DNA from: Candidatus Pacearchaeota archaeon
Lineage (GTDB): Archaea > Nanobdellota > Nanobdellia > Pacearchaeales > GW2011-AR1
Assembly (NCBI GenBank): GCA_018303945.1
Contig: JAGVXD010000005.1
Coordinates: 1-54,516, forward strand
Direction: 5' to 3'
DNA length: 54,516 nt
The position numbers and the translations under genes are program-made. The notes under the pieces were generated by a model. It was given only the letters and a program-made list of their open reading frames with translations. It searched no databases and had not been told where the DNA came from. Below are positions 1 through 54,516 of this stretch, piece after piece. How positions within the stretch are numbered: position 1 is the first letter of the stretch; each line of letters starts with the position of its first letter.

Positions 1-60
1 GATATCGGAAGTTGTTCTCCCACCCAATAGTGGCGCGCGCGAAAAGACTAAAATTATGTA

Positions 61-498
61 TTAAATTGTTATGACTTCTCTTTTATCTTGCCTAAAGGGA
101 TGCAATAGTTTAAGTTCTAATTCAGTAATCCCTTCTAATGTCTGATGGATTAGCTCTAAGCTTAGCTCTGAAAATGAAGAGTTATACATCATAGGTTTTT
201 CTTTCCAGCTATTTTTCCAATTGTCTGTTACATTGACTATCCCCCCACAGATTAGAAAAGACATTACTTTATCATGTCCTCCCCAACCGCTTTCATTTTG
301 TCGTATAAGGCAATTTGGTTTATAATTTTCTTCTAAATTATCTAAAGCGCCCTTCAAAGCAAAATATTCTGGAGAGACCGAATATACTTCGGGAGGGGTT
401 GTATCATCAGAAAATTTGGGATCTATGACCCTTCTTGCTTCAAATTTTCTTTTATGTAAATTACTTTCAAAATAGCTTCCAGGTAGTCTTGTGTTCAT
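61..498 (-). CDS. hypothetical protein (145 aa)
   Basis: No family recognised. The protein is soluble, with no signal peptide or membrane segment, and is rich in charged and aromatic residues. A TATA-like element (about 520-527 on the minus strand) lies some 25 bp upstream of the ATG at 498, fitting a leaderless monocistronic transcript. It ends 60 bp from the left edge; bases 1-60 show nothing I can interpret. Confidence 0.6.
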   Translation of the reverse strand: MNTRLPGSYFESNLHKRKFEARRVIDPKFSDDTTPPEVYSVSPEYFALKGALDNLEENYKPNCLIRQNESGWGGHDKVMSFLICGGIVNVTDNWKNSWKEKPMMYNSSFSELSLELIHQTLEGITELELKLLHPFRQDKREVITI

Positions 499-561
499 AT
501 TTTTTTAATAATACTTGCCTATTTAAATCTTTCTTTTTGTCACTACTACTAAATTAATATA

Positions 562-2892
562 TCAGAAGAGCTTAGCCTGCTTGGAGTTCTTAAGTATGTC
601 ATCCATGGATTTGCCCAGAAGGGACAGGACTTGATTAGCAATGGGCTCAATTTGCTTATTTATATAATGATCGTAATCAATGGGGTGCTTGTGCTTTTGG
701 ATTGGCTCTGGGCCTTCAGTTGTTATGTAATACTCAATTATTGTTGAGTCAAGAGAATCGAGGAGACGGGCAGCTTTTACATGGGGGGGAGTTGTCTTTG
801 TATATTCTGCAAGCTCTTTTCTTATTGACTTGCGGTAAATTAGCTGGGTGTCAAGCTTTCTTTCCTTGATTTTTTTAATGTATTCCTTGATGAATTTTTC
901 TACCTGTTCCTTGTGGAAGACTTTCATAAGAAGCTCGCGCTGGAATTCTCCTGCCGCTTCTGTCCAATCACCCCTTATTGCCTCCAAGCCTATAATTTCT
1001 ATTTCTTCTTCCCCATTTTTTTCAATAAGGCCAGCATAGCGCTTCTTGGCAGCTTTTGCTTCTTCTGTGCCTTTTATGCGCACTGCTGGGAGCATCATTG
1101 AGAGATATTGCTTTTCAAATTGAAGTTCGAGAAAAGATTCTCTGTTAAAATGTTTATTTATGTACTCTTTGTAAAAATCGTTGATGTATTGCTGTATTTC
1201 TTTGCCCAGAGCGTTTGCCTTTTCTTTTCCAAGATCTGTGTCTATAAAAACCGAGTCTGTGTCAGAATATATCACTTTGTATCCTTTATTCTCTATTTCT
1301 TCTGCAGTAAGCTTGATAATCATCTGGCCAAAATGAGTTATTGCATTGGCCATGTCATAATTATAATATCTACAATTAGGGTTAGCCAAGACTCCGAAAA
1401 ATGAGTTCATTATTATCTTTATTGCGTAATTTGAGAGCTCGCGCTTCTCTTTCTTTGCTTTTTCTCTTGCAGTGTGCATCTTTTCTATCAATTTTGGAAG
1501 TATGCCTTCTGTGTTTATGAAATATACGTGATTTGGAGATTCTATGGCGCCAGATTCTTTTTTCTCAAGGCGGGACGCAGGATCTATGTTAAATGTTCGC
1601 ATGATTGAGGGATACAAGGATTTGAAGTCCAGCACAAGAACATTGTTATATATGCCTGGCTTTGATGATTTTACATAACCTCCCGTGATTCCTTTTTCTT
1701 TGCTGCTATAGCGGGTTGTTGGGGAAACCATGTTTTGCTTTCTTGCTTCTCTGATATAAAGTGAGTCAAAAGCCGCTACCGAAGCTCCAAGACGATCGAG
1801 AGCCATTCCCGTCAATTCAGCTCTTTCTATGGCCAAGTCAAGCATGCGTGTCTTTTTGAGAATGTCATAAGCAAGCTTGCAGTCTAGAATGTTGTAATCT
1901 ACCAGCTTTTTTTGATTTGTTTTGTACATTCTTTCTATCTCTTCATACCTATCTTTTCCTTTTATTAGTTTTCCTGTGCCAAGCACTGCCTGCGCAACTG
2001 CTTCCAAGGAATAGGTTTCAAATTCAGCGTGCTTAATTGAAGGAGCTTCTTTAATATACGGGTCTTTTATTGAATTGAATGCGTCAATAACCTGCCTTCC
2101 TGGAATGTTAGCGGTAGATGCTTTGAAAAATCCAGATTCTATTCTTAAATGAGGCTCATCATTTGTCCTGCCAATATCGAAAGAGATTTTATTTTTTTTA
2201 AAGAGATTTTTTAGATATAAAATATCAAAATCTATGATATTCCAACCCGTTATTATGTCTGGGTCCTGTTTTATTATTTCTTCTTTAAATTTAATCAGGC
2301 ATTCTTCTTCTGTTGAACAGCTTATCACATTGTTTAATTTTTCTTTTGTAATCATGAATGTTTTTTCATATGATTCTCCTGAAATGCCTATGCAGAATAA
2401 CTGCCCGTTATTTTTACTTGATTCTGTGTCCAGAGAGAGAACTTTTAGATTTGTCTTGGCTGGTGAGGGTTTTATAGATGGTTCGTGATAGATTCTGTCA
2501 ATTCTTTCTGATGAGGCATATTCTCCTTCTATTTTGACTGAGAAAAAAAGGTCATTATCTATAAGAAATCTTGTATGAGGCTTTACATCTGCTTCGTAAG
2601 TATCTATTTCCTTATGATGAAGAGCTTCAGAGAGCTTATTCAGCATGCTCTGGTTTTGCGCTTTTATTTTTATAACCGGCTCACCTTTGAAATTAGAACA
2701 TGCAGTTTTTTCTAAAACATATTTTCCAAGAATTTTTTTTACTTTAGATAAGTCAGATTCTCTTATGAAACAATATGGCTCTAAAGTGTTTATTGTGACG
2801 AATGATTGGCCATTTTCCATTCTGCCAAATATCTGAACTATTGTTTTTTCATCACGTGTGTCATATGTGGTGTAGACGATAGATCCATTCAT
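562..2892 (-). CDS. polB: DNA polymerase family B (archaeal replicative PolB)
   Basis: Replicative DNA polymerase with 3'-5' proofreading, about 776 aa, no intein. Residue numbers count from an in-frame TTG five codons upstream of the chosen start. Exonuclease motifs: Exo I LDTE (about 159-162), Exo II with NIIDFD (about 223-228), Exo III YNILD (338-342). Polymerase motifs: A DFKSLYPSIM (427-436), B KIIMNSFFG (497-505), C YSDTDS (547-552). The C-terminus ends in QAKLF, a minimal PCNA-binding (PIP) motif like the QKTLF tail of nearby FEN1. I chose ATG 2892 over the TTG at 2907 because a TTATAAAA box lies about 28 bp upstream, giving a leaderless mRNA. The FEN1 gene lies divergently about 0.6 kb away. 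Confidence 0.95.
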   Translation of the reverse strand: MNGSIVYTTYDTRDEKTIVQIFGRMENGQSFVTINTLEPYCFIRESDLSKVKKILGKYVLEKTACSNFKGEPVIKIKAQNQSMLNKLSEALHHKEIDTYEADVKPHTRFLIDNDLFFSVKIEGEYASSERIDRIYHEPSIKPSPAKTNLKVLSLDTESSKNNGQLFCIGISGESYEKTFMITKEKLNNVISCSTEEECLIKFKEEIIKQDPDIITGWNIIDFDILYLKNLFKKNKISFDIGRTNDEPHLRIESGFFKASTANIPGRQVIDAFNSIKDPYIKEAPSIKHAEFETYSLEAVAQAVLGTGKLIKGKDRYEEIERMYKTNQKKLVDYNILDCKLAYDILKKTRMLDLAIERAELTGMALDRLGASVAAFDSLYIREARKQNMVSPTTRYSSKEKGITGGYVKSSKPGIYNNVLVLDFKSLYPSIMRTFNIDPASRLEKKESGAIESPNHVYFINTEGILPKLIEKMHTAREKAKKEKRELSNYAIKIIMNSFFGVLANPNCRYYNYDMANAITHFGQMIIKLTAEEIENKGYKVIYSDTDSVFIDTDLGKEKANALGKEIQQYINDFYKEYINKHFNRESFLELQFEKQYLSMMLPAVRIKGTEEAKAAKKRYAGLIEKNGEEEIEIIGLEAIRGDWTEAAGEFQRELLMKVFHKEQVEKFIKEYIKKIKERKLDTQLIYRKSIRKELAEYTKTTPPHVKAARLLDSLDSTIIEYYITTEGPEPIQKHKHPIDYDHYINKQIEPIANQVLSLLGKSMDDILKNSKQAKLF

Positions 2893-3007
2893 TATTTTTC
2901 TAAGCAAAAAGAGTTTTATAAGTTATCTGTCTGTTTTATATTAGATTGTAACTATTTAGTAATTACATATTAGAAACATTTATATATTGATGATGTTTTG
3001 TTAAAAC

Positions 3008-3466
3008 ATGGCAAAATTTTATATGACCTATAAAGAAAGCGAGAAAATAGAATGTAAACTGATGCAAAATGAAATTAATAATGGCAATAGGCATGGAGTT
3101 ATACCTATTGTCCGAAATGGCAAGAAGAGAGCAATAAGTTACGAGCAGATTATTGGAATGATTAACTGTTATTTAAATATTAGTCCAAGTGTTGATTTTT
3201 CTTTTAAACTGGGAACAACTAATAGGGAGGCATCAACAGAGTATGTTACTCCGTATACTTTGGAGCATTCTCGTCCTTTGATGAGAACAGTTTATTCTTT
3301 TAAGGGGCAATTTCGCGATGATGAAGTGCCAAGAGCGCCTGCCCGCGATGTACTTAGCAATATATTATATAGTTTAACAAGGGAAAATGAACATGATGCT
3401 GAATGGATTGCATTGCAACGTAAATTGAGTTCAAATAGTTTTGTTGTAAAACTTGCCAGGGTTTAG
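3008..3466 (+). CDS. hypothetical protein (152 aa)
   Basis: Not recognised. Soluble, basic, with no membrane segment. A TTTATATA box at about 2979-2986 sits 25 bp before the ATG, so the transcript is probably leaderless. It is transcribed towards FEN1, with a 34-bp gap to the FEN1 start, and could be cotranscribed with it. Ends with TAG, showing that TAG is an ordinary stop in this genome. Confidence 0.65.
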   Translation: MAKFYMTYKESEKIECKLMQNEINNGNRHGVIPIVRNGKKRAISYEQIIGMINCYLNISPSVDFSFKLGTTNREASTEYVTPYTLEHSRPLMRTVYSFKGQFRDDEVPRAPARDVLSNILYSLTRENEHDAEWIALQRKLSSNSFVVKLARV

Positions 3467-3500
3467 ATAGTTTTATTAGGAATAAATTGTTTTGAATTTT

Positions 3501-4508
3501 ATGGGTTTACAAATAGGAGATATTGTTCCAAGAAAGCAGGTTAGTTTTGCAGATTTGAAAGGGAAGACACTTGCAGTTGATGCTTTTAATGCTCTTTATC
3601 AATTTTTGACTTCTATAAGGCAGCCAGATGGTACTCCTCTGATGGATTCTCAAAGAAGAGTTACTTCTCATCTATCCGGACTCTTTTATCGTACAATAGC
3701 TTTGCTAAGTGAAGGGATAAAATCGATATATGTTTTTGATGGAGAATATCATGTTTTGAAAGGTAAAACGCATGAGATTCGCGATGAAGCAAAGGATATC
3801 GCGCAAGAGAGATTTAGGACCGCTCTTGAAGAGGAAGATATTGAAGCTATGCGAAAGTACTCAAGAGGATTTACCAAACTTACTTCTGAAATGATTGCCG
3901 AAAGCAAGGAGTTGTTGCAGGCAATGGGTGTTGCCGTTGTGCAAGCTCCGGGGGAGGGAGAGATGCAGTGTGCCGAGCTTGTTAAATCTGGGCAGGCTTA
4001 TGCTGTTGCTAGTCAGGATTACGACGCTCTTGCTGTTGGTGCACCAAGACTTATCCAGAATGTAACTCTTTCAAGAACAAGAAAGACACCTTCAGGTTTT
4101 GTATATATTGCTCCAGAAATAATAGAATATGAGGGAGTGTTGCAGACACTAGCCATTGATCCTGATCAGTTTATATGCCTTGCAATTTTAGTCGGAACAG
4201 ATTTTAATCCGGGTGGTGTGAAAGGAATTGGGCCCAAGAAAGCGCTCGCTCTTGTGCGGGAGAGGAAATATCCCGTGCAGATTTTTGCCGCTTTGGAAGG
4301 TAGAGTTGATTTTGAGTGGCAGGCAATTTTTGAAATTTTCAAGAAACCTAATGTATCTAAAGAAGGTGTCAATTTTCAGAAGATTGACGAGTCAAGAATA
4401 TTTGAGATTCTTGTAGACAGACATGAATTTTCTCGTGAGCGTGTTCAGAAGCAACTTGAGAAATTGCACAGCATTAAGAAACAGAATTCTCAGAAAACTC
4501 TCTTCTGA
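3501..4508 (+). CDS. fen: flap endonuclease 1 (FEN1/XPG family)
   Basis: Structure-specific 5' flap nuclease for Okazaki fragment maturation and long-patch repair; 335 aa, normal family length. The N-terminal domain begins MGLQIGDIVPRK, followed by LAVDAFNALYQFL with the first metal-binding Asp. The I-domain carries APGEGEMQCAEL and ASQDYDALAVGAP with its acidic metal ligands. The helix-hairpin-helix region reads VGTDFNPGGVKGIGPKKAL. The C-terminus ends QKTLF, a short PIP motif for PCNA. I start at ATG 3501 rather than the in-frame TTG 3492 because FEN1 needs its Met-Gly N-terminus at the active site. Confidence 0.95.
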   Translation: MGLQIGDIVPRKQVSFADLKGKTLAVDAFNALYQFLTSIRQPDGTPLMDSQRRVTSHLSGLFYRTIALLSEGIKSIYVFDGEYHVLKGKTHEIRDEAKDIAQERFRTALEEEDIEAMRKYSRGFTKLTSEMIAESKELLQAMGVAVVQAPGEGEMQCAELVKSGQAYAVASQDYDALAVGAPRLIQNVTLSRTRKTPSGFVYIAPEIIEYEGVLQTLAIDPDQFICLAILVGTDFNPGGVKGIGPKKALALVRERKYPVQIFAALEGRVDFEWQAIFEIFKKPNVSKEGVNFQKIDESRIFEILVDRHEFSRERVQKQLEKLHSIKKQNSQKTLF

Positions 4509-4547
4509 CATACAGAAGGTTTAAGTAGTTTTAATATATCTATTTTA

Positions 4548-5132
4548 ATGGGTAAGCATTTAGTTATACCTAAATCGGTTTACTTCTCTCTTATGTCTCT
4601 CACCACTTTATCTGAAAGCTCAAATGGATTAATCTTCTGGAGATATTGTGATGAGCCTGGATTGTTTTCTGCTGATAATTTTCTTGTAACTGCACAGACT
4701 AGAGGATTAAACCCATTTTTTATTTCATTGCCAAATAGGACTGAAATAGCCAGATTATTTAATCCACCAGTCCACAATTTTCAATGTGAAATAAATAAGG
4801 AATATTTTAGAGACAATGAGATTTATAACTGCTATCCTTTCACTTCGTGTCCTTACAAAATAGAGAATGGGGCTGGCAGTTTCATGGGAAGTATTGCCAG
4901 AGATATGTCATCTTATCTTAACGAACACCCATGTTCATGGTATACTTATGTAAGTCCTGAAGGAATATATCCTTTTACATTATACTCTTCTATTGATATT
5001 CAGTTAATTGAGAATAAATCTGCCCCCTCATCTAGCCCTATAGAATCAATGCTTAAAAGAATTATTAATAACAGAGAACTCAAGCTGGAATCTTTAACCT
5101 TGCAGGATATATGCCGCAGTATAGCTGCTTAG
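4548..5132 (+). CDS. hypothetical protein (194 aa)
   Basis: Not recognised. Soluble; contains two CPY/CSWY-like Cys segments in the middle (around residues 100-130) but no clear zinc motif. A TTTAAG/TTTTAATATA element 15-30 bp upstream supports its own promoter. Its 3' end overlaps the convergent small membrane protein by 4 bp. Confidence 0.6.
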   Translation: MGKHLVIPKSVYFSLMSLTTLSESSNGLIFWRYCDEPGLFSADNFLVTAQTRGLNPFFISLPNRTEIARLFNPPVHNFQCEINKEYFRDNEIYNCYPFTSCPYKIENGAGSFMGSIARDMSSYLNEHPCSWYTYVSPEGIYPFTLYSSIDIQLIENKSAPSSSPIESMLKRIINNRELKLESLTLQDICRSIAA

Positions 5133-5386
5133 GAAGATACTCTACGATAGGCAACTATTCTATTTCCTTCATAAACCGGAACTTCTTTATGCTGTTTTCC
5201 TGAAGATTTTTCTTCCTTTCTTAGAAATATTATCCCTAAACCAATAAGAACTATTCCAGCAATAGTTAGAACTCCAGTTGTTAATTGTGATGGCAATGCA
5301 AACGGGATGAGCTTTTTTACAGGCGCAAGCGGAGCTATCAAAGCCAAGATGCCTATTGCGCCAAGAACATATCCCGCTATTTTCAT
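5129..5386 (-). CDS. small two-helix membrane protein (85 aa)
   Basis: Two hydrophobic helices (about residues 4-25 and 37-55) separated by a short loop, then a basic cytoplasmic-looking tail rich in Lys and Arg. Small hairpin membrane proteins of this sort are common in DPANN genomes and have no assigned role. Convergent with the preceding gene (4-bp overlap). Confidence 0.6.
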   Translation of the reverse strand: MKIAGYVLGAIGILALIAPLAPVKKLIPFALPSQLTTGVLTIAGIVLIGLGIIFLRKEEKSSGKQHKEVPVYEGNRIVAYRRVSS

Positions 5387-5485
5387 ACTCTTTTTATGAT
5401 GCTTTAGGGCAGGGTTAATATTTAAATGTTTGCCGATAATTCTGAAGGCAGGAACATTTTTTAAACGTCTAATTCATACTTATTT

Positions 5486-6259
5486 ATGGCTAATTATGAC
5501 ATTATTGGAAATATAGTTGTTGTCAAATTTAAACGTAGCGATTCAAAATATAAGAAGAATAAATGGGCGCGGGATTTTTTGAGAGAACATAAGAATGTCA
5601 CAAGCGTTTTAGAGAAAACTGAAAGGTTCAAGGGGAGATTGCGTGTCCAAAAAACTCGTTTCTTAGCTGGTGCAAATACTAAAGAGTCTCTTTATCGAGA
5701 GAATGGGTGTTACTTTAGGTTTAACGTGGATACTTGTTATTTTTCACCAAGGCTTGCTTCCGAAAGGCAGGATATTGCAAAGAAAGTAAAAAAAGGCGAA
5801 GACGTGCTGGTTTTGTTCGGCGGAGTTGCGCCATTTGCTATTGTAATAGCTAAAAATAGCAAGGCGGCAATGGTTACTTCAATTGAATTAAGCAAGGCCT
5901 GCAGCAGATATGCTGTGGAAAATGTAAAAAGGAATAAGTTGGACGGAAAAGTAGAGATAGTTCAGGGAGATGTTAGAAGAAAACTCCCTCCGATGAAGAA
6001 AAAGTTTGACAGGATTATTATGGCACGACCAAATCTTAAAGATTCTTTTTTAGACGTTACTTTTTCACGTATTAAAAATAAGGGCATTATCCACTATTAC
6101 GGCTTTTGTTATGAGAGTGAGTTAGAGAATATGAAATCTATGATTATTACTGAAGCAAAAGAAGTAAAAAGAAAAGTTAAATTAATAAATGTTAAGAAAG
6201 CCGGGGATATAGGGACAAGAAGATATCGTTATAGAATTGACATTCTGATTTTAAGATAG
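5486..6259 (+). CDS. Trm5/TRM10-clade-like tRNA (guanine-N1) class I methyltransferase (Trm5/TYW2 type)
   Basis: Class I SAM methyltransferase of the Met-10+/Trm5 family, which makes m1G37 in tRNA and protects the reading frame. Diagnostic motifs in order: YFSPRLASERQDI (85-97), motif I LFGGVAPFAIVIAK (110-123, usually D-x-FAGVGPF), the acidic SIEL loop, QGDVR, the MARPN motif IV (usually MNLP), and IHYYGF near the end. At 257 aa it lacks the N-terminal D1 domain of full-length Trm5a/c proteins, so it is closer to the short Trm5b layout. The MNLP-to-MARP change is unusual and weakens the assignment of exact activity; TYW2-like aminocarboxypropyl transfer is the alternative. Confidence 0.8.
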   Translation: MANYDIIGNIVVVKFKRSDSKYKKNKWARDFLREHKNVTSVLEKTERFKGRLRVQKTRFLAGANTKESLYRENGCYFRFNVDTCYFSPRLASERQDIAKKVKKGEDVLVLFGGVAPFAIVIAKNSKAAMVTSIELSKACSRYAVENVKRNKLDGKVEIVQGDVRRKLPPMKKKFDRIIMARPNLKDSFLDVTFSRIKNKGIIHYYGFCYESELENMKSMIITEAKEVKRKVKLINVKKAGDIGTRRYRYRIDILILR

Positions 6260-6277
6260 AAATTAAAATGTCTGAAA

Positions 6278-6413
6278 ATAAAAAATCCCATCGTTCGCTT
6301 CTCTCATGTCAAAAACATAGTTCTTGAGCACACTCGAGAATCTAGAATGACCTAAAAGATTCTCTATGCTTCGCAGCAAGTTAAGAAGCATAAGACCCAT
6401 TTGGAGCAATTAA
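6278..6413. repeat. 136-bp dispersed repeat, copy 1
   Basis: Identical to 12703-12838 except one base (G here, T there). Contains two stem-forming dyads: GAGAATC/GATTCTC around a 15-nt loop, and ATGCTTC/GAAGCAT around a 12-nt loop. On the minus strand it is open for about 45 codons from an ATG, and the single base difference is a Leu/Ile change, so a short coding sequence is also possible. This copy lies between two convergent genes. Confidence 0.85.
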
Positions 6414-6428
6414 TTTCTATCACTATAA

Positions 6429-7736
6429 TTAAATTTTTATTTCTGCTTTTATAGAAATAGGAGCTTCACCGCCGTGCCAGGTGAATCTAGGGCGTATTCT
6501 CATAGGATAAATGCGTTCAGAGTTGTCGTCTAGAATTATTGCTGATCCTTTTAGGGTGGGCAAGTCATCCATTTGCTGTTTAATGCTTTCAAGAAGATAT
6601 GTCTGCATTATTTCGTTCAGAGCTTCCACATCAGGTTTTGAAGTTACCCTATGTGATATGATAATATCTGACTGGCTCATTACATCCCGATGTATTTGTC
6701 CTGGCTGCTGTGTCGCAAGCACGAGAGATATTCCCGGCTGCCTTCCTTCGCGCAAAAGCTGCATCAATGCGTCGCTTGCAGGCGTTTTTGTATTCTTTGG
6801 GAGAAACTCATGTGCTTCATCTATAAAAATCCAGGCCAGAGGTTCTTTTCTTCTTCCTGCATAAGATAAATATTCCTGTCCATGATGAATTGCTTCCATT
6901 TCCTCCTGCTTGCGGGCATCCATGCGGTTTGCAAATATCTTTCTAGATAGCAGGCTTATGACAAGAGCACGTATGTTGAATGCGCTACTTGAGCTATATA
7001 TGGATATGTCCAGAACTGTCGTTGTACCTCCCGTTAGAAGCTCACTTACTTCTGTTCCTTCTCTAGTGTTTGAGAATATACCCCAAGTAGATGCTGCACT
7101 GAAAAGACCATAAACTATTTCTTTTGCCAAATCTGATGCTTTAGAATCATTGATTATAGAGTTTTCAATGTCTTTAATTGTGTAGCTCCCTTTTTCCTGC
7201 AATGCAGTTATTGTTCTCTCTATCAATACTCCTGGTAGGCTGGTAAATTCCAAGTTGAAAAGAGTTATCCAGTCTTCTGCCTGCAGTTCTGATACTTTAA
7301 GAGCAAAAGTCTTATCAAAAGGAATCATCTTTTTTTGATATTCATCTATTTTACCAAACGGTACAAATACTTTTACCGGGAGAAGTTTTGTTTCCAGTTC
7401 CCATGATGAAAGGAGAGCTTTGTCTTTTTCATTGCGGTATTTCATTGTCCAGAATATCCCCATTGTATCAAAAATTAACGAGGCGATATTTTTTGCATTG
7501 TCAGACGGCAGATTGGCAAGCTCTTCTGCAATTACTCCGGCTGAATATGACTTGCCGCTTCCCCTTTTGCCAGCTATCAAGACTACATGGCTTCTTGCTA
7601 TATCCATCCAGAGCTTGTTTGACAATGAAGTATAAGTTCCCATTTTGACATATCCCTTTCCAAGATAGATAAGCCCACGATTACCAAATTTTTCTTTGTC
7701 AGTCGCGTCCCGACCGATTACGATGTCATATGACAT
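6429..7736 (-). CDS. HerA/FtsK-like P-loop ATPase (DUF87 family)
   Basis: HerA-type hexameric ATPase domain. It starts with a short beta-barrel-like (HAS-barrel) segment, then Walker A GKRGSGKS (56-63), a long insert, Walker B WIFIDEAHEF (302-311), and the sensor LVLATQQPGQIHRDVMSQ with the conserved Gln and downstream Arg residues. Classical HerA works with NurA nuclease in end resection; no NurA is in this window, so the partner is unknown, and other DUF87 roles (pilus or mobile-element ATPase) remain possible. Length 435 aa. TATA element about 25 bp upstream of the ATG at 7736. Confidence 0.85.
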   Translation of the reverse strand: MSYDIVIGRDATDKEKFGNRGLIYLGKGYVKMGTYTSLSNKLWMDIARSHVVLIAGKRGSGKSYSAGVIAEELANLPSDNAKNIASLIFDTMGIFWTMKYRNEKDKALLSSWELETKLLPVKVFVPFGKIDEYQKKMIPFDKTFALKVSELQAEDWITLFNLEFTSLPGVLIERTITALQEKGSYTIKDIENSIINDSKASDLAKEIVYGLFSAASTWGIFSNTREGTEVSELLTGGTTTVLDISIYSSSSAFNIRALVISLLSRKIFANRMDARKQEEMEAIHHGQEYLSYAGRRKEPLAWIFIDEAHEFLPKNTKTPASDALMQLLREGRQPGISLVLATQQPGQIHRDVMSQSDIIISHRVTSKPDVEALNEIMQTYLLESIKQQMDDLPTLKGSAIILDDNSERIYPMRIRPRFTWHGGEAPISIKAEIKI

Positions 7737-7819
7737 ACTTTATGAAAATAGTCCAAGTTTATTAATGTTAGTTTTTAAAGTTTCCAAAGATTTTTAAAGG
7801 GGTTTATTCTTTGGGTTTC

Positions 7820-8773
7820 ATGGCAGAATCTGCAAAAGAGAAAAAAGATGTTATTGAGATACCCGTTGGCAGATATATAAAAGCCATAAGGTCAAATCCA
7901 TGGATTATATCAAGTGTAGTTTTGGCAGTTATTGTAATAGTTCTTGTAATAGCACTTTTCAGTGAAGAGAAATCTGTAACTGGAAATGTCATAAGCGAGA
8001 ATACGGCTGGAGAAAGTTTAATTTCTTTTATTAATTCACAGGGGCAGGGCAGTGCGACACTGGTTTCTGCAGTGCAGGAAGGCAGTCTGTATAAAGTTGT
8101 TGTTGATTATCAGGGACAAGAGATTCCAGTTTTTGTTTCTTTAGATGGAAAATATCTTATTACCGATCCAATTCCATTAAGCGCCGATGCAGGAGCTTTG
8201 ACAGGAAGCGATAGCGGGGCAACAGCACAGAGAGAACCTGTTGAGGTTGATATCGGAAATAGTCCAATAAAAGGAAGCAAGGATGCTCCTGTAACTATTG
8301 TTGAATTTTCAGATTATGAATGTCCTTTCTGCGGAAGATTTTATACACAATCATTCAAGCAAATTGATGAGAAATACATCAAGACTGGCAAGGTAAAACT
8401 TGTCTTTAAGGATTTTCCTCTTAGCTTCCATCCAAATGCACAGAAAGCTGCAGAAGCAGCTCGTTGCGTACGTGACCAAAAGAGCGACGCAGGTTATTTC
8501 AAGATGCATGACAAATTATTTGAGAATCAAGAGCAGTTAAGTATTGAAAATTACAAGAAATGGGCCAGAGAAATTGGGGTTAATGGAGCGGCATTTGATA
8601 CATGTTTAGATTCAGGCAAGCATGAGAAAGCAGTGCAGGATGAACTTGCTTATGGCCAACAGCTTGGTGTTTCTGGAACTCCGGCATTTTTCATCAATGG
8701 ATTGCTTATAGAGGGTGCGCAGCCATATACTGTTTTTGAACAGGCCATTGAGAATATATTACAAAGTTCTTAG
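7820..8773 (+). CDS. membrane-anchored DsbA/thioredoxin-fold oxidoreductase
   Basis: Predicted extracytoplasmic thiol-disulfide oxidoreductase. A cytoplasmic N-terminus of about 27 residues is followed by a transmembrane helix (about 28-48), a spacer domain of about 100 residues, and a DsbA-like domain starting at SPIKGSKDAPVTIVEFSDYE. The active site is CPFC (168-171) and the cis-Pro loop is GVSGTPAFFI. The four-residue CxxC and FKDFPL segment are typical of the DsbA_4/Thioredoxin_4 group. ATG 7820 is preferred over TTG 7811. Start lies close behind a TTTTTAAAGG promoter element. Likely monocistronic. Confidence 0.88.
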   Translation: MAESAKEKKDVIEIPVGRYIKAIRSNPWIISSVVLAVIVIVLVIALFSEEKSVTGNVISENTAGESLISFINSQGQGSATLVSAVQEGSLYKVVVDYQGQEIPVFVSLDGKYLITDPIPLSADAGALTGSDSGATAQREPVEVDIGNSPIKGSKDAPVTIVEFSDYECPFCGRFYTQSFKQIDEKYIKTGKVKLVFKDFPLSFHPNAQKAAEAARCVRDQKSDAGYFKMHDKLFENQEQLSIENYKKWAREIGVNGAAFDTCLDSGKHEKAVQDELAYGQQLGVSGTPAFFINGLLIEGAQPYTVFEQAIENILQSS

Positions 8774-8787
8774 TCTAGTAAGGTTAA

Positions 8788-9255
8788 TTAATCTTCAATA
8801 TAATAATCGCCATCATCCATCTTGTAAACAACTTCACCAAAGTATTCTTCTCCTTCTTTCCAAAGAGATGAGTTATATGCATTAATGAGAATGGCTCCAA
8901 GTTCAAAAGAAGCATTATAATTTGTTTCATTAGGGTATCTTGCTTGCAATACATAATTTCTACCAGCGTCTTTAGCTTGCTCAACAATACTATTTAATTT
9001 TTCATCACCTTTTATACTATCTAGGTCATTAGTTAAAGAAAGCTCTAATTCTGAAGGCGTACGAGTCATTTCACGAATTGCTGGCAATTCTTGCTCTATT
9101 TCTTCTTTTGAAGCGTCACAATAAAAGAAAGCATAAGCTTCTCCAATAGGTACAGGATTAGGACTTACTCTAATTTGATGTCCTTCTTTATCAACAAATT
9201 GTTGATTTTTTCCAATAGCGTATTCTCCTTTTATGATAATTTCTTTCTTTTTCAT
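8788..9255 (-). CDS. hypothetical protein (155 aa)
   Basis: No family recognised. Acidic, soluble protein, with no signal peptide or membrane helix; ends in a run of acidic and aromatic residues (DDGDYYIED). Convergent with the DsbA-like gene. A TTTAAAT element about 25 bp upstream fits a leaderless transcript. Confidence 0.6.
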   Translation of the reverse strand: MKKKEIIIKGEYAIGKNQQFVDKEGHQIRVSPNPVPIGEAYAFFYCDASKEEIEQELPAIREMTRTPSELELSLTNDLDSIKGDEKLNSIVEQAKDAGRNYVLQARYPNETNYNASFELGAILINAYNSSLWKEGEEYFGEVVYKMDDGDYYIED

Positions 9256-9385
9256 ACTTAAATCATGTTTAAAGACTATTTAAACCTTTCTATCTGTAAC
9301 TACTACTAAAGGACTATATATCTAAGAGATTAAAAAAATACGAAAGTTTATAATCTTATAAGTGTATATATAATTATCTTTTACA

Positions 9386-10006
9386 ATGAAACATATTCTG
9401 CTTTCCTTGCCTTATGGGTATGGTGCCCTTGAGCCGTATATAGATGCAAAAACAATGGAAATTCATCATACAAAGCATCATCAGGCATATATTGAAAATT
9501 TAAACAAGGCATTGGAGAAGTATCCCGAGCTATATGAAAAGAAAGTTGAGGAGTTGTTGGCTAATAATCTGCAAGTTGTTCCAGAAGAGATAAAACATGC
9601 TGTGAGAAACCACGGCGGAGGGCATGCCAATCATTCGTTTTTCTGGGAGATTCTTAAGAAAGATGTTAATATACCAGCTAATTTTAAGAAGGTTATAGAA
9701 AGTGAATTTGAGAGTTTTGATAAGTTTAAAGAAGAGTTTTCTGCTGCAGCACTTGGGCGCTTAGGCTCTGGATGGGCTTGGCTCGTCAAGCATAAAGACC
9801 ACTTAGACATAATCAGCACGGCAAACCAAGACTCTCCCTTAATGGAAGGCAAGATTCCTATTTTAGGATTGGATGTCTGGGAACATGCCTATTATCTGAA
9901 ATTTCAAAACAAGAGAGCAGATTATATTAAAGAATGGTGGAATGTAGTAAATTGGGATAAGGTGAGTGATTTATATGAAAAATCTATCTATAGTGATAGA
10001 AATTAA
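9386..10006 (+). CDS. sod: superoxide dismutase [Fe/Mn]
   Basis: Converts superoxide to oxygen and hydrogen peroxide in the cytoplasm. Metal ligands are visible in their usual context: first His in [13 protein letters not shown] (His27), second in [11 protein letters not shown], and Asp and His in [12 protein letters not shown]. The WWNVVNW C-terminal signature is also present. Length of 206 aa is normal. Fe or Mn preference cannot be read from sequence alone. TATA-like TATATATAA precedes the start. Its presence implies oxygen exposure. Confidence 0.95.
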
Positions 10007-10099
10007 TTTCCTTTCATATAATATGATTGCTTAATATTGACAACGCCAGAATTCTGTTTCTTCTATTTAGGATTTCTTAGCAATCCATTATATCTTTCC

Positions 10100-11269
10100 T
10101 TATCTATCCAAAAATTCAATTTCTTCTTCAGAGAGCTTAAGCTGATTTCTGATAGAGTTCTTTTTTAATATTAGTTTAATTAATGTGAAGTCACGCAGGG
10201 CGCGTTTTACAGAACAATGGACGAATTTGGAATATTTCTTTGCAATTGTCTTTTTCTTCTCTATTTTTTGATTATTCATCCATATTTTTAATATGCGTTT
10301 AGGAGTTTCATATTTGGTGAATCCAGGGTTTGAACTAGTTTTTGCGTATGATATTCCGGCGCTTTGGAATGCATTTTGGTATATGAGAAAACGCCAGTGC
10401 TGATTTCTATAAATTCTTCCACGAAAAACGTCTGCATTTCCCAGTGCATAATATGCCTTTGCCAAGGCCTCGTTCTTATACTCTCTCGGAATATTCTCCT
10501 CAAGCCAGAGAAGTATCTCATCAAGCGACATTTTCGTAGTGTCAAAAAGTGTAAGAAAGTCCTGACGCTCTTTGAATAGTCTTTTCAATATATTGAAAAT
10601 GGAATCTTCAACATCTCTCTTCTCTGTTAGGTCAACATAGGGATTATCGGCGTGAATATAGGACTGCAAATCGTTAAGGGCGGCACGCAAATCTCCCTGT
10701 GATTTAACAGCAACTTGCATGAAGAACTTATCTTCTTTTTTAATATTTTCTTTAGAGGATACTTTCTTCAGAATATCAGCTATTATAGCATGAGATAGAG
10801 GCTTCATTTCTATCAGTTTACACTTCTGCCTTAAAGAGGATAATTTTGACTGCCAAACATCATTGCAAGTCATAATAATAGGGTGTTTTGTCTCTTCAAG
10901 GATGCGAATTAACTCCGGAATGCCTCCTATATCTGTACCTGTAACTCCATCTACTTCATCCATGAGTAATATTTTGCCTTTTTTGAAAAGACTTTGCTGT
11001 AGTGTGGCTGGTTTAAGTACTTCTTCCAGTTTTGCTCTATTGCGCAAATCAGAAGCATTAAGCTCAAGCACATCGTAATTATTCTCATATACTGCTGCAA
11101 GTGCAAGGGAAGTCTTGCCGGTTCCAGCCGGACCATGCAGAATAACACCTTTTTTTTTGGGAAATTCCTGCAAGAATTTTTTTATTTCAACAATTGCTAA
11201 ATCTTGGCTTATTATGTCAGAGTATTTCTTTGCACGATACTTTTCTGATATGTTAGTCAGGTCTGTCAT
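10100..11269 (-). CDS. rfcL: replication factor C large subunit
   Basis: AAA+ clamp-loader large subunit that opens PCNA with RFC-S. Walker A GPAGTGKTSLAL, Walker B LMDEVDGV, and sensor region SLRQKCKLIEMKPL. About 389 aa; somewhat short, and no clear PIP box at the C-terminus. ATG 11269 is preferred over the TTG at 11278. The gene overlaps the end of the preceding small gene by 17 nt and is the last gene of the rfcS-small gene-rfcL operon. Confidence 0.93.
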   Translation of the reverse strand: MTDLTNISEKYRAKKYSDIISQDLAIVEIKKFLQEFPKKKGVILHGPAGTGKTSLALAAVYENNYDVLELNASDLRNRAKLEEVLKPATLQQSLFKKGKILLMDEVDGVTGTDIGGIPELIRILEETKHPIIMTCNDVWQSKLSSLRQKCKLIEMKPLSHAIIADILKKVSSKENIKKEDKFFMQVAVKSQGDLRAALNDLQSYIHADNPYVDLTEKRDVEDSIFNILKRLFKERQDFLTLFDTTKMSLDEILLWLEENIPREYKNEALAKAYYALGNADVFRGRIYRNQHWRFLIYQNAFQSAGISYAKTSSNPGFTKYETPKRILKIWMNNQKIEKKKTIAKKYSKFVHCSVKRALRDFTLIKLILKKNSIRNQLKLSEEEIEFLDR

Positions 11270-11678
11270 TTTTAGCAAATCCCTCGAAATGTACTCTTTT
11301 ATCTGATGGGTTATATTTTCCTCCTTTTTTCATATGTGTTGCTGTCAATATAATGATGCTTGCAACAGGTCTAGAGAGTTTTTCATTACCTTCGGTTATC
11401 AAAAAGTCCTTGCGTTTACCGCACCCTAAAGGGCGCGGTTTATTTGGGACTTTTGGATGCTCGGGAACCGCCGCACCATAAATGGTGCGGTTTTCTTCGG
11501 TTCCCGACATAATAAGAGGAACTTCTCCTTCTAGCCAGTAATTTCTTTGTCCTTCCTTTAAGAAGCAGTATATCTTTTCTTCTTCTAATCTTTCTGGGAG
11601 ACATTCTTCCGGCAATCTTCCCGAGGTGTTATAAGGACGCAATGCAAAATCAGGATTGAATTCTATTTTTATTCCCAT
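11253..11678 (-). CDS. hypothetical protein between rfcS and rfcL, carrying two GC-rich palindromes
   Basis: 141-aa protein of unknown function. The ATG at 11678 follows the rfcS stop by one base (TAA-A-ATG), and the 3' end overlaps rfcL, so it is translationally coupled into the clamp-loader operon. The N-terminal half (IKIEFNPDFALRPY...) looks like ordinary protein. The middle third is encoded by GC-rich palindromes at 11418-11439 and 11461-11507 that stand out against the AT-rich gene and look like insertions. I do not recognise a family; a link with clamp loading is suggested only by position. Confidence 0.65.
   Translation of the reverse strand: MGIKIEFNPDFALRPYNTSGRLPEECLPERLEEEKIYCFLKEGQRNYWLEGEVPLIMSGTEENRTIYGAAVPEHPKVPNKPRPLGCGKRKDFLITEGNEKLSRPVASIIILTATHMKKGGKYNPSDKRVHFEGFAKNDRPD
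11418..11507. repeat. paired GC-rich palindromic units inside a reading frame
   Basis: Two related hairpins lie about 50 bp apart. At 11461-11507 the outer arms TCGGGAACCG/CGGTTCCCGA (10 bp) enclose inner arms CCGCACCAT/ATGGTGCGG (9 bp, 2-nt loop). At 11418-11439, ACCGC-CCC pairs with GGG-GCGGT. On the minus strand both units share the pattern AACCGCRCCMTTTAKGGTGCGG-like, but they are read in different frames by the host gene. Confidence 0.8.
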
Positions 11679-11679
11679 T

Positions 11680-12648
11680 TTATGAGGATTTCCCCTGGCC
11701 TGCAAGAACAAAAGATGCAAGTAAAGCTTGCAGTTGGACGAATTCATCGCTGCCTTCAGTCATACGAAACTCAACTTCTCCCGTTTTTTCTGTAAGACGC
11801 ACCTTAATCTCCGGCTCTATTTGCAGATTCCATATTTCTTTTTGGAATAGCTTAATTATGTCTGTTCCAGCAATACTTTCTTTTAGCATCAAATCAAGCA
11901 GTTTGTCTCTTGCATTAATGAAATCTCCAGAAAGAGCGTAGTCCAGAACTATTTTTATTCCAGCAGGCTTCGCAGAAGATACTATCATGTTAATCATTTC
12001 AGCATTAATATCCAAAGATATAGAAGCAGTGGCTTGGAGAAGGTTGATGGCGCGACGACAGTCTCCTTCGCTAGCTTCATAAAGCGCTTCATAAGCATCA
12101 TCAGTTAGTTTAAGCTTTTCTTTTTCGGTAATTCTCTTAATTACTTCGATGATGTCTCTTCTTTCAAGCAATTTGAATCTGAAAACTACGCAACGTGATT
12201 GTATTGGGTCTATGATATTGCTTGAGTAATTACAAGACATGATAAATCTACACGTATGGGTGTAATTTTCCATAGTGCGACGAAGAGCCTGCTGCGCTTC
12301 TCTTGTAAGCGCGTCGGCTTCATCCAGGAATATAACTTTAAATGGGACATTCTCAAGAGCTTTTGTACGGGCGAAATCTTTGACTTTCTGCCTGATAACG
12401 TCAATGCCTCTTTCGTCAGAAGCATTCAGTTCAAGATAATTTTCTCTCCATGCATCGCCAAAGAGTGATTTTACTATGATTAATGCCAGAGTTGATTTTC
12501 CTATGCCTGCCGGTCCGGCAAATAAAAGATGAGGAATATTTAACGCCTGAACGAGAGATTTTACACGCTTTAAAATCTCCTGTTGGCCAACCACCTCTTC
12601 AAATTTTCCCGGACGGTATTTTTCCGTCCAGATATCACTCTGACTCAT
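11680..12648 (-). CDS. rfcS: replication factor C small subunit
   Basis: AAA+ clamp-loader small subunit, 322 aa, no intein. Begins MSQSDIWTEKYRPGKFEEVV, the usual RFC-S start. Walker A AGPAGIGKSTLA, Walker B VIFLDEADAL, and arginine-finger SRC motif in DPIQSRCVVFRF. The frame stays open 62 codons further upstream into the 136-bp repeat, but ATG 12648 is right: a TTTATAAAA box lies about 27 bp before it and homology starts there. First gene of the RFC operon. Confidence 0.95.
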   Translation of the reverse strand: MSQSDIWTEKYRPGKFEEVVGQQEILKRVKSLVQALNIPHLLFAGPAGIGKSTLALIIVKSLFGDAWRENYLELNASDERGIDVIRQKVKDFARTKALENVPFKVIFLDEADALTREAQQALRRTMENYTHTCRFIMSCNYSSNIIDPIQSRCVVFRFKLLERRDIIEVIKRITEKEKLKLTDDAYEALYEASEGDCRRAINLLQATASISLDINAEMINMIVSSAKPAGIKIVLDYALSGDFINARDKLLDLMLKESIAGTDIIKLFQKEIWNLQIEPEIKVRLTEKTGEVEFRMTEGSDEFVQLQALLASFVLAGQGKSS

Positions 12649-12702
12649 GGTTGTTTGGCGGAATAGGTTTTTATAAAGATTTGTATGATTAATGTCATGT
12701 AG

Positions 12703-12838
12703 ATAAAAAATCCCATCGTTCGCTTCTCTCATGTCAAAAACATAGTTCTTGAGCACACTCGAGAATCTAGAATGACCTAAAATATTCTCTATGCTTCGCA
12801 GCAAGTTAAGAAGCATAAGACCCATTTGGAGCAATTAA
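12703..12838. repeat. 136-bp dispersed repeat, copy 2
   Basis: Second copy of the 6278-6413 repeat in the same orientation, one mismatch. The mismatch removes one base pair of the GAGAATC/GATTCTC stem. It lies just upstream of the rfcS promoter and in frame with rfcS on the minus strand. Confidence 0.85.
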
Positions 12839-12922
12839 GCAAAGCTCACAATTGTAGAAGAGACTCAATATTCTTTTCTATTAAAGACGTTAGATATATA
12901 TAGGTGATAGTATTGTTAGCGG

Positions 12923-13351
12923 GTGTCTTCCATATATAATTCTCTCCATCAGGCACACAGCGAGATAGAGCGGGAGATATTAGAGTTAGAAACGATAATT
13001 GGGGCGCGGGAGGTAAATTATCCCAATGCTCTGCATGTGCTTAAAAAACTGTTTAAAATGTGGGACAAGCACGAAGAGCAGGAAGAAGAAGTATTTATCA
13101 ATTTACAGAAAAGAGGCTTTACAATTCCTGTCAAGAAGATAATATTTGAGCATGGAAAACTAAAGAAAAAACGCGATGCGCTTGCCAATGCTATTTATTC
13201 CGGAAGTCATGTAAAAGCGCAGGAAGCTTTGCGTAAGGATGGCTTGCAGCTTATACGGGATTTAAGAGAACATATGAAAATGGAAGATTGGGTTTTGTAT
13301 GCTCTTCCCCAGAACGTATTGTCTAAAGAAGAGAGAACAAAACTCTTTTAA
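12923..13351 (+). CDS. hemerythrin-like HHE-domain protein (142 aa)
   Basis: All-helical four-helix-bundle protein. His and acidic residues occur at hemerythrin-like positions: HQAHSEIE near the N-terminus, WDKHEEQEEEVF, IIFEHGKLKKKRD and REHMKMEDWVLY. This matches the HHE cation-binding pattern of a non-heme di-iron site that binds oxygen or senses redox state. Some ligands deviate from the canonical HxxxE/HxxxH set, so di-iron binding is inferred. Starts at GTG 12923 with a TATATATA box upstream. Ends directly before tRNA-Glu. Confidence 0.72.
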   Translation: MSSIYNSLHQAHSEIEREILELETIIGAREVNYPNALHVLKKLFKMWDKHEEQEEEVFINLQKRGFTIPVKKIIFEHGKLKKKRDALANAIYSGSHVKAQEALRKDGLQLIRDLREHMKMEDWVLYALPQNVLSKEERTKLF

Positions 13352-13375
13352 ACCTCTATATAGATAGAATGTCAT

Positions 13376-13548
13376 GCCCTTGTAGTCTAGAGGCCAAGGA
13401 CGACGCCCTCTCGCATCGCCGAGTCTGCAATCGTTGAGATTGCAAATTCAGTCCGCTCTCGGACAGGCACTGTTGATTTGCAGCGTCTCTAATTTTTTTT
13501 GAGACGTGGAGAACGGCGTAAACCCGGGTTCAAATCCCGGCGGGGGCA
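13376..13548 (+). tRNA. tRNA-Glu(CTC) with a ~100-nt intron
   Basis: Exons fold as a 73-nt tRNA. Acceptor GCCCTTG/CGGGGGC with discriminator A13548, D-arm GTCT...GGAC, anticodon stem ACGCC/GGCGT, T-arm CCGGG-TTCAAAT-CCCGG. Anticodon CTC is at 13410-13412. The intron (about 13414-13513) begins after position 37, the canonical archaeal site. It can form hairpins GCAATC/GATTGC, GTCCG/CGGAC and CGTCTC/GAGACG. CCA is not encoded. Confidence 0.93.
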
Positions 13549-13722
13549 TAAATACTTTATGGAACTAAAGGGGTGGCTAGTAGATATCGTTATTTTAATT
13601 ATATTTTGTGATTAGTACAATTCGGCACTAAACTTGCTTGCTTACACAAATATTAAATAGTAATTTAAAAATACTTTCGTTTCTATGATTGAAAAGAAAT
13701 TCCATCTCTTTCAGAAATATCC

Positions 13723-14268
13723 TTATTGTTTCCAATCAACAAGAGTATAACGTCCTACAAAATCATTAGATTCATCCCCATTTTCTGTTTCTTTTTCCTT
13801 TCGTACAGAAGGTTTAGTGAGGTGCATGGTTATCCAAAGTCCAGTTGAATTATCTGTAATAAATGTCCCATCAAGTTCTTTATCTAAACCAAATGCCTTG
13901 ACTAATTTGCCAGGCCCATTTGTGAGATTTTTCTCGTCTGAACTGCCCTTATGCTTCATCATTATTTCTATTCCTTCTAATGGAATAACTTGCCTTATCA
14001 AAACTTCATTGTAAATATCTTCTCTAAATGTAGAAATTGCAAGCATATAATTTCCTTGAGAGGGATACATATGTATTGCGCCTGGAGTGTAAAAAGCCCC
14101 CCTATTTCTATTATTAGGAACTGCATTTCTCATAGAATAAGCATCTACTTGAGAGATAATACCGCTAATCTTCTTGCCTTTGTAATTACGAACTAATAGC
14201 TTTCCAACTAAATCGTAGCCTACTTGTCTTGAATCAAGAGCAAAAAATGATTGAGGCAATGCTTTCAT
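13723..14268 (-). CDS. DNA-3-methyladenine glycosylase (AAG/MPG family)
   Basis: Base-excision repair glycosylase of the AAG/MPG fold. Family landmarks: DLVGKLLVRNYKG near the N-terminus, NNRNRGAFYTPGAIHMYPSQGNYMLA in the middle, VLIRQVIPLEGIEIM, and LTNGPGKLVKAFGL. Length 181 aa is normal. The catalytic Glu of the usual ETEAY motif is replaced by Asp (QVDAY, Asp42), and the following HxxRG-type segment is altered (SMRNAV). This may lower or change activity. Transcribed divergently from the AbrB/SNF2 operon. Confidence 0.85.
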   Translation of the reverse strand: MKALPQSFFALDSRQVGYDLVGKLLVRNYKGKKISGIISQVDAYSMRNAVPNNRNRGAFYTPGAIHMYPSQGNYMLAISTFREDIYNEVLIRQVIPLEGIEIMMKHKGSSDEKNLTNGPGKLVKAFGLDKELDGTFITDNSTGLWITMHLTKPSVRKEKETENGDESNDFVGRYTLVDWKQ

Positions 14269-14333
14269 ATGATAGCGATATTTTTACAGTATTTAAATGT
14301 TTGCTTAGTTACTATTTTAAAATAATAACATTT

Positions 14334-14358
14334 AAAAATACACCTAAGGTGTATTTTT
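14334..14358. promoter_or_regulatory. 25-bp perfect palindrome abutting the AbrB-like start codon (operator)
   Basis: Half-site AAAAATACACCT, a central A, then its exact reverse complement ending at the base before the ATG at 14359. The left arm (TTTAAAAATA) also looks like a TATA box at -29 to -19. A protein bound here would block TBP and the start of a leaderless message. The obvious candidate ligand is the AbrB-like protein encoded immediately downstream. Confidence 0.75.
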
Positions 14359-14523
14359 ATGGCTGAAAAGAAAAGTTATGTAATTACGAAAAAGATAGCG
14401 AAGCATGGGAAACAGCCCATAATTCTAGTGCCTAAAATATTAGAAGTAGAGCTTAAACCAGGCACTATTGTCAAATTGCACATAGAAGTTGTCAAGGAGG
14501 TTGAAAATGGTTCTGGAAAGTAA
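14359..14523 (+). CDS. AbrB/SpoVT-like DNA-binding protein (54 aa)
   Basis: Swapped-hairpin AbrB-type fold inferred from the short basic N-terminus followed by KHGKQPIILVPKILE and LKPGTIVKLHIEVVKE. This is the strand-strand-helix-strand layout of antitoxin and transition-state regulators. First gene of the overlapping operon; its end overlaps the next start (14507) by 17 nt. It probably represses its own promoter through the palindrome at 14334-14358. It could also be an antitoxin, but no partner toxin is recognised downstream. Confidence 0.7.
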   Translation: MAEKKSYVITKKIAKHGKQPIILVPKILEVELKPGTIVKLHIEVVKEVENGSGK

Positions 14524-15310
14524 AATAAATATCGATGGAAACTCTAATTACCAGAAATTAGCGGCAAGACTGCAGGAAATAGCAAAAATGACTGAAAGCA
14601 TGACTTCTAAAGAGATTTCTGAAAGATGGGGAGAATCAAGTTTAGTATGGTTGCAAGGCGTTGACAATTGTATGGTCTATCTTAGAAAAGAAAAGAGAAT
14701 AGTAGAAAAAAAGAGAGAGAAAGTTCCACAAGAATACTACGAGCAAACTTCTGGCTTTGATTTTCCACAATTAAAAAGTTGGTATAATCCAAATGAAAAA
14801 TTAAAGCATAGACAGAGAGAACTCAAAAAGATAGTTTATACAGAAAGGATGCTTGAACTTATTGCTCAGAAATTTGATATAAATATAAAGCCTATTGCAA
14901 ATAGAGGGTCAGATGGCTTTGTTAAAACTTCAAAGGACTTGCTTAATTTATGTGATACTGACCCTAAAGCGAGATATATTATCCAGCTTTGCCAGGGAGA
15001 TGATGTGGATGTTGCAGACATTATAGCAGTTGTTTATGATGGAAAAATTGCAAGAGATGATGCAATTAAGCTCTTGCAAGAGCCATCTCTTAGAGATTAC
15101 TTGGGTGAATTTAGGAAACCAGTAGGAATTCCAGATATTGAAGAATATGCAAATGAGTTGTTGCCTCTTGATAAAAATGGAGTTGTTGCCTCTATAGTTT
15201 ACAGAAGACTTATAGAATGTAGAAGAAATAAGCTTGGGGCAAAGCCGAGTATTGAACAGCGTAAAGATTTCTTAGAAGAAGTACAGAGAAACTTAGAGAG
15301 GTTGATATGA
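14507..15310 (+). CDS. unknown protein, second gene of the repeat-protein/SNF2 operon (267 aa)
   Basis: No family recognised. Start ATG 14507 is fixed by a strong Shine-Dalgarno AGGAGG at about 14494-14499; an in-frame TTG at 14489 is rejected. The N-terminal third looks helical with a possible winged-helix segment (MTSKEISERWGESSLVWLQG). The rest is charged and helical. It lacks the repeat unit and C-terminal tail seen in the following genes. Overlaps the next start by 4 nt (ATGA). Confidence 0.7.
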   Translation: MVLESKINIDGNSNYQKLAARLQEIAKMTESMTSKEISERWGESSLVWLQGVDNCMVYLRKEKRIVEKKREKVPQEYYEQTSGFDFPQLKSWYNPNEKLKHRQRELKKIVYTERMLELIAQKFDINIKPIANRGSDGFVKTSKDLLNLCDTDPKARYIIQLCQGDDVDVADIIAVVYDGKIARDDAIKLLQEPSLRDYLGEFRKPVGIPDIEEYANELLPLDKNGVVASIVYRRLIECRRNKLGAKPSIEQRKDFLEEVQRNLERLI

Positions 15311-16134
15311 AATCACAACTCTATCAGACACATGAAGGGAGATTGATCGCGTTCGCAGCCCTAAAAAATGAACTTTGCAGGAATCCTTCCGGCCGGGAAA
15401 TGATGGAAAGATATCCAAATATAGAAAAGCCGTATAATGGAAGATACCGTAATTACTGGCAGAAATGGGAATTTGACAAAGCGTTTGATGATTTAATGAC
15501 TAAATTGGAAATAGTTCCTACAGAAGAAGATATTAATATTTTTATTTCCGGTGCAGTATTTTATTTTAATGATTTATCAGGCAAGAGAGAAAATAGAGGA
15601 CATTATGATTTACTAGATTATCTAGCAGATAGAGGTCTTGGACCTAATAGGGATGAACGAGACAAATTGAGAGTAAGGTTGAAAGAAGAGCATAATAGAA
15701 ATAGGATGAATGAGATAAACGATATATTCTCTGAAATGGAGAGAAAATTGGGAAAACAACCATCTTCTGAAGAATTTGAGAAAGCTCACAAAAGAGAATA
15801 TGGCTTCATTTTATATTCATTAGGCAATTGGACGAATTATCTTGCAACTCTAGGGAGAAAAACCTTAAGGACATTCCGTTATTGGGATGTTAAAACCGTA
15901 GATAAGGCATATGATGCACTGGAAGAAGATCTGAGGAGAACACCTACTTTTACTGAGTTCAAAATAAAAAATCCCGGGGCAATATCAAGAATTACTTCAG
16001 GAAAATATGATTCTTCTATCAAATCATGGAGAGATTATTTAGTTTACAGAGGTAAAAATCCCATAGAAAAAAGACACTCTCTTAATTTACTGGAATCTAT
16101 ATTAGAAGACCCTGAAACTGGAGGTCTGCCATGA
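15307..16134 (+). CDS. tandem-repeat protein A (homing-endonuclease-associated-repeat-like), 275 aa
   Basis: About four copies of a 55-65 residue unit, increasingly regular towards the C-terminus. The last is the clearest: TVDKAYDALEEDLRRTPTFT, EFKIKNPGA, SGKYDSSIKSWRDYLVYRGK. The pattern (L..eL.r.PT..EF...G....i..GrY...i.sWn.YL..rG) resembles the helical repeats found in arrays next to homing endonucleases (Pfam HNH_repeat); that comparison is from memory. C-terminal tail LNLLESILEDPETGG. Joined to both neighbours by 4-nt ATGA overlaps. Probably DNA-binding or scaffold. Confidence 0.75.
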   Translation: MKSQLYQTHEGRLIAFAALKNELCRNPSGREMMERYPNIEKPYNGRYRNYWQKWEFDKAFDDLMTKLEIVPTEEDINIFISGAVFYFNDLSGKRENRGHYDLLDYLADRGLGPNRDERDKLRVRLKEEHNRNRMNEINDIFSEMERKLGKQPSSEEFEKAHKREYGFILYSLGNWTNYLATLGRKTLRTFRYWDVKTVDKAYDALEEDLRRTPTFTEFKIKNPGAISRITSGKYDSSIKSWRDYLVYRGKNPIEKRHSLNLLESILEDPETGGLP

Positions 16135-16556
16135 TAAAACGTGTTTATTATCAATATTGGAAAGATTTTGAATCTTGGGAAAGATTTGGCTATGATAATA
16201 ATTATGATGAAAGGAAGGCTACTAACCTAACTGATAGTGATGCAAAAGAAGAGAGAAGCTGGTATAGAAGAGGCAAATATATGGGGTGGCTGAAAGATTT
16301 TCCTTTTGCAAGCAGATCTCCTTATCTAAAACTTGATGGGTGGAAGAAGCATGGGTTAGAAAACGAGTTTGATAAGAGGGGCGGCAGAAGCCTTAGAAAG
16401 AGCGGTAACATAGATGAGAGATCATGGTATCAACGAGGCGAGTATAAAGATTGGCTGGATCAATTTCCTTTTAAAAGGAAGAGAAGAAAGAGTAGAATTC
16501 TTCATAATTCATTATTGCTATTGGAATCTCTTCTCGAAGAAGGAGACATAAAATGA
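16131..16556 (+). CDS. small two-repeat protein with the shared C-terminal tail (141 aa)
   Basis: Contains a different duplicated unit of about 50 residues: W..FG......DERK..N..... followed by ERSWYRRGKYMGWLKDFPF, and again DERSWYQRGEYKDWLDQFPF. The tail LLLLESLLEEGDIK matches the tails of the neighbouring repeat proteins. Basic, aromatic-rich and probably DNA-binding. Overlaps on both sides by 4 nt. Family unknown. Confidence 0.7.
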   Translation: MIKRVYYQYWKDFESWERFGYDNNYDERKATNLTDSDAKEERSWYRRGKYMGWLKDFPFASRSPYLKLDGWKKHGLENEFDKRGGRSLRKSGNIDERSWYQRGEYKDWLDQFPFKRKRRKSRILHNSLLLLESLLEEGDIK

Positions 16557-17209
16557 GAAAAAGAAAGAATGTATTTTGGACTCCTAGTAAAATAGATGGG
16601 GCATTTAGTAGTCTAAGACATGAACTTGGTAGGGTTCCAACTAACGATGAATTTATAAATAAATATAGCGGCGCGATGAAATCAATAAGAAGGGGGATTT
16701 TTTCAGGTATTAACTCTTGGAATGATTACTTAATATCTAAGGGATATGACAAATGGAATATTGATGTTGAGAATGTTGATTCTCTTTATAGCGAATTGAA
16801 ACAAGAATTAGGCAGGATACCAAATGGAACTGAATTTTCTAAGAAAAGTTGCGGAGCATATGCTTTTATTGTAAGAAGAAAATATAGGCCTTCTATAAAA
16901 AATTACAATCAATTTGTTCAATTTAAGGAGGGCAAACCTGCTACTCCATTTAAATTATCCTGGAATCCTGAAAGAGTAAACGAAGTATTTTATGAACACA
17001 AGAGTCAATTGGAAAGAGTTCCAACATTTAGAGAATTTGCAAAAAAAAATAAAGGTGCTTTAAGGATGATACTTGAAGGAAGATATAACTTTTCTGTGAG
17101 AACTTGGAATGGTTTTTTAGAATCATTAGGAGAAAAAAATCCCAAAAAAGAAAAAGGCTTTCTTGGTGTTTTAGAAACAATTTTAGAAGGAGGAAATGAA
17201 AATGCCTAA
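16553..17209 (+). CDS. tandem-repeat protein B (three HNH_repeat-like units), 218 aa
   Basis: Three units beginning at about residues 8, 75 and 140. Each has a [FS]W.P..[IV][DN]..F lead, L...LgR[VI]PT..EF, a conserved Gly-Ala, then a Tyr/Phe-rich turn and [SR][WY]N.[YF]L. The first reads FWTPSKIDGAFSSLRHELGR. C-terminal tail FLGVLETILEGGNENA. The GGAGG coding for the Gly-Gly of the tail also acts as Shine-Dalgarno for the next gene. Confidence 0.75.
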   Translation: MRKRKNVFWTPSKIDGAFSSLRHELGRVPTNDEFINKYSGAMKSIRRGIFSGINSWNDYLISKGYDKWNIDVENVDSLYSELKQELGRIPNGTEFSKKSCGAYAFIVRRKYRPSIKNYNQFVQFKEGKPATPFKLSWNPERVNEVFYEHKSQLERVPTFREFAKKNKGALRMILEGRYNFSVRTWNGFLESLGEKNPKKEKGFLGVLETILEGGNENA

Positions 17210-17873
17210 AGTAAAAGCTAACAGGTATTGGAATAACCATAAGAATGTAGACTCGGCATTTGATAACCTTGAAAAAGAATTAGGCCATATTCCTACTTCA
17301 AGAGAGTTCAGAGATGTGAATGAATGTGCGTTTAAAGCAATTGCCAATGGAAGATATAATAGCGATATTAAGACATGGAATGGTTACTTAACATATAGAG
17401 ACAAAAAGGTAAATCAAGAAAGAGGAATCTGGACACCTAAAAAAATCGATGAAGCTTTTGATACATTGGAATCTCAGTTAAAAAAAACTCCTTCTCAAGA
17501 TGAATTTAAGAGAAAATATTTTGGAGCTTTTGATTCAATAGTCAGTGGGAGATATGCAAAAGAAGTGACCTCTTGGAATGCTTATCTGAAAAAGAGGGAT
17601 AAAGAAACAAATGTTGATTTGACAAATTGGTCTCCTAAAGCGATAGACGAGGCGTTTGATACATTGGAGCGTAAATTAGGTAAGACTCCAACCTCTGTAG
17701 AATTTCATAATTTGCATGGTGCTGCATTAAGAGCAATCAGCAAAGGAAGATATGACTCAAAGGTTCATTCATGGCCAGAATATCTCATTCATAGAGGAAA
17801 GAAACCTTATAGGACAAGAACTAATCCTATAAGAATTTTTGAAGACATCTTAGAAAATGGAGGCACACAATGA
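17196..17873 (+). CDS. tandem-repeat protein C (three units), 225 aa
   Basis: Three near-canonical repeats separated by short linkers. Units include WTPKKIDEAFDTLESQL, WSPKAIDEAFDTLERKLGK and three versions of GRY...[IV].[ST]W..YL..R.K. Units 2 and 3 are closely similar, suggesting recent internal duplication. Tail RIFEDILENGGTQ. Starts at ATG 17196 or 17202, 14 or 8 nt inside the preceding gene, behind GGAGG. Ends with a 4-nt overlap with the next gene. Confidence 0.75.
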   Translation: MKMPKVKANRYWNNHKNVDSAFDNLEKELGHIPTSREFRDVNECAFKAIANGRYNSDIKTWNGYLTYRDKKVNQERGIWTPKKIDEAFDTLESQLKKTPSQDEFKRKYFGAFDSIVSGRYAKEVTSWNAYLKKRDKETNVDLTNWSPKAIDEAFDTLERKLGKTPTSVEFHNLHGAALRAISKGRYDSKVHSWPEYLIHRGKKPYRTRTNPIRIFEDILENGGTQ

Positions 17874-18547
17874 GTAGAAGACAAGAAAACTATTGGAGTA
17901 ATCCTTCTAATATTGATAAGGCATTCAGTCAGCTTTGCAAAAAAATAAAGAGAATTCCTACGGCAAGAGAATTCGCAAGTGAATACTGTGGAGCAATGGC
18001 TTCACTAGCAAAAGGAAGATATTATAAAATTATAACAACCTACAATCAATATTTGTTAAGTCATGGAAAAAATGTGACTAGAGACTCAAATAAATATAAT
18101 TCGCCTGCAAAAATTAATGGGGCGTTTGATGAACTGGAAAAGGAAATAGGTAAGGTGCCTACCGCTAGAGAAATTGAAGAAAGTTGTGGTGGATTATTAG
18201 TATCATTAAGAAAAGGAAGATATCATCCAGAAATTAAAACTTATAATGATTACTTAAAACATCGTGGAAAATTAGTGTTGCATGATATAGGTAGATGGTC
18301 TTCTCCTAATAAAATCGATGAAGCTTTTGACAGACTTGAAGAATCTCTTGGAAGAACGCCTAGAAGAAAAGATTTTGTAATAAAATACGCTGGAGCATTA
18401 TCTGCCATTGTTCAAGGCAGATATAATAAGAATATCCACTACTGGAATGAATATCTTATGTTTAGAAACAGAGTTATTAACAAAAAATCAGGTAAAGACA
18501 CGACATTAATTCTTGAATCTCTTCTCGAAGAAGGAGGCACACAATGA
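17870..18547 (+). CDS. tandem-repeat protein D (three units), 225 aa
   Basis: Same length and architecture as protein C, with more divergent units: NIDKAFSQLCKKIKRIPTAR, KINGAFDELEKEIGKVPTAR and KIDEAFDRLEESLGRTPRRK. Each is followed by a Gly-rich turn and a GRY.....[TY]YN.YL or HYWNEYL segment. Tail TLILESLLEEGGTQ. About 20 nt encoding the tail are identical to the end of the 141-aa gene at about 16523-16543, pointing to duplication or strong constraint. ATGA overlap with the SNF2 gene. Confidence 0.75.
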   Translation: MSRRQENYWSNPSNIDKAFSQLCKKIKRIPTAREFASEYCGAMASLAKGRYYKIITTYNQYLLSHGKNVTRDSNKYNSPAKINGAFDELEKEIGKVPTAREIEESCGGLLVSLRKGRYHPEIKTYNDYLKHRGKLVLHDIGRWSSPNKIDEAFDRLEESLGRTPRRKDFVIKYAGALSAIVQGRYNKNIHYWNEYLMFRNRVINKKSGKDTTLILESLLEEGGTQ

Positions 18548-21021
18548 CTAAAGTAAATTCTGAACAGCAAAGAGAGATAAGATCGGCATATAGAGAAATA
18601 TATCAGGATTTTGCGGAAAAAACTGGAGAATTGTTCAGAATGTATGAGGGAAAAATACCTGGACTTGAAGAAAGGGTGAGAAATCCTGCTTACGATATAA
18701 ATGGAGATAATGGAGGTTCAGAATATCTGTATGATTTTCCTTCATTCTATCAGGTAGAAGGCGTACAGTTTCTTATGGATCAAAAGAGAGTTCTAATTGC
18801 AGATGAAATGGGTGGTGGGAAAACTGCACAAGCAATTGCCGGAAAGATAGCATTGGACAATAAGCTCGGAAGGAAAGTAAAAACACTTATTGTCTCTCCA
18901 AATAGACAAGTAAAGAGAATGTGGGCGGAAAAACTCAAAGAATATATTACTCCTGAACAATATGCAACTATCAGAATAGAGAATATAGAGAGTTACAAGA
19001 AAGCTAATATAGATGAAGCAGACGTTGTTCTTATAGATTATCATGTATTTTCTTTCTCTGATAATAAGTCGAATAATCTAAGTAGAAAAGAATTAAAGAG
19101 AAAATTGATGAATGCCGGCTTCAATTACTTTGTTCTAGATGAAGCCCATAATGTTAAGAATTTCTCATCAGCAAGCAGATTTAATCATGTAAATGACCTT
19201 GCTTCTCAATCAGAGTATCTCTGTTTGTTATCCGGAACTCCAATTCCAAATAGCATCCAAGATATATATGCTTTGATTGCACTTCTAAAGCCAGAACATA
19301 TTGATGAGAGCGGCAAGAAGGTTGGATATAAAAACGCTTCAGCAGTTGCGGCAGAACATTACAAAACTCCTTCTGTCGTCGGAGCAATTCTTAGGGCTTC
19401 AAGATTAGAAAGAAAGCTTGAAAATGTAGCTAATTTGCCTTCTAAAACGGAAGAGTGCGTACATATAGAAAGGCTAAGCGATGCCCAACAGGAATTATAC
19501 GATTCTATATATGAAGATGATTCACTTTCAGGTTTGCAGAAAATTCAGAAACTTAAGCAAGCATTGCTTAATCCAGCTATCATTGATAAGAATCTAACTT
19601 CTGTGCCGCAAGCAAAATATGAAAAATTAGATGAGATAGTAAGAAGAACTTTAAAGAAAGGAGAGAAGATTATTATTTATTCTCCTAACTTCAGAATAGG
19701 TGTTGTTGACACACTAAGAGAACGCTATGAAGAATTTGGAGCCGTGCATATGGATGGGAGCAATACTTCTTCTCGTTCTTTCGTTATTAAGAGATTTCAG
19801 AAAGATGCCAGTACTAAGATAATGATTATGAATAAAGTTGGAGGAGAAGGCATTCCACTTACTGCTGCGAACAATCTTGTATTTCTTGAAGACCCATATT
19901 CTCCTGGTGAAAGAAGGCAAGTAATTGGAAGAATTTGGCGTCCAGGACAGAAAAAACCCGTGACTATATTAACGTTGAACGTAGATTGCACAATTGATGA
20001 TGGCTTAAGGAAATTTCTTGAGCAGAAGAGAATTGCCATTGAATATATAGAAAAGGGGCTTCCTTTAACTTCAGAGCAGAGAAAATTACTAAGTGGAGAT
20101 AATGATAAAGCTCTTGCTCTATGGCTTAGAATTAATCAGAATTACTTATATACTCCTGCACAAATCACTGGATCATTAATTAGAAATATTAAAGAAAAGC
20201 CTGAAGAAAAGGTGGTTAAGATTTTTGAAGGAAGGTTTGGAAAACATCTTGCTGAATCTCTTACAAAGAGTTGGGGAGATTCTGTATTAAGCAATTGCGC
20301 AAATCTTTACACTACAATAATAAATGGAATAGAGAAGAAAGAAGGAAATTTAGAGAAGATTGTGGACATAGCTTCTGGATTTGGAGCTCTGTCGCATGCT
20401 TTACAAAGGAGAGGCATAGTTAATATAGATGCAGATAAGCATCACTTTAACTCCCCTTATGCTTCTAAAGAAAACATTAACTTGATAGGCAAAATGACAA
20501 AACTCCCTATTGAAGAAAATGGCACATTTAATTTAGCACTTTGTTCTATGGCTTTAGATATATTGCCAAATACTTCAGAAGAGCCTGGACGCGTGAAGGC
20601 AGTTGGAGAAGCAAATAGAGTTTTACAAAGAGGAGGGTATTATATGTTTGTTCTTTCTGCTCCAGCAGTTAAAAATGACGATAAAATGAGGGAAGGAATG
20701 AAGAAAATCGGGTTTGAGGTTTTGCCTGAACTTACCGGCTTTGTAAAGTCGAAAGACAGAAGAATAAAAACTAATCTGTATGTACTTACTGCCCAGAAAA
20801 CGTTTGATTTAGATAATTCACAAAATGTTGCTGATTTCAGAGAATACTTTGAGCTTAATTCACCGGCAGTTGCAAGAATATTGGGAACTGCGCAGAAACG
20901 CAGAGGCGACGCAGTTGAGTTTGAATTTGTAAGAGAAACTGAAATAGAGGATTTGCAAAAAGCAATCAGAAGATTTCAGGAGAGAAAAGGGAAATCTAAT
21001 TTTTCTTCTTCGCAGGTCTGA
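18544..21021 (+). CDS. SNF2-family helicase fused to a class I methyltransferase (825 aa)
   Basis: Superfamily 2 SNF2/RapA-like translocase. Walker A/motif I ADEMGGGKTAQ (86-96), motif Ia TLIVSPN, motif II DEAH (199-202), motif III LLSGTPIPN (228-236), motif V GGEGIPLTAANNLVFLE and motif VI QVIGRIWRPGQ (459-469). After a helical linker (about 500-600) comes a Rossmann methyltransferase: motif I VDIASGFGALSHAL (607-620), acidic NIDAD, LCSMALDIL (666-674) and EANRVLQRGGYYMFVLS (689-705). The methyltransferase lacks the NPPY/SPPY motif of DNA N-methylases and looks closer to Methyltransf_11/Rrp8-type folds, so its substrate is open. Last gene of the operon. It probably remodels DNA bound by the repeat proteins; defence is the leading guess, not shown. 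Confidence 0.85.
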   Translation: MTKVNSEQQREIRSAYREIYQDFAEKTGELFRMYEGKIPGLEERVRNPAYDINGDNGGSEYLYDFPSFYQVEGVQFLMDQKRVLIADEMGGGKTAQAIAGKIALDNKLGRKVKTLIVSPNRQVKRMWAEKLKEYITPEQYATIRIENIESYKKANIDEADVVLIDYHVFSFSDNKSNNLSRKELKRKLMNAGFNYFVLDEAHNVKNFSSASRFNHVNDLASQSEYLCLLSGTPIPNSIQDIYALIALLKPEHIDESGKKVGYKNASAVAAEHYKTPSVVGAILRASRLERKLENVANLPSKTEECVHIERLSDAQQELYDSIYEDDSLSGLQKIQKLKQALLNPAIIDKNLTSVPQAKYEKLDEIVRRTLKKGEKIIIYSPNFRIGVVDTLRERYEEFGAVHMDGSNTSSRSFVIKRFQKDASTKIMIMNKVGGEGIPLTAANNLVFLEDPYSPGERRQVIGRIWRPGQKKPVTILTLNVDCTIDDGLRKFLEQKRIAIEYIEKGLPLTSEQRKLLSGDNDKALALWLRINQNYLYTPAQITGSLIRNIKEKPEEKVVKIFEGRFGKHLAESLTKSWGDSVLSNCANLYTTIINGIEKKEGNLEKIVDIASGFGALSHALQRRGIVNIDADKHHFNSPYASKENINLIGKMTKLPIEENGTFNLALCSMALDILPNTSEEPGRVKAVGEANRVLQRGGYYMFVLSAPAVKNDDKMREGMKKIGFEVLPELTGFVKSKDRRIKTNLYVLTAQKTFDLDNSQNVADFREYFELNSPAVARILGTAQKRRGDAVEFEFVRETEIEDLQKAIRRFQERKGKSNFSSSQV

Positions 21022-21613
21022 ATTTTATTCCAAAGGCACCATCTGGACGCCAGCCCAAGTAGCCGTCGAAATCTCGTGTCTTGCCTACCGGAACATTCCA
21101 GGAAAGAAAAGGAAGGAAATCAGTAAGGGAAATATTAAAATAAAGACCTTTCTTTTGTGAGAGAGAAGGCTTTTGAGGCGAAAATACATGACTACTTCCT
21201 CTTTCAAGATTTATCAGTGAAAAATGCGAGTGATTTGTTTCTTGTGCTGTGCCAATAAAATAAAAGTTAAAGTTGTGCAGAGGATTTCTAGTATTCCAAG
21301 AGCAAAATGTCTTAGATGTGATATTTTTACTATATGGTGTGCGCCTTGCTTCTCCAAAAATGCCGTCGTCTTCATTTCCAAGAAGAGCCCAAGCTGTCCA
21401 ATGAGGCACGTCATACCATTCAATTTGCTCTCTATGCCTCGGGATTATTTCATATAATGAATGTCTTGATGCTTCTTCTCTTATTTCTGCGTACTTAGAT
21501 TGCTCTATACCATAATTAACATATTTCTGTGCGGAATTATGGTATGATGCACATCCAGAAAGATAAATTAAATTAGATAATAACAGAAAAGATTTTCTAG
21601 AAGGAAATTTCAT
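20996..21613 (-). CDS. predicted lipoprotein (205 aa)
   Basis: N-terminal hydrophobic signal ending in the lipobox-like LSGC, so probably anchored outside the cell by a lipid-modified Cys (residue 21). The mature part is aromatic- and His-rich with no recognised domain. It ends in a basic AKKKN tail that overlaps the 3' end of the convergent SNF2-methyltransferase gene by 26 bp. TATA-like ATATATTTAAAATAAG lies upstream on the minus strand. Confidence 0.65.
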   Translation of the reverse strand: MKFPSRKSFLLLSNLIYLSGCASYHNSAQKYVNYGIEQSKYAEIREEASRHSLYEIIPRHREQIEWYDVPHWTAWALLGNEDDGIFGEARRTPYSKNITSKTFCSWNTRNPLHNFNFYFIGTAQETNHSHFSLINLERGSSHVFSPQKPSLSQKKGLYFNISLTDFLPFLSWNVPVGKTRDFDGYLGWRPDGAFGIKFRPAKKKN

Positions 21614-21707
21614 ATATTTACAACATAATAGATATATTTAAAATAAGCTGTTTAATTTAATTTGCTAAGTGGTATAAACTTAAATACAAGGAGGACTTAA
21701 TAAAATA

Positions 21708-22802
21708 ATGGATGGGCAGGCTGAACTTGAAAAAGAAGTGAAGGAGGTGCAGGAGACGATTATACCTGTACAGCAGAGCAACGGCAAGGTTTCAGAAGAA
21801 GAGTTTTTTAGCATATTAAAGATAATTGCACCCGGTACAAGCTTGCGGACGGCACTTGATGGAGCTTTACGCATAGGGCATGGAGCTCTAATTGTTCTTG
21901 AAACTGAACAACTTATCCCCCTTTTAGATGGCGGCTTCAGGGTAAACTGTCGTTTTACTCCGCAACGTCTCATGGAGCTTACAAAAATGGATGGAGCAAT
22001 AATTCTCTCAAAGGACTGCAAGAGAATAAATCATGCAAATGTTCTTCTTACACCAGACAGCAAGATTAAAAGCAGCGAGACAGGGACAAGGCACAAAGCT
22101 GCCGAGCGTACTGCAAAACAATTGGGCACTTTAGTTATCGCCATATCAGAGCGCAAACATGAAATAACGATTTTTTACAAGAATATAAAATATCCTATTA
22201 AGACAACAGGAGAAGTATTAAGAAAGTCAAATGATTTTCTGCAGGTACTTGAAAAACAGAGAGATTTATTTGACAAAAATCTTGATAAACTGAATAAATT
22301 AGAGCTTAGAAATCATCCAAGTCTTCATCAAGCTTTGCTAGTTATACAAAAAGGGAGACTTATTCAGAAGATAGCTGAAGATGTGAAGAGGTATGTTATA
22401 GAAATAGGCAACGAGGGAACTCTTTTAAAAACGCGCTTAAAAGAAATTACTACTGGTGTGGAAAAAGAAACTAACTTGGTAATAAAGGATTATACAAAAC
22501 TAGACCTTAAGAAATCCAGAATATTATTGGAGAGCCTGACTCATGAAGAGCTGCTTGATAATGAGAATATTCTAAGTATGCTTGCTTATGAGAAGCCCAT
22601 CCAAACTTTGCCTATTAAGGGTTGGCGCATACTTTCAAAGACTTCCTTATCAGAAGCTGAAGTTGCTGCTATTGTAAAAGCTTCCGGTAGTTTAGGGAAG
22701 GCGATAAATTCTCCTGTAAGTGTCCACACTGATGTTGTTGGGCAGGAAAAAGCACAGTCATTCAAGGAAGAAATTGATAAAATAAAGCTTAATCAGTACT
22801 AA
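21708..22802 (+). CDS. disA: DisA-like diadenylate cyclase (c-di-AMP synthase)
   Basis: Makes cyclic di-AMP from two ATP. The N-terminal DAC domain carries the two signature motifs, DGA (95-97, in MDGAIIL) and the RHR-type motif as RHK (128-130, in GTRHKAAERTAK). A helical linker follows, and the C-terminal part (about 300-360) matches the DisA helix-hairpin-helix region (IKGWRILSKTSL, VKASGSLGKAI). At 364 aa it has the full DisA layout rather than the archaeal DacZ layout. RHK in place of RHR is a conservative change. Strong SD AAGGAGG at 21688-21694. Convergent with the GTPase gene (4-bp overlap). Confidence 0.85.
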   Translation: MDGQAELEKEVKEVQETIIPVQQSNGKVSEEEFFSILKIIAPGTSLRTALDGALRIGHGALIVLETEQLIPLLDGGFRVNCRFTPQRLMELTKMDGAIILSKDCKRINHANVLLTPDSKIKSSETGTRHKAAERTAKQLGTLVIAISERKHEITIFYKNIKYPIKTTGEVLRKSNDFLQVLEKQRDLFDKNLDKLNKLELRNHPSLHQALLVIQKGRLIQKIAEDVKRYVIEIGNEGTLLKTRLKEITTGVEKETNLVIKDYTKLDLKKSRILLESLTHEELLDNENILSMLAYEKPIQTLPIKGWRILSKTSLSEAEVAAIVKASGSLGKAINSPVSVHTDVVGQEKAQSFKEEIDKIKLNQY

Positions 22803-23548
22803 TCCCTAATTTTTCCTCTTTGCCAGTCTCTTACTAAAGTAATTGCTGTTTTAATTTCATCAACAGAGCCGCCTTTTTTAAGAAAACCTCTGTGTCTGCC
22901 TATTTGTTCTAAAATAGAATGTGGCTCTTCATCTATTAAATGAGCCCCGGAATATTTCTCAATAGCAGGCTTGTTATTTTTAAGTAATTTTTCTAATATC
23001 TCAATTGCAACATGCTCTGGATTCCTTAATTTTTCAGGATTTTTTGCCGCTATCATTCCTAATTTGCTTTCTTTATCTTCAAAGGGTACAACTCCTGGTG
23101 TATCAAGAATCTTCAGACTGCCGGCTCTTATGAACTGGACTCCTCTAGTAGTGCCTGCTTTGATAGAGACTTTTGCTCTCGCGCGGTGAGCCATTGCATT
23201 TATTATGGCGCTCTTGCCGACATTCGGATATCCCACTATGCCTATTTTAGGAGACTTATTTCCCATGCGCTTTCCCATGATTAATAATTTAGTTTTCAAA
23301 TCCTTTATTCCAATATTCTTTACTCCAGAGACAAGAAGAGCTTCAGGATAGTTTTCCCTTAATTCATCGAGTTTATCTGGTGAGACAAGATCCATTTTAT
23401 TTAATACATATAATATAGGTACCCTAAGTCTCTTAGCTCTTTCTTCAAGTTCAATGTTTCGCGATAATTCAGGCATACGAGCATCTAGTATAAACACAGT
23501 AATATCTGAACTTCTCATAACTCTCTCAACAATGAACCAAAATCCCAT
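22799..23548 (-). CDS. circularly permuted GTPase, RbgA/YlqF family
   Basis: GTPase with permuted motif order, as in ribosome-assembly factors RbgA/YlqF and eukaryotic Nog2/Lsg1. G4 NKMD (50-53) precedes G1 GYPNVGKS (106-113), G2 at GTTRG (132-136), and G3 DTPG (149-152). Probably binds and matures the large ribosomal subunit. 249 aa, a little short, with a small C-terminal helical domain. A CTTATAAG element about 28 bp upstream of the ATG supports a leaderless start. Confidence 0.9.
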   Translation of the reverse strand: MGFWFIVERVMRSSDITVFILDARMPELSRNIELEERAKRLRVPILYVLNKMDLVSPDKLDELRENYPEALLVSGVKNIGIKDLKTKLLIMGKRMGNKSPKIGIVGYPNVGKSAIINAMAHRARAKVSIKAGTTRGVQFIRAGSLKILDTPGVVPFEDKESKLGMIAAKNPEKLRNPEHVAIEILEKLLKNNKPAIEKYSGAHLIDEEPHSILEQIGRHRGFLKKGGSVDEIKTAITLVRDWQRGKIRD

Positions 23549-23583
23549 ATTATCAAGAGCAAAAACAAGCTTATAAGTGTTGC

Positions 23584-24069
23584 TTATGTCTGAAATCTAT
23601 TTCTAGATACAGCGAATAAACTTGAACTAGCAGAACCGTTTCGCGGATAAGTAATTGAACATATCTGTCTCTTAATAAATATTCTAAAACGAGATATATC
23701 TGGAAAATATCTATCAATTCCTTCTCTAATAAAAGCCTGGTGTTCTGCTTCCTGTACATCTAATGACGGAGCATTATTATTTACAATAATGACTGGTGTA
23801 CGGGAATTAGGAGAAGATTTCTGTATATGGCTGATTAATTTAACTGCCTGGAGGTCAGAATATGAATTGCCATTTCTATACCCATTATCTGCAGGTAAGT
23901 CTGATGCAATGACAATAAAACCATATTTTTTTTTGGCAAAAGCATCCATGGCTAAATTAGGATATTTATAATGGTCTATCTCGTATAAATTCCTAGTTAC
24001 TTCTCTTAGAACTGGCAAGATAAAGAATTCACTTCTGTCAACACAGGCGATATTGTTTATTAAAGCCAT
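23584..24069 (-). CDS. hypothetical protein, possibly receiver-like fold (161 aa)
   Basis: No confident family. The order of hydrophobic strands (YGFIVIASDLP, TPVIIVNNNAP) and helices between residues 40 and 120 looks like a flavodoxin/CheY-like fold, but a phosphorylatable Asp with the rest of the acidic triad is not evident. The last 30 residues are Ser/Arg-rich. Monocistronic, between the GTPase and eL41 genes. Confidence 0.6.
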   Translation of the reverse strand: MALINNIACVDRSEFFILPVLREVTRNLYEIDHYKYPNLAMDAFAKKKYGFIVIASDLPADNGYRNGNSYSDLQAVKLISHIQKSSPNSRTPVIIVNNNAPSLDVQEAEHQAFIREGIDRYFPDISRFRIFIKRQICSITYPRNGSASSSLFAVSRNRFQT

Positions 24070-24167
24070 ATTAAATTACTCAAATAGTGTTTTATATAAT
24101 TAATGATGCTCTAATATAGAAATGGTCTTCTAAAAAGCTTTATAAACCGATTTTTGCTTGAGAACTT

Positions 24168-24284
24168 ATGAAACGTTCGTCAAGACGCTGGAAGAAAAAG
24201 CGACAAATGCGCTGGAAATGGCAGCGCAAGCGCCTTAAGAAGGAAAAACGCAGAAGAAAGATGCACAGAGCACGTTCAGCATAA
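24168..24284 (+). CDS. rpl41e: ribosomal protein eL41
   Basis: 38-residue, almost entirely Arg/Lys/Trp protein. The C-terminal 25 residues (MRWKWQRKRLKKEKRRRKM...) match the single-helix eL41 that bridges the ribosomal subunits. Translation may begin at this ATG or at the internal ATG giving the canonical 25-residue form. A TTTATAAA box at about 24139-24146 lies 25 bp upstream, and the downstream gene begins one base after the stop. Confidence 0.8.
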   Translation: MKRSSRRWKKKRQMRWKWQRKRLKKEKRRRKMHRARSA

Positions 24285-24285
24285 A

Positions 24286-24522
24286 ATGGAAGTTAGATAT
24301 CACAGTTCACCAATGGATGGAGAAGGAAGCTATGACTCTAATAAATCTAGAGATGAATACTCTAAACAGACTCCAGATTTTGCGGCACAAATTGGGAGAG
24401 TTTACCCTCATGGAGTTGGAGAGACGAGAGATTCCTTAATAAGAGAGAATTATGCCAGAAAAGGATTTACTGATTCTAGAAAACACCCATATTTCAATGG
24501 CCGGAGTTACAGTTTTAATTGA
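24286..24522 (+). CDS. hypothetical small protein (78 aa)
   Basis: Starts one base after the eL41 stop, so it is probably cotranslated with it. Polar, Gly/Ser/Tyr-rich, low in hydrophobic residues, and likely disordered. No family recognised. Confidence 0.5.
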   Translation: MEVRYHSSPMDGEGSYDSNKSRDEYSKQTPDFAAQIGRVYPHGVGETRDSLIRENYARKGFTDSRKHPYFNGRSYSFN

Positions 24523-24556
24523 TTTATAGTTCCGCCAAAGCCAAAAGATGCTGGCT

Positions 24557-24994
24557 CTATTGAATGTTTAAGATTTGTAATGTCCGGAACCAATTTCTCT
24601 CTTTTTTGAGTTTATTACTTACTATCTTATTCAGTACAGCAATAATAGTGCGTATCTCTGTTTCATGATTAGCCAGAAATCCTTCGCTTACTTTCTTTCC
24701 ATAGTATACTATTCCATGCCTAAATTTTCTTAACTTGTCTATAAGTTGAATCTGATTCTGGTTTAGTTCTTTATAATTTTTAGAAACATACTCTATAAGA
24801 GAAATATGGCTCAGTGTTTTGTAACCATCTGAATACATGAGTGCAGTACTAAGCTAAACAACAACTTCATAATATTCTTCAATAATTTTATATGACTTGT
24901 CTTTTGGTAAGATAGGAATAATATCTTTAACTCTCTCCTGCACCATTTCATATATTTCTTTAGCACGAGGCAAATCTTTTGTTATTCTAAACAT
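24557..24994 (-). pseudogene. HEPN-domain protein interrupted by an in-frame TAG
   Basis: Two reading pieces in the same frame: 24994-24854 (46 codons, MFRITKDLPRAKEIYEM... to EEYYEVVV, then TAG) and 24838-24557 (MYSDGYKTLSHISLIEYV...). Reading through TAG gives one continuous helical protein of about 145 residues of a type seen in archaeal HEPN proteins. The HEPN-like Arg...His segment is RKFRHGIVYYGKKV. The TAG sits where Glu (GAG) would fit, so a point mutation is the simplest explanation. TAG is used as a normal stop elsewhere in the window, so readthrough is unlikely; two separate peptides remain possible. Confidence 0.6.
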
Positions 24995-25048
24995 ATGTTT
25001 ACTTTTGATAATATTCCTGCATTAAAATTAAACAAAGCGTAATCGGAA

Positions 25049-26560
25049 CTATTTTTTCTTTCTTTTTTTACTTTTATAGGTATAAATAATAATTATTGAA
25101 ATAATTAAGAGAAGTGCGACTACCATTATTATCTTTTTGTTTATCCAAGATTTATTTTTTATTTCATTTGCGGGATTAGTTTCTTTTATAATTTCACTTT
25201 TATTTTGTGATTCTTCAAAATTATTTTCCCTTTCAGGTGCCTTTTCACTTACATATTTCAATTCTAATTCTACCTTGCTAGAATTTATAGAAACTAATTT
25301 TACAATCAGATCATGATAACCATTATTATTAACATCAAATCTTTTCTCTTCTCCAATATTCAATACTGCCTGCTGTGGAGTTGATGAGACATTTATTGTT
25401 GCACTGGTATTAGTTAAATTAATGATTCCTATAAAATGTTGCTCTTCATTTATCTTTATTCTTATCCTGTGTTTAATAGAAAGACTTTTCGATATAGTTT
25501 TCTTTTCGCTAAATTCTACATCGTCTTCCGCAAAAGTATTTGTCCAGAAAGATTGACTGACGCTTCCTCCGCTTCCCCCACCAGAACTAGAGGAAGAGCT
25601 AGGAGAAGAACTTGCTGCAATGTTGAGGGTAAGAAGTCTTTTGACACTCTCATAGGTAGTCACTGGCGCACCGCTGTCATCAGAACAATTAATCCACCAG
25701 TAATAATCTCCATTAGACAAAGAAGCGTTGGCTGTCAGCGTTGTTGATGTTACGTTAAGAACAGAATTATTATTAGCATACGAAGCAACAGTTCCAGATG
25801 AATTAATCCATAAAGTACAATTTACTGTTGCACTATTATCTGTTATATTAAAGAAGAAGTTCGGTGTAGCATCTGATGATTCTGTGCTGGCATTTGCAGG
25901 AGACTCCAGACTTATTGTCATGGGGGTGCTACATTGGGTGGTGTTTGCAATTGTGATATTATTTGCATTATTAAGATCAAGTACAAAAAAATCTCCTTCA
26001 TTTAAGACTCCGTTAATAGTCGTAAAATTTACCCCGACAGCTATGGGGTTAGTATTAAAATCTGATGAATTATACTCGCCAAGAACCCGCCAAAAATAAG
26101 GGTCAGTAGCTCCTACATCCCGATAAGCCAGATTAATTCTTGTCATATTGACTGTGTTATTTAGAGGGATAATTTCTAAGCCAGAGCCAGATCCATTTAC
26201 TCGCCAGATTTTCAGTTGTGTGTAGTTACTATCAGAAAAATTAATAATTCCATCTCCATTACTATCGAGCAAAGCTAAGTCCTCAAAAGCATTATCAATA
26301 TCTCTCCCAGTCAGATTTCTTCCGCCAAAAAGGTCTTCTGCATCAACAGTACCATCATTATCTCTGTCCAATATAAGAGCTCCATCTCCGCTGCTATTCA
26401 TAAATTGGGTATATTCAACATACGTCCCATTGGAGCGTTCTACATATGGACAATATAGACCCGAAATCGTAGGGAGTAAGAAAAATCCTATTAATAAAAA
26501 CAAACCTGCTGCAAACTGAACTCCTTTACCTAACACCCTTTTTTTGTTTATTTTTACCAT
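25049..26560 (-). CDS. secreted, cell-surface EF-hand/Ig-like protein with C-terminal anchor (503 aa)
   Basis: N-terminal signal peptide (hydrophobic core AAGLFLLIGFFLLP) then Ca-binding loops DRDNDGTVDAEDLF and LDSNGDGIINFSD of the dockerin/EF-hand kind. Next comes an Ig-like beta domain with many N-glycosylation sequons (NxS/T), a Ser/Gly linker of about 20 residues, a second beta domain, a charged stalk, and a C-terminal transmembrane helix with a basic KSKKRKKK tail. This is a surface-anchored glycoprotein layout. ATG 26560 is chosen over 26581 because the TTTAAATA box at about 26590 then lies 30 bp upstream. Ligand unknown. Confidence 0.8.
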   Translation of the reverse strand: MVKINKKRVLGKGVQFAAGLFLLIGFFLLPTISGLYCPYVERSNGTYVEYTQFMNSSGDGALILDRDNDGTVDAEDLFGGRNLTGRDIDNAFEDLALLDSNGDGIINFSDSNYTQLKIWRVNGSGSGLEIIPLNNTVNMTRINLAYRDVGATDPYFWRVLGEYNSSDFNTNPIAVGVNFTTINGVLNEGDFFVLDLNNANNITIANTTQCSTPMTISLESPANASTESSDATPNFFFNITDNSATVNCTLWINSSGTVASYANNNSVLNVTSTTLTANASLSNGDYYWWINCSDDSGAPVTTYESVKRLLTLNIAASSSPSSSSSSGGGSGGSVSQSFWTNTFAEDDVEFSEKKTISKSLSIKHRIRIKINEEQHFIGIINLTNTSATINVSSTPQQAVLNIGEEKRFDVNNNGYHDLIVKLVSINSSKVELELKYVSEKAPERENNFEESQNKSEIIKETNPANEIKNKSWINKKIIMVVALLLIISIIIIYTYKSKKRKKK

Positions 26561-26618
26561 CTCTCTTAAAATATGAAACATTTATTAATATTTAAACTTT
26601 TAGAGCGAGTCTTTGAAA

Positions 26619-26752
26619 GAAATCTTGCGCGGTTTTAACTTGTTTTTCGGCAAGCGCGTACCTCGAGCGAGGAATTCGAGAACGTCGGATCCCTGCCGCA
26701 GCTTAGGCTAGCCCTGCTCGAATCCGCGCCGAACCCCGCGACTCTATCATTA
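26619..26752. ncRNA. GC-rich island, candidate structured non-coding RNA
   Basis: About 130 bp that is far richer in G+C than its surroundings and has no sensible ORF. GC-rich islands in AT-rich archaea are usually stable RNAs. Possible pairings: TCG..GCGCG with CGCGC-CGA, CTCGA/TCGAG, CGGAT/ATCCG, GCAG/CTGC. I could not fit it to tRNA (no T-loop), SRP RNA (no helix-8 motif) or RNase P. A TATA-like AATATTTAAA at about 26587 would suit plus-strand transcription, but the strand is uncertain. Confidence 0.4.
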
Positions 26753-26760
26753 CAAGGATG

Positions 26761-27147
26761 TCAATAGTATAGACTTCCATTAGAAGTAGTGGGCTTGGGT
26801 ATTCCATAATTGTTTGCATCCCGAAGCCACTGTTCAGCATCTATACCTGGAGTCTTATGTGAATCTAAGTAAGACTCAAGCTTTTCACTTTTACCACATA
26901 TTAGGTCTCCTGCCTGATTCACGCTATGCTCATAATTGATATACATATCAGACCCAATACCTATGATGCCTCCTTTCTTCTCAAATTTTGCATCGAGCCA
27001 CTCAGATCTCCATGGACTTTTTACAGTCATAATTTCATCCAAAATTTCATTAAGCCTTGATGAGGGAACTTGATTGCCAGCCCCATTAAATGCCCTTCCT
27101 GTTTTTATGAGATTTATAAAATCAACAAATTGGCAGATAGTAAGCAT
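26761..27147 (-). CDS. hypothetical protein (128 aa)
   Basis: No family recognised. Soluble, with a helical N-terminus (CQFVDFINLIKTG) and Gly/Ser-rich centre (KKGGIIGIGSDMY). Ends only a few bases from the GC-rich island. Confidence 0.5.
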   Translation of the reverse strand: MLTICQFVDFINLIKTGRAFNGAGNQVPSSRLNEILDEIMTVKSPWRSEWLDAKFEKKGGIIGIGSDMYINYEHSVNQAGDLICGKSEKLESYLDSHKTPGIDAEQWLRDANNYGIPKPTTSNGSLYY

Positions 27148-27225
27148 TTTGTCCAGCTGTTCGTGCCCTAGCTTGGCTGATTTGTTTGAAAAAAGAATGG
27201 AAGTACAAAAACTTGAATCTTAATT

Positions 27226-27683
27226 GATATTAACAAAGGTTTCTTAGATATTGCAAGATCTTCAAATATTAGAGTAAAAGAATTAGTAATTGATCATTCA
27301 GATATACTAAAATCTAAATTAAAGAAAGAATGTGATTTAGTATTCTCAATTTTTGCTTATCATCATGTTAAAGACGATGAAAAGAAGAAATATATAGAAC
27401 AGATTAAAAGTTGTCTTAAAGAAACTGGAATATTAATACTAACTGAGATCTATCTTAAAGATAAACAAGAATGTATTGATTATTACAAAAGACTCTCTAA
27501 ATCAATACCAAACAAAGATTACATTCAGGGTTTGGATGAGTTTTTACAACAAACTGCAAAAAGCACGGATTTTGAGTTTAAAGTTGAGAAAGAATTTGCA
27601 GACAACAATTCAAAGAAGAAGGTTTTACCAAACTCGAGGAAATACCTATATGGTCTGATGATAGTTCGAAAAAAATAGGGTAA
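27226..27683 (+). pseudogene. decayed class I SAM methyltransferase (5'-truncated, frameshifted)
   Basis: An open frame without a start codon encodes DLVFSIFAYHHVKDDEKKKY and LKETGILILTEIYLKDK, the motif IV-VI region of UbiE-like methyltransferases. The SAM-binding N-terminus is missing apart from a trace (GFLDIARSS). Near 27605 the better C-terminus (QFKEEGFTKLEEIPIWSDD) continues in another frame. Upstream in-frame stops confirm decay. Confidence 0.65.
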
Positions 27684-27974
27684 AGGGCAAGCTTAAGTTT
27701 TTGATTTTATCTTTACATTAAGATTATTAGTTTTGGTTAGAAAAACCATGTTCTTATTTACCTTGAGTTAATTGCCAAATAGCCCTTAGTTTATTCAAAA
27801 TAATGGTTTAAACTATTTGAGTCGCTATCAAACCTTTCATTTTATAGCTCCGCCAGCTTTATAACTAAAAGTTATTTTCTAGGCTTTTTTGCTTAAAACG
27901 GGCTGATAAGGCATAGTTACCTCAATTATTTTAAGGGGCGTCCAGAGTTAGATTCTCTCTGAGACAATTTAATT
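27684..27974. other. intergenic region with no recognised gene
   Basis: About 290 bp of AT-rich sequence between the decayed methyltransferase and the convergent 277-aa gene. No ORF, tRNA or strong dyad found. Confidence 0.5.
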
Positions 27975-28808
27975 TTAAAACCTTAATTTTGATAAGGGAA
28001 AATCTATTTCGTAATCCTTTCTATCTCTGTGACCAAAAGCACCAAATTCAATAGGGATACTTTTTGTTTTTGCGTAATCAAATATTTCATCTCTTGGAAT
28101 TTTGTCTCTTATAGAGCTACCTTTTTCAAAAGTTCTCCTCATATTTTCTACGTTCAAATCTTCATGAATATAGAGAATACTAGTGGTTTTTACTTTTTTT
28201 ATAAAACTAAATAACACTTTATGCAATTGTTCGTCTCGTTTACCCAAATATAATCCATGAAGTCCAGTCTCTTCTGCACCAAGAATTACGTTTCTTGGAT
28301 TTTGAGCATTATTCCTATCAGCAATATAATCTTCAATAGTATCATAACCTAAACTTTTTACAACCCCTAAAGCTCTTCTCATCTGGACTTGAATTTTATC
28401 AAGAGCTTTCCTTGATTTTTGTTCAGGAGTTTCATTATCAAACTTAATCATTAAATCTTCATTAGCAACCAAATCAACACCCAGTTTATGGGAGGTTGCA
28501 GAAATATATCTAGCGCCAACCATTTTTTCTAAATCAGGTATTGCTCCCCAGATATGCGGAGCAGCACCAGAAACTATTATAATTGTTCCACTTGTATGAT
28601 AAGTATGGGCTCCAACAAATTCTCTTATTTCATCCCAACTAGTTGTATCCCTAGAATAGGCTTCGGGTTTTGTAGTTGTTTTAAGTTCTTGATAAGCTAG
28701 TCTAAGTCTTTCATCAGTTAAATCAAACAAAGAGTTATCTAAATTAGAAAAACCTCCTTCTTGGAGTTCTCTTTCAAGTAAGCTTATATCTGATTGATTA
28801 ACTACCAT
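27975..28808 (-). CDS. hypothetical protein (277 aa)
   Basis: Not recognised. A predicted alpha/beta protein with a strand-turn segment GTIIIVSGAAPHIWG, a central helical part, and a second core HKVLFSFIKKVKTTSILYIHED followed by RDKIPRDEIFDYAK. This could be a P-loop-less or nuclease-like fold; I cannot say which. TATA TTTAAATATA about 25 bp upstream of the ATG. Confidence 0.65.
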   Translation of the reverse strand: MVVNQSDISLLERELQEGGFSNLDNSLFDLTDERLRLAYQELKTTTKPEAYSRDTTSWDEIREFVGAHTYHTSGTIIIVSGAAPHIWGAIPDLEKMVGARYISATSHKLGVDLVANEDLMIKFDNETPEQKSRKALDKIQVQMRRALGVVKSLGYDTIEDYIADRNNAQNPRNVILGAEETGLHGLYLGKRDEQLHKVLFSFIKKVKTTSILYIHEDLNVENMRRTFEKGSSIRDKIPRDEIFDYAKTKSIPIEFGAFGHRDRKDYEIDFPLSKLRF

Positions 28809-28874
28809 ATTTAATGAGAGAAACAGGTATATTTAAACCTTACTATTATTAACTACTTTCTAGTTATAAATAAG

Positions 28875-28947
28875 TAGCCCCGCCAGGATTCGAACCTGGG
28901 TCCAGAGAGCCAGAGTCTCTGATGCTTGACCGCTACACTACGGAGCT
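28875..28947 (-). tRNA. tRNA-Gln(CTG)
   Basis: 73-nt cloverleaf without intron. Acceptor AGCTCCG/CGGGGCT plus A, D-arm GTGT/GCAT, anticodon stem AGAGA/TCTCT with loop CTCTGGC (anticodon CTG), T-arm CCAGG-TTCGAAT-CCTGG. A 3.6-kb mobile element begins 45 bp beyond its 5' end. Confidence 0.95.
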
Positions 28948-28991
28948 GTTAAATACGGATGATTTCAGGCGTTTTAAATACTTATCTTTTT

Positions 28992-29018
28992 AGTGAGCTG
29001 TAAAGTTAGCGACACCTA
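28992..29018. repeat. left terminal inverted repeat (27 bp)
   Basis: Perfect inverted match to 32594-32620; see the mobile element entry. Confidence 0.9.
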
Positions 29019-29056
29019 ATAGTCAAGTTTTTAAGTTTTATATGTTAAGGTTTAAC

Positions 29057-29470
29057 ATGGATTTAAAGAAAATACCTAGAGGGGAAATAAATGGGGTTCC
29101 TATGATTACCAAATTCAAGGGTGTAATGATAGAACTGTTTAAAGGTTATCCAGGATTTCAATACTTTGGAATTTTTGAGTCTTATTTTGGAAAAGAACTC
29201 GGAGAAGAGATAGTTAGAATATTGCATCAAGATAAGTTGCTTGATATATTTCCAAAAAAAGAAAATGAGCCTACTCGATATCGTCTTACTGGTGAGGGAG
29301 TAAACATGGCGATTTCCATGATTAACTTAGATTATAGTGAAAAGATGCATAAATTCACTATTTGGATAATTATGCTAACCATTATTACTGCCATAGTGGG
29401 AATAATTCAAATATATCCATTTTTATTGAAATGCTTAGAATGGTTAATGTCGTATGGAATTAGAACTTAA
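29057..29470 (+). CDS. winged-helix-like protein with C-terminal membrane helices (137 aa)
   Basis: The N-terminal 80 residues look like a small wHTH domain (helices IELFKGYPG.. and GEEIVRILHQDKLL, then the YRLTGEGVNMAI wing typical of MarR/PadR-like folds). One or two hydrophobic helices follow (IWIIMLTIITAIVGIIQIYPF). First gene inside the left terminal repeat. An alternative ATG at 29042 adds five residues. Function unknown; a membrane-tethered regulator is possible. Confidence 0.55.
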   Translation: MDLKKIPRGEINGVPMITKFKGVMIELFKGYPGFQYFGIFESYFGKELGEEIVRILHQDKLLDIFPKKENEPTRYRLTGEGVNMAISMINLDYSEKMHKFTIWIIMLTIITAIVGIIQIYPFLLKCLEWLMSYGIRT

Positions 29471-29511
29471 AATTTCGCTAAAGGTTCTTTAGTACTGATA
29501 GAATTAAATAC

Positions 29512-29729
29512 TTCATGTGCCTGATTATTTCATGAAAATAAGAGAAGTCCTTGATAAAAAAGTTGGAAATACTGAATATACTAGATATATAACAACATTG
29601 CCTAAAGATGTAGTCAAAGAGTCAAAACTTCTCGGAAAAGAGTTAAAAGCAAGAGTCGAAAAAGGAAAGATAATCCTAGAAGAAGTATAGCTCTTTCATG
29701 TACCGAAAGGTTTATATACTTCATGTACC
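29512..29729. promoter_or_regulatory. three copies of a TTCATGTRCC element upstream of the AbrB-like and transposase genes
   Basis: Copies at 29512-29521 (TTCATGTGCC), 29695-29704 and 29720-29729 (both TTCATGTACC). Each lies around a TATA-like element (AATTAAATAC, TTTATATAC). A plausible shared operator for the AbrB-like protein, controlling itself and the transposase. Confidence 0.5.
29532..29690 (+). CDS. AbrB-like small DNA-binding protein (52 aa)
   Basis: Short protein with an AbrB/SpoVT-type pattern: TRYITTLPKDVVKESKLLGK followed by LKARVEKGKIILEEV. Located in the transposon directly before the transposase, between two identical promoter-like elements. Likely regulates transposition or the restriction-modification genes. 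Ends with TAG. Confidence 0.6.
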   Translation: MKIREVLDKKVGNTEYTRYITTLPKDVVKESKLLGKELKARVEKGKIILEEV

Positions 29730-29740
29730 TGAATATAAGT

Positions 29741-30601
29741 ATGATAAAGTGTAAACATTGCTCAAGTTTAAACTTTTCTAAAAAAGGTTTTAGAAAAACA
29801 GAATATCGAGGGAAAATCCAAAAATATTATTGTAAAGATTGTCACAAATTATTTACAAATGATGACGGTTTTTACAGAATGAGAAATAAGCAAGAAATAA
29901 TTACAATGTCTATTGATATGTATATTTCTAATTTATCAAGCAGAAAAATGAGAAATCAATTAAGCAGACATTTAAACACAAAAATAAGCCATATGAGTAT
30001 TCTTGATTGGGTAAGGAGATATACCTTAAAAGTCAGCAAGTTTGTTGATAAATTAGGTTATAATATGGGAAATAGTTTCTATGCTGATGAAACTTTAATT
30101 GATTGTGAAGGAAGAGATGATAGATTTTGGTGTTGTATTGATTGGGATACAAGATTGATTACTGGAGTTCATTACAGTTTAGCAGGTAATCCAATAGAAG
30201 CACAAAAATTCTTGTTTAAATCAATACAGAAAGGAAAACCTAAATTTATTCAGACAGATGGCGGAGTTTTCTACCCTAAAGCATTTAGAAAACTCTTCTA
30301 TTCTAATAAAATTGGTGGATTAACAGTAGAGCATAAGATACAGAATGCAAGTGTTACAAAGATACATAATTATCGAATAGAAACCGTATTTATGAAACTT
30401 AAAGATAGAGTAGATGACTTTAGAGGACTAAAAGCGTTATGGTCTGCCCCTATTCTAATGAATGCTTTGATTATTCAACATAACTTCATAGAAGCCCATA
30501 CAACATTAGAAGATGTGCCTTGTGAAAGAGCAGGGGCAAATCTCAATCTTGGAGATAATCGGTGGTTAGACTTAATTAAATTGAGTAGTCTAAATAATTA
30601 A
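29741..30601 (+). CDS. DDE transposase with N-terminal zinc finger (IS6/IS240-like)
   Basis: 286 aa. N-terminal four-Cys zinc finger (CKHC...CKDC, residues about 3-34), then a helical DNA-binding segment, then a DDE catalytic core. The catalytic residues are in YADETLID (D), FIQTDGGVFYPKA (D) and YRIETVFMKLKDRV (E), with RGLKA following. Pattern fits archaeal IS6/ISPfu-like enzymes. ATG 29741 is chosen over 29723 because TTTATATA lies about 25 bp upstream. Likely mobilises the 27-bp repeat-bounded element. Followed after 4 bp by the methyltransferase gene. Confidence 0.85.
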   Translation: MIKCKHCSSLNFSKKGFRKTEYRGKIQKYYCKDCHKLFTNDDGFYRMRNKQEIITMSIDMYISNLSSRKMRNQLSRHLNTKISHMSILDWVRRYTLKVSKFVDKLGYNMGNSFYADETLIDCEGRDDRFWCCIDWDTRLITGVHYSLAGNPIEAQKFLFKSIQKGKPKFIQTDGGVFYPKAFRKLFYSNKIGGLTVEHKIQNASVTKIHNYRIETVFMKLKDRVDDFRGLKALWSAPILMNALIIQHNFIEAHTTLEDVPCERAGANLNLGDNRWLDLIKLSSLNN

Positions 30602-30605
30602 AAAG

Positions 30606-31850
30606 ATGATAAAACATTATCTTATTATGGAAAAAGAGCAAGAAGGATTTATTAATTGGGATTTTAGAGAAGCAGATACTAAACAGTTTACTCATGGAAT
30701 ACATACCTACCCTGCTATGATGATACCCCAAATAGCTAGAAGGTTAATCTATCTTTATGGTAAGGATGCTAAAACGTTATTAGATCCCTTTATGGGTTCT
30801 GGCACTTCTCTAGTTGAAGCATCTTTAACAAATCAAATAAAAGAAGCTTATGGTTTTGATTTAAACCCCTTAGCATTCTTAATATCAAAAGTCAAAACAA
30901 CTCCCTTGAATATTGAAAATTTAGACAAAGAATTATCAAATATAATAAAATCAAAAAATTATAAAGAACTTCCAAAATTCAAGAATATAGAATTTTGGTT
31001 TAAACCCAAAGTTATTGAACAACTGGCAATAATAAAGACAGCAATAAATAAAATAAATGATAAAGGTATTAAAGACTTCTTTTTAGTTTGTTTTTCTGAA
31101 ACAGTTAGAAACGTATCTAACACTAGAAATGGAGAGTTTAAACTTTATAGAATGTCTGATAAAGATTTGATAAAGCATAATCCATATGTTATTTCTGAAT
31201 TTGAAAGAATCGCTTTAAAGAATATGAAGGGAATGAAAGAATATGTAAAGGCTAGACAAAAGACGAAAACAATACCACAAAATTATAGCTCTATGGAAGA
31301 ATTACCTTTAAGTCCAGAGAGCATAGATTTAATCGTAACATCTCCGCCATATGGAGATAGTAAAACAACAGTTGCTTATGGTCAATTTTCAAGACTAGCT
31401 TTACAATGGTTAGATTATGAAGATGTAGCAAGTTTAGATAATAGACTCTTAGGCGGTAAAGCCAGCAAAGAATTGGAAATTAAAATTAATTCCTCAACTT
31501 TAAAAGAGATTATTAAAAGAATAGCTGAAATAGATGGTAAAAGAGCAAAAGAGGTTTTAAGCTTCTATGAAGATTTTGATAAGTGCGTTATTCAATTAGA
31601 TAGAGTAATGACTAAAAATGGTTTTGTTTGTTTTGTTGTTGGCAATAGAACAGTTAAAGGTATTAACATACCTACGGATAAGATAATGACTGAAATGTTT
31701 AAAGCAAGAGGTAATTATAAATATATGACTACTCATCTAAGAGCAATACCTAATAAAAGAATGCCTAGTTTAAATTCTCCTTCAAACAAAGCAGGAGAAA
31801 AAGTAACTACCATGTGTAACGAGTTTATTTTTGTTCTTCAAAAAATCTAA
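30606..31850 (+). CDS. type II DNA methyltransferase (SPPY, probably N4-cytosine)
   Basis: Modification enzyme of the transposon-borne R-M system. Motif I LLDPFMGSGTSLVEA (58-72), catalytic motif IV VTSPPYGDS (244-252) followed by a FSRLALQWLDYEDV segment. SPPY with motif I first suggests an N4-cytosine (or N6-adenine) methylase, fitting the MvaI/BcnI partner, whose cognate enzymes are N4C methylases acting in CCNGG-type sites. The start may be ATG 30606 or 30627 (MEKEQEGF). Convergent with and overlapping the nuclease gene by 4 bp. Confidence 0.88.
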   Translation: MIKHYLIMEKEQEGFINWDFREADTKQFTHGIHTYPAMMIPQIARRLIYLYGKDAKTLLDPFMGSGTSLVEASLTNQIKEAYGFDLNPLAFLISKVKTTPLNIENLDKELSNIIKSKNYKELPKFKNIEFWFKPKVIEQLAIIKTAINKINDKGIKDFFLVCFSETVRNVSNTRNGEFKLYRMSDKDLIKHNPYVISEFERIALKNMKGMKEYVKARQKTKTIPQNYSSMEELPLSPESIDLIVTSPPYGDSKTTVAYGQFSRLALQWLDYEDVASLDNRLLGGKASKELEIKINSSTLKEIIKRIAEIDGKRAKEVLSFYEDFDKCVIQLDRVMTKNGFVCFVVGNRTVKGINIPTDKIMTEMFKARGNYKYMTTHLRAIPNKRMPSLNSPSNKAGEKVTTMCNEFIFVLQKI

Positions 31851-32566
31851 ATGAGATTTATTTCCTTTTGATATAAATCAGATAAATTCTTTCTTGCTGT
31901 TCTAAAACCAGAACCATGGTCTCTAATAGCGGTATCTGATTTAAGATGGAGCCTAAATTCCCAAACTATTCTACCATCCTTTATCATTTTCTTAAACTCT
32001 TGTGGCTTAAATCCAGAAAGATAAAGTGCTTCTTTATAATGAAAATATTCATTATCTCCTTTTTTCTTAACATCTGCCAAGACCAATAATATATTTTCTC
32101 CAAGTTTTGCTCTTATAATACTCATCAATTTTCCATAGTCAAAAAAACAAACCTCTCCTAATTTGTGATGGATTATTGCTATTCTTTTTCTAAATACGCC
32201 TCTTATTTCTAGCTTGTAACCTTTGGGATTATATCCTCTTGTAGACAAAATTATCTTTAATGCTTGTCTACCTTTTTTATCTATATATCCCGTCTTTCTT
32301 ATCACTTCAAACTTATTCATTTTCCAAGTCGGCTCTTTTGTAGAAAGAGTTATGGGAGTTTCTGCCTCAATTCTCTGAGCTTTTAATTCAATTAGTGTTT
32401 TTCCAATAGTGAAGTCATGCTCTGGAAGATTATTTTCACTTATATTCATTTCATCTTCTAAGGTTTTACCTATTCCAGTATTATTTGACCTGTGGCTTTT
32501 GATAAATCCTTTTTCTGATATTTCTTTAAGCTTTTGCTTTAATCCTTCTAAACTTGCAAAATCCAT
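31847..32566 (-). CDS. MvaI/BcnI-family type II restriction endonuclease
   Basis: 239 aa. Matches the MvaI/BcnI family signature: SNNTGIGKTLEDEM (28-40, the GxGxTLE motif), then HDFTIGKTLIELKAQR (50-65) with Asp51, Glu60 and Lys62 as the likely D...ExK site. The rest of the fold is consistent (KIILSTRGYNPKGYKLEI). Related enzymes act as monomers on CC(W/S)GG; specificity here is not readable. Ends 28 bp inside the right terminal repeat. Confidence 0.85.
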   Translation of the reverse strand: MDFASLEGLKQKLKEISEKGFIKSHRSNNTGIGKTLEDEMNISENNLPEHDFTIGKTLIELKAQRIEAETPITLSTKEPTWKMNKFEVIRKTGYIDKKGRQALKIILSTRGYNPKGYKLEIRGVFRKRIAIIHHKLGEVCFFDYGKLMSIIRAKLGENILLVLADVKKKGDNEYFHYKEALYLSGFKPQEFKKMIKDGRIVWEFRLHLKSDTAIRDHGSGFRTARKNLSDLYQKEINLI

Positions 32567-32593
32567 ACATTTTAGAGAGAATAATCACTTAAA

Positions 32594-32620
32594 TAGGTGT
32601 CGCTAACTTTACAGCTCACT
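32594..32620. repeat. right terminal inverted repeat (27 bp)
   Basis: Perfect inverted match to 28992-29018. Confidence 0.9.
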
Positions 32621-32674
32621 TTTTAGAGAGAAAAGATTTTTATATGTGTCTGGACTCAAATATAAGAGGTGAAA

Positions 32675-32971
32675 ATGATAAACTGGTATATTATTGGGGC
32701 TTTGGTGGTGTTGGCTTTAATACTGCTAAAATTTAAGGAGATTAGGCATCAATTAGGCATATTCATAGGGCTTGGAATATTGGTATTCTTAGTAATTTCT
32801 TTTGGGACTCTCTCGGCTAGCAATGATTTAGATTTAACCAGTTTTGATGGAGTAGTGTCAGCAAGCAAACTATATATTGTTTGGCTGGGCAATTTGTTTA
32901 CTAATGTAAAGGGCATCTCTACATACGTTGTTAATCAGCCGTGGGGCATAAACGAGAGCATAGGCAAGTAG
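32675..32971 (+). CDS. small membrane protein (98 aa)
   Basis: Two transmembrane helices (about residues 5-20 and 30-50) and an extracytoplasmic C-terminal segment ending VWLGNLFTNVKGISTYVV. ATG 32675 is chosen; AGAGGTG at 32665-32671 is a good Shine-Dalgarno. The C-terminal 35 residues resemble those of the next gene, so the two are probably paralogous. Function unknown. Confidence 0.65.
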   Translation: MINWYIIGALVVLALILLKFKEIRHQLGIFIGLGILVFLVISFGTLSASNDLDLTSFDGVVSASKLYIVWLGNLFTNVKGISTYVVNQPWGINESIGK

Positions 32972-32975
32972 AAAG

Positions 32976-33194
32976 ATGATTCGCATAGGCACTACTATAT
33001 TAATTTTCTTATTAATCGGGGCTTTTTTAATAATAAGCAATAATAATCTGCATATCTCTCAATCGGAAGGGAGAGTGATTTTTGCCAGAAGTTATTACAA
33101 TTGGATTTTTGGTTTGTTTGGAAATGTAAAGAGCCTGACAGGCTACTTTGTTTCAACTGAATGGCTCCCAGATTTTAATTCCAGTAAGCCATAA
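32976..33194 (+). CDS. small membrane protein, paralogue of preceding gene (72 aa)
   Basis: One transmembrane helix (TTILIFLLIGAFLIIS) then WIFGLFGNVKSLTGYFVS, matching the WLGNLFTNVKGISTYVV segment of its neighbour. Starts 4 bp after the previous stop, forming a two-gene operon. No family known to me. Confidence 0.65.
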   Translation: MIRIGTTILIFLLIGAFLIISNNNLHISQSEGRVIFARSYYNWIFGLFGNVKSLTGYFVSTEWLPDFNSSKP

Positions 33195-33240
33195 GTTTGA
33201 AGCGGTATATTTTTATACACATATACAGATATTTTCATGT

Positions 33241-33441
33241 GCCTCTATAGCTCAGTTGGTTAGAGCGCGACATTGGTATAGCGTGGAACATAAATAAATG
33301 AGCGAAATCGTTTATGTTCCCCGAATATACTAACAGACAAACTGCTCAATTATTTGAATCTGTTAGTATAAAATCAAGAACTTAGATTTTCTAAGAAATC
33401 CAAATATGTCGAGGTCCCGCGTTCAAGTCGCGGTAGAGGCT
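33241..33441 (+). tRNA. tRNA-Thr(GGT) with a ~127-nt intron
   Basis: Exons give a 74-nt cloverleaf: acceptor GCCTCTA/TAGAGGC, D-arm GCTC/GAGC, anticodon stem CGACA/TGTCG with anticodon GGT at 33275-33277, T-arm CCGCG-TTCAAGT-CGCGG. Intron about 33279-33405, after position 37. It is highly structured, with stems GGAACATAAA/TTTATGTTCC, TATACTAACAG/CTGTTAGTATA and CTTAGA/TCTAAG. Confidence 0.93.
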
Positions 33442-33508
33442 TTAACCTAGAGATTTAGGACGCATACTTTCTAGTCGTTGTGAATAGAGTAGATAAACTT
33501 AGGGATAT

Positions 33509-33597
33509 AGAGAACTACGTACAAATATGTAATCTAGCCTGCGCAGTTCTCTGTCTGGATAACTGCCCTTCCGTGAGCTATAAGTATGTAGTTACCC
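33509..33597. ncRNA. two adjacent hairpins downstream of tRNA-Thr, possible small RNA
   Basis: AGAGAACT (33509-33516) pairs with AGTTCTCT (33545-33552); GGATAACT (33557-33564) pairs with AGTTACCC (33590-33597) with one mismatch. No ORF spans the region. Strand and expression unknown. Confidence 0.3.
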
Positions 33598-33620
33598 ATA
33601 ATTCTTAGTAAGAGATTTTA

Positions 33621-34034
33621 TTACAAATAAGGTCTTATTTCTTGAAGGGCCTGCTCAACTGCTCTTTGTTTTATAATAGATGAATAATTTTTAAATTTAT
33701 CAAGTGATTCTTTTAAAATTGCCTCATTTTCAGGGTGTGCTTTTCCACGATTTCCTTTTCCATACTCTTGAACTCTGCCTTCTTTTGTGATAATTTTTAA
33801 TTTATTAACATATTCCCCGCTATTCCAAGTTGTCACCTCATAATATAATTTTGTTTTATCTATTTTCTCAATATCTAATTCACACTTTGTTTCATATAAA
33901 AAGTGAGTTTCAGAATATTTTACTCTTTCGTCTCCAATAGTTCCTTCATACGTTTTAGTACTACCATGGCATCCTAATAACAGAGTTGCAAGACTACTAA
34001 ACAGAGCCGGTTTTATTTTTTTAGCTATATTCAT
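33621..34034 (-). CDS. predicted lipoprotein (137 aa)
   Basis: Signal sequence ends in LLLGC (Cys22), a lipobox. The mature protein is small and mixed alpha/beta with no recognised domain. TATA-like TATATAAA about 25 bp upstream of the ATG. Confidence 0.65.
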   Translation of the reverse strand: MNIAKKIKPALFSSLATLLLGCHGSTKTYEGTIGDERVKYSETHFLYETKCELDIEKIDKTKLYYEVTTWNSGEYVNKLKIITKEGRVQEYGKGNRGKAHPENEAILKESLDKFKNYSSIIKQRAVEQALQEIRPYL

Positions 34035-34219
34035 AAAAGAAAAAATAATTCAAGATATATAAACTTTTCTATTAGTTACTATAATAAAGTGTTTACAAGA
34101 CTAATCACTCTCTTCTTTTCTAAACTATGACTTAATTATAGTCCGGTATAACTGTTCAATTTGCTATGTCTTTCACTATACATACTTAATTTTATTAAGG
34201 CTAAAGTATGTGTCTTTTT

Positions 34220-34996
34220 ATGAACGAGTTTTTATCAATGTTGATTTTGGCGGTTGTACAGGGCATTGCTGAATGGGTGCCAATTTCCAGTTCAGGGCAT
34301 TTAGTTCTTGTTTCCAAACTTATAGGATATGAGCTAACTTTGCCTTTTATTTTAGCTTTGCATTTTGGAACTCTTATGGCTGTTTTTGTTTATTTTGGCA
34401 GGGAGATTACCGATATTATAAGAGATTTATTTAGATTAGACTTTAAGAGTGAGAACGGGAGGATGGGACTGCTTTTGATTATTGCCACAATACCTGCAGG
34501 AATAGCAGGATTTTTGCTGCGTGGTTTTCTTGAGCAAAATGTTGAAAACCTTGGGCTTTTAAACGTAGGATTGGCTATAACGGGGATTGTTTTACTTATT
34601 GGTAGCTTGGATATTGTAAAGAAGGGAAGAAAATTAACTCCATGGGGTGCTTTGATTATAGGATGTGTGCAAATTCTATCTTTATTCAGAGGGATATCAA
34701 GAAGCGGCACTACGATAAGCAACGGATTGCTTCTTGGATTAAACGAAAAACAGGCAGTCACTTTCTCGTTTTTGCTTTCAATTCCAGTGGTATTTGGGGC
34801 GAATGTTCTTCTATTAGGCAATAAGACTATTCCTCCAGAGTTCTTTTTGGCTTCACTTGTTTCTTTCATTATAGGAATAGCTACAATACATATAATGTTT
34901 AAGCTTATATTAAGCGATAAGAAGAATCTGCGATGGGTTGCATTGTATGTGCTTCTTGTTGCTCTTTCTTTAGGGATTTATTTGCTTTTTAGATAA
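34220..34996 (+). CDS. uppP: undecaprenyl-diphosphatase UppP (BacA) family
   Basis: Polytopic membrane phosphatase that recycles the polyprenyl pyrophosphate carrier used in envelope glycan or glycoprotein synthesis. Two active-site motifs: VVQGIAEWVPISSSGHLVL near the N-terminus and RGISRSGTTISNGLLLG in the middle. About eight helices; 258 aa, normal length. In archaea the likely substrate is a C55-type or dolichol-type pyrophosphate. ATG 34220 preferred over 34208. Lies upstream of the polysaccharide locus. Confidence 0.92.
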   Translation: MNEFLSMLILAVVQGIAEWVPISSSGHLVLVSKLIGYELTLPFILALHFGTLMAVFVYFGREITDIIRDLFRLDFKSENGRMGLLLIIATIPAGIAGFLLRGFLEQNVENLGLLNVGLAITGIVLLIGSLDIVKKGRKLTPWGALIIGCVQILSLFRGISRSGTTISNGLLLGLNEKQAVTFSFLLSIPVVFGANVLLLGNKTIPPEFFLASLVSFIIGIATIHIMFKLILSDKKNLRWVALYVLLVALSLGIYLLFR

Positions 34997-35017
34997 AGAT
35001 AAAGGGCTTGTTCCTCA

Positions 35018-35416
35018 ATGGATATTGTCTCTTTATATAGGGTGTGGGACGAGAGAGAAAGATATAACTGGTGCCACATATCTAGTGAGTATGAGTCTAG
35101 TCAAGGCAATGTAGTGTTATGCATAACTCCTCTAAGAAAATTGTTCGAGATTTCTATTTTTGGTATAAGTGATATGTATCTTGTACTGGCGGCAAATGCA
35201 GCAGAAATTCCATATAAGGATTTTGGTTTTTCTTATAGTAGAAAACCTGCCTTTGAATTCAATAGATTATTTCCACCTATTACAAATGAAGCTACTCCAA
35301 GAGGATATAAACAGTTATTTAGAGATTATCAGGAGAGACGATGGCTCAAACAAAGAAAAAAACTTCATCCTGACACTCTTTCTTACAATCGAAATAGGGC
35401 AATGAATTTTATCTAA
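35018..35416 (+). CDS. hypothetical protein (132 aa), frame stays open past the stop
   Basis: No family recognised. Soluble and basic at the C-terminus. After TAA at 35414-35416 the same frame is open for a further 62 codons (to 35605) with ordinary protein-like composition (YEVEDTAKRVLGVDTF...). The gene may therefore be a truncated form of a ~195-residue protein. Confidence 0.5.
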   Translation: MDIVSLYRVWDERERYNWCHISSEYESSQGNVVLCITPLRKLFEISIFGISDMYLVLAANAAEIPYKDFGFSYSRKPAFEFNRLFPPITNEATPRGYKQLFRDYQERRWLKQRKKLHPDTLSYNRNRAMNFI

Positions 35417-35640
35417 CAGGCTTTTTCTTCTTATGAAGTAGAAGATACGGCTAAAAGAGTTTTAGGCGTTGATACATTTTATAGAGAAAGGAATTATATA
35501 TCAAGAAGATTCAAGAAGATTATTGCAATAAGCATATATCTAACTTTTATACGTTGTATGCCGGGAGACTACGCGGCTAATTATATTGCACTTTCTTTCA
35601 AATAAAGATATATGCAATTTAACTGCATTACCCATTATTC

Positions 35641-38223
35641 ATGCGATTATCTTATTTTGTCTTCATAAGCCTCGTCTTCTGCATTATATTCAGCCAGAGC
35701 ATTTATAGTACGCAAGATATTAATCAGAAAAATGTTATAAAATTGGTTCCCAAAGAAAATATGAATACTTCTTCTTTAATTCATTTAAATCCTGAAACCA
35801 AGTCTCGTGAAAAGAGTATAGCATCAGATGGAAGAGTACCCAAAAGAGGAGATATTAAAAATATTTCTGCAATAAATTCAATCATTCTCAAAAATGCAAG
35901 CAGTCAGGAAAATTTAGGAAAACGCACTGAAGAAAGGCCAAATAGTTCTCCAAATAATCCTGATTTACCGTCAGGTATTGTAGCAAGATACTCATTTGAG
36001 AATAATTTCAGAGACTCGTCAGGATACGATTTTCATGCTCATCCAGAGGGAAATCCGGAATTAATTGAGGTTACTCGTTTTAATCATGCGGCTAAATTTG
36101 ATGGGAGTGATGACTTTTTGGAAATACCTCTGGTATTGAACAAGGCAAGAGATGTCACTTTGTCTGCATGGGTAAACATAAGTTCTGAAGATGAGCGAGG
36201 AGCTGTATTAAAAATAGGAACTTTAACTGGATATGGTTTGGGTGTAGGAAATTCTACTGTAGACAGCAAAGGAAATAATCTTGTTGGATTATATGAATGG
36301 AAAGATTGGCTGCCAAGCAATACAGGGATAGGCACTGGATGGCATCATTTGCTTTTAACTATAGACAAGAATGGAGTGCCGAGCTTTTACATAGATGGAA
36401 CTTTTATAGGGCCCGAAGATGAATTCTATTCAGATCCTGAAGCACCCAAGGAAAAAGGATTTATTGGGGGCTACTCTGTATCAGGATACAATAGGTATTT
36501 TAAAGGAGCTATAGATGAGGTAATAGTTTATAACAGGACTCTAAATGATGAGGAAGTTAAAAAAGCATACATTTCTCAAAAATCTCTATTTAATTCAGCT
36601 CTTGTTGAAAGCGCCCCAAGTACTCCTACAAATTTAAAAGCCGTTGCTTTTTCTCCTTACAAGGTAGTTGTATCGTGGAGAGATACTTCAGTTAACGAGG
36701 AGTATTTTGCAGTTGAGCGTTCCAAAGGAAACAGCAATGATTTTGTTAAGATTGCCATAACATCCAGAAATGAACCTTACTATACGGATGAAAAACTTGA
36801 GTCTGGAGTTAAGTATTATTACAGGGTGAGAGCATTTAAGGGGAGTCTTAGCTCTTCTTATTCAAATATGGGTGAAGTGACAACTTCAATTCTTAATTAC
36901 ATCTCATTAGAGAACAATGATGATTACGTCATGATACCAGATAGTCAAAATATTGAGCCAAAGTCAGGTATTACTTGGAATTTATGGGTAAAGCAATCAT
37001 CTTATTCTGATAAATCAGCTTTATTGAGCAAATATGAGCCATTATCAGGCAGGCGCTCTTATTTAATAAGAGTCTCTCTTAATGACAGCATATCGATAGT
37101 TGTTTCCGGAGATGGAAACCAGGCCATATCTTATACTTCAAATTCTGCCAGAAAATGCGGCATTCGTAATAATGATGAGTGGACAATGATAACTTTAACA
37201 TACAATGGCTCTCTTATAAGATATTATAGAAACGGAGTTTATTGCGATAGTGACAGAACTACAGTATCAGTGATATACGACTCTTCCAATGAACTGCGTT
37301 TTGGAGGAGGAACAGACAGCAATTTCAATGGCTCTCTTGATGAACTTAGAATATATAACGATGCTCTAACTACTTATCAAATACAGAGGATTTACAATGA
37401 GAGTTTTCATGGGAGCAGTTTAGGTATTTCTATTCCTGTTCTTATGTATCATCAAATAAGACATAATGCAACCGCTTTGGATAGAGTTACTCCGACATCT
37501 TTTTCTCAACAAATGGATTTCCTCCATAAAAATGGCTTCAGCACAATCACTCTAAATGATTATGATCAATGGAGAAGAGGGAGAAAAGAAATACCGATGA
37601 GACCGGTGATTATAACATTTGATGATGGTTGGAGGTCAGTCTATGAAGAAGCTCTTCCAGTCATGAAGAAATATGGGTTTAAAGGAACAGAAAACATAAT
37701 TATTGCTTATATGAACAGAAGCAAAGGGGGAGATAGCTACATGCATGAGGATATGTTGCACGAGCTTAGAAGAGAGGGATGGGATTTACAGTCTCATGGA
37801 TTAACTCATGTTGATATGCTTCAATTTAATGAAGAGAGATTTACTGATCAACTTAGAGAGTCAAAAACAGTTCTTCGGGAAACTTTTAATATTAGCGTTT
37901 TTTCTTTTATTTTTCCGTTTCATAGTGCAGACTCAAGATATGCTTCCTTATGTGGCAGGTATTACAGAATGTGCTGGACTCGCGCTGAATCAGTAAACAG
38001 TCCGCAATATGTATTCCAATCTACAAACGGGACTGCTTATCAGGGATTAAGAAGAATTTCTATAACAAACAATACTGATTTGGAGGAATTTTCAGAGATA
38101 TTCGCAAAGGACATGGTTATCAGTTCTGACTGGAAGTTTGATGAAGGGCAGGGAACGAGCAGCAGCGATAGCTTACAAGGAATAACAGCAACATTAATTA
38201 ATGGTGTTGTTTGGGGAAGATAG
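35641..38223 (+). CDS. secreted LamG-FnIII-LamG-polysaccharide deacetylase (860 aa)
   Basis: Signal peptide (residues 1-24), Ser/Asn-rich spacer, LamG/concanavalin-like domain (about 115-305, IVARYSFENNFRDSSG...), fibronectin III (about 325-415, APSTPTNLKAV..YYYRVRAF), second LamG (about 420-590), then a NodB/CE4 deacetylase (about 600-840). The CE4 part has the metal Asp motif TFDDGW (about 660) and SHGLTH (about 718). Its PgaB/IcaB-like form suggests N-deacetylation of an extracellular amino-sugar polymer. The last 30 residues (WKFDEGQGTSSSDS...) look like the first strand of a third LamG that is cut off. Confidence 0.88.
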   Translation: MRLSYFVFISLVFCIIFSQSIYSTQDINQKNVIKLVPKENMNTSSLIHLNPETKSREKSIASDGRVPKRGDIKNISAINSIILKNASSQENLGKRTEERPNSSPNNPDLPSGIVARYSFENNFRDSSGYDFHAHPEGNPELIEVTRFNHAAKFDGSDDFLEIPLVLNKARDVTLSAWVNISSEDERGAVLKIGTLTGYGLGVGNSTVDSKGNNLVGLYEWKDWLPSNTGIGTGWHHLLLTIDKNGVPSFYIDGTFIGPEDEFYSDPEAPKEKGFIGGYSVSGYNRYFKGAIDEVIVYNRTLNDEEVKKAYISQKSLFNSALVESAPSTPTNLKAVAFSPYKVVVSWRDTSVNEEYFAVERSKGNSNDFVKIAITSRNEPYYTDEKLESGVKYYYRVRAFKGSLSSSYSNMGEVTTSILNYISLENNDDYVMIPDSQNIEPKSGITWNLWVKQSSYSDKSALLSKYEPLSGRRSYLIRVSLNDSISIVVSGDGNQAISYTSNSARKCGIRNNDEWTMITLTYNGSLIRYYRNGVYCDSDRTTVSVIYDSSNELRFGGGTDSNFNGSLDELRIYNDALTTYQIQRIYNESFHGSSLGISIPVLMYHQIRHNATALDRVTPTSFSQQMDFLHKNGFSTITLNDYDQWRRGRKEIPMRPVIITFDDGWRSVYEEALPVMKKYGFKGTENIIIAYMNRSKGGDSYMHEDMLHELRREGWDLQSHGLTHVDMLQFNEERFTDQLRESKTVLRETFNISVFSFIFPFHSADSRYASLCGRYYRMCWTRAESVNSPQYVFQSTNGTAYQGLRRISITNNTDLEEFSEIFAKDMVISSDWKFDEGQGTSSSDSLQGITATLINGVVWGR

Positions 38224-38260
38224 AATAAATTTATATTTTTACTAATCCTTTATTTATTCT

Positions 38261-39100
38261 ATGGAGTATGATATATCTAAATTTTCCTGGAGTTCGGTAT
38301 ATAAGTATATACCAGGCAATAAAAGTATCCATATGTGGATGGGTGCACTTTTTGTCTTAAATATAAGTATATTATTTTTAGCTTCATTTTATTTATCTCC
38401 GGAGAAAGATAATAATTTAGATGCAGAAGAATATCTTGTAATGCATTATGTCTTCAAGGAAGACTTTATTGACTTGAATAGAGGCATTATTTTAGACAGG
38501 AGTGGGAGCAAAAATCATGGTTTTATTCATGGAGGAATAAAAATGAATGAGAATGGAGGACTTATATTTAACGGTGAAGATAATTACATAATTGTACCAG
38601 ATTCAGATAGTTTAAGTCCCAGTACTAATGGGCACTTTTCTATAGCAATATGGATGACTCTTTCTTCAGACTTTAGTACAATTGATAATAAAAACTATAG
38701 AACAATATTGGGCAAGGGTTATCCAGGAAATTACGAGTATGTCTTGAGATACTATAATTCTACAAACTCAGAAGATAAACCATATAGGATAAGTTTTTAT
38801 TTATTTAATTTAAGCGGAGGTCTTGGAGCCGGAAGTTATGTGCAGGAGACAAGCCAGAGTGATGAGCAGTTGCTTATTATTGGAGTTTTTAATGGTACAC
38901 ATGTTCAAATGTGGAAAAATGGTGATTTCAAGGACAGCGATTCAATAGATGATTACGGCATAATATCCAGCAATGGAGAGGCTCCTCTTCAAATAGGAAC
39001 TTTAGATAATTTAAATTACTTTAAGGGAACTATATCTGAAATAAGAATTTACTCCAAAGCTTTAGACTTTCACGAGATAAAGAGATTTCCTAAAACTTAG
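38261..39100 (+). CDS. membrane-anchored LamG-domain protein (279 aa)
   Basis: N-terminal transmembrane helix (about 24-47, MWMGALFVLNISILFLASFYL), then one LamG/concanavalin-like domain: VMHYVFKEDFIDLNRG, LDRSGSKNHGFIHGG, LIFNGEDNYIIVP, FKGTISEIRIYSKAL. Probably displays a sugar- or protein-binding domain on the cell surface. It begins 37 bp after the deacetylase gene, which itself ends in a broken LamG start. Confidence 0.8.
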   Translation: MEYDISKFSWSSVYKYIPGNKSIHMWMGALFVLNISILFLASFYLSPEKDNNLDAEEYLVMHYVFKEDFIDLNRGIILDRSGSKNHGFIHGGIKMNENGGLIFNGEDNYIIVPDSDSLSPSTNGHFSIAIWMTLSSDFSTIDNKNYRTILGKGYPGNYEYVLRYYNSTNSEDKPYRISFYLFNLSGGLGAGSYVQETSQSDEQLLIIGVFNGTHVQMWKNGDFKDSDSIDDYGIISSNGEAPLQIGTLDNLNYFKGTISEIRIYSKALDFHEIKRFPKT

Positions 39101-39192
39101 CTATTCTACAGCAAGCTGATTGAGTATTATGCTATTTTTCTAGACGGAAATCTCTAATCTCGTTTTGGAACATGGCAGAGACTTGAATTTAC

Positions 39193-39277
39193 AGAAAATT
39201 CTGTACTGAACATTATGCAATCAACAAAATTTTCTGTCCAGCTAATTCTACCGCAGAATGATAAAATTATCAGAATT
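39193..39277. repeat. intergenic copy of a palindromic repeat also found inside the gene at 42025
   Basis: Shares about 39 bp (GAAAATTCTGTACT...CAATCAACA.AATT) with 43301-43338. Its second half matches the reverse complement of the first part of that element (TTTTCTGTCCAGC.AATTCT...GAATGA). Diverged at several positions. Confidence 0.65.
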
Positions 39278-39406
39278 CTCCGTAAACCAAAATGAAATAA
39301 AAAATCTAACATATTCTTTATTCGTTGTCTGCCGGAATACTCTTCTTCTTTTTATAATCTACTTGATAGTATATATAATGACCCGAGTTTTAAGTCAGAT
39401 TTTCAA

Positions 39407-40684
39407 ATGATTAAAAATTATCATCCTAAAGTCGTTGTTATTGGCATGGGCTATGTTGGCTTTCCTCTGGCTTGTGCTATTGCAAAAAGCCAGAAGTATG
39501 AAGTTTACGGATTTGATATAGATATGAAAAGAGTTGATCTTATCAACAAGAAAATCTCCCCTATAGAAGATAAACAAGCAGCAGAAGATCTTAAGGAAAT
39601 ATCTCTGCACGCGACAAATGATGAGGGGATTCTTGCAGACAGCGAGATTATAGTTATATGTGTTCCTACCCCGGTAGATCATTACAAAAAACCAGATCTT
39701 CTACCGGTGAAGATGGCATCACAAAGCATCGGAAAGCATATTAGGGCTGGACAGATGATAATATTGGAATCTACCGTCAATCCAGGAGTCTGTGAGGAAG
39801 TCGTACTTCCTATTCTTGAGAAAAATGGGCTTAAGGGCGGCAAAGACTTCAACCTTGTACACTGTCCTGAAAGAATAAATCCTGGAGATGAGAGATGGAA
39901 TGTTTACAATATACCAAGAAACGTAGGGGCAGTCACGAAAGAGGGAACAAAAAGAGCCGCAGATTTTTATCGCTCGTTTATACATGCAGAGGTGAATGAA
40001 GTATCCTCTCTTAAAGCTGCAGAAGCCACAAAAATTGTTGAAAATACCTTTAGAGACATTAATATTGCATATGTCAATGAATTAGCCCAGTTATTTGATA
40101 AAATGGGAATTGATATAGTGGAGGTATTAAGGGGAGCAGAGAATAAGCCCTTCGCTTTCATGCCTCATTATCCAGGATGTGGGGTTGGAGGGCACTGCAT
40201 TCCAGTTGACCCGTACTATTTAATTGAGAAAGCCATGGAAATTGGATTTGATAATCGTCTTATCAGAGTTGCCAGAGAAGTAAATAATACTATGCCAGCA
40301 TATACAGTTCGTAAGTTAATAAGCGCGCTTGCCTTAAAAGGAATACAGATACGCGGAACATTCGTAGGATTGCTTGGGCTATCTTACAAGGCACAAGTAG
40401 GAGACATGAGGGAAAGTCCCGCACTGGAAATACAGAAAGAGCTTGTAAGGAATGGAGCTAAAGTTCTTTCTTATGACCCTTATTGCAACGGACATTCTAC
40501 TTCTACAATGGACACAATACTTTCCACATGCGAAGGAGTAATAGTAGCTACAGGGCATAGTCAGTTTATTTCAATAGATAACTGGAAGAATGTAAAGGTT
40601 GTTGTAGACGGAAGAAATTGTCTTAACAAGGAGATGATTCTCTCTCAGAATGTACAATATTTAGGGATTGGCCGGGGGTCTTAG
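39407..40684 (+). CDS. nucleotide-sugar dehydrogenase (UDP-ManNAc/GlcNAc dehydrogenase type)
   Basis: Oxidises a UDP-hexose or UDP-N-acetylhexosamine to the uronic acid with two NAD+. Rossmann GMGYVG (13-18), CPERINPGDERWN (153-165), EATKIVENTFRDINIA (206-221), and the catalytic Cys264 in GCGVGGHCIPVDPYYL (258-272). The PVDPYYL variant is typical of the WecC/UDP-GlcNAcA-type branch. 425 aa. It forms a tight operon with the GT2 synthase and second deacetylase and probably supplies the acidic precursor. Confidence 0.92.
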   Translation: MIKNYHPKVVVIGMGYVGFPLACAIAKSQKYEVYGFDIDMKRVDLINKKISPIEDKQAAEDLKEISLHATNDEGILADSEIIVICVPTPVDHYKKPDLLPVKMASQSIGKHIRAGQMIILESTVNPGVCEEVVLPILEKNGLKGGKDFNLVHCPERINPGDERWNVYNIPRNVGAVTKEGTKRAADFYRSFIHAEVNEVSSLKAAEATKIVENTFRDINIAYVNELAQLFDKMGIDIVEVLRGAENKPFAFMPHYPGCGVGGHCIPVDPYYLIEKAMEIGFDNRLIRVAREVNNTMPAYTVRKLISALALKGIQIRGTFVGLLGLSYKAQVGDMRESPALEIQKELVRNGAKVLSYDPYCNGHSTSTMDTILSTCEGVIVATGHSQFISIDNWKNVKVVVDGRNCLNKEMILSQNVQYLGIGRGS

Positions 40685-40685
40685 C

Positions 40686-42032
40686 ATGGGCAATACTGTT
40701 ACGAAACACGGTGTCGTGACAGGAATTCTTATTGCTCTTCTTTTTATTATAGGCATTAAGTTTTATTCTTATGATTACTCAAATGTATTCCTGTTTTTTT
40801 ACAGCATTACTGTAACAAGTGTGATTTTCTTCACATTTTTTCTTACTTATGTCAGATATAAGGACATAAGCGAAATTATTGATAGAAAAGGATTAAGGGG
40901 GAAATTGGAGAAGCCGAAGGTTTCATGTGTTCTTGCCGTATATAATGAGGAGAAGGTAATATCTGCATGCATTCAATCACTTATAGATAATACTTATAAA
41001 AATAAGGAAATAATAATTGTAAATGATTCAAGTACCGATGGCACAAGAGAATTATTAAGCGTCTTTTCTTCTCATAAAAATGTCAAGATAATAAATCTGA
41101 AGAAGAATATAGGGAAGAAGAAAGCTATAGCACGGGGAGTTCTAATGGCTGATGGAGAAATTTTCGTTTTTACCGATAGTGACTGTGTTATGGCTCCGGA
41201 TGCGATAGAAAGAGTAGTTGAGATATTTTCTTATGATAAAAGTGTTGGAGCAGTTTCTGGACATGGAAGGGCTTTAAATGCTAAAGACAATCTTCTGACT
41301 AAGATACAGGACTCATGGTATGAAACTCAATATTCTGTTGAGAAAGCCTTTGAAAGTGCATATGGGAGTGTTACTTGCGTTTCCGGACCATTGGCTGCTT
41401 TTAGGCGTGAGGCAATTTATAATTATATTCCAGCTTGGGAAAATGATACTTTTTTAGGTAAAGAATTCAAGTTTGCCACAGATAGGCAACTAACCGGATA
41501 TGTGCTTGGCTCTTTGTATATAGGGAAGAATTTAAAGAAGAAATATGCCGACTCTCCATTCGTAAAAAATGTGAATTATTCTGAAAGAGAGTGGAAAGTT
41601 CTTTATTGCAAATCTGCCCGTGTTTGGACTGTTGTGCCAGATACTATGAAGAAACTTGTCAGACAGCACGTGCGATGGAAAAAAAGCTTCATAAGAAATT
41701 TATTTTTTACAGGCAAGTTTTACTGGAAGAAACCAGTCGCTCCGGCATTAAAATACTATTTAGGGGCATTATTTACAATAATTGGTCCGCTAATCGCTCT
41801 TAGACATTTAGTTTACCTTCCTTTTCAGGGAGATGCTCTATCTGGAGTGTATTATCTTAGCGGCATAATCTTTGTAGGCTCGCTTTATGGAATTGCTTTC
41901 AAATTGGAAAATCCGAAATCTTCTGTGTGGGTTTACCGCCCACTTATGAGCTTAATATCAACTCTAGTTCTATCATGGCTGATTTTCTACTCTCTATTAA
42001 CGATAAAAAAAGGAGTATGGCATCGTGGATGA
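40686..42032 (+). CDS. processive family 2 glycosyltransferase (hyaluronan/PNAG synthase-like)
   Basis: 448 aa membrane synthase. Two N-terminal transmembrane helices (about 8-28, 36-56), cytoplasmic GT-A domain beginning PKVSCVLAVYNEEKVI, VNDSSTDGT (first Asp), FTDSDCVMAPD (DxD), VSGPLAAFRREAIY, and RQHVRWKKSF (the Q..RW acceptor motif of processive synthases). Four or so C-terminal helices form the export channel. Builds and exports a linear polymer. ATG 40686 is one base after the dehydrogenase stop. Overlaps the next start by 8 nt. Confidence 0.9.
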   Translation: MGNTVTKHGVVTGILIALLFIIGIKFYSYDYSNVFLFFYSITVTSVIFFTFFLTYVRYKDISEIIDRKGLRGKLEKPKVSCVLAVYNEEKVISACIQSLIDNTYKNKEIIIVNDSSTDGTRELLSVFSSHKNVKIINLKKNIGKKKAIARGVLMADGEIFVFTDSDCVMAPDAIERVVEIFSYDKSVGAVSGHGRALNAKDNLLTKIQDSWYETQYSVEKAFESAYGSVTCVSGPLAAFRREAIYNYIPAWENDTFLGKEFKFATDRQLTGYVLGSLYIGKNLKKKYADSPFVKNVNYSEREWKVLYCKSARVWTVVPDTMKKLVRQHVRWKKSFIRNLFFTGKFYWKKPVAPALKYYLGALFTIIGPLIALRHLVYLPFQGDALSGVYYLSGIIFVGSLYGIAFKLENPKSSVWVYRPLMSLISTLVLSWLIFYSLLTIKKGVWHRG

Positions 42033-43824
42033 GGGGAAAAATATCAGAAGGTCTGCTATTCTTGAGATAGTTGGAATAACAATAATATTATTTACTCTTT
42101 GCCTTATTTTAATACAATATGCTCTTCCTTTTTCTATACTATTAAATAAGACCTCTCTCGATTCTTATGTAGATGTAAATAACTATTTTTACAAACCTTT
42201 AAACAAAACCTTAACTCCTCTGGGAAATTACAATCCTCTCTCAAAAGTTAATGATAAAAGAGCAGACTATTCTTCCTATTATTCTTATGTCAATTATACT
42301 CAAATAGAATCTGAGGCGGCATTGATAGGTGCAGGCAATTACATAAATAAAGGAAATGCTTCCAGCATAGTTGTTTTAAACTATCATGGCACTATTGCAA
42401 ATAATGATACTGATGAGTATAGTATATCCATAGAAGATTTTAAGGCACATATGTTTAATCTTAAGAAAGAAGGATATGAAACTGTAAAAATTAAAGATTT
42501 TTATGAATTTCTTAAGGGCGAGAGAGATATTCCTGATAAATCTTTTCTTCTGACTTTTGACGATGGTATTAGAGACACTTATTATAATTCAGATCCTGTA
42601 TTGAAAGCTCTCAACTATAGCGCCGTTATGTTTGTAATTACCAGCCAATCCATAGAACAGGATAGAAGATATTATTTGAATGCAAATGAGCTCATTGAGA
42701 TGCAGTCAAGCGGAAGGTGGGAGATAGAGTCCCATAGCTATGAAGGACATAGCAGAATAAAGACAAATTCAGAAGGAAAAGCCAGCCCTTTCTTTAGCAA
42801 TAAGATGTGGCTTGACGAAAAGCAAAGACTTGAGAGCGATGAGGAATTTGATTACAGGGTGAGAAATGATTTAGCCGTTTCAAAATACCAGTTAGAAAAA
42901 TCTCTTGGAAAAGAAATTACGGGTTTCGCTCTGCCATTTGGGGAGTTTGGGCAGAGAGAGACGAACTATAAGGGTTCAGAGAGTGTGATTCTAAACGCCA
43001 CAGAAGATTATTACAAAATGGTTTTTTATCAGTTTAAGCCGGCAATTAATAAGGATTTTAGAGCAAACTATGCAGACGAACCAGGAAATGATTTTTATCT
43101 GGTCATGAGAATATCTGCTGACTACATCCGCTCGGCAGATACATTACTGCAAGAGATGCGAGCAGCACAATCTCTTTCTCTCCCCTATAATGAAAAGTTT
43201 GACAATCCAAAACAGTGGGTTAGCGTATGGGGCAGAGTGAATTTTACATATATAGAGAATTCTGTTGATTGTGTCATTCCGCCCCAGAATTCGCTGGACG
43301 GAAAATTCTGTACTAAAAATGATACAATCAACAGAATTTTTCGTAATTCAATTATAATATCTAACAATCCGGGGGGTGGAGGTGCAATGGTTTATTTAGA
43401 CGGCTCTTATCTCTGGAAAGATTATCAAGCTAATGTCGTGATAGATGAGCATGATGTGCAGAAAATTATTTTAGCGGCGCGTTTTCATGATTCTTATAAT
43501 TATATAGGGTGCAAGTATCAGAGCAATTCTATATCAATAATAAAAGTGAACAACCAGAAGAAAGAGGAGATTAACGAGACAAATATACGTCATTTTCCAG
43601 CAGTGCAGAACTATCTTATAGGAAAGCCGGAACTAGGCATAAGAGTTGTGGGAAATCATGTAAGCTGTTATATAAATAATAATCTCACAGTACAGGCTTA
43701 TCTTAATGATATACCTAAAAATGGAGGCATAGGCGTTCGCCTTGAGAATCTAGATTCCGGAGAGCAATCAATAAAATTCCACAGTATAAAGACTGAAATT
43801 ATAGAAAAGGATTTATTGTATTAA
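42025..43824 (+). CDS. membrane-anchored polysaccharide deacetylase with C-terminal beta domain (599 aa)
   Basis: N-terminal transmembrane helix (about 16-38) then an extracytoplasmic CE4/NodB domain: VVLNYHGTI, FLLTFDDGI (metal Asp, about 175-183), WEIESHSYEGHSR (about 232-244) and FALPFGEFG. The C-terminal 190 residues form a LamG-like beta domain (FDNPKQWVSVWGRV ... IGVRLENLDSG). Works with the synthase encoded just upstream, probably deacetylating the exported glycan. GTG start at 42025 with AGGAG upstream. An 81-bp palindromic repeat is inserted in frame at 43258-43338. Confidence 0.88.
   Translation: MDEGKNIRRSAILEIVGITIILFTLCLILIQYALPFSILLNKTSLDSYVDVNNYFYKPLNKTLTPLGNYNPLSKVNDKRADYSSYYSYVNYTQIESEAALIGAGNYINKGNASSIVVLNYHGTIANNDTDEYSISIEDFKAHMFNLKKEGYETVKIKDFYEFLKGERDIPDKSFLLTFDDGIRDTYYNSDPVLKALNYSAVMFVITSQSIEQDRRYYLNANELIEMQSSGRWEIESHSYEGHSRIKTNSEGKASPFFSNKMWLDEKQRLESDEEFDYRVRNDLAVSKYQLEKSLGKEITGFALPFGEFGQRETNYKGSESVILNATEDYYKMVFYQFKPAINKDFRANYADEPGNDFYLVMRISADYIRSADTLLQEMRAAQSLSLPYNEKFDNPKQWVSVWGRVNFTYIENSVDCVIPPQNSLDGKFCTKNDTINRIFRNSIIISNNPGGGGAMVYLDGSYLWKDYQANVVIDEHDVQKIILAARFHDSYNYIGCKYQSNSISIIKVNNQKKEEINETNIRHFPAVQNYLIGKPELGIRVVGNHVSCYINNNLTVQAYLNDIPKNGGIGVRLENLDSGEQSIKFHSIKTEIIEKDLLY
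43258..43338. repeat. 81-bp palindromic element inserted in frame in a deacetylase gene
   Basis: 21-bp arms (43258-43278 and 43318-43338) are inverted copies with one mismatch; an inner CAGAATT/AATTCTG stem lies between. 81 bp is divisible by three and adds about 27 residues (NSVDCVIPP...). A related copy is at 39193-39277. Confidence 0.8.
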
Positions 43825-43873
43825 TTTATCAGCGATTAAAAACATAAATATATAAGACAATATTTTAAGAAAT

Positions 43874-44132
43874 ATGAAAGTATTAGATTTGCCAAAGTTA
43901 GAAGATGAAAAATCAGAACAAACGAGAGGTTTAGTCGAATATTAGTATAGTAAGGAAAGTATCTTTCTCACATAGATTATTTTCTAATAATCCATGGCCT
44001 GGTTTTGAAGTAGTAGGCCATTTTTACAGTGATTCTTCTGGAAAGTCTTTGAATGATGGTGAAAGTGATGGAAGTGTAATTACAGTAAAGCCGGAATATA
44101 GAACTCAAGGAGAGAGATATGCTGAAATATAG
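43874..44132 (+). pseudogene. small broken gene (apparent frameshift)
   Basis: ATG frame MKVLDLPKLEDEKSEQTRGL ends at TAG (43945), while an adjacent frame continues with protein-like sequence (VRKVSFSHRLFSNN, GFEVVGHFYSDSSGKS) to TAG at 44130-44132. One indel would join them into about 86 residues. No family recognised. The rest of 43.83-44.33 kb holds nothing else I can support. Confidence 0.4.
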
Positions 44133-44328
44133 CAAATAACTTTAATTTCCGGAATTTTTTGTTATCTGCTAGATAGGAAATCACGGAAGAGAGTACGATT
44201 ATTAAAGTGATTTTCTATATATGAAATAATATTAATAGTTATACAAACTCATAAGGCATATTAAATCGTTTAAGCACTCTAAAAAGGTAAATGGAAAAGA
44301 GCACGATAAAGAGTCTATATTATTTATT

Positions 44329-45057
44329 CTACCAAAGAGTATTTTTTCTTTCTCTTACTTTGATAGCTATTCTATCCAAGCTGTCTATGGCATTTATTAT
44401 AGGATGTGATTCTCTTGGAGAACTCTTTGGGGAGAGATTTCTTGGCATCTGGACTGGCTCCTGCTTAATTATTAGAGGCTTTAAGTTTCTTACATTCTCA
44501 AGAATAAGCGCACCCATATCTTCCTTAGAAGGCTCTTCTTGAACAATTTCCTTTGGAGAACTCCTCATGCCTATAAACTTTCCAAAAATTTTAAAGAATA
44601 ATGAAGTTGTCTGCTGCTGATTAGGCTTATCTTCACTTATAATTTTTTTTAAGAGAGATATTAATACTGCTAGACTATATCCATCAATAGGTTCTCCGCC
44701 GTAAAGGTGTTCCATCATCTTGTGGGAAAACTGTGCTGCTCGCAGCTTATTTTTGCCTATGAAGAATCTCTGCATTTCAGAATAATCTAAACCTTCCTTA
44801 AAGCCGTAAGTGTGCGAAAAGAAAGTTTTTGCAATTCTATCTATTTCAGCCATTGTCGTTTCAACTGGCTGGTGTTGCCTTGTAAGCCAATCAAGCTCTT
44901 TAAGGGCATCCGGTTCAGGCAAAATCAATTGCTGAGTCTTTCGCTTTTGCGATATTCTTCTCTCAATTACAAGAAGAACAACCATTATTGCCAGAAGAGT
45001 AGATAATGCAATAAGCAAGGTGACGCGCTTTTCAAGGATAAGTTGAGTAAGAGTCAT
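44329..45057 (-). CDS. membrane-anchored hypothetical protein (242 aa)
   Basis: One N-terminal transmembrane helix (about 14-33, LIALSTLLAIMVVLLVIE), then a helical cytoplasmic-looking region (TMAEIDRIAKTFFSHTYGF...) and a Pro/Ser-rich tail. Likely part of an operon with the two genes upstream (45.1-46.1 kb). ATG 45057 preferred over 45072. Family not recognised. Confidence 0.65.
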   Translation of the reverse strand: MTLTQLILEKRVTLLIALSTLLAIMVVLLVIERRISQKRKTQQLILPEPDALKELDWLTRQHQPVETTMAEIDRIAKTFFSHTYGFKEGLDYSEMQRFFIGKNKLRAAQFSHKMMEHLYGGEPIDGYSLAVLISLLKKIISEDKPNQQQTTSLFFKIFGKFIGMRSSPKEIVQEEPSKEDMGALILENVRNLKPLIIKQEPVQMPRNLSPKSSPRESHPIINAIDSLDRIAIKVRERKNTLW

Positions 45058-45088
45058 GGTGATAAAGAGCAATTAGAGTATAAAAATA

Positions 45089-45709
45089 TTACCTGATGGG
45101 AAAAGATGCCGCCTGGGTGGGCTTTCTCTGTATTACGAACCGCGTTCCCAGAAATTCAGACAGAATAGCATTGATAATATACTGGTCAAATGCGGCGGTG
45201 AATATTCCTGTGCTTAAAGGTATTCTGGTTCTCTCTGATAGAGATTTTACTAAACCGTCAATTTCCTCTTTTGTAAGCATCAATGGGAGTGAGCTAACTC
45301 CTCCATATTGAGTGACTAAAAGAGGTTTGTTCGGACCAGGACACTCTAAAAGCCGTATTGATGAGTCTGCAAGAATCCTCTGAATTCTCTCAAGAGGAGT
45401 TTTTGGATTGTCCAGAAATGATTGTTGCATTCTTTGAGGTCTCGGCGGCAAAGGACGGCTTATCTGAAGAGCTGGAGAGCGCATATTAAATGGAATTACT
45501 TTGGGTTCTAGAGGAAGAGCAACTTTCTGAAAGGATTCTCCTGAAGGACGAAACTCATTTGAAATAAAATCTTCTTTTGCTATCATGGGCCTGACATGAC
45601 TATAGTTTATTTTAAGAACCTTTAATTCTTCTCTTGGGTGAACTCTTGCTATAACTGCTGCAATAAACTGCTGAAGAAACAACGTTCTGACACTCATCTG
45701 TTCGCCCAT
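45089..45709 (-). CDS. hypothetical protein (206 aa), Pro-rich linker
   Basis: Helical N-terminus, a Pro/Arg-rich linker (residues about 75-105), then an alpha/beta C-terminal domain (LLVTQYGGVSSLPLMLTKEE...). Starts one base after the stop of the coiled-coil gene, so translationally coupled to it. Unknown function. Confidence 0.65.
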   Translation of the reverse strand: MGEQMSVRTLFLQQFIAAVIARVHPREELKVLKINYSHVRPMIAKEDFISNEFRPSGESFQKVALPLEPKVIPFNMRSPALQISRPLPPRPQRMQQSFLDNPKTPLERIQRILADSSIRLLECPGPNKPLLVTQYGGVSSLPLMLTKEEIDGLVKSLSERTRIPLSTGIFTAAFDQYIINAILSEFLGTRFVIQRKPTQAASFPIR

Positions 45710-45710
45710 T

Positions 45711-46136
45711 TTAGAATCTCGGCAGGGGTTTTATATTAGTTGAAGGAGTATATATCTCCTCGGGTTTTTTATCTTCTTCCGGTTGAGGCGGTCTTGAAGA
45801 ACCATACATCCTCTCCCTAATGCGTTCTTCTACTATTGTAAGACCTTTTGCTATGACTTTATTCTGTTCAAGGAGTTTATCCACCTTTTCCAGAAACTCT
45901 TTGTCTTTCTCAGCTACCTGATTTGCAGGATGCTCGGAGAAACTGCGGGCAGCCATTTCAAAAAGAGAAAGCAGACTTGCAATCTGCTCTGATAATTTAT
46001 CAAACTTCTCGGCTAAATCAGTATGGACTTTCTGGAGTTCAATTAAATTTTCAAGGAGCTTTTTTTCTATTTCTGATTTATGTGAAGATTTATGCTCTTC
46101 TTTAGAAACTACACTCTCCTCCCTCTTTTTCACCAT
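45711..46136 (-). CDS. coiled-coil protein (141 aa)
   Basis: Long coiled coil across residues 20-110 (heptads such as KLLENLIELQKVHTDLAEKF and KEFLEKVDKLLEQNKVIAKG), Pro-rich C-terminus. First gene of a three-gene operon with two unknown proteins, one membrane-anchored: possibly a structural complex at the membrane. Promoter preceded by the palindrome at 46165-46188. Confidence 0.7.
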   Translation of the reverse strand: MVKKREESVVSKEEHKSSHKSEIEKKLLENLIELQKVHTDLAEKFDKLSEQIASLLSLFEMAARSFSEHPANQVAEKDKEFLEKVDKLLEQNKVIAKGLTIVEERIRERMYGSSRPPQPEEDKKPEEIYTPSTNIKPLPRF

Positions 46137-46164
46137 GGTTATTTGACGGGAGTTTTATTTATAA

Positions 46165-46188
46165 ATGTTTTCGCCGATGCGAAAACAT
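46165..46188. promoter_or_regulatory. 24-bp palindrome upstream of the coiled-coil gene promoter
   Basis: ATGTTTTCGC, loop CGAT, then the exact complement. It adjoins a TTTATAAAT TATA-like element on the minus strand, about 25 bp before the ATG at 46136, so it could be an operator. Confidence 0.5.
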
Positions 46189-46351
46189 GTCTTATCCCTA
46201 AATAATGTCCTCTTGGTAAATAATATAAGACTGATAATTTTGCTGAATGGGCATCATTTGCTTTATATTTCATAAAAAGATAGTTTTTTAATATGTGGAA
46301 ATAAGATTATTGTATAAGTGGAATCTGAATAAAAGAGATTCCTAAGATTAT

Positions 46352-46422
46352 GGATCTGTAGGCTAGTGGTAAACTGACTGGCTCCAGCCCAGTATTCGGG
46401 GGTTCGATTCCCTCCAGGTCCA
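46352..46422 (+). tRNA. tRNA-Trp(CCA)
   Basis: 71-nt cloverleaf: acceptor GGATCTG/CAGGTCC plus A, anticodon stem ACTGG/CCAGT with loop CTCCAGC (anticodon CCA), T-arm GGGGG-TTCGATT-CCCTC. The D-stem has one mismatch. No intron, although archaeal tRNA-Trp genes often have one. Confidence 0.9.
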
Positions 46423-46459
46423 TTTAAAATTTAAATTAAAAACACGCTTATAAAGCGTT

Positions 46460-46813
46460 TTATCTTCTTGCTATAGAGAAGACATTCTTTATGGCAACGA
46501 TTATTGTCGCCGGTACGAATATAGCTAGTAAGGCTTCAAGTATGCCATTGACAAACTTTATGTCAGTCATCAATTGACCACCAAGACTGGCCGCTATAAT
46601 AAGCACCGCTCCAGATAGGAGAAATGGTGAAACTTCTTCATCGGCTACATTAAAGAATCCTACAATAAGTCCAAGAATGACTAGAATAATAATCATTGTG
46701 TTACCAATTCCGTCACCAGTAGCTCCGCTAAACAGCCCAAGGATTACTGCTAGGATTACACCAATCAGGAAAGCCCAGCTTCCAATAAGATTACCTTTAT
46801 CAGCTCTGACCAT
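46460..46813 (-). CDS. small polytopic membrane protein (117 aa)
   Basis: Four hydrophobic helices (about 10-28, 38-54, 63-78, 88-108) with Gly-rich turns. Strong Shine-Dalgarno AAAGGAGG 6-7 nt upstream of the ATG, unlike the leaderless genes around it. Function unknown; small membrane proteins of this layout recur in DPANN genomes. Confidence 0.7.
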   Translation of the reverse strand: MVRADKGNLIGSWAFLIGVILAVILGLFSGATGDGIGNTMIIILVILGLIVGFFNVADEEVSPFLLSGAVLIIAASLGGQLMTDIKFVNGILEALLAIFVPATIIVAIKNVFSIARR

Positions 46814-46910
46814 ATTTACCTCCTTTCATCGGTATAGATGTATATAACTATAAGGGTTTTATGGTTTAAATAAGTTTTTACTTTACGATTCAGGGTCTTA
46901 TCCAGAAATA

Positions 46911-46966
46911 AGGTTACCTCGACAAATAAGACAGGCGGTCAGATTCGAGGTGGCTTAACGTAACCT
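46911..46966. ncRNA. long hairpin between two minus-strand genes
   Basis: AGGTTACCTCGA (46911-46922) pairs with TCGAG (46945-46949) and, beyond a bulge, GTAACCT (46960-46966). Twelve base pairs in an AT-rich gap; a terminator, processing site or small RNA are all possible. Confidence 0.3.
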
Positions 46967-47004
46967 CAAAAACAGCATATTTCTGCTATTTATAACCTTA
47001 AGGA

Positions 47005-47679
47005 TTATAATTTCTTTAACTGCTCAATTTCCTCAAATGATATTGCTGCGCCCTTGAATTTTGTTGCGTAAAGCGCAGCCTCAAGAGCTTTTTTACCTTC
47101 AAGACCTAGTATTCCCTTCTTGAAAGCTACATAAACTAGCTCGGAAGAGCGGATAAACCTAAAACTAGCAAATAAAGAGAGGTCTGTCGATGCCAATTTG
47201 ACATTCTGGTGCGTTCTGGCTGATATCAATTTCTCCAGTTCACGAGGCTTCTCGCACAATATCCTGGTTGTTCTCTCATCTACAGCAATTAAAGTTTCAT
47301 ATCTTTTTTTACTTAATATTGAGCTAAGAGCAAGGCAGGACATTTCAGCTTCGCTTACCACAGGAATCCAGTGGTCGTTTACCTGCAAAGAATGGTTTGC
47401 CTGCTCCATAAATAATTTTGTCAGTTCTGATATTTCATTGTCGTTTACTCCGAGAGACGAAGGCATTTCCAATACATTGTGAAATAAAAGAGATTGAACT
47501 CTTAAAGCTCCAAGCTCAAATCTCTCGACCTCAAGAGGACGGTCTATTATCTCATATTTTACTTGAGAAGTTATTATAAGCTTTCCATTCCATATTGATT
47601 TTAATCTCTCAAGCAAGTCTAACATTCCATTCATTGATAAATTAATCAGTGTGCCGGAGTCAAATATTAGAATTTTCAT
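47005..47679 (-). CDS. PIN-domain-like protein (224 aa)
   Basis: Predicted PIN-fold ribonuclease. First Asp in LIFDSGTLINL, then EII in VKYEIIDRP, acidic VVSEAEMSCLAL (about 108-119) and IAVDERTTRIL (about 140-150), placing four acidic residues as in PIN active sites. An added C-terminal helical region of about 50 residues (KKALEAALYATKFKGAAISF) is unusual for VapC toxins. Last gene of a three-gene overlapping operon; its start lies inside the previous gene. Confidence 0.7.
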   Translation of the reverse strand: MKILIFDSGTLINLSMNGMLDLLERLKSIWNGKLIITSQVKYEIIDRPLEVERFELGALRVQSLLFHNVLEMPSSLGVNDNEISELTKLFMEQANHSLQVNDHWIPVVSEAEMSCLALSSILSKKRYETLIAVDERTTRILCEKPRELEKLISARTHQNVKLASTDLSLFASFRFIRSSELVYVAFKKGILGLEGKKALEAALYATKFKGAAISFEEIEQLKKL

Positions 47680-47857
47680 TATTTATACCCCTTAGTTTTT
47701 TATTAAAGCAGAATATCAATGGATTTCCCAAGTTGATTCTTTCTTTATCTTCTTTTCTTATATTAAAATATTCAAGCTCTTTTGTTTTAGATAGTGCTAT
47801 AAAATCTAAAGAATCCTTTAATATATACTTCATTTTCTCTATTGCAGTAACTTTCAT
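47660..47857 (-). CDS. small protein between helical regulator and PIN gene (65 aa)
   Basis: Short charged protein (KMKYILKDSLDFIALSKTKE) overlapping the upstream gene by 4 nt and the PIN gene by 20 nt. Tight coupling suggests a real coding sequence, perhaps an antitoxin-like partner. No family recognised. Confidence 0.5.
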   Translation of the reverse strand: MKVTAIEKMKYILKDSLDFIALSKTKELEYFNIRKEDKERINLGNPLIFCFNKKLRGINNENSNI

Positions 47858-48432
47858 ATTAATTTTCCTTTTTCAGAAGAGAAGAAGTCAAGAGCCATTT
47901 TAGCCCTTTCCTTTACATTTAGGGTGTGGTAACCGGATTCTTCTGCTCCTTTCTGTCCTGTATATTCTGATAGTTCCCATTGTGTTACGCCTAAGAGCTG
48001 GGCTGTTTTGCCAAGCGATATGCCATGCTCGTATACTCTGGAGGCTTTATTGATTGAAGCTTTAAGAATTACATCCTGGATATATGGCTTGAGATTTACA
48101 GAGAGAGATGCCAGAGACTTTCTTGCCTGTTCTAGATAACTTTCGTATTCGTGCGTTTCAGAAGTTCTTATTGAAGATTCTGCCAAAGCCATCCACGAAT
48201 TGAACTTTTTTACAAAATTGCCCCAGTTCTTTGCTCTTTTGTGGTCATTGCGCTCTATCAATTTGCTTAATGTATAAACCAGTACAGCGAGAGTTATGCT
48301 GCCGCTGTCCTGTATCAAAGAAGCACTGTGGACGGTTTGATTAGATAATTCACGGAGCTTTACTGCATCTTCATCTTTTAATGCCTGCTGTGTAGCTTCA
48401 AGAACATCGGCTATGTGCTCTCCCTCTCCCAT
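47854..48432 (-). CDS. helical protein with C-terminal HTH-like segment (192 aa)
   Basis: All-helical. The N-terminal 130 residues look HEPN-like or TPR-like (ADVLEATQQALKDEDAVKLR...). Near the C-terminus, GISLGKTAQLLGVTQWELSE resembles the UPF0175-type helix-turn-helix found in antitoxins. First gene of the PIN operon. Antitoxin or regulator is an inference. Confidence 0.65.
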   Translation of the reverse strand: MGEGEHIADVLEATQQALKDEDAVKLRELSNQTVHSASLIQDSGSITLAVLVYTLSKLIERNDHKRAKNWGNFVKKFNSWMALAESSIRTSETHEYESYLEQARKSLASLSVNLKPYIQDVILKASINKASRVYEHGISLGKTAQLLGVTQWELSEYTGQKGAEESGYHTLNVKERAKMALDFFSSEKGKLI

Positions 48433-48473
48433 TATTTTAAAAGTTTCTGCTCCTATATAAAGCTATCCAGTAT

Positions 48474-49028
48474 TTATAAATTTAAGAGAATAAATATTCC
48501 AATAGTATTTAGCAAAAAGCTTAGAATTATCAATTTGTCCAGCTTAACCCGCGTTAAACCTGCAAGCATTAATATACCTATCTCGTCGGGAAGAGGAGAA
48601 GAAATGACCAATCCTATCAATGCATATAACAAATAAATTTTTATATATTTGCTTAAACTTTTCTTAATAATTGCCTCTCCTTTTACAAGAATAGAGTTTC
48701 TGCTTAGTCTTAAGAATTCATCCTTTAAGGAAAGTCTAAAAAAACTAAAAATTAAAATATCTCCTATTAAAGCCCCTATTCCTCCTATTACTGCTGAAAG
48801 AATTATATTTTCTGGTTGCGATACAATAAAAAATCCCACAGCTATTGGGGTGGTAAAGCCAAAAGAAAAAAATAAGCCGAAGACAAACGTTGCAAGTAAT
48901 TTATTGTTTTTTTCAAGACCAATAAAAAAGTTTCCTATGTTTGCATTGCTGAAAATTATGTATGCGGCAAAAATTATTATAATTAAAATAGTAATCTTTG
49001 GATACTTGAATTTGTGCAGGCTCAGCAT
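48474..49028 (-). CDS. VTT/SNARE-associated (DedA-like) membrane protein (184 aa)
   Basis: Five to six membrane helices. The region FGFTTPIAVGFFIVSQPENI through GGIGALIGDILIFSFFR, and later LYALIGLVISSPLPDEIGIL, follow the re-entrant-loop pattern of VTT-domain lipid scramblase/flippase proteins. Short version. Assignment is from pattern only. Confidence 0.6.
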   Translation of the reverse strand: MLSLHKFKYPKITILIIIIFAAYIIFSNANIGNFFIGLEKNNKLLATFVFGLFFSFGFTTPIAVGFFIVSQPENIILSAVIGGIGALIGDILIFSFFRLSLKDEFLRLSRNSILVKGEAIIKKSLSKYIKIYLLYALIGLVISSPLPDEIGILMLAGLTRVKLDKLIILSFLLNTIGIFILLNL

Positions 49029-49116
49029 GAATATTCAAACAATCACACCTATAAAAAAGCAGCGAAAATTCTGGAAAAAACACAAGTTTAATATAGTATA
49101 ATATCCTTTCTTATTT

Positions 49117-49482
49117 ATGGAAGTTCTTTTAGATACTAATTTTATCCTGGCTTGCTTAAGAAGGAAAATAGATATCGCAGAATCTCTTGGCGATTTGGGT
49201 TTTACACCAGTAATACCTAGAGAAGTAATGCAGGAACTTAAGGACTTAAAGCTAAAATCCAGTAGAACTGATAAAGTGTTTATCTCTCTTGCTCTTGAGA
49301 AATTCTCCTCTCCAGATTTTAAGAAAGCTAAAGTTGGAGGAAGAACAGTTGATGAAGGCCTTATAAGCAAAGGAAAAAGAGGAATATATATTGCTACATT
49401 AGATTCCGGAATAAAACGCATGGTGCCAAATAAGATTATAATAATCGATGCATCAAATGGTCTTTCTGTAGAAAGAGCGTAA
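49117..49482 (+). CDS. PIN-domain protein (121 aa, Fcf1/VapC9-like)
   Basis: Compact PIN fold: EVLLDTNFILACLR (Asp6), PREVMQELKDL (Glu), GRTVDEGLIS (Asp near 79), YIATLDSGIKRMV (Asp near 94). Short archaeal PINs of this form resemble Fcf1/Utp24-type rRNA nucleases more than toxin VapC, and no antitoxin gene adjoins it. Confidence 0.8.
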   Translation: MEVLLDTNFILACLRRKIDIAESLGDLGFTPVIPREVMQELKDLKLKSSRTDKVFISLALEKFSSPDFKKAKVGGRTVDEGLISKGKRGIYIATLDSGIKRMVPNKIIIIDASNGLSVERA

Positions 49483-49514
49483 CACACCATGTGCGTCATA
49501 AATCTTATTTGATG

Positions 49515-49558
49515 TCAAAGTGTCTGACAAACCACACACTTCACGTGGAACACTTTGA
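49515..49558. terminator. hairpin downstream of the PIN gene
   Basis: TCAAAGTGT pairs with ACACTTTGA (9 bp), with inner CCAC/GTGG. AT-rich sequence follows (AATAAAAATTT). Could end the PIN transcript or mark the left edge of the retroelement region. Confidence 0.35.
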
Positions 49559-49638
49559 GCAATAAAAATTTCTATCTATTAATTTCTAAGGAGTAACAAA
49601 ATAGAAAGGTTTAAATACGTATTATTCATAGAAAAAAT

Positions 49639-50386
49639 ATGAGTTCAGAATTCAATTCAGTACAATTAAGGGAAAAATACGCAGACTTTAATGGCAAAAT
49701 AAAACAAAGGAAAAGGAGACAATCAGGAAATCAGATTTATTCTAACTGCAAACAGGCAAGGACTTACTGAAACAGGAAGATTTGCTCTAGGACTTATTAA
49801 TCCTCATTCAGACTATGTAAATGGGGCATTAAATCTTACTAAAGCGAAGGATGCGCAAGGCAAAGATGTAAATGGAGCATATGAAGCTATCTCAGGAAGT
49901 GGAGTAATTGCTGTAAAAAGAAAACTAGGAATTATAGGGGCTAGAATGACACAAGAACAAGTTTTGAATCATAAAGGCTGGAGAATGTTACTAAGACATC
50001 CTGATGAAGTTCCTAAAGAACTTGCAGAAGATTTTGAAGGAGCAAAAGAGTATATAGGCAAGGTTGTTTTCTCAAAGTATGATCAAGCAATGGGAATGTT
50101 CCCTTCAGATGGAGAAACAGTTCCAACTTTAAGGGCGTGGTTCGTTAGCAGGCTTGATGACTGCAGCAGGTCTAATGCTGGTGGCAGGTGCGGGCTTGAT
50201 AATGACAATGGTTGCTCGGTCGGTGTAGCGCCAGAGGCGCCAAACGCACTCGACACAAATGTTCAGCAAGTGAAGGCATATAGCCCTGCAGATTTAGCTA
50301 CTTTTGATAATGCTGTAAGAGGACTAGAAGGCGTTCTTAATCCTGCTTTGCTTAGACCATTTCAGCAATTGAGAAGCAAACTGTAA
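49639..50386 (+). CDS. DGR target (variable) protein gene, apparently +1 frameshifted near its 5' end
   Basis: Target of the retroelement. From ATG 49639 the frame gives MSSEFNSVQLREKYADFNGK then stops; from about 49703 the next frame is open to TAA/TAG-free 50383 with good coding character (RFILTANRQGLTETGRFALG, NHKGWRMLLRHPDEVPKELA). One extra base in an A-rich run (49701-49714, AAAACAAAGGAAAAGG) would explain it. The only in-frame ATG for the long frame is 49946 (146 aa). The variable region encodes LRAWFVSRLDDCSRSN... at residues 64-93 of that part, similar to C-type-lectin-like DGR targets, then 50 more residues follow. Confidence 0.75.
50133..50222 (+). repeat. DGR variable repeat (VR)
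   Basis: 90 bp aligned without gaps to 50601-50690. Differences at 11 positions (10, 16, 30, 31, 34, 48, 49, 52, 57, 58, 60), every one an A in the template (to G or T). The last 30 bp are identical and end in GGTTGCTCGGTCG, the GC-rich homology-initiation (IMH-like) end. Confidence 0.95.
50228..50240. promoter_or_regulatory. DNA hairpin just downstream of VR
   Basis: GCGCC-AGA-GGCGC, starting 5 bp after VR and absent after TR. In phage BPP-1 a hairpin at this position is needed for efficient retrohoming, so this is probably the same kind of element. Confidence 0.7.
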
Positions 50387-50491
50387 GTTCCTATTTACTT
50401 CTTGGAAATATACATTTTATCAGATGAATGTTTTTATAGTCTATTCTGGAAAGCATTATGTCCTAGCTAACTATGCAACAAGGATGCATAG

Positions 50492-50706
50492 GGCAGACTG
50501 GGCTACACGTCCTTTCACTAAGGCGAGAAATTGCTATAAAATACAGCCATGACAGCAATGAAATGGCAGTGAGTTTGATAAAGTGAAAGGGCTACTCTGG
50601 GGGCGTGGTACGTTAACAGGCTTGATGACAACAACAGGTCTAATGCTAATGACAGGAACAGGCTTGATAATGACAATGGTTGCTCGGTCGAATAGAATAG
50701 TCTGCC
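50492..50706 (+). ncRNA. DGR template RNA region, bounded by an 8-bp inverted repeat
   Basis: GGCAGACT (50492-50499) and AGTCTGCC (50699-50706) are exact complements enclosing the template repeat; inside, CCTTTCAC/GTGAAAGG form a further stem upstream of TR. No Avd-like ORF fits in 50387-50720, so this gap is probably non-coding template RNA. Confidence 0.6.
50601..50690 (+). repeat. DGR template repeat (TR)
   Basis: 90-bp template with 26 adenines, 11 of them changed in VR. In the VR reading frame it encodes Asn/Asp-rich codons (AAC, AAT) at the positions that vary, the usual DGR arrangement for maximum diversity. Ends 30 bp before the RT start. Confidence 0.95.
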
Positions 50707-50720
50707 GTTAGGATTTTATA

Positions 50721-52166
50721 ATGCTATACACAAAATTATGCTCTTATGAAAATCTTTTCAGCGCTTATCAAAAAGCAAGACAGGGAAAGACAAAGAAGCA
50801 TTATATTCTGACATTTGAGAAAGAGTTGGAAAAGAATCTTAATCAATTACAAATAGAGCTTATAACTCAGACTTACAAGCCAAAGCCTCTGAGAACATTT
50901 ATCATAAGGGATCCAAAAACTAGGAAAATATCAAAATCACGATTTAGGGATAGGGTTATCCATCACGCTCTAATCAATATCATAGGTTCGGATTTCAGCA
51001 AGGGTTTTATTTATGATTCTCATGCAAATCAGATAGGGAAAGGAACATTAAAGGCACTTGAAAGGTTTGATCATTTTAAGCGCAAAGCCTCAAAAAATGG
51101 AACTTGTCCTTGCTATGTGTTGAAGGCAGACATAAGACATTATTTTGAAGAAGTAAATCATAGTGTGCTAATATCAATCCTTAGAAGAAAAATAAAAGAT
51201 GAAAAAGTAATCTGGCTTGTAAAACAGATTCTATCAAATATATCTGAGAATCCATCGGGGGGGGGGGGCGAACGCCTCCAAGGCATGCCTCTTGGCAACT
51301 ACACTTCTCAATTTTTTGCCAATGTATATCTTAATGAACTTGACCAATATGTTAAGCACATCTTAAAGGCAAAATATTACATTCGCTATGTGGATGACTT
51401 TGTTATTCTTTCTCATTCAAAACAAGAGCTTGAATTATACAAAGAGAAAATTGATAGATTCTTAACAGAGATACTGCATCTCAGTTTACATTCCGACAAG
51501 TCAAAAGTGTTGATGCTTGATCAGGGTATTCCCTTTCTCGGATTTAGGATTTTTACACATAGCAGGATAATAAGAAAGGCAAATCTAAGAAAATTTCAGG
51601 GAAAATTTCGGGAATTTAAGACATTATATAAAGAAAGACAAATAAACAGAGAGCAGGTTGTGGAAAAATTAGAAGGTTGGATGGCATATGCAAGACAGGG
51701 CAATACTTACAAATACAGGAGAAAGCTACTCCAAAGATTCAACAAAGATTTTCCAATTAAGAATAAAAGTCAAATCATCCTATCTAAAAAGATAACTAAT
51801 TTTTTCAGAAAGTATTATTCAAGCAAGGTGGAGTTTAGTGTTCAGAAAACATTGTTTCTTCTCAGGAAAGGATTAAGCATAGAAGAGATAGAAAAAGAAA
51901 GATGCCTAAAGCAGGGAACTGTCTGGGAGCACGTTATAAATCTTATAGAGCATGGACAATTAGCTGTTTGGAATATCATGCCTAAAAAGAAAATTGTTTA
52001 TTTATTGCAAAGAATAAAAGATCCCGAAGAGCCTCTTAAGCAGATCAAGGAAAGAATATATGATCAAAGAATAACGTATGATGAGATTGCTTGTGTGAGA
52101 GCACATATGAAGATGAAGGAGAAAATAAAGAAAAGCAATAGCCTTAAACACGCAAAGAGTCACTAG
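50721..52166 (+). CDS. DGR-type reverse transcriptase with C-terminal helix-turn-helix (481 aa)
   Basis: Copies TR RNA into adenine-mutagenised cDNA for transfer to VR. Catalytic Asp137 in LKADIRHYF, motif 4 GMPLGNYTSQFFANVYLNEL (188-207, the DGR-type xxxGNxTSQ), and catalytic YVDD (223-226). A thumb-like region follows with LEGWMAYARQGNTYKY. The last 130 residues add an HTH_40/RecQ-tail-like segment (LRKGLSIEEIEKERCLKQGT), unusual for DGR RTs, which are commonly shorter. A run of 12 G (51257-51268) encodes Gly-rich residues 180-183 just before motif 4. Start ATG 50721. Confidence 0.92.
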   Translation: MLYTKLCSYENLFSAYQKARQGKTKKHYILTFEKELEKNLNQLQIELITQTYKPKPLRTFIIRDPKTRKISKSRFRDRVIHHALINIIGSDFSKGFIYDSHANQIGKGTLKALERFDHFKRKASKNGTCPCYVLKADIRHYFEEVNHSVLISILRRKIKDEKVIWLVKQILSNISENPSGGGGERLQGMPLGNYTSQFFANVYLNELDQYVKHILKAKYYIRYVDDFVILSHSKQELELYKEKIDRFLTEILHLSLHSDKSKVLMLDQGIPFLGFRIFTHSRIIRKANLRKFQGKFREFKTLYKERQINREQVVEKLEGWMAYARQGNTYKYRRKLLQRFNKDFPIKNKSQIILSKKITNFFRKYYSSKVEFSVQKTLFLLRKGLSIEEIEKERCLKQGTVWEHVINLIEHGQLAVWNIMPKKKIVYLLQRIKDPEEPLKQIKERIYDQRITYDEIACVRAHMKMKEKIKKSNSLKHAKSH

Positions 52167-52266
52167 GCAGGCAAAGAAGAATATGGTGAGTGACTGTTTA
52201 GCTATTCTTGCCAGAATAGCGTCGGAAATAATTTATTACCCCTAAATGTGCCTGCTGAATTCCAAG

Positions 52267-54510
52267 CTATTTCAGAAGATTTTTCAGCTTTCTTAAAATA
52301 AACCGAGAATCTAAAGTTTCTCCAAATGTTTTGTAACTTTTTACCAAATTCCGATTAGTGACTACAAAAAACCAGTCATCATACTTGCTATTCAGGTTTC
52401 TTACCTTTTCAGCAATCATCTTTCTGTCCTTTTTTAGATTAATTCCTGTCTCAATCTCAATAGCATATCTCTTACCATTGTGGCTGAAGACAATATCAGG
52501 CATTCTGGTTGTATACATCTCTGCATTTATTCCTCTTAGTTTAAGATAATCTACAATATCATAAATTACAAACATATGATTCAAGCTTTCATTATGTCTT
52601 GGCTTTAATATATAATCTTCTTGCTTGCCAGACACAATGCTCTTTTGAGAAAATAGTTTGTAGCCTTCATTGATTAGATATTTAACTTCATCCTTATTCA
52701 ATTCTTTTTCTTTGTAGAATCTTTTATCCAAATCAACATTTATACTTGCTCCTCCATTGTTTCTTTTTTCAACCACTTTTTTATCAAGTATCTCATCAGC
52801 ATTAGTTGTAATTATCTCATTTTCTTCTGGAGAAGCAACTACCTTTATCTTGCTATGCTCATCTTCCATAATAAGAAGCCCCTCACCAATATTTGCAGTC
52901 AAAAGATGCTCCCTCTCAGAAGGGCTTAAATGAAAAGCTTCGCAAATGTTCTTTATTACTGAAGGTTTCTGTTTTAATAGCATAGTATAGGCAGAATTAG
53001 CTAGAACAGATTTACCTGCTCTTGAATTGAACAGATCTTCTACTTCTTGATTTATAAGCAATAAGCCCATATTGAACTTTCTACAGGTCTTTACTATCTC
53101 AAGAATGTACCCTGCGTCTTCGGTTCTGCTCAATAAAGACCATGCTTCGTCTACCAAGAGAATCTTTCTGCTTATGTCTGACTTCATTTTCATATAAACA
53201 TAATCCAAAACAAGAAACATCACGACTGGTTTGATCTGCTTAGGCATATTTCCAAGATCAAAGCAAACTAGATTATTGTTAAATTTAAGATTAGTGTGCT
53301 TGTTTAGAAAGCTAAAAACTCCTGAGACATACATATCAAGCCTATTAATCACGCTCCTAAGAGTGGCGTTCTCTATTTGTGTGGCTTTTTTGACGAGTTT
53401 TGTTAAAGATTCCAATAAATCTTCCATAATTGGAGGCTCATTACTCCAAGTATCAGATATCATGTTTATCCCTTTATCTGCATAAGCATTAGTTATCGCT
53501 TTGTCTAAAAACGCCTTTTGTGGCTCTGAAAGTCCTCCCAACATAACAGGCATTAAATCCATGAGACTTAGGCGCTTTTCAGTATAGTCATGCCCCATAA
53601 GATCTAAAGGATTAATCAAAGTATTAGACTCCCTGGAAAGATCGATTATTTGCCCACCAAAGCGCTTTACAAGGGCTTTGTACTCTCCTTGGGGATCAAT
53701 TATAATGACTTTCGTGCCATTGAGCAAATAACGTGTAATGAGGAGTTTGCAGAAGTAAGACTTGCCACCCCCTGATTGGGCTAAGACTACTCCATTAGGA
53801 TTGGAAAGCTTGAATATATCTTTAATTATAGGAATATTATTCTTATTAAGTCCTAGCCAAACTCCAGTATTATCTGCTTGCAGGAATTGGCTTGTAAATG
53901 GGAAAAATGCAGAAAGAGCTCTAGTGGTAATATTTCGGTTGACTTTTACCTCATCCATTCCTAAAGGCAAGACCGATTTAAAGCCCTGAATCATTCTGAA
54001 TTTAGCAACTTTGGGCAAAATCATTATGCTGTTTAGCTCTGCTTCTACCTTCTTAGTCAATAAATCTAAGTCGGATACTGAATCTGCTTTGCAAGTTACA
54101 TATAAGCTGATATTAAACAGACGTTCGTCGCCTTTTTGTAAAGTTTCAAGTGTGCTTCTGGTATCGTTATATTGAATTTCTAATGAAGGGTTAATAATCC
54201 CCTTAGACTGCATTGCATAGAGATCTGCTCTTTGTTTTTGAAGCTCTTTGTTTAAGTCTACCAGCATATGTTCTATAGGATATGGCTTGATTTGCAGGCT
54301 TAGATTAAAATCTCCCAGTAGGCTAACAATCCTGTCTAAAAATCCAGGCTCAACAGTTCTTGGATAACCTGAGGCGTAAATTACTCTATAAAAACTCTTA
54401 TTTATATCAAGGTGGTTAATGTTATTATTAATCTCGATGAATTTCTTCTGATTATCTTGCTTTTTTGGAATAAATTTTAAAATTAACTCCTGTAACTGTT
54501 TATTGTTCAA
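52267..54510 (-). CDS. VirB4/TraC-like conjugation ATPase with C-terminal nuclease-like domain (partial or near-complete 5' end)
   Basis: 747 residues in the window. VirB4/CagE-type N-terminal domain, Walker A QSGGGKSYF (245-253), IIIDPQGEY, Walker B KILLVDEAWSLL, and LLLINQEVEDL, all typical of type IV secretion or archaeal conjugation ATPases. After about residue 640, PDIVFSHNGKRYAIEIETG looks like a PD-(D/E)xK nuclease core (Asp...Glu-x-Glu). The first codon in the window is TTG at 54510 and the frame is open to the edge, so the true start may lie outside. Suggests a mobile or integrated element adjoining the DGR. Confidence 0.82.
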   Translation of the reverse strand: MNNKQLQELILKFIPKKQDNQKKFIEINNNINHLDINKSFYRVIYASGYPRTVEPGFLDRIVSLLGDFNLSLQIKPYPIEHMLVDLNKELQKQRADLYAMQSKGIINPSLEIQYNDTRSTLETLQKGDERLFNISLYVTCKADSVSDLDLLTKKVEAELNSIMILPKVAKFRMIQGFKSVLPLGMDEVKVNRNITTRALSAFFPFTSQFLQADNTGVWLGLNKNNIPIIKDIFKLSNPNGVVLAQSGGGKSYFCKLLITRYLLNGTKVIIIDPQGEYKALVKRFGGQIIDLSRESNTLINPLDLMGHDYTEKRLSLMDLMPVMLGGLSEPQKAFLDKAITNAYADKGINMISDTWSNEPPIMEDLLESLTKLVKKATQIENATLRSVINRLDMYVSGVFSFLNKHTNLKFNNNLVCFDLGNMPKQIKPVVMFLVLDYVYMKMKSDISRKILLVDEAWSLLSRTEDAGYILEIVKTCRKFNMGLLLINQEVEDLFNSRAGKSVLANSAYTMLLKQKPSVIKNICEAFHLSPSEREHLLTANIGEGLLIMEDEHSKIKVVASPEENEIITTNADEILDKKVVEKRNNGGASINVDLDKRFYKEKELNKDEVKYLINEGYKLFSQKSIVSGKQEDYILKPRHNESLNHMFVIYDIVDYLKLRGINAEMYTTRMPDIVFSHNGKRYAIEIETGINLKKDRKMIAEKVRNLNSKYDDWFFVVTNRNLVKSYKTFGETLDSRFILRKLKNLLK

Positions 54511-54516
54511 TCGTTC

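What the first reader, a model, noticed from the sequence alone, without database searches (positions are those of the whole stretch)
14334..21021. Candidate new system: arrayed repeat proteins plus a SNF2-methyltransferase fusion
Eight genes overlap by a few bases each: an AbrB-like regulator, an unknown protein, five small proteins (four made of ~60-residue repeats, one of a different repeat), and a SNF2 translocase fused to a non-DNA-type methyltransferase. The repeats resemble homing-endonuclease-associated repeats, yet there is no endonuclease domain. The set behaves as one transcription unit and matches no defence or chromatin system I know. Several repeat proteins with different repeat sequences could give a modular DNA-recognition code, with the translocase as effector.
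Basis: partly seen in the sequence, partly recalled or inferred. Interest (0 to 1): 0.82.

Follow-up and report, generated by a model that had tools for sequence, protein, structure and literature searches.

The report
Archaeal DNA-targeting system with swappable repeats
In a tiny archaeon, a DNA motor fused to a methyl-adding enzyme sits in one gene cluster with a crippled DNA-repair-type protein and five small repeat proteins that share one tail; related clusters recur in the archaeal phylum, and this may be an undescribed way to steer a DNA-modifying machine to chosen sequences.

Summary
The observation largely holds. Eight + strand genes overlap at 14359-21021: a 54-aa ORF (AbrB identity unsupported), unknown ORF2, four proteins with 13 HNH_repeat-type units, one with two "WY" repeats, and a SNF2-methyltransferase fusion.

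The exact gene set was found nowhere else, but its type recurs: 19 SNF2-methyltransferase loci in 18 genomes (methyltransferase Pfam-supported in 15). Of the 15 found through motor or methyltransferase, 10 have an MPG-like gene in the cluster. System MPGs lack the catalytic Glu in 14 of 15; the 30 strongest MPGs of the phylum sample all keep it. The base-stacking aromatic stays in 15 of 15. Nine of 19 loci carry repeat-array proteins of differing repeat kinds. The window's array proteins share a tail: a profile from four ranks the unrelated fifth first of 712 ORFs.

Best reading: exchangeable DNA-reading subunits dock on a SNF2-methyltransferase, with the MPG-like protein as a non-excising base probe; a restriction-modification or BREX-like device without a recognised nuclease. 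Module recurrence is shown; targeting, methylation and defence are inferred.

The parts
13723..14268 (-). Degenerate methylpurine-DNA glycosylase (MPG/AAG-like) paralogue, divergent from the operon
   Evidence: PF02245 E 3.6e-25; human AAG chain in PDB E 2.2e-7; catalytic Glu position holds Asp; a canonical MPG copy lies elsewhere in the genome (G000:C7, E 2.2e-70)
14333..14359 (.). 27-nt inverted repeat (12-bp arms, 3-nt loop) in the intergenic region shared by the MPG-like gene and the operon; possible operator
   Evidence: Terminator-like scan, (6 such sites found, 3.6 expected, so the scan alone is no evidence of function); sequence. Operator role is inference
14359..14523 (+). 54-aa ORF, possible small regulator (AbrB identity not supported)
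   Evidence: ORF; no NCBIfam match, no relevant Pfam match
14507..15310 (+). ORF2, candidate adaptor (TTG start at 14489 also possible); possibly related to the C-terminal domain of array proteins of other loci
   Evidence: hhalign against that domain E 0.0056 and 0.0029, one comparison each, probability only 6.5 and 10.6%; PADLOC AbiEi E 0.0022; no hit of the domain profile in its own genome; AF2 model mean pLDDT 49.6, not usable
15307..16134 (+). Array protein 1: four HNH_repeat-type units, C-terminal tail LLESILED
   Evidence: PF18780 E 1.3e-5, 0.1 bit under cut-off; units; tail
16131..16556 (+). Array protein 2: two WY repeats, C-terminal tail LLESLLEE
   Evidence: HMM trained only on the L073 array finds it at E 1.6e-31; tail ranks 1st of 712 ORFs
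16553..17209 (+). Array protein 3: three HNH_repeat units, tail VLETILEG
   Evidence: PF18780 E 1.3e-6
17196..17873 (+). Array protein 4: three HNH_repeat units, tail IFEDILEN
   Evidence: PF18780 E 1.2e-8; AF2 model mean pLDDT 78.8, pTM 0.38, with recurring helical units
17870..18547 (+). Array protein 5: three HNH_repeat units, tail ILESLLEE
   Evidence: PF18780 E 1.4e-7
18544..21021 (+). SNF2-type motor fused to a class I SAM methyltransferase (SNF2 and helicase C domains about 18748-19947, methyltransferase core about 20362-20649)
   Evidence: PF00176 E 5.9e-30, PF00271 1e-12, PF08241 5e-6; same fusion in other loci

Best explanation
The window holds one member of a patchy, multi-component archaeal DNA-targeting system. 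Shown: its recurrent parts are a SNF2-methyltransferase fusion; in most loci an MPG-fold protein that has lost glycosylase catalytic residues but kept the base-stacking aromatic; and in about half of the loci one or more repeat-array proteins of DNA-binding type, whose repeat kind differs from locus to locus. Inferred: the array proteins are exchangeable specificity subunits. They dock through a shared short tail (window and type D loci), or are fused to an adaptor domain (L024, L025, L072, L073), and bring the SNF2-methyltransferase to chosen sequences. The SNF2 part moves along or remodels that DNA and the methyltransferase marks a base there. The MPG-like protein flips and inspects bases without cutting them out, reading the mark or a foreign or damaged base. 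The most likely use is telling self from invading DNA and silencing or stalling the invader, as in restriction-modification or BREX logic, without a nuclease that I can recognise.
For: Fusion in 19 loci of 18 genomes; Pfam sees a SNF2 or helicase C domain in 19 of 19 and a methyltransferase family over its cut-off in 15 of 19. MPG-like gene in the cluster of 10 of the 15 loci found by motor/methyltransferase searches; MPG families linked by hhalign at 3.8e-9, 5.3e-10 and 1.7e-11. Four of the 5 weak MPG hits that I fetched had such a motor in the cluster. Catalytic Glu in the 30 strongest MPG hits of the phylum sample against 1 of 15 system MPGs; aromatic at Tyr127 in 15 of 15. Distances of fusion and MPG-like protein correlate, Mantel r 0.746, p 0.0001, n 14, host relatedness not controlled. 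Tail profile from the four HNH_repeat proteins ranks the WY protein 1st of 712, score 18.84 against 10.36 next; ranks 3, 5 and 6 are array proteins of other loci. WY repeats were seen in 2 of 252 genomes, both of them sources of the query and both inside these systems. In the L024 HTH array and the L073 WY array dN/dS is 0.95 and 0.85 in a variable segment against 0.35 and 0.17 elsewhere; both segments were chosen after looking.
Against: No nuclease or other killing effector was recognised. The methyltransferase lacks the DNA amino-methyltransferase motif in 19 of 19. In type D loci it is weak in Pfam (L112 E 0.0077, L111 0.062, below cut-off) or not seen (L110, L114), and motif I is broken in L114. 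MPG-like is absent from 5 of 15 motor-found loci. No arrays were recognised in type A or B loci (10 of 19). L072's array units are by eye without Pfam support. In the L025 HTH array the segment is not exceptional (rank 17 of 46 shifts). A tail profile trained on type D loci places window tails only at ranks 9, 12, 26, 35 and 287 of 647, and the 260- and 261-aa array proteins of L112 are not in the top 15. ORF2-adaptor homology is weak. The exact window gene set was not found elsewhere. GC profile not distinctive. Walker A of type A motors is RKT in five and QKT in one. Eight of 13 sampled genomes with a system MPG show no canonical MPG, so the system protein could still serve repair there.
Confidence: 0.45

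Rival explanations
1. A host gene-regulation or chromatin-type system: array proteins place a SNF2 remodeller and a methyltransferase (of DNA or of a chromatin protein) at host loci.
For: Best solved relatives of the motor are SNF2/Rad54-family and chromatin remodellers. No nuclease recognised. Methyltransferase without DNA motif IV. Several array proteins per locus would suit several targets.
Against: Patchy distribution: 16 of 371 phylum genomes (with 36, 75, 79). In the family search 3 of 181 genomes, with G306 of the same family missed by that profile. Array proteins differ in number and repeat kind between loci, unlike a conserved regulator. A degenerate MPG paralogue is not expected.
Confidence: 0.25
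2. A DNA alkylation-damage response: the MPG-like protein senses damaged purines and the SNF2 motor remodels or clears DNA there.
For: MPG is a repair fold. In L064 a canonical MPG gene lies directly beside the MPG-like gene. Eight of 13 sampled genomes with a system MPG show no canonical MPG.
Against: Catalytic Glu lost in 14 of 15. Five of those 13 genomes, the window's among them, keep a separate canonical MPG. Repeat arrays of several kinds are not needed for damage sensing.
Confidence: 0.1
3. A selfish or mobile-element-derived locus (homing-endonuclease-related repeats captured with a helicase), carried without a defined host benefit.
For: HNH_repeat is named for homing endonucleases. 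Patchy distribution; an IS66-like transposase (named by eye) next to the incomplete locus L078.
Against: No integrase, recombinase or endonuclease seen in the operon; recurrent multi-gene composition with correlated divergence; no hit in phage records for two array proteins; viral contig scans gave nothing or distant SNF2 relatives whose surroundings I did not read.
Confidence: 0.1
4. Chance neighbourhood: unrelated overlapping genes in a small genome.
For: Small archaeal genomes pack genes tightly. The exact gene set recurs nowhere that I searched.
Against: The same gene types together in many genomes, correlated divergence, shared tails, WY repeats seen only in these loci.
Confidence: 0.02

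Closest known systems
Archaeal EVE - COG1743 methyltransferase - DUF499 - SWI2/SNF2 helicase-nuclease operon (PMC7641849, passages read)
   Same: Archaeal operon with a SNF2 motor, a methyltransferase and a modified-base reader
MORC/paraMORC - SWI2/SNF2 restriction-modification operons (PMC2292703, passages read)
   Same: SNF2 motors with methylases; the type B locus L026 has a GHKL ATPase (PF13589 E 1.6e-11) next to SNF2-methyltransferase
   Different: No nuclease, no DNA-type methylase and no GHKL gene in the window operon
MADS (MAD2 methyltransferase)
   Same: PADLOC model mad2 is the best defence-methyltransferase match of the methyltransferase half (E 9.5e-8 for L059; best 1.8e-4, in 2 of the 3 rows of A3)
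   Different: The only other MADS match seen is mad8 at E 0.0039 in the SNF2 part of L026; such matches are common between class I methyltransferases (recalled)
Type I restriction-modification and BREX (recalled)
   Same: Logic of motor, methyltransferase and separate specificity subunits
   Different: Specificity here would come from repeat arrays; HsdS, HsdR nuclease or PglX-type methyltransferase were not among the matches
Zorya ZorD, Dpd DpdE, DISARM DrmD SNF2 proteins
   Same: SNF2 region matches their models (E 1.9e-38, 1.2e-30, 1.9e-17)
   Different: The listed matches cover the SNF2 part only; no partner genes of those systems among the proteins scanned
TALE-type modular DNA-binding proteins (recalled)
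   Same: Arrays of similar units with variability in part of the unit
   Different: Other folds; few units per array (about 2-7 of one kind in the arrays counted), and several array proteins in some loci

Membership tests
Pfam PF18780 HNH_repeat arrays | Profile match over curated cut-off | tested here: met
   Three of four proteins over the cut-off of 26 bits (29, 35.5, 32.2), the fourth 25.9
Homing endonuclease | Catalytic endonuclease domain | tested here: not met
   No endonuclease domain by Pfam in seven operon proteins or the 54-aa ORF
Methylpurine-DNA glycosylase (active AAG/MPG) | MPG fold by profile | tested here: met
   PF02245 E 3.6e-25, above cut-off; NCBIfam TIGR00567 E 6.6e-22 but below its cut-off, 78 of 116 bits
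Methylpurine-DNA glycosylase (active AAG/MPG) | Catalytic Glu (human E125) and pocket His/Asn | tested here: not met
   Window has Asp at the Glu site; Glu in 1 of 15 system proteins against 30 of 30 strongest MPG hits; His136 0 of 15 against 29 of 30, Asn169 5 of 15 against 30 of 30
Canonical DNA amino-methyltransferase | [DNS]PP[YFWH] motif IV | tested here: not met
   0 of 19 in the last 45% of each protein
Class I SAM methyltransferase | Motif I glycine-rich loop and Methyltransf_11 profile | tested here: met
   PF08241 E 5e-6, over cut-off; motif I IVDIASG
DISARM / Zorya / Dpd / BREX / MADS | Partner genes of the named system | tested here: not met
   PADLOC scans of seven operon proteins and the MPG-like gene, and of seven proteins of L059, L060, L026 and L110, give matches to SNF2 or methyltransferase models; weak others for window proteins are AbiEi 0.0022 (ORF2), CorA 0.013, DrmMII 0.049
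SpoVT/AbrB regulator (54-aa ORF) | AbrB profile match | tested here: not met
   Pfam up to E 10 gives only an unrelated 0.13, NCBIfam nothing
Type I RM-like logic | Sequence-specific targeting by separate subunits | not testable with these tools
   Needs binding assays
SNF2-MTase / MPG-like / array system described here | SNF2-methyltransferase fusion with MPG-like gene and array protein in one cluster | tested here: met
   Window; all three features in 8 loci: window, L024, L025, L072, L110, L112, L114, L111; arrays by eye in L072 and L111, methyltransferase by alignment or weak Pfam in the last four

The most novel reading that the evidence does not exclude
A natural plug-in, protein-guided DNA-targeting platform: one SNF2-methyltransferase engine accepts many interchangeable arrays of mixed DNA-reading modules (HNH/HGGF, HTH, WY, ~95-aa repeats) through a common docking tail, and uses a dead alkyl-purine glycosylase as reader of a ring-methylated or otherwise unusual purine mark that the engine writes.
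Probability: 0.25. Interest if true: 0.95.

Novelty: new variant of a known kind. Interest (0 to 1): 0.8.

Why it matters
If the array proteins are exchangeable targeting subunits, this is a natural programmable DNA-targeting toolkit of small modules in archaea, usable for engineering. If the MPG-like protein is a reader, it shows a repair enzyme turned into a sensor of a DNA mark, and points to a DNA modification not made by the usual DNA methyltransferases. Either is testable with a handful of purified proteins. It also adds a recurrent candidate immune or epigenetic system to DPANN-type archaea, where few are worked out (last clause recalled).

Tried and rejected
Rejected: AbrB identity of the first ORF. 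Homing endonuclease: no catalytic domain seen. Membership in PADLOC systems. Homology of ORF2 with the ~360-411-aa gene after SNF2 in type A loci: hhalign E 0.28 for ORF2; the adaptor domain gave 0.0067 in another part of that gene; not claimed. N-terminal segment of type A SNF2-methyltransferases as an HNH_repeat: best E 0.45, not claimed.

Led nowhere: PDB fold search with the HNH_repeat model, none at E <= 0.001; the listed top rows include many sigma-factor chains, E 0.36 and above. ORF2 model, mean pLDDT 49.6, not searched. Scan of genome contigs with the single protein, nothing; with A3 only two loci, both already known. Viral scans: A3, A5 and A4 nothing; A6 gave six SNF2 relatives at 22-32% identity, whose neighbourhoods I did not read. 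Phage records: nothing for one HNH_repeat protein and for the WY array. Plasmid records: 376 with a match to the fusion, none where one place covers 80% of it. Literature searches; as far as the listings and the passages read show, none described this combination; most subscription journals are not held.

Rows dropped: of the 58 genomes with a hit, I kept those whose hit lies in an ORF with SNF2; most others are stand-alone frames of about 160-300 aa that I took as generic methyltransferases without a family scan. G060:C69 (L068, 989 aa) was dropped on partial reading and its sugar-enzyme neighbours, without a Pfam run. Of the 19 genomes, those with SNF2 only were dropped. Weak or split MPG hits in G154, G291, G228 and G002 were not followed. 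G109 (L113) was followed but the MPG-like frame runs off the contig end. My first MPG residue count was filtered by a motif and so circular; one search replaces it, but its 30 controls are the strongest MPG hits, not a random draw.

Full report
What is there. The window is contig C21 of an unnamed 0.8 Mb genome. ORF lists confirm eight overlapping genes on the + strand, 14359-21021. Pfam identifies HNH_repeat in four of them and SNF2 plus Methyltransf_11 in the last. I count 13 HNH_repeat-type units, 4+3+3+3. The 54-aa first ORF is not supported as AbrB. Directly upstream and divergent lies 13723-14268, an MPG-family protein, with a 27-nt inverted repeat at 14333-14359 in the shared intergenic region. 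The exact window set was not found elsewhere: ORF2 hit only its own genome among 56 relatives.

The fusion recurs. A protein search of 371 genomes of the phylum gave two near-full-length relatives, L003 and L004, re-fetched as L024 and L025. A profile of their and the window's methyltransferase halves (A3) searched in 371 phylum genomes, then in 181 genomes of the family, and follow-up of weak MPG hits led to 19 loci in 18 genomes. They are: window, L024, L025, L072, L073 (type C); L059, L060, L061, L062, L064, L065 (type A); L026, L063, L066, L067 (type B); L110, L112, L114, L111 (type D). The type letters are mine. Sixteen of these genomes are in the sample of 371; two more come from the family search. 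Pfam has now been run on all 19 fusions. SNF2-rel_dom is listed for 18 of 19 (L064 below its cut-off), and the remaining one, L065, has Helicase_C at 1.2e-6. A methyltransferase family passes its cut-off in 15 of 19. The four others are the type D loci: L112 (0.0077) and L111 (0.062) are weak, L110 and L114 have none, and there the domain rests on alignment. Their motif I reads VLAEASG, FADIGGG, VLSEGSG and, in L114, FLADAAA, which looks broken.

The MPG-like neighbour. Fifteen loci were found through the motor or the methyltransferase. Ten of them have an MPG-like gene in the cluster: window, L024, L025, L072, L059, L060, L061, L062, L064, L065. In type A one gene lies between it and the fusion; in the window it is the divergent neighbour of the operon's first gene. 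The five without are L073, L026, L066, L067 and L063, the last on a short contig. Pfam sees PF02245 in the window, L024, L025, L072 and L078, L110, L112, L114, L111, and below cut-off in L059, L061, L062. L060, L064 and L065 have no Pfam hit to it and join by profile-profile comparison: window and a canonical MPG to L024/L025 3.8e-9, these to L059/L061/L062 5.3e-10, these to L060/L064/L065 1.7e-11; direct comparison of the last group with the first two gives only 0.003-0.004. The adaptor search found L078, where MPG-like and HTH-array-adaptor genes are adjacent and no SNF2 was seen in the region fetched. Of five weak MPG hits fetched, four sit in a cluster with a SNF2-methyltransferase and one runs off its contig. 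MPG of any sort was found in 69 of 371 genomes, so the linkage is not a by-product of MPG being everywhere. Of the 13 sampled genomes with a system MPG, five also show a canonical one (G000, G191, G117, G306, G133) and eight do not.

The MPG-like proteins are altered where the enzyme works. On one alignment of the 30 strongest MPG hits of the phylum sample and 15 system-associated proteins, the catalytic Glu is present in 30 of 30 and 1 of 15 (L111; the window has Asp). The pocket aromatic at Tyr127 is Tyr in 30 of 30, and Tyr, Trp or Phe in 15 of 15. His136 is kept in 29 of 30 and 0 of 15, Asn169 in 30 of 30 and 5 of 15. The stretch between is gapped in the system proteins, so the His count is less sure. 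Residue numbers are those of human AAG. I recalled their roles and placed them by counting along the PDB alignment, on the recalled assumption that the chain starts at residue 80. A reader that stacks on a flipped base but does not cut is the natural inference; it was not tested. Pairwise distances of SNF2-methyltransferase and MPG-like proteins correlate (Mantel r 0.746, p 0.0001, n 14); host relatedness was not controlled.

The array proteins. I find them in nine of 19 loci. Profile support exists in seven: window, L024, L025, L073, L110, L112, L114. Two are by eye: L111 (~95-aa repeats) and L072, whose units Pfam does not support. The kinds are HNH_repeat and its HGGF form (Pfam hits the L115 822-aa protein at 9.5e-7), HTH units, WY units and the ~95-aa repeat. 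L115, the continuation of L110, has five overlapping array proteins after the motor, as the window has five before it; its 822-aa member mixes HGGF and HTH units, and the 260-aa protein of L112/L116 mixes HTH (by eye), WY and HGGF units. A WY profile from L073 alone finds the window protein at 1.6e-31 and the L112 protein at 3.1e-28 among the frames of the loci held. A WY search of 252 genomes, with a profile that included both, hit only these two genomes. In L024, L025, L072 and L073 the array is fused to a C-terminal domain (A5). Window ORF2 may be its separate relative, but the statistic is weak (E 0.0056 and 0.0029), A5 did not hit the window's genome, and PADLOC's AbiEi matches ORF2 at 0.0022.

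A shared tail. All five window array proteins end in a variant of LLESILEE. A profile from the four HNH_repeat proteins ranks the WY protein first of 712 ORFs (18.84 against 10.36 next), and ranks 3, 5 and 6 are array proteins of L114, L110 and L112; the 260- and 261-aa proteins of L112 are not in the top 15. In the L110/L112 loci the tails read LLEQYIGG and similar. A profile that leaves out the 261-aa protein ranks it directly below its training members, and two window proteins follow. The reverse test is weaker: a type-D-trained profile places the window tails at ranks 9, 12, 26, 35 and 287 of 647. In L114 similar stretches also occur at N-termini (by eye).

Variation within arrays. In the L024 HTH array (5 full units) the recognition-helix segment has dN/dS 0.95 against 0.35 outside (rank 3 of 56 circular shifts). 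In the L073 WY array (5 units) it is 0.85 against 0.17 (rank 3 of 50). Both segments were chosen after I had seen the repeats, so these tests are partly circular. L025 (4 units) has 0.63 against 0.24, but its segment is not exceptional (rank 17 of 46). This is what units with different DNA targets would show; it is not a code.

Mechanism. I commit to a modular DNA-targeting device: arrays choose the DNA, tails or adaptor connect them to the SNF2-methyltransferase, the motor and methyltransferase act there, and the MPG-like protein inspects bases. The steps shown are composition, linkage, shared tails and loss of MPG catalytic residues. DNA binding, docking, the methyl acceptor and the biological purpose are inferred. 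The methyltransferase has no DNA amino-methyltransferase motif in 19 of 19, so a DNA mark is uncertain; the nearest solved methyltransferases carry no substrate in their titles (1vl5 E 1.2e-6, 3dlc 3e-5). I think defence the most likely use, by analogy with SNF2-methyltransferase operons (PMC2292703 and PMC7641849, passages read). I did not recognise a nuclease. Defence genes near these loci were not counted.

Known relatives. SNF2 models of Zorya, Dpd, DISARM and BREX match the motor part; MAD2 of MADS is the best defence methyltransferase match. Of the eight window proteins put to NCBIfam, none passes a cut-off. The archaeal EVE-SNF2-nuclease operon is the closest in plan. My nine literature searches over an open-access library did not show this combination.

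Noticed in passing
window 50462-52166: RT-16 RNA (Rfam RF03019, 82.2 bits) directly before a 481-aa reverse transcriptase with an HTH_40 domain (RVT_1 E 3.3e-20, HTH_40 2.9e-16); possibly a defence- or retron-like unit
   Followed up: partly
window 12923-13351: 142-aa protein that looks like a hemerythrin-type cation-binding protein (by eye), between a replication factor C-like gene (by eye) and the MPG-like gene
   Followed up: no
L064 11919-13107: A canonical MPG gene (E 1.3e-59) lies beside the degenerate MPG-like gene, on the other strand
   Followed up: partly
L026 6305-15218, L066 1347-7173, L067 216-6444: Type B loci: SNF2-methyltransferase with a GHKL ATPase (L026) and proteins ending in a shared domain of pattern GYKxPF...HPxLxxGD (by eye, B3-like?), where no MPG-like gene was seen; a possible alternative reader
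   Followed up: partly
L067 2609-5629: Three tandem paralogues (by eye) of about 320-360 aa after the SNF2-methyltransferase; Pfam finds nothing in the first
   Followed up: no
L111 2655-4097: Array of ~95-aa repeats with a near-identical 30-residue stretch and a variable part (by eye), between SNF2 and MPG-like genes
   Followed up: no
L073 10422-10823: CheD-like protein (by eye) beside the SNF2-methyltransferase in the one type C locus where no MPG-like gene was seen
   Followed up: no
L059, L060, L061, L062, L064, L065: Type A loci share further genes in the cluster (about 360-1319 aa); of the four scanned, three of L059 and one of L060, none matches a Pfam family over its cut-off. Their SNF2 Walker A reads RKT in five and QKT in L065 where the window reads GKT
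   Followed up: partly
L114 10736-11563: 275-aa array-type protein with a weak ASCH match (E 0.024, below cut-off); ASCH is a relative of the EVE-type reader domains (recalled)
   Followed up: no
L116 5636-9637: GyrA-like gene with a large insert that looks like an intein (by eye)
   Followed up: no

What the first reader, a model, noticed from the sequence alone, without database searches (positions are those of the whole stretch)
28992..32620. Transposon that carries a complete type II restriction-modification system
Perfect 27-bp terminal inverted repeats enclose a DDE transposase together with an SPPY methyltransferase and an MvaI/BcnI-like nuclease, plus an AbrB-like and a membrane wHTH protein. 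R-M genes are often near mobile elements, but a single-transposase unit with R-M as internal cargo is uncommon. The exact repeats suggest a recent insertion, next to tRNA-Gln.
Basis: partly seen in the sequence, partly recalled or inferred. Interest (0 to 1): 0.7.

Follow-up and report, generated by a model that had tools for sequence, protein, structure and literature searches.

The report
Archaeal transposons carrying restriction-modification systems
A small jumping gene in a tiny archaeon carries a complete DNA-cutting defence system between its own ends, and its relatives in the same lineages do so again and again with many different systems, which shows one way such defences could move between genomes.

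Summary
A 3.6-kb element at 28994-32618 has perfect 25-bp terminal inverted repeats, an exact 8-bp target duplication (CTTTTTAG), an IS6/IS240-like DDE transposase, an AbrB-like gene, an SPPY methyltransferase and an MvaI/BcnI-type nuclease.

It is not a one-off. In DPANN archaea I delineated 52 elements of three transposase families with direct target duplications; 26 belong to this family, and all 26 carry extra genes. Twenty-one of 52 carry a DNA methyltransferase; 12 of 52 have both R-M halves supported by profile or homology, including a complete Type III system in the window's own genome. MvaI/BcnI and HinP1I modules each occur in two transposase families whose transposases are ~35% identical. 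MTases of the three MvaI/BcnI elements form one clade, but their nucleases come from different clades (AU p=0.0002).

Transposition and restriction are inferred, not shown. Single-transposase elements with passengers, and transposon-borne R-M, are known kinds; this archaeal family, its cargo slot and its R-M recurrence look new.

The parts
28986..28993 (.). left target-site duplication CTTTTTAG
   Evidence: exact 8-bp match to 32619-32626; relatives also have exact 8-bp duplications
28994..29018 (+). left terminal inverted repeat, 25 bp
   Evidence: 100% complementary to 32594-32618
29042..29470 (+). 142-aa protein with hydrophobic C-terminus (possible wHTH); left-side cargo, function unknown
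   Evidence: ORF; no Pfam, NCBIfam or PADLOC family above cut-off
29492..29528 (+). candidate promoter/operator repeat before the AbrB-like gene (pairs with 29700-29736)
   Evidence: 81% identical direct repeat over 37 nt; CATGTNCCTGA core upstream of AbrB and transposase genes also in L091, L107, L121
29535..29690 (+). AbrB/MazE-like small DNA-binding protein, 51 aa
   Evidence: Pfam MazE_antitoxin 0.0029, below cut-off; similar small ORFs in most relatives, by eye
29700..29736 (+). second copy of the candidate operator, before the transposase gene
29723..30601 (+). DDE transposase, 292 aa (start may be 29741), zinc ribbon C10 C13 C37 C40, D122 D179 E220
   Evidence: Pfam DDE_Tnp_IS240, NCBIfam IS6 below cut-off, invariant residues in 19 aligned rows, RNase-H-type matches of a medium-confidence model
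30606..31850 (+). SPPY DNA methyltransferase, 414 aa, 4 bp after the transposase stop
   Evidence: Pfam N6_N4_Mtase, PADLOC MTase_II 1.1e-141, TSPPY in the ORF
31847..32566 (-). MvaI/BcnI-type restriction endonuclease, 239 aa, convergent, overlaps the MTase stop by 4 nt
   Evidence: Pfam MvaI_BcnI 1.1e-38; R.MvaI 1.1e-10 in the PDB, D..ExK aligned
32594..32618 (-). right terminal inverted repeat, 25 bp
32619..32626 (.). right target-site duplication CTTTTTAG

Best explanation
This is a cargo-carrying transposon of a DPANN-archaeal family. Shown by sequence: left TIR, AbrB-like gene and zinc-ribbon DDE transposase form a conserved backbone of about 1.1 kb in its relatives; cargo sits between the transposase stop codon and a short right TIR (the window also carries a 142-aa gene on the left); insertion left an 8-bp duplication. 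Here the cargo is a type II R-M system: a methyltransferase 4 bp behind the transposase and a convergent MvaI/BcnI-type nuclease. Inferred: the transposase moves everything between the TIRs as one unit; the methyltransferase is co-expressed with the transposase, so that a new host is methylated before the nuclease, which has its own start next to the right TIR, builds up; the AbrB-like protein represses its own and the transposase promoter; and the R-M pair gains mobility while it holds the transposon in the lineage, because cells that lose it are cut, and restricts incoming DNA. Over evolution whole R-M modules moved between transposon families, and nucleases were exchanged under one methyltransferase lineage.
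For: Perfect TIR plus exact 8-bp TSD. Ends and TSD in 24 of 42 related loci vs 1 of 2100 shuffles. Backbone alignments stop near the transposase stop when cargo differs; the next ORF begins a median of -4 bp from that stop, within 15 bp in 14 of 22 elements. Window and G152: transposase 35% identical, MTase 76%, with the jump at the transposase stop. HinP1I R-M 85% identical in both families. 19 of 78 transposase hits have a listed PF01555 MTase within 3 kb; 0.64 expected with an assumed 140 Mb. Purifying selection: HinP1I M and R pN/pS 0.16 each; MvaI-type MTase 0.21; transposase 0.19. Catalytic residues conserved.
Against: No transposition, methylation or cutting was observed. No empty site: the flanking gene was not found in a syntenic place in relatives, and the G008 flank test gave homology only up to the right edge. 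Only one complete copy of this element stands in its genome, so activity today is not shown. The NCBIfam IS6 score (77.8) is under its cut-off of 125. In family 1 only 3 of 26 elements carry R-M, so this family is a general cargo carrier, not an R-M specialist. The operator repeat was found in only 4 of 26 elements. MvaI-type nucleases of window and G008 show pN/pS 0.65, which fits exchange but also relaxed or diversifying selection. Outside the order I saw by eye no transposase with a listed PF01555 MTase within 3 kb, though that list stops at E about 1e-40.
Confidence: 0.87

Rival explanations
1. A chromosomal R-M locus next to which an IS inserted; repeats and linkage are coincidence.
For: R-M genes often lie near mobile elements; chromosomal relatives of this R-M exist without a transposase.
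Against: The repeats enclose both genes and are flanked by an exact 8-bp duplication; the same arrangement recurs in G008 and, with a transposase 35% identical, in G152.
Confidence: 0.03
2. A transposon with R-M as a neutral passenger: the cargo slot takes any gene, and R-M is frequent only because R-M genes move a lot. No alliance between transposon and R-M.
For: Cargo is diverse: LD-carboxypeptidase, TrmB, SET, trypsin-like, Fic, AlbA_2 and others; 3 of 26 family-1 elements carry R-M.
Against: MTase in 12 of 20 transposase-sampled family-2 elements, of several unrelated types; MTase near transposase about 30 times expectation; purifying selection on both genes in the HinP1I pair.
Confidence: 0.35
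3. A decayed element, no longer mobile, with R-M kept for host defence only.
For: Single complete copy in the genome; a second, partial copy at the end of contig C2.
Against: Intact ORFs, perfect TIRs, intact TSD and conserved DDE residues.
Confidence: 0.2
4. A tRNA-targeted integrative element.
For: tRNA-Gln 38 bases away.
Against: No integrase, no tRNA copy at the ends; relatives lie at unrelated sites.
Confidence: 0.01

Closest known systems
IS6 family, archaeal clades (PMC7986276, PMC6807381; passages read)
   Same: DDE_Tnp_IS240 domain, 8-bp target duplications, single transposase
   Different: IS6 members are mostly 700-890 bp with short IRs; the review names a single member (ISDsp3) with a passenger gene; NCBIfam IS6 cut-off not reached; TIR starts TGAGCTGT; the second paper doubts that archaeal members belong to IS6 at all
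Transporter IS (tIS): IS with passenger genes (named in PMC7986276)
   Same: one transposase, TIRs, passenger genes
   Different: here every delineated member of the family carries passengers (26 of 26), and R-M recurs
Tn7-like transposons with defence cargo (PMC8649781; passages read)
   Same: 96% carry cargo; R-M is reported as the commonest defence cargo; gene sharing between hosts
   Different: multi-gene TnsABC-type machinery, reported absent from archaea; unrelated transposase architecture
R-M on mobile elements: PluTI element and the Rhizobium R-M transposon-like structure (titles seen only in a reference list); IS-linked movement of PaeR7I (PMC3031569; abstract and passages)
   Same: R-M in or linked to transposon-like structures; post-segregational killing proposed to stabilise the unit
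   Different: bacterial; PaeR7I moved by chromosomal IS1/IS5, not as cargo of a dedicated element family
MvaI/BcnI restriction-modification
   Same: nuclease matches Pfam MvaI_BcnI and R.MvaI; a 22%-identical viral relative of the MTase is annotated 'similar to PspGI methylase'
   Different: located inside a transposon; nuclease of a different clade from those of its nearest MTase relatives

Membership tests
IS6 family | 8-bp target duplication | tested here: met
   24 of 42 relatives
IS6 family | transposase above the curated IS6 cut-off | tested here: not met
   NCBIfam transpos_IS6 77.8 bits vs 125; Pfam DDE_Tnp_IS240 is met
IS6 family | length about 700-890 bp and no passenger genes (typical members) | tested here: not met
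   3.6 kb with 4 further genes; relatives 1.67-4.85 kb
IS6 family | replicative cointegrate transposition | not testable with these tools
   -
Transporter IS (single-transposase element with passengers) | TIRs and target duplication enclosing a transposase plus passenger genes | tested here: met
Type II R-M, MvaI/BcnI kind | nuclease of the MvaI/BcnI family with D..ExK site | tested here: met
Type II R-M, MvaI/BcnI kind | cognate DNA methyltransferase next to it | tested here: met
   adjacent MTase_II
Type II R-M, MvaI/BcnI kind | methylation and cutting at the same site (CCWGG/CCSGG-like, recalled) | not testable with these tools
   needs methylome or enzyme assay
Tn7-like | TnsB/TnsC machinery | tested here: not met
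   no such genes among the ORFs or their families

The most novel reading that the evidence does not exclude
DPANN archaea have their own system of gene-mobilising transposons: at least three related DDE families (8-bp, 9-bp and 9-bp target duplications) in which a compact backbone of TIR and transposase, in family 1 usually with an AbrB-like gene, carries an exchangeable cargo slot. Family 2, and possibly the SWIM-finger family 3, are chiefly vehicles for restriction-modification of Type II and Type III. R-M modules hop between families, and nucleases are exchanged under one methyltransferase lineage, so that the transposon works as an assembling and spreading device for restriction defence in cells with genomes of about 1 Mb.
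Probability: 0.5. Interest if true: 0.75.

Novelty: new variant of a known kind. Interest (0 to 1): 0.62.

Why it matters
R-M systems are scattered as if they moved constantly, yet dedicated vehicles with clean ends are seldom delineated. Here the ends, duplications, cargo and backbones can all be read, so the old question of how R-M systems travel, and whether they stabilise the element that carries them, can be tested directly. For DPANN archaea, small-genome cells usually treated as gene-poor, it names a concrete route of gene exchange that carries defence systems.

Tried and rejected
Simple neighbourhood of R-M and IS: rejected by target duplications outside both genes.

6-bp duplication: my first reading; replaced by 8 bp when relatives were compared. 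Family-2 elements were missed with an 8-bp search (1 of 38, itself not of the family-2 TIR type) and found with 9 bp (20 of 40).

Empty sites: flank protein of the window in 36 relatives: 3 hits counting the window itself, no usable synteny; joined flanks of the family-1 elements and the 20 family-2 elements against all fetched loci: no empty site, only matches of two elements to their own loci and one partial 79% match; G008 flanks against 9 genus relatives: homology begins at the right edge, the left neighbour differs. L100/L101 looked like a second insertion but share their flanks.

Viral contigs: 0 relatives of the transposase. Plasmids: 2 records at 24-25%, annotated IS6. Phages: 7 records with an MTase relative at 22-26%.

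R-M association outside the order: none seen by eye among listed rows (rows truncated), so I claim it for this order only.

Transposase model: mean pLDDT 64.5, so its PDB matches only support an RNase-H-type DDE fold. NCBIfam and Pfam gave nothing above cut-off for the 142-aa protein.

Rows dropped: only hits down to 2e-22 were used (78 rows; second halves of a few split genes left out), and only the 150 listed MTase rows (my hand sum of its 'matches' column is 298). The 140 Mb used for the expectation is an estimate.

Full report
What is there. The window belongs to an 803.7-kb, 22-contig genome. Its GTDB family also holds G008, whose contig has the same length (167,747) as the record 'Candidatus Pacearchaeota archaeon UBA73', so the host is a Pacearchaeota-like DPANN archaeon (inference). 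The 25-bp TIRs at 28994-29018 and 32594-32618 are perfect and the 8-bp duplication CTTTTTAG is exact. Inside lie, left to right: a 142-aa unknown, a 51-aa AbrB-like protein, a 292-aa transposase, a 414-aa methyltransferase and, convergent, a 239-aa nuclease. The transposase has an N-terminal zinc ribbon and D122, D179 and E220 are invariant in 19 aligned rows; a medium-confidence model matches DDE transposases and integrases.

Relatives with the same ends. A search of named genomes with a transposase profile gave 42 loci, from records titled Pacearchaeota, Woesearchaeota, Aenigmatarchaeota, Nanohalarchaeota, Nanoarchaeota or simply 'archaeon'; the viral collection gave none. Twenty-four of 42 have both ends and an exact 8-bp duplication, against 1 of 2100 shuffled loci; of the 18 others, 7 have under 600 bases on one side. 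The complete chromosome of archaeon GW2011_AR20 holds three copies with different duplications and different cargo. With the window and one further element (L015) that makes 26 family-1 elements of 1.67-4.85 kb; each holds at least one ORF of 120 aa or more besides transposase and AbrB-like gene. Several of these loci are the same elements as those fetched from G-handles (for example L090 = L041, L106 = L049).

A cargo slot. Elements with different cargo are 85-89% identical in DNA over about the first 1,130-1,190 bases (TIR, AbrB-like gene, transposase) in the closest pairs and unrelated beyond, except for the right TIR. The next ORF begins a median of -4 bp from the transposase stop (14 of 22 within 15 bp) in either orientation, and the last ORF usually ends 20-100 bp from the element's end. 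Cargo found by Pfam includes LD-carboxypeptidase, TrmB, a SAM methyltransferase, AlbA_2, ArsR, SET, a trypsin-like protease and Fic. In the window's own genome a second, partial copy carries a TPR-like membrane protein instead (named by eye).

R-M recurs, in three transposase families. Family 2 (transposases 46-87% identical to that of G152 in the delineated loci, about 35% to the window's) has TIRs like TACATTGTTAACTTAAAGGG and 9-bp duplications: 20 of 40 loci passed my threshold, plus L164 just below it and L176. Of these 22, 14 carry a DNA methyltransferase; leaving out L042 and L176, which I reached through R-M searches, 12 of 20. Nuclease partners are supported by profile or homology in 7: MvaI/BcnI (L042), MjaI (L147), HinP1I (L161) and unnamed REase_II families (L139, L146, L154, L176). 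Seven others have an MTase with a neighbour that no library recognises as a nuclease (L141, L143, L148, L155, L158, L160; L143 and L155 partly by homology to L141) or only weakly (L150). Family 1 has R-M in 3 of 26: window, G008 and G065 (HinP1I type). Family 3 (409-412 aa with a SWIM-type cysteine motif, by eye) has TIRs like GAGAGTGTTAGGAATTAGGG and 9-bp duplications. In the window's own genome (C12, locus L171:4919-11740, duplication aacacacaa) it carries a complete Type III system, Mod 2.9e-165 and Res 1.8e-138; G065 carries another. Family-3 loci were fetched partly because an MTase was near, so they give no rate. In all, 21 of 52 delineated elements hold an MTase (3 family 1, 14 family 2, 4 family 3) and 12 of 52 hold both halves with support (3, 7, 2).

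Is this more than background? In 180 genomes of the order, 298 PF01555 matches are counted (my sum over). Of 78 transposase hits, 19 have one of the 150 listed PF01555 matches within 3 kb; about 0.64 would be expected if 140 Mb is taken for the 180 genomes.

Modules move between backbones. Window and G152: transposases 35% identical, methyltransferases 76%, and identity jumps at the transposase stop codon. HinP1I systems of G065 (family 1) and G095 (family 2) are 85% identical in both genes, on opposite sides of the transposase; an AlbA_2 gene is 82% identical across families. pN/pS is 0.155 (M) and 0.156 (R) for the HinP1I pair and 0.21 for the MvaI-type MTase. One family-2 R-M element is 97% identical over 2.9 kb in two genomes of different genera, but one copy fills a whole short contig, so misbinning is not excluded.

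Nuclease exchange. The methyltransferases of window, G008 and G152 form one clade (100/100). Their nucleases do not: G152's joins a chromosomal nuclease of another family (L081, 100/99), G008's joins L074 (97/97), and the window's falls in the group with L073, L080 and the G008 pair (100/99); 0 of 200 bootstrap trees unite the three, and forcing them together is rejected (AU p = 0.0002; window with G008 alone p = 0.03). Chromosomal relatives have wHTH, MTase, sometimes an ASCH-like gene (by eye), then a convergent nuclease, with no transposase hit in these short loci.

How it works, with status. Shown: a unit with ends, duplication, intact genes and conserved catalytic residues. Inferred: mobilisation by its own transposase; MTase made with the transposase (4-bp spacing, 3 bp in G008 and G152); nuclease from its own start by the right TIR; AbrB-like control through the repeated promoter motif, which is seen in only 4 of 26 elements; stabilisation by post-segregational killing, a concept demonstrated for other R-M systems (PMC3031569, passages).

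Against what is known. Passenger-bearing IS (tIS) and R-M on transposons exist; the IS6 review names one passenger-bearing member; Tn7-like elements carry much defence cargo but were reported absent from archaea. My paper searches (open PMC papers only) showed no description of R-M-carrying transposons in DPANN archaea. Hence 'new variant of a known kind'.

Noticed in passing
locus L171:4919-11740 (own genome, contig C12): A second R-M-carrying transposon of another family in the same genome: Type III Mod and Res plus a 145-aa gene, TIR 16/20, 9-bp duplication aacacacaa.
   Followed up: yes
31847-32566 with L041 and L042: Nucleases in the three MvaI/BcnI transposons belong to different clades although their methyltransferases form one clade: partner exchange, or target change under one MTase.
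   Followed up: partly
29492-29528 and 29700-29736: 81% identical direct repeats with a TATA-like stretch and CATGTNCCTGA before the AbrB-like and transposase genes; also in L091, L107 and L121.
   Followed up: partly
L148 and L158 (family-2 elements): An 87%-identical 370-aa protein of unknown family accompanies two different methyltransferases; it may be a third R-M component.
   Followed up: no
L154 and L151: R-M transposon 97% identical over 2.9 kb in two genomes of different genera; one copy fills a short contig, so transfer or misbinning.
   Followed up: no
L124:4232-6215: Family-1 element whose transposase is broken and whose cargo looks like a HEPN/MNT toxin-antitoxin pair (PADLOC PDC-M05A/B).
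   Followed up: no
32669-33194: Two small hydrophobic ORFs in tandem just outside the element, sharing a 40-nt 70% repeat; probable paralogues.
   Followed up: no
G000:C5:113-130: A lone TIR-like end at a contig end, possibly a third copy cut by the assembly.
   Followed up: partly

Follow-up and report, generated by a model that had tools for sequence, protein, structure and literature searches.

Adenine-specific transfer of sequence from a template repeat (TR) to a variable repeat (VR) marks the diversity-generating retroelement (DGR) of Bordetella phage BPP-1 and is common to that element and the archaeal one described here. The reverse transcriptase (RT) of the solved DGR ribonucleoprotein (PDB 8ub7 series), which we take to be that of BPP-1, shares its fold and motifs with the archaeal RT. 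DGRs of Nanoarchaeota and related archaea have been published, and they occur several per genome and with orphan targets (PMC4372165, PMC5006420). The elements of DUSEL4 Nanoarchaeota (Paul et al. 2015, PMC4372165) and the AvpA system (Handa et al. 2016, PMC5006420) resemble the present one in residing in a reduced archaeal genome with several elements, in their orphan targets and in a VR that is internal to the target and followed by about 50 residues. A term search of the two papers returned no mention of a frameshift and no description of a repeat tract in the RT or of an RT-16 leader.

Simple-sequence repeats (SSRs) that switch genes by changing length, the so-called contingency loci of phase variation, are described for Neisseria, Campylobacter and Helicobacter (reviewed in PMC11868660), and a further study reports homopolymer switches in the mismatch-repair genes of tumours, where the switched gene is itself a mutation-rate gene (PMC11250277). 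In the literature searched, most subscription journals lying outside the search, no DGR with a phase-variable RT of its own was found. The DGR as such is of an already known kind, including in DPANN archaea; the tract in its RT is the new part.

The retroelement and its targets

The window, the whole stretch of 54,516 nucleotides analysed here, belongs to an 803.7-kb, 87% complete genome, in keeping with the tiny-genome archaeon that an earlier sequence-only reading had supposed. That reading had placed a VR at 50133-50222 and a TR at 50601-50690, both on the forward strand, and realignment returned the same coordinates and the same gap-free alignment over 90 bp. Each of the 11 differences falls on one of the 26 adenines of the TR (eight A>G and three A>T), and the remaining 64 positions carry none; the confinement to adenines that had been claimed is therefore borne out (hypergeometric p = 1.9e-7). 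The identity claimed for the last 30 bp holds as well: VR 50193-50222 matches TR 50661-50690 without a mismatch, and the same segment is conserved, bar a few adenines, in the VRs found elsewhere in the genome. Its position is that of the IMH, which would initiate homing.

Downstream on the same strand, the RT gene (50721-52166) encodes 481 residues with a Pfam RVT_1 domain (3.3e-20) and, fused to its C-terminus, a clade-specific HTH_40 domain (PF14493, 2.9e-16; 51837-52100). The GNYTSQ and YVDD motifs noticed in the letters alone are both present, the former as part of an RT motif 4, GMPLGNYTSQ (51282-51311), made of invariant alignment columns, and the latter as the catalytic site (51387-51398). 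Among PDB sequences the best match is 8ub7 (1.7e-36, against 3.3e-21 for group II), which is also the closest solved fold (E 7.7e-22, TM 0.88 on the target) to an AF2 model with a mean pLDDT of 89.6, while a group II maturase model scores 158 bits against a cut-off of 300. These sequence and fold matches, together with the sub-cut-off maturase score, uphold the DGR identity first proposed and rule out a retron or group II intron origin, which the sequence-only reading had held up as the contrary case. The nearest relatives, at 52-58% identity, come from Woesearchaeota and Nanoarchaeota metagenome-assembled genomes (MAGs), several of them with the same C-terminal extension; HTH_40 was confirmed in the three relatives tested (L281, L057 and L064), and the window RT falls within the Woesearchaeota/Nanoarchaeota clade of the RT tree.

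By comparison with the 8ub7 system, the window element has an RT with an extra HTH_40 domain, a spacing of only 30 nt between the TR and the start of the RT, a structured leader 5' of the TR and no Avd-like ORF: between the VR gene and the TR of the window, no ORF of at least 60 aa that could encode Avd or an equivalent was found. The Avd accessory is not universal in DGRs.

The description of the locus as a complete retroelement stands as far as the presence of the DGR parts is concerned; it does not stand for the target gene in cis, which is frameshifted near its start in the assembly, and three more VRs lie elsewhere. The gene (49640-50386, forward strand, translated in three frames) has its ATG at 49640 in another frame than the VR, and its body is open only from 49703 to 50386, with the VR inside this open frame and followed, beyond the conserved VR 3' end, by 54 codons. 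About 50 codons present in its paralogues are missing within 49640-49945, either because the gene has decayed or because near-identical copies collapsed in the assembly; such copies may also have produced the start and its frameshift during assembly. Small as the genome is (0.8 Mb), eight or more paralogues make up the target family (on contigs C4, C6, C8, C22, C11, C7 and C18). The family has no match in Pfam and, as a difference from the published DPANN systems, none among PDB chains, AvpA included. The AF2 model of the target is unusable (pLDDT 47), and with neither a Pfam nor a PDB match any fold assignment was dropped. Neither a signal peptide nor a membrane segment was obvious when the paralogues were inspected by eye, so that the suggestion of surface-protein diversification for host contact finds no footing in these proteins.

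One TR serves several targets. The window TR pairs with four VRs on four contigs, the one in cis (C21) and three of 90 bp in trans (C11, C18 and C7), in which 12/13, 18/20 and 18/20 of the differences lie at TR adenines. All three trans VRs are located less than 260 bp from a contig end, as is expected because near-identical gene copies break an assembly. Four diverged VRs drawn from one TR imply past activity of mutagenic retrohoming by this element, as judged from the repeats themselves. In the C7 VR (L046 7199-7283), a second copy of the 3' 30-bp IMH part lies 74 bp further downstream and the VR frame is cut short, which may reflect an aberrant homing product.

Further cassettes are present in the genome. 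Contig C17 holds a second complete DGR (L003 1574-5514) with two VRs (7/7 and 13/13 differences at adenines), whose VR gene has a vWA-like protein and an AAA_5 ATPase as neighbours, an arrangement similar to the operons of MoxR-vWA conflict systems. On C22, an RT-16 RNA, a TR and a VR with 8/8 differences at adenines accompany an RT reduced to 35 codons, and on C3 an RT-16 RNA and a TR lack a working RT. The C3 TR pairs in trans with a second VR in the window (26678-26742, reverse strand), where 13/16 differences are at TR adenines (p = 1.8e-6); with a stop codon upstream and three non-A changes, this VR looks decayed. RT-16 cassettes with no RT in the surrounding sequence were seen at C22 and C3 and at nine other loci (L191, L205, L208, L210, L212, L223, L224, L228 and L235); such apparently template-only units would depend on an RT supplied in trans.

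RT-16 RNA ahead of the template repeat

Right in its coordinates, the sequence-only reading had overlooked three components of the element: the trans targets, a G tract within the RT and a structured RNA between the VR gene and the TR. The RNA is a full-length member of the Rfam family RT-16 (RF03019; 50462-50600, forward strand; model positions 1-158), scoring 82.2 bits against a gathering score of 50, and its 3' end is the base immediately before the TR. RT-16 occurs in 65/180 genomes of the archaeon's family. Adenine-specific VRs were identified for 53/63 RT-16 loci, and in 51 of these 53 the TR starts no more than 7 nt from the RT-16 end. In a controlled test, an adenine-specific repeat was recovered in 30/31 segments anchored on RT-16 as against 0/93 random segments of the same loci, and these 93 control segments exclude a chance junction of RT-16 and TR. 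RT-16 is moreover present in 9/10 DPANN DGR loci and in 0/18 bacterial or viral ones.

Because of the TR junction, the outcome of the anchored test and the occurrence in DPANN alone among the DGR loci tested, RT-16 is to be regarded, on this comparative evidence, as the structured 5' portion of the template RNA of DGRs in these archaea. A replacement of Avd by this leader is conjecture. In the literature searched, most subscription journals again falling outside it, no function is given for RT-16, whose sole mention is as one of the families given a better structure in Rfam 15 (PMC11701678); the leader role is what the present analysis adds. At several loci of the HTH_40 type (L057, L058, L060 and L063) the RT-16 unit lies on the strand opposite the RT, so that RNA and RT must there be transcribed apart. 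A second Rfam RNA, RT-14 (RF02921), was observed directly upstream of five bacterial or viral DGR RTs (L088 4802-4945, L078 4812-4951, L084 4813-4951, L138 1978-2116 and L149 4813-4961), and this other orphan RT-x RNA probably belongs to DGR template RNAs too.

Simple-sequence tracts in the RT gene

The tract in the window RT is a run of 12 G (51257-51268, forward strand) that encodes residues 179-183 just before motif 4 (GMPLGN), and it is the only run of nine or more G or C in the 803.7-kb genome. Within the RT core, only residues 178-182 fall below a pLDDT of 50 in the AF2 model; in comparison, the 8ub7 RT has a short turn (PDEG) at the tract position. When lengths from 8 to 16 were modelled, 9, 12 and 15 yielded the full-length RT, and all others stopped at 203-215 residues, before the YVDD, which lies downstream of the tract and is absent from the product of an out-of-frame tract. 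As in SSR phase variation (PMC11868660), this is a coding repeat within an ORF whose length sets the frame; as a proposed ON/OFF switch it would here stand at ON, being in frame. The DNA that follows the tract is very often CGAACG or CGAAGC in G-tract RTs (51269-51275 in the window, and most of the others) and ACGCG after AG tracts, the RTs themselves being diverged.

A simple repeat occupies the same loop in 47/111 distinct DPANN DGR RTs, as (G)6-13, (AG) of 11-26 nt or (C)11. The RTs with a tract are distributed over frames 0, 1 and 2 as 13, 14 and 20 (34/47 out of frame) and those lacking one as 62, 0 and 2 (2/64 out), an association of tract and frame with a Fisher p of 1.5e-15, the sequences being MAG consensus in which homopolymer calls can be one base off, an error less likely for AG tracts. 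Eight short tracts are in frame and two out, as compared with five and 32 for long ones, so that the in-frame share of long tracts (5/37) falls below one third (p = 0.009). Five RTs carry G7-G12 at a second site, 52 codons after motif 4, and four of these five are out of frame. The RT sequences, 125 kb in all, contain 52 tracts, 45 of them in the first loop, and along the RT tree tract presence changes 26 times, at least 12 of these changes being forced by starred branches. By contrast, 0/109 bacterial or phage DGR RTs have a tract or frameshift at the loop. A pattern search of IMG/VR for a tract with motif 4 gave no match, and viral spread of the tract was rejected on that account.

Long AG tracts number 34 among those listed in 181 genomes of the family, 14 of them within the DGR RT loop. 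Others stand close to the N-terminal end of proteins predicted to be membrane proteins or Cys-rich exported ones (L345, L350 and L360, in G127, G051 and G157, respectively); these genes are candidates, by their sequence, for further phase-variable genes in DPANN archaea.

A proposed switch on targeted mutagenesis

From these comparisons we hold it likely that the window carries a genuine archaeal DGR whose RT is a contingency locus, that is, a phase-variable switch gating targeted mutagenesis. The basis is the anatomy of the locus, the adenine-specific differences, the position of the tract, the frame statistics, an intact and constrained downstream half and the repeated gain and loss of tracts. 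The locus would run from the VR gene through an RNA in which the RT-16 leader precedes the TR to the RT; the enzyme would make errors at adenines as it copies the TR, and the resulting cDNA would replace the VRs in a family of paralogous targets, in cis as well as in trans. The tract, G12 in the window, sits in a dispensable loop at the enzyme surface and would change length by replication slippage, giving the full-length enzyme at 9, 12 or 15 and a fragment of 203-215 residues without the YVDD active site at other lengths, and cells would thereby flip targeted hypermutation ON and OFF at random. The inferred parts of this model are the rate of slippage and its reversibility within a single lineage, the activity of the RT, the priming by RNA and the function of the target.

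Whether the out-of-frame genes are still maintained bears directly on the switch. At least 140 open codons follow the tract in 32/34 of them and YxDD is kept in 33/34; substitutions behind the tract are distributed over codon positions 1, 2 and 3 as 603, 301 and 1343, the same shape as the 1059, 537 and 2351 of in-frame RTs, and the half behind the tract is thus under the same purifying selection in both. In-frame (13) and out-of-frame (34) alleles therefore both occur with the coding potential preserved in the latter, these alleles coming from different species and no near-identical pair differing in tract length being present among the loci compared. At OFF loci, 487/520 VR-TR differences are at adenines, as are 146/149 in nine genomes in which the only RT detected is out of frame (G131, G159, G022, G143, G161, G115, G091, G162 and G081), a second, intact RT being liable to be missed in genomes 60-95% complete. 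The simplest reading of the latter figure is that the RT of these genomes was in frame not long ago and worked recently. A point against the switch is that non-A differences in the pairs of OFF loci are somewhat higher, at 1.8% as against 0.4-0.7% of sites. Weak TR-VR pairing at some tract loci (7/14 at L315, 9/13 at L311) and the existence of RT remnants, such as the 35 codons on C22, could likewise suggest that out-of-frame RTs are pseudogenes on their way out and the tracts a by-product of decay; yet the breaks are located at the tract sites, both halves stay open with YxDD and a normal codon-position bias, and VR-TR differences stay adenine-specific. The constraint behind the tract leads us to reject decay, which we find scarcely credible.

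An ordinary DGR with real tracts, in which the frame differences are sequencing or assembly errors at repeats, would draw on the error-proneness of homopolymers of ten or more on some platforms and on the availability of MAG consensus only, the window RT itself being in frame. Such errors are a very unlikely source, however, of all three frame classes among 47 tract RTs with 34 out of frame, or of the 13/15 AG tracts that are out of frame too; nor would they confine G, AG and C tracts to a single 60-bp loop in a single gene and spare 109 bacterial RTs. The deficit of in-frame long tracts is not predicted by random switching alone: either OFF is favoured because good variants are erased by an RT that is always active, or slippage expresses some of the out-of-frame genes. 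Taken to its full extent, the latter would make the tract a site of programmed frameshifting or transcription slippage, with low-level RT produced from out-of-frame genes by a slipping ribosome or RNA polymerase, and it would account for the constrained downstream half kept in these genes and for long tracts being mostly out of frame, as though in-frame reading were unneeded. Programmed ribosomal frameshifting is nonetheless one-directional, whereas both shifts occur here (14 and 20), and in-frame and tract-free RTs coexist within the same clades. AG repeats are not known to us as slippery sites. We consider this explanation improbable.

Extended to the DPANN archaea as a group, a phase-variable RT would mean that these organisms stochastically gate a targeted mutator, their DGR RTs being contingency loci in which G, AG or C tracts have been gained repeatedly in two loops of the enzyme; only a minority of cells would hypermutate variable proteins at any time, and variants would be frozen once the tract slips out of frame. 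We regard this as likely. To our knowledge, SSR phase variation is little documented in archaea. The tumour mismatch-repair switches offer a likeness in the nature of the switched gene (PMC11250277), but the gene switched here would be a targeted mutator in archaea, known from consensus sequences of different species.

An orphan Rfam RNA, RT-16, also gains a likely function, and many DPANN elements would be missed or split by DGR surveys that insist on an intact RT ORF. An open question in DGR biology is how good variants are protected in cells that carry a self-mutagenising machine. If the switch is real, slippage of the RT tract would provide a simple answer, with bursts of diversification followed by heritable silence, and phase variation and DGRs, two known classes of localized hypermutation, would be joined in one circuit.
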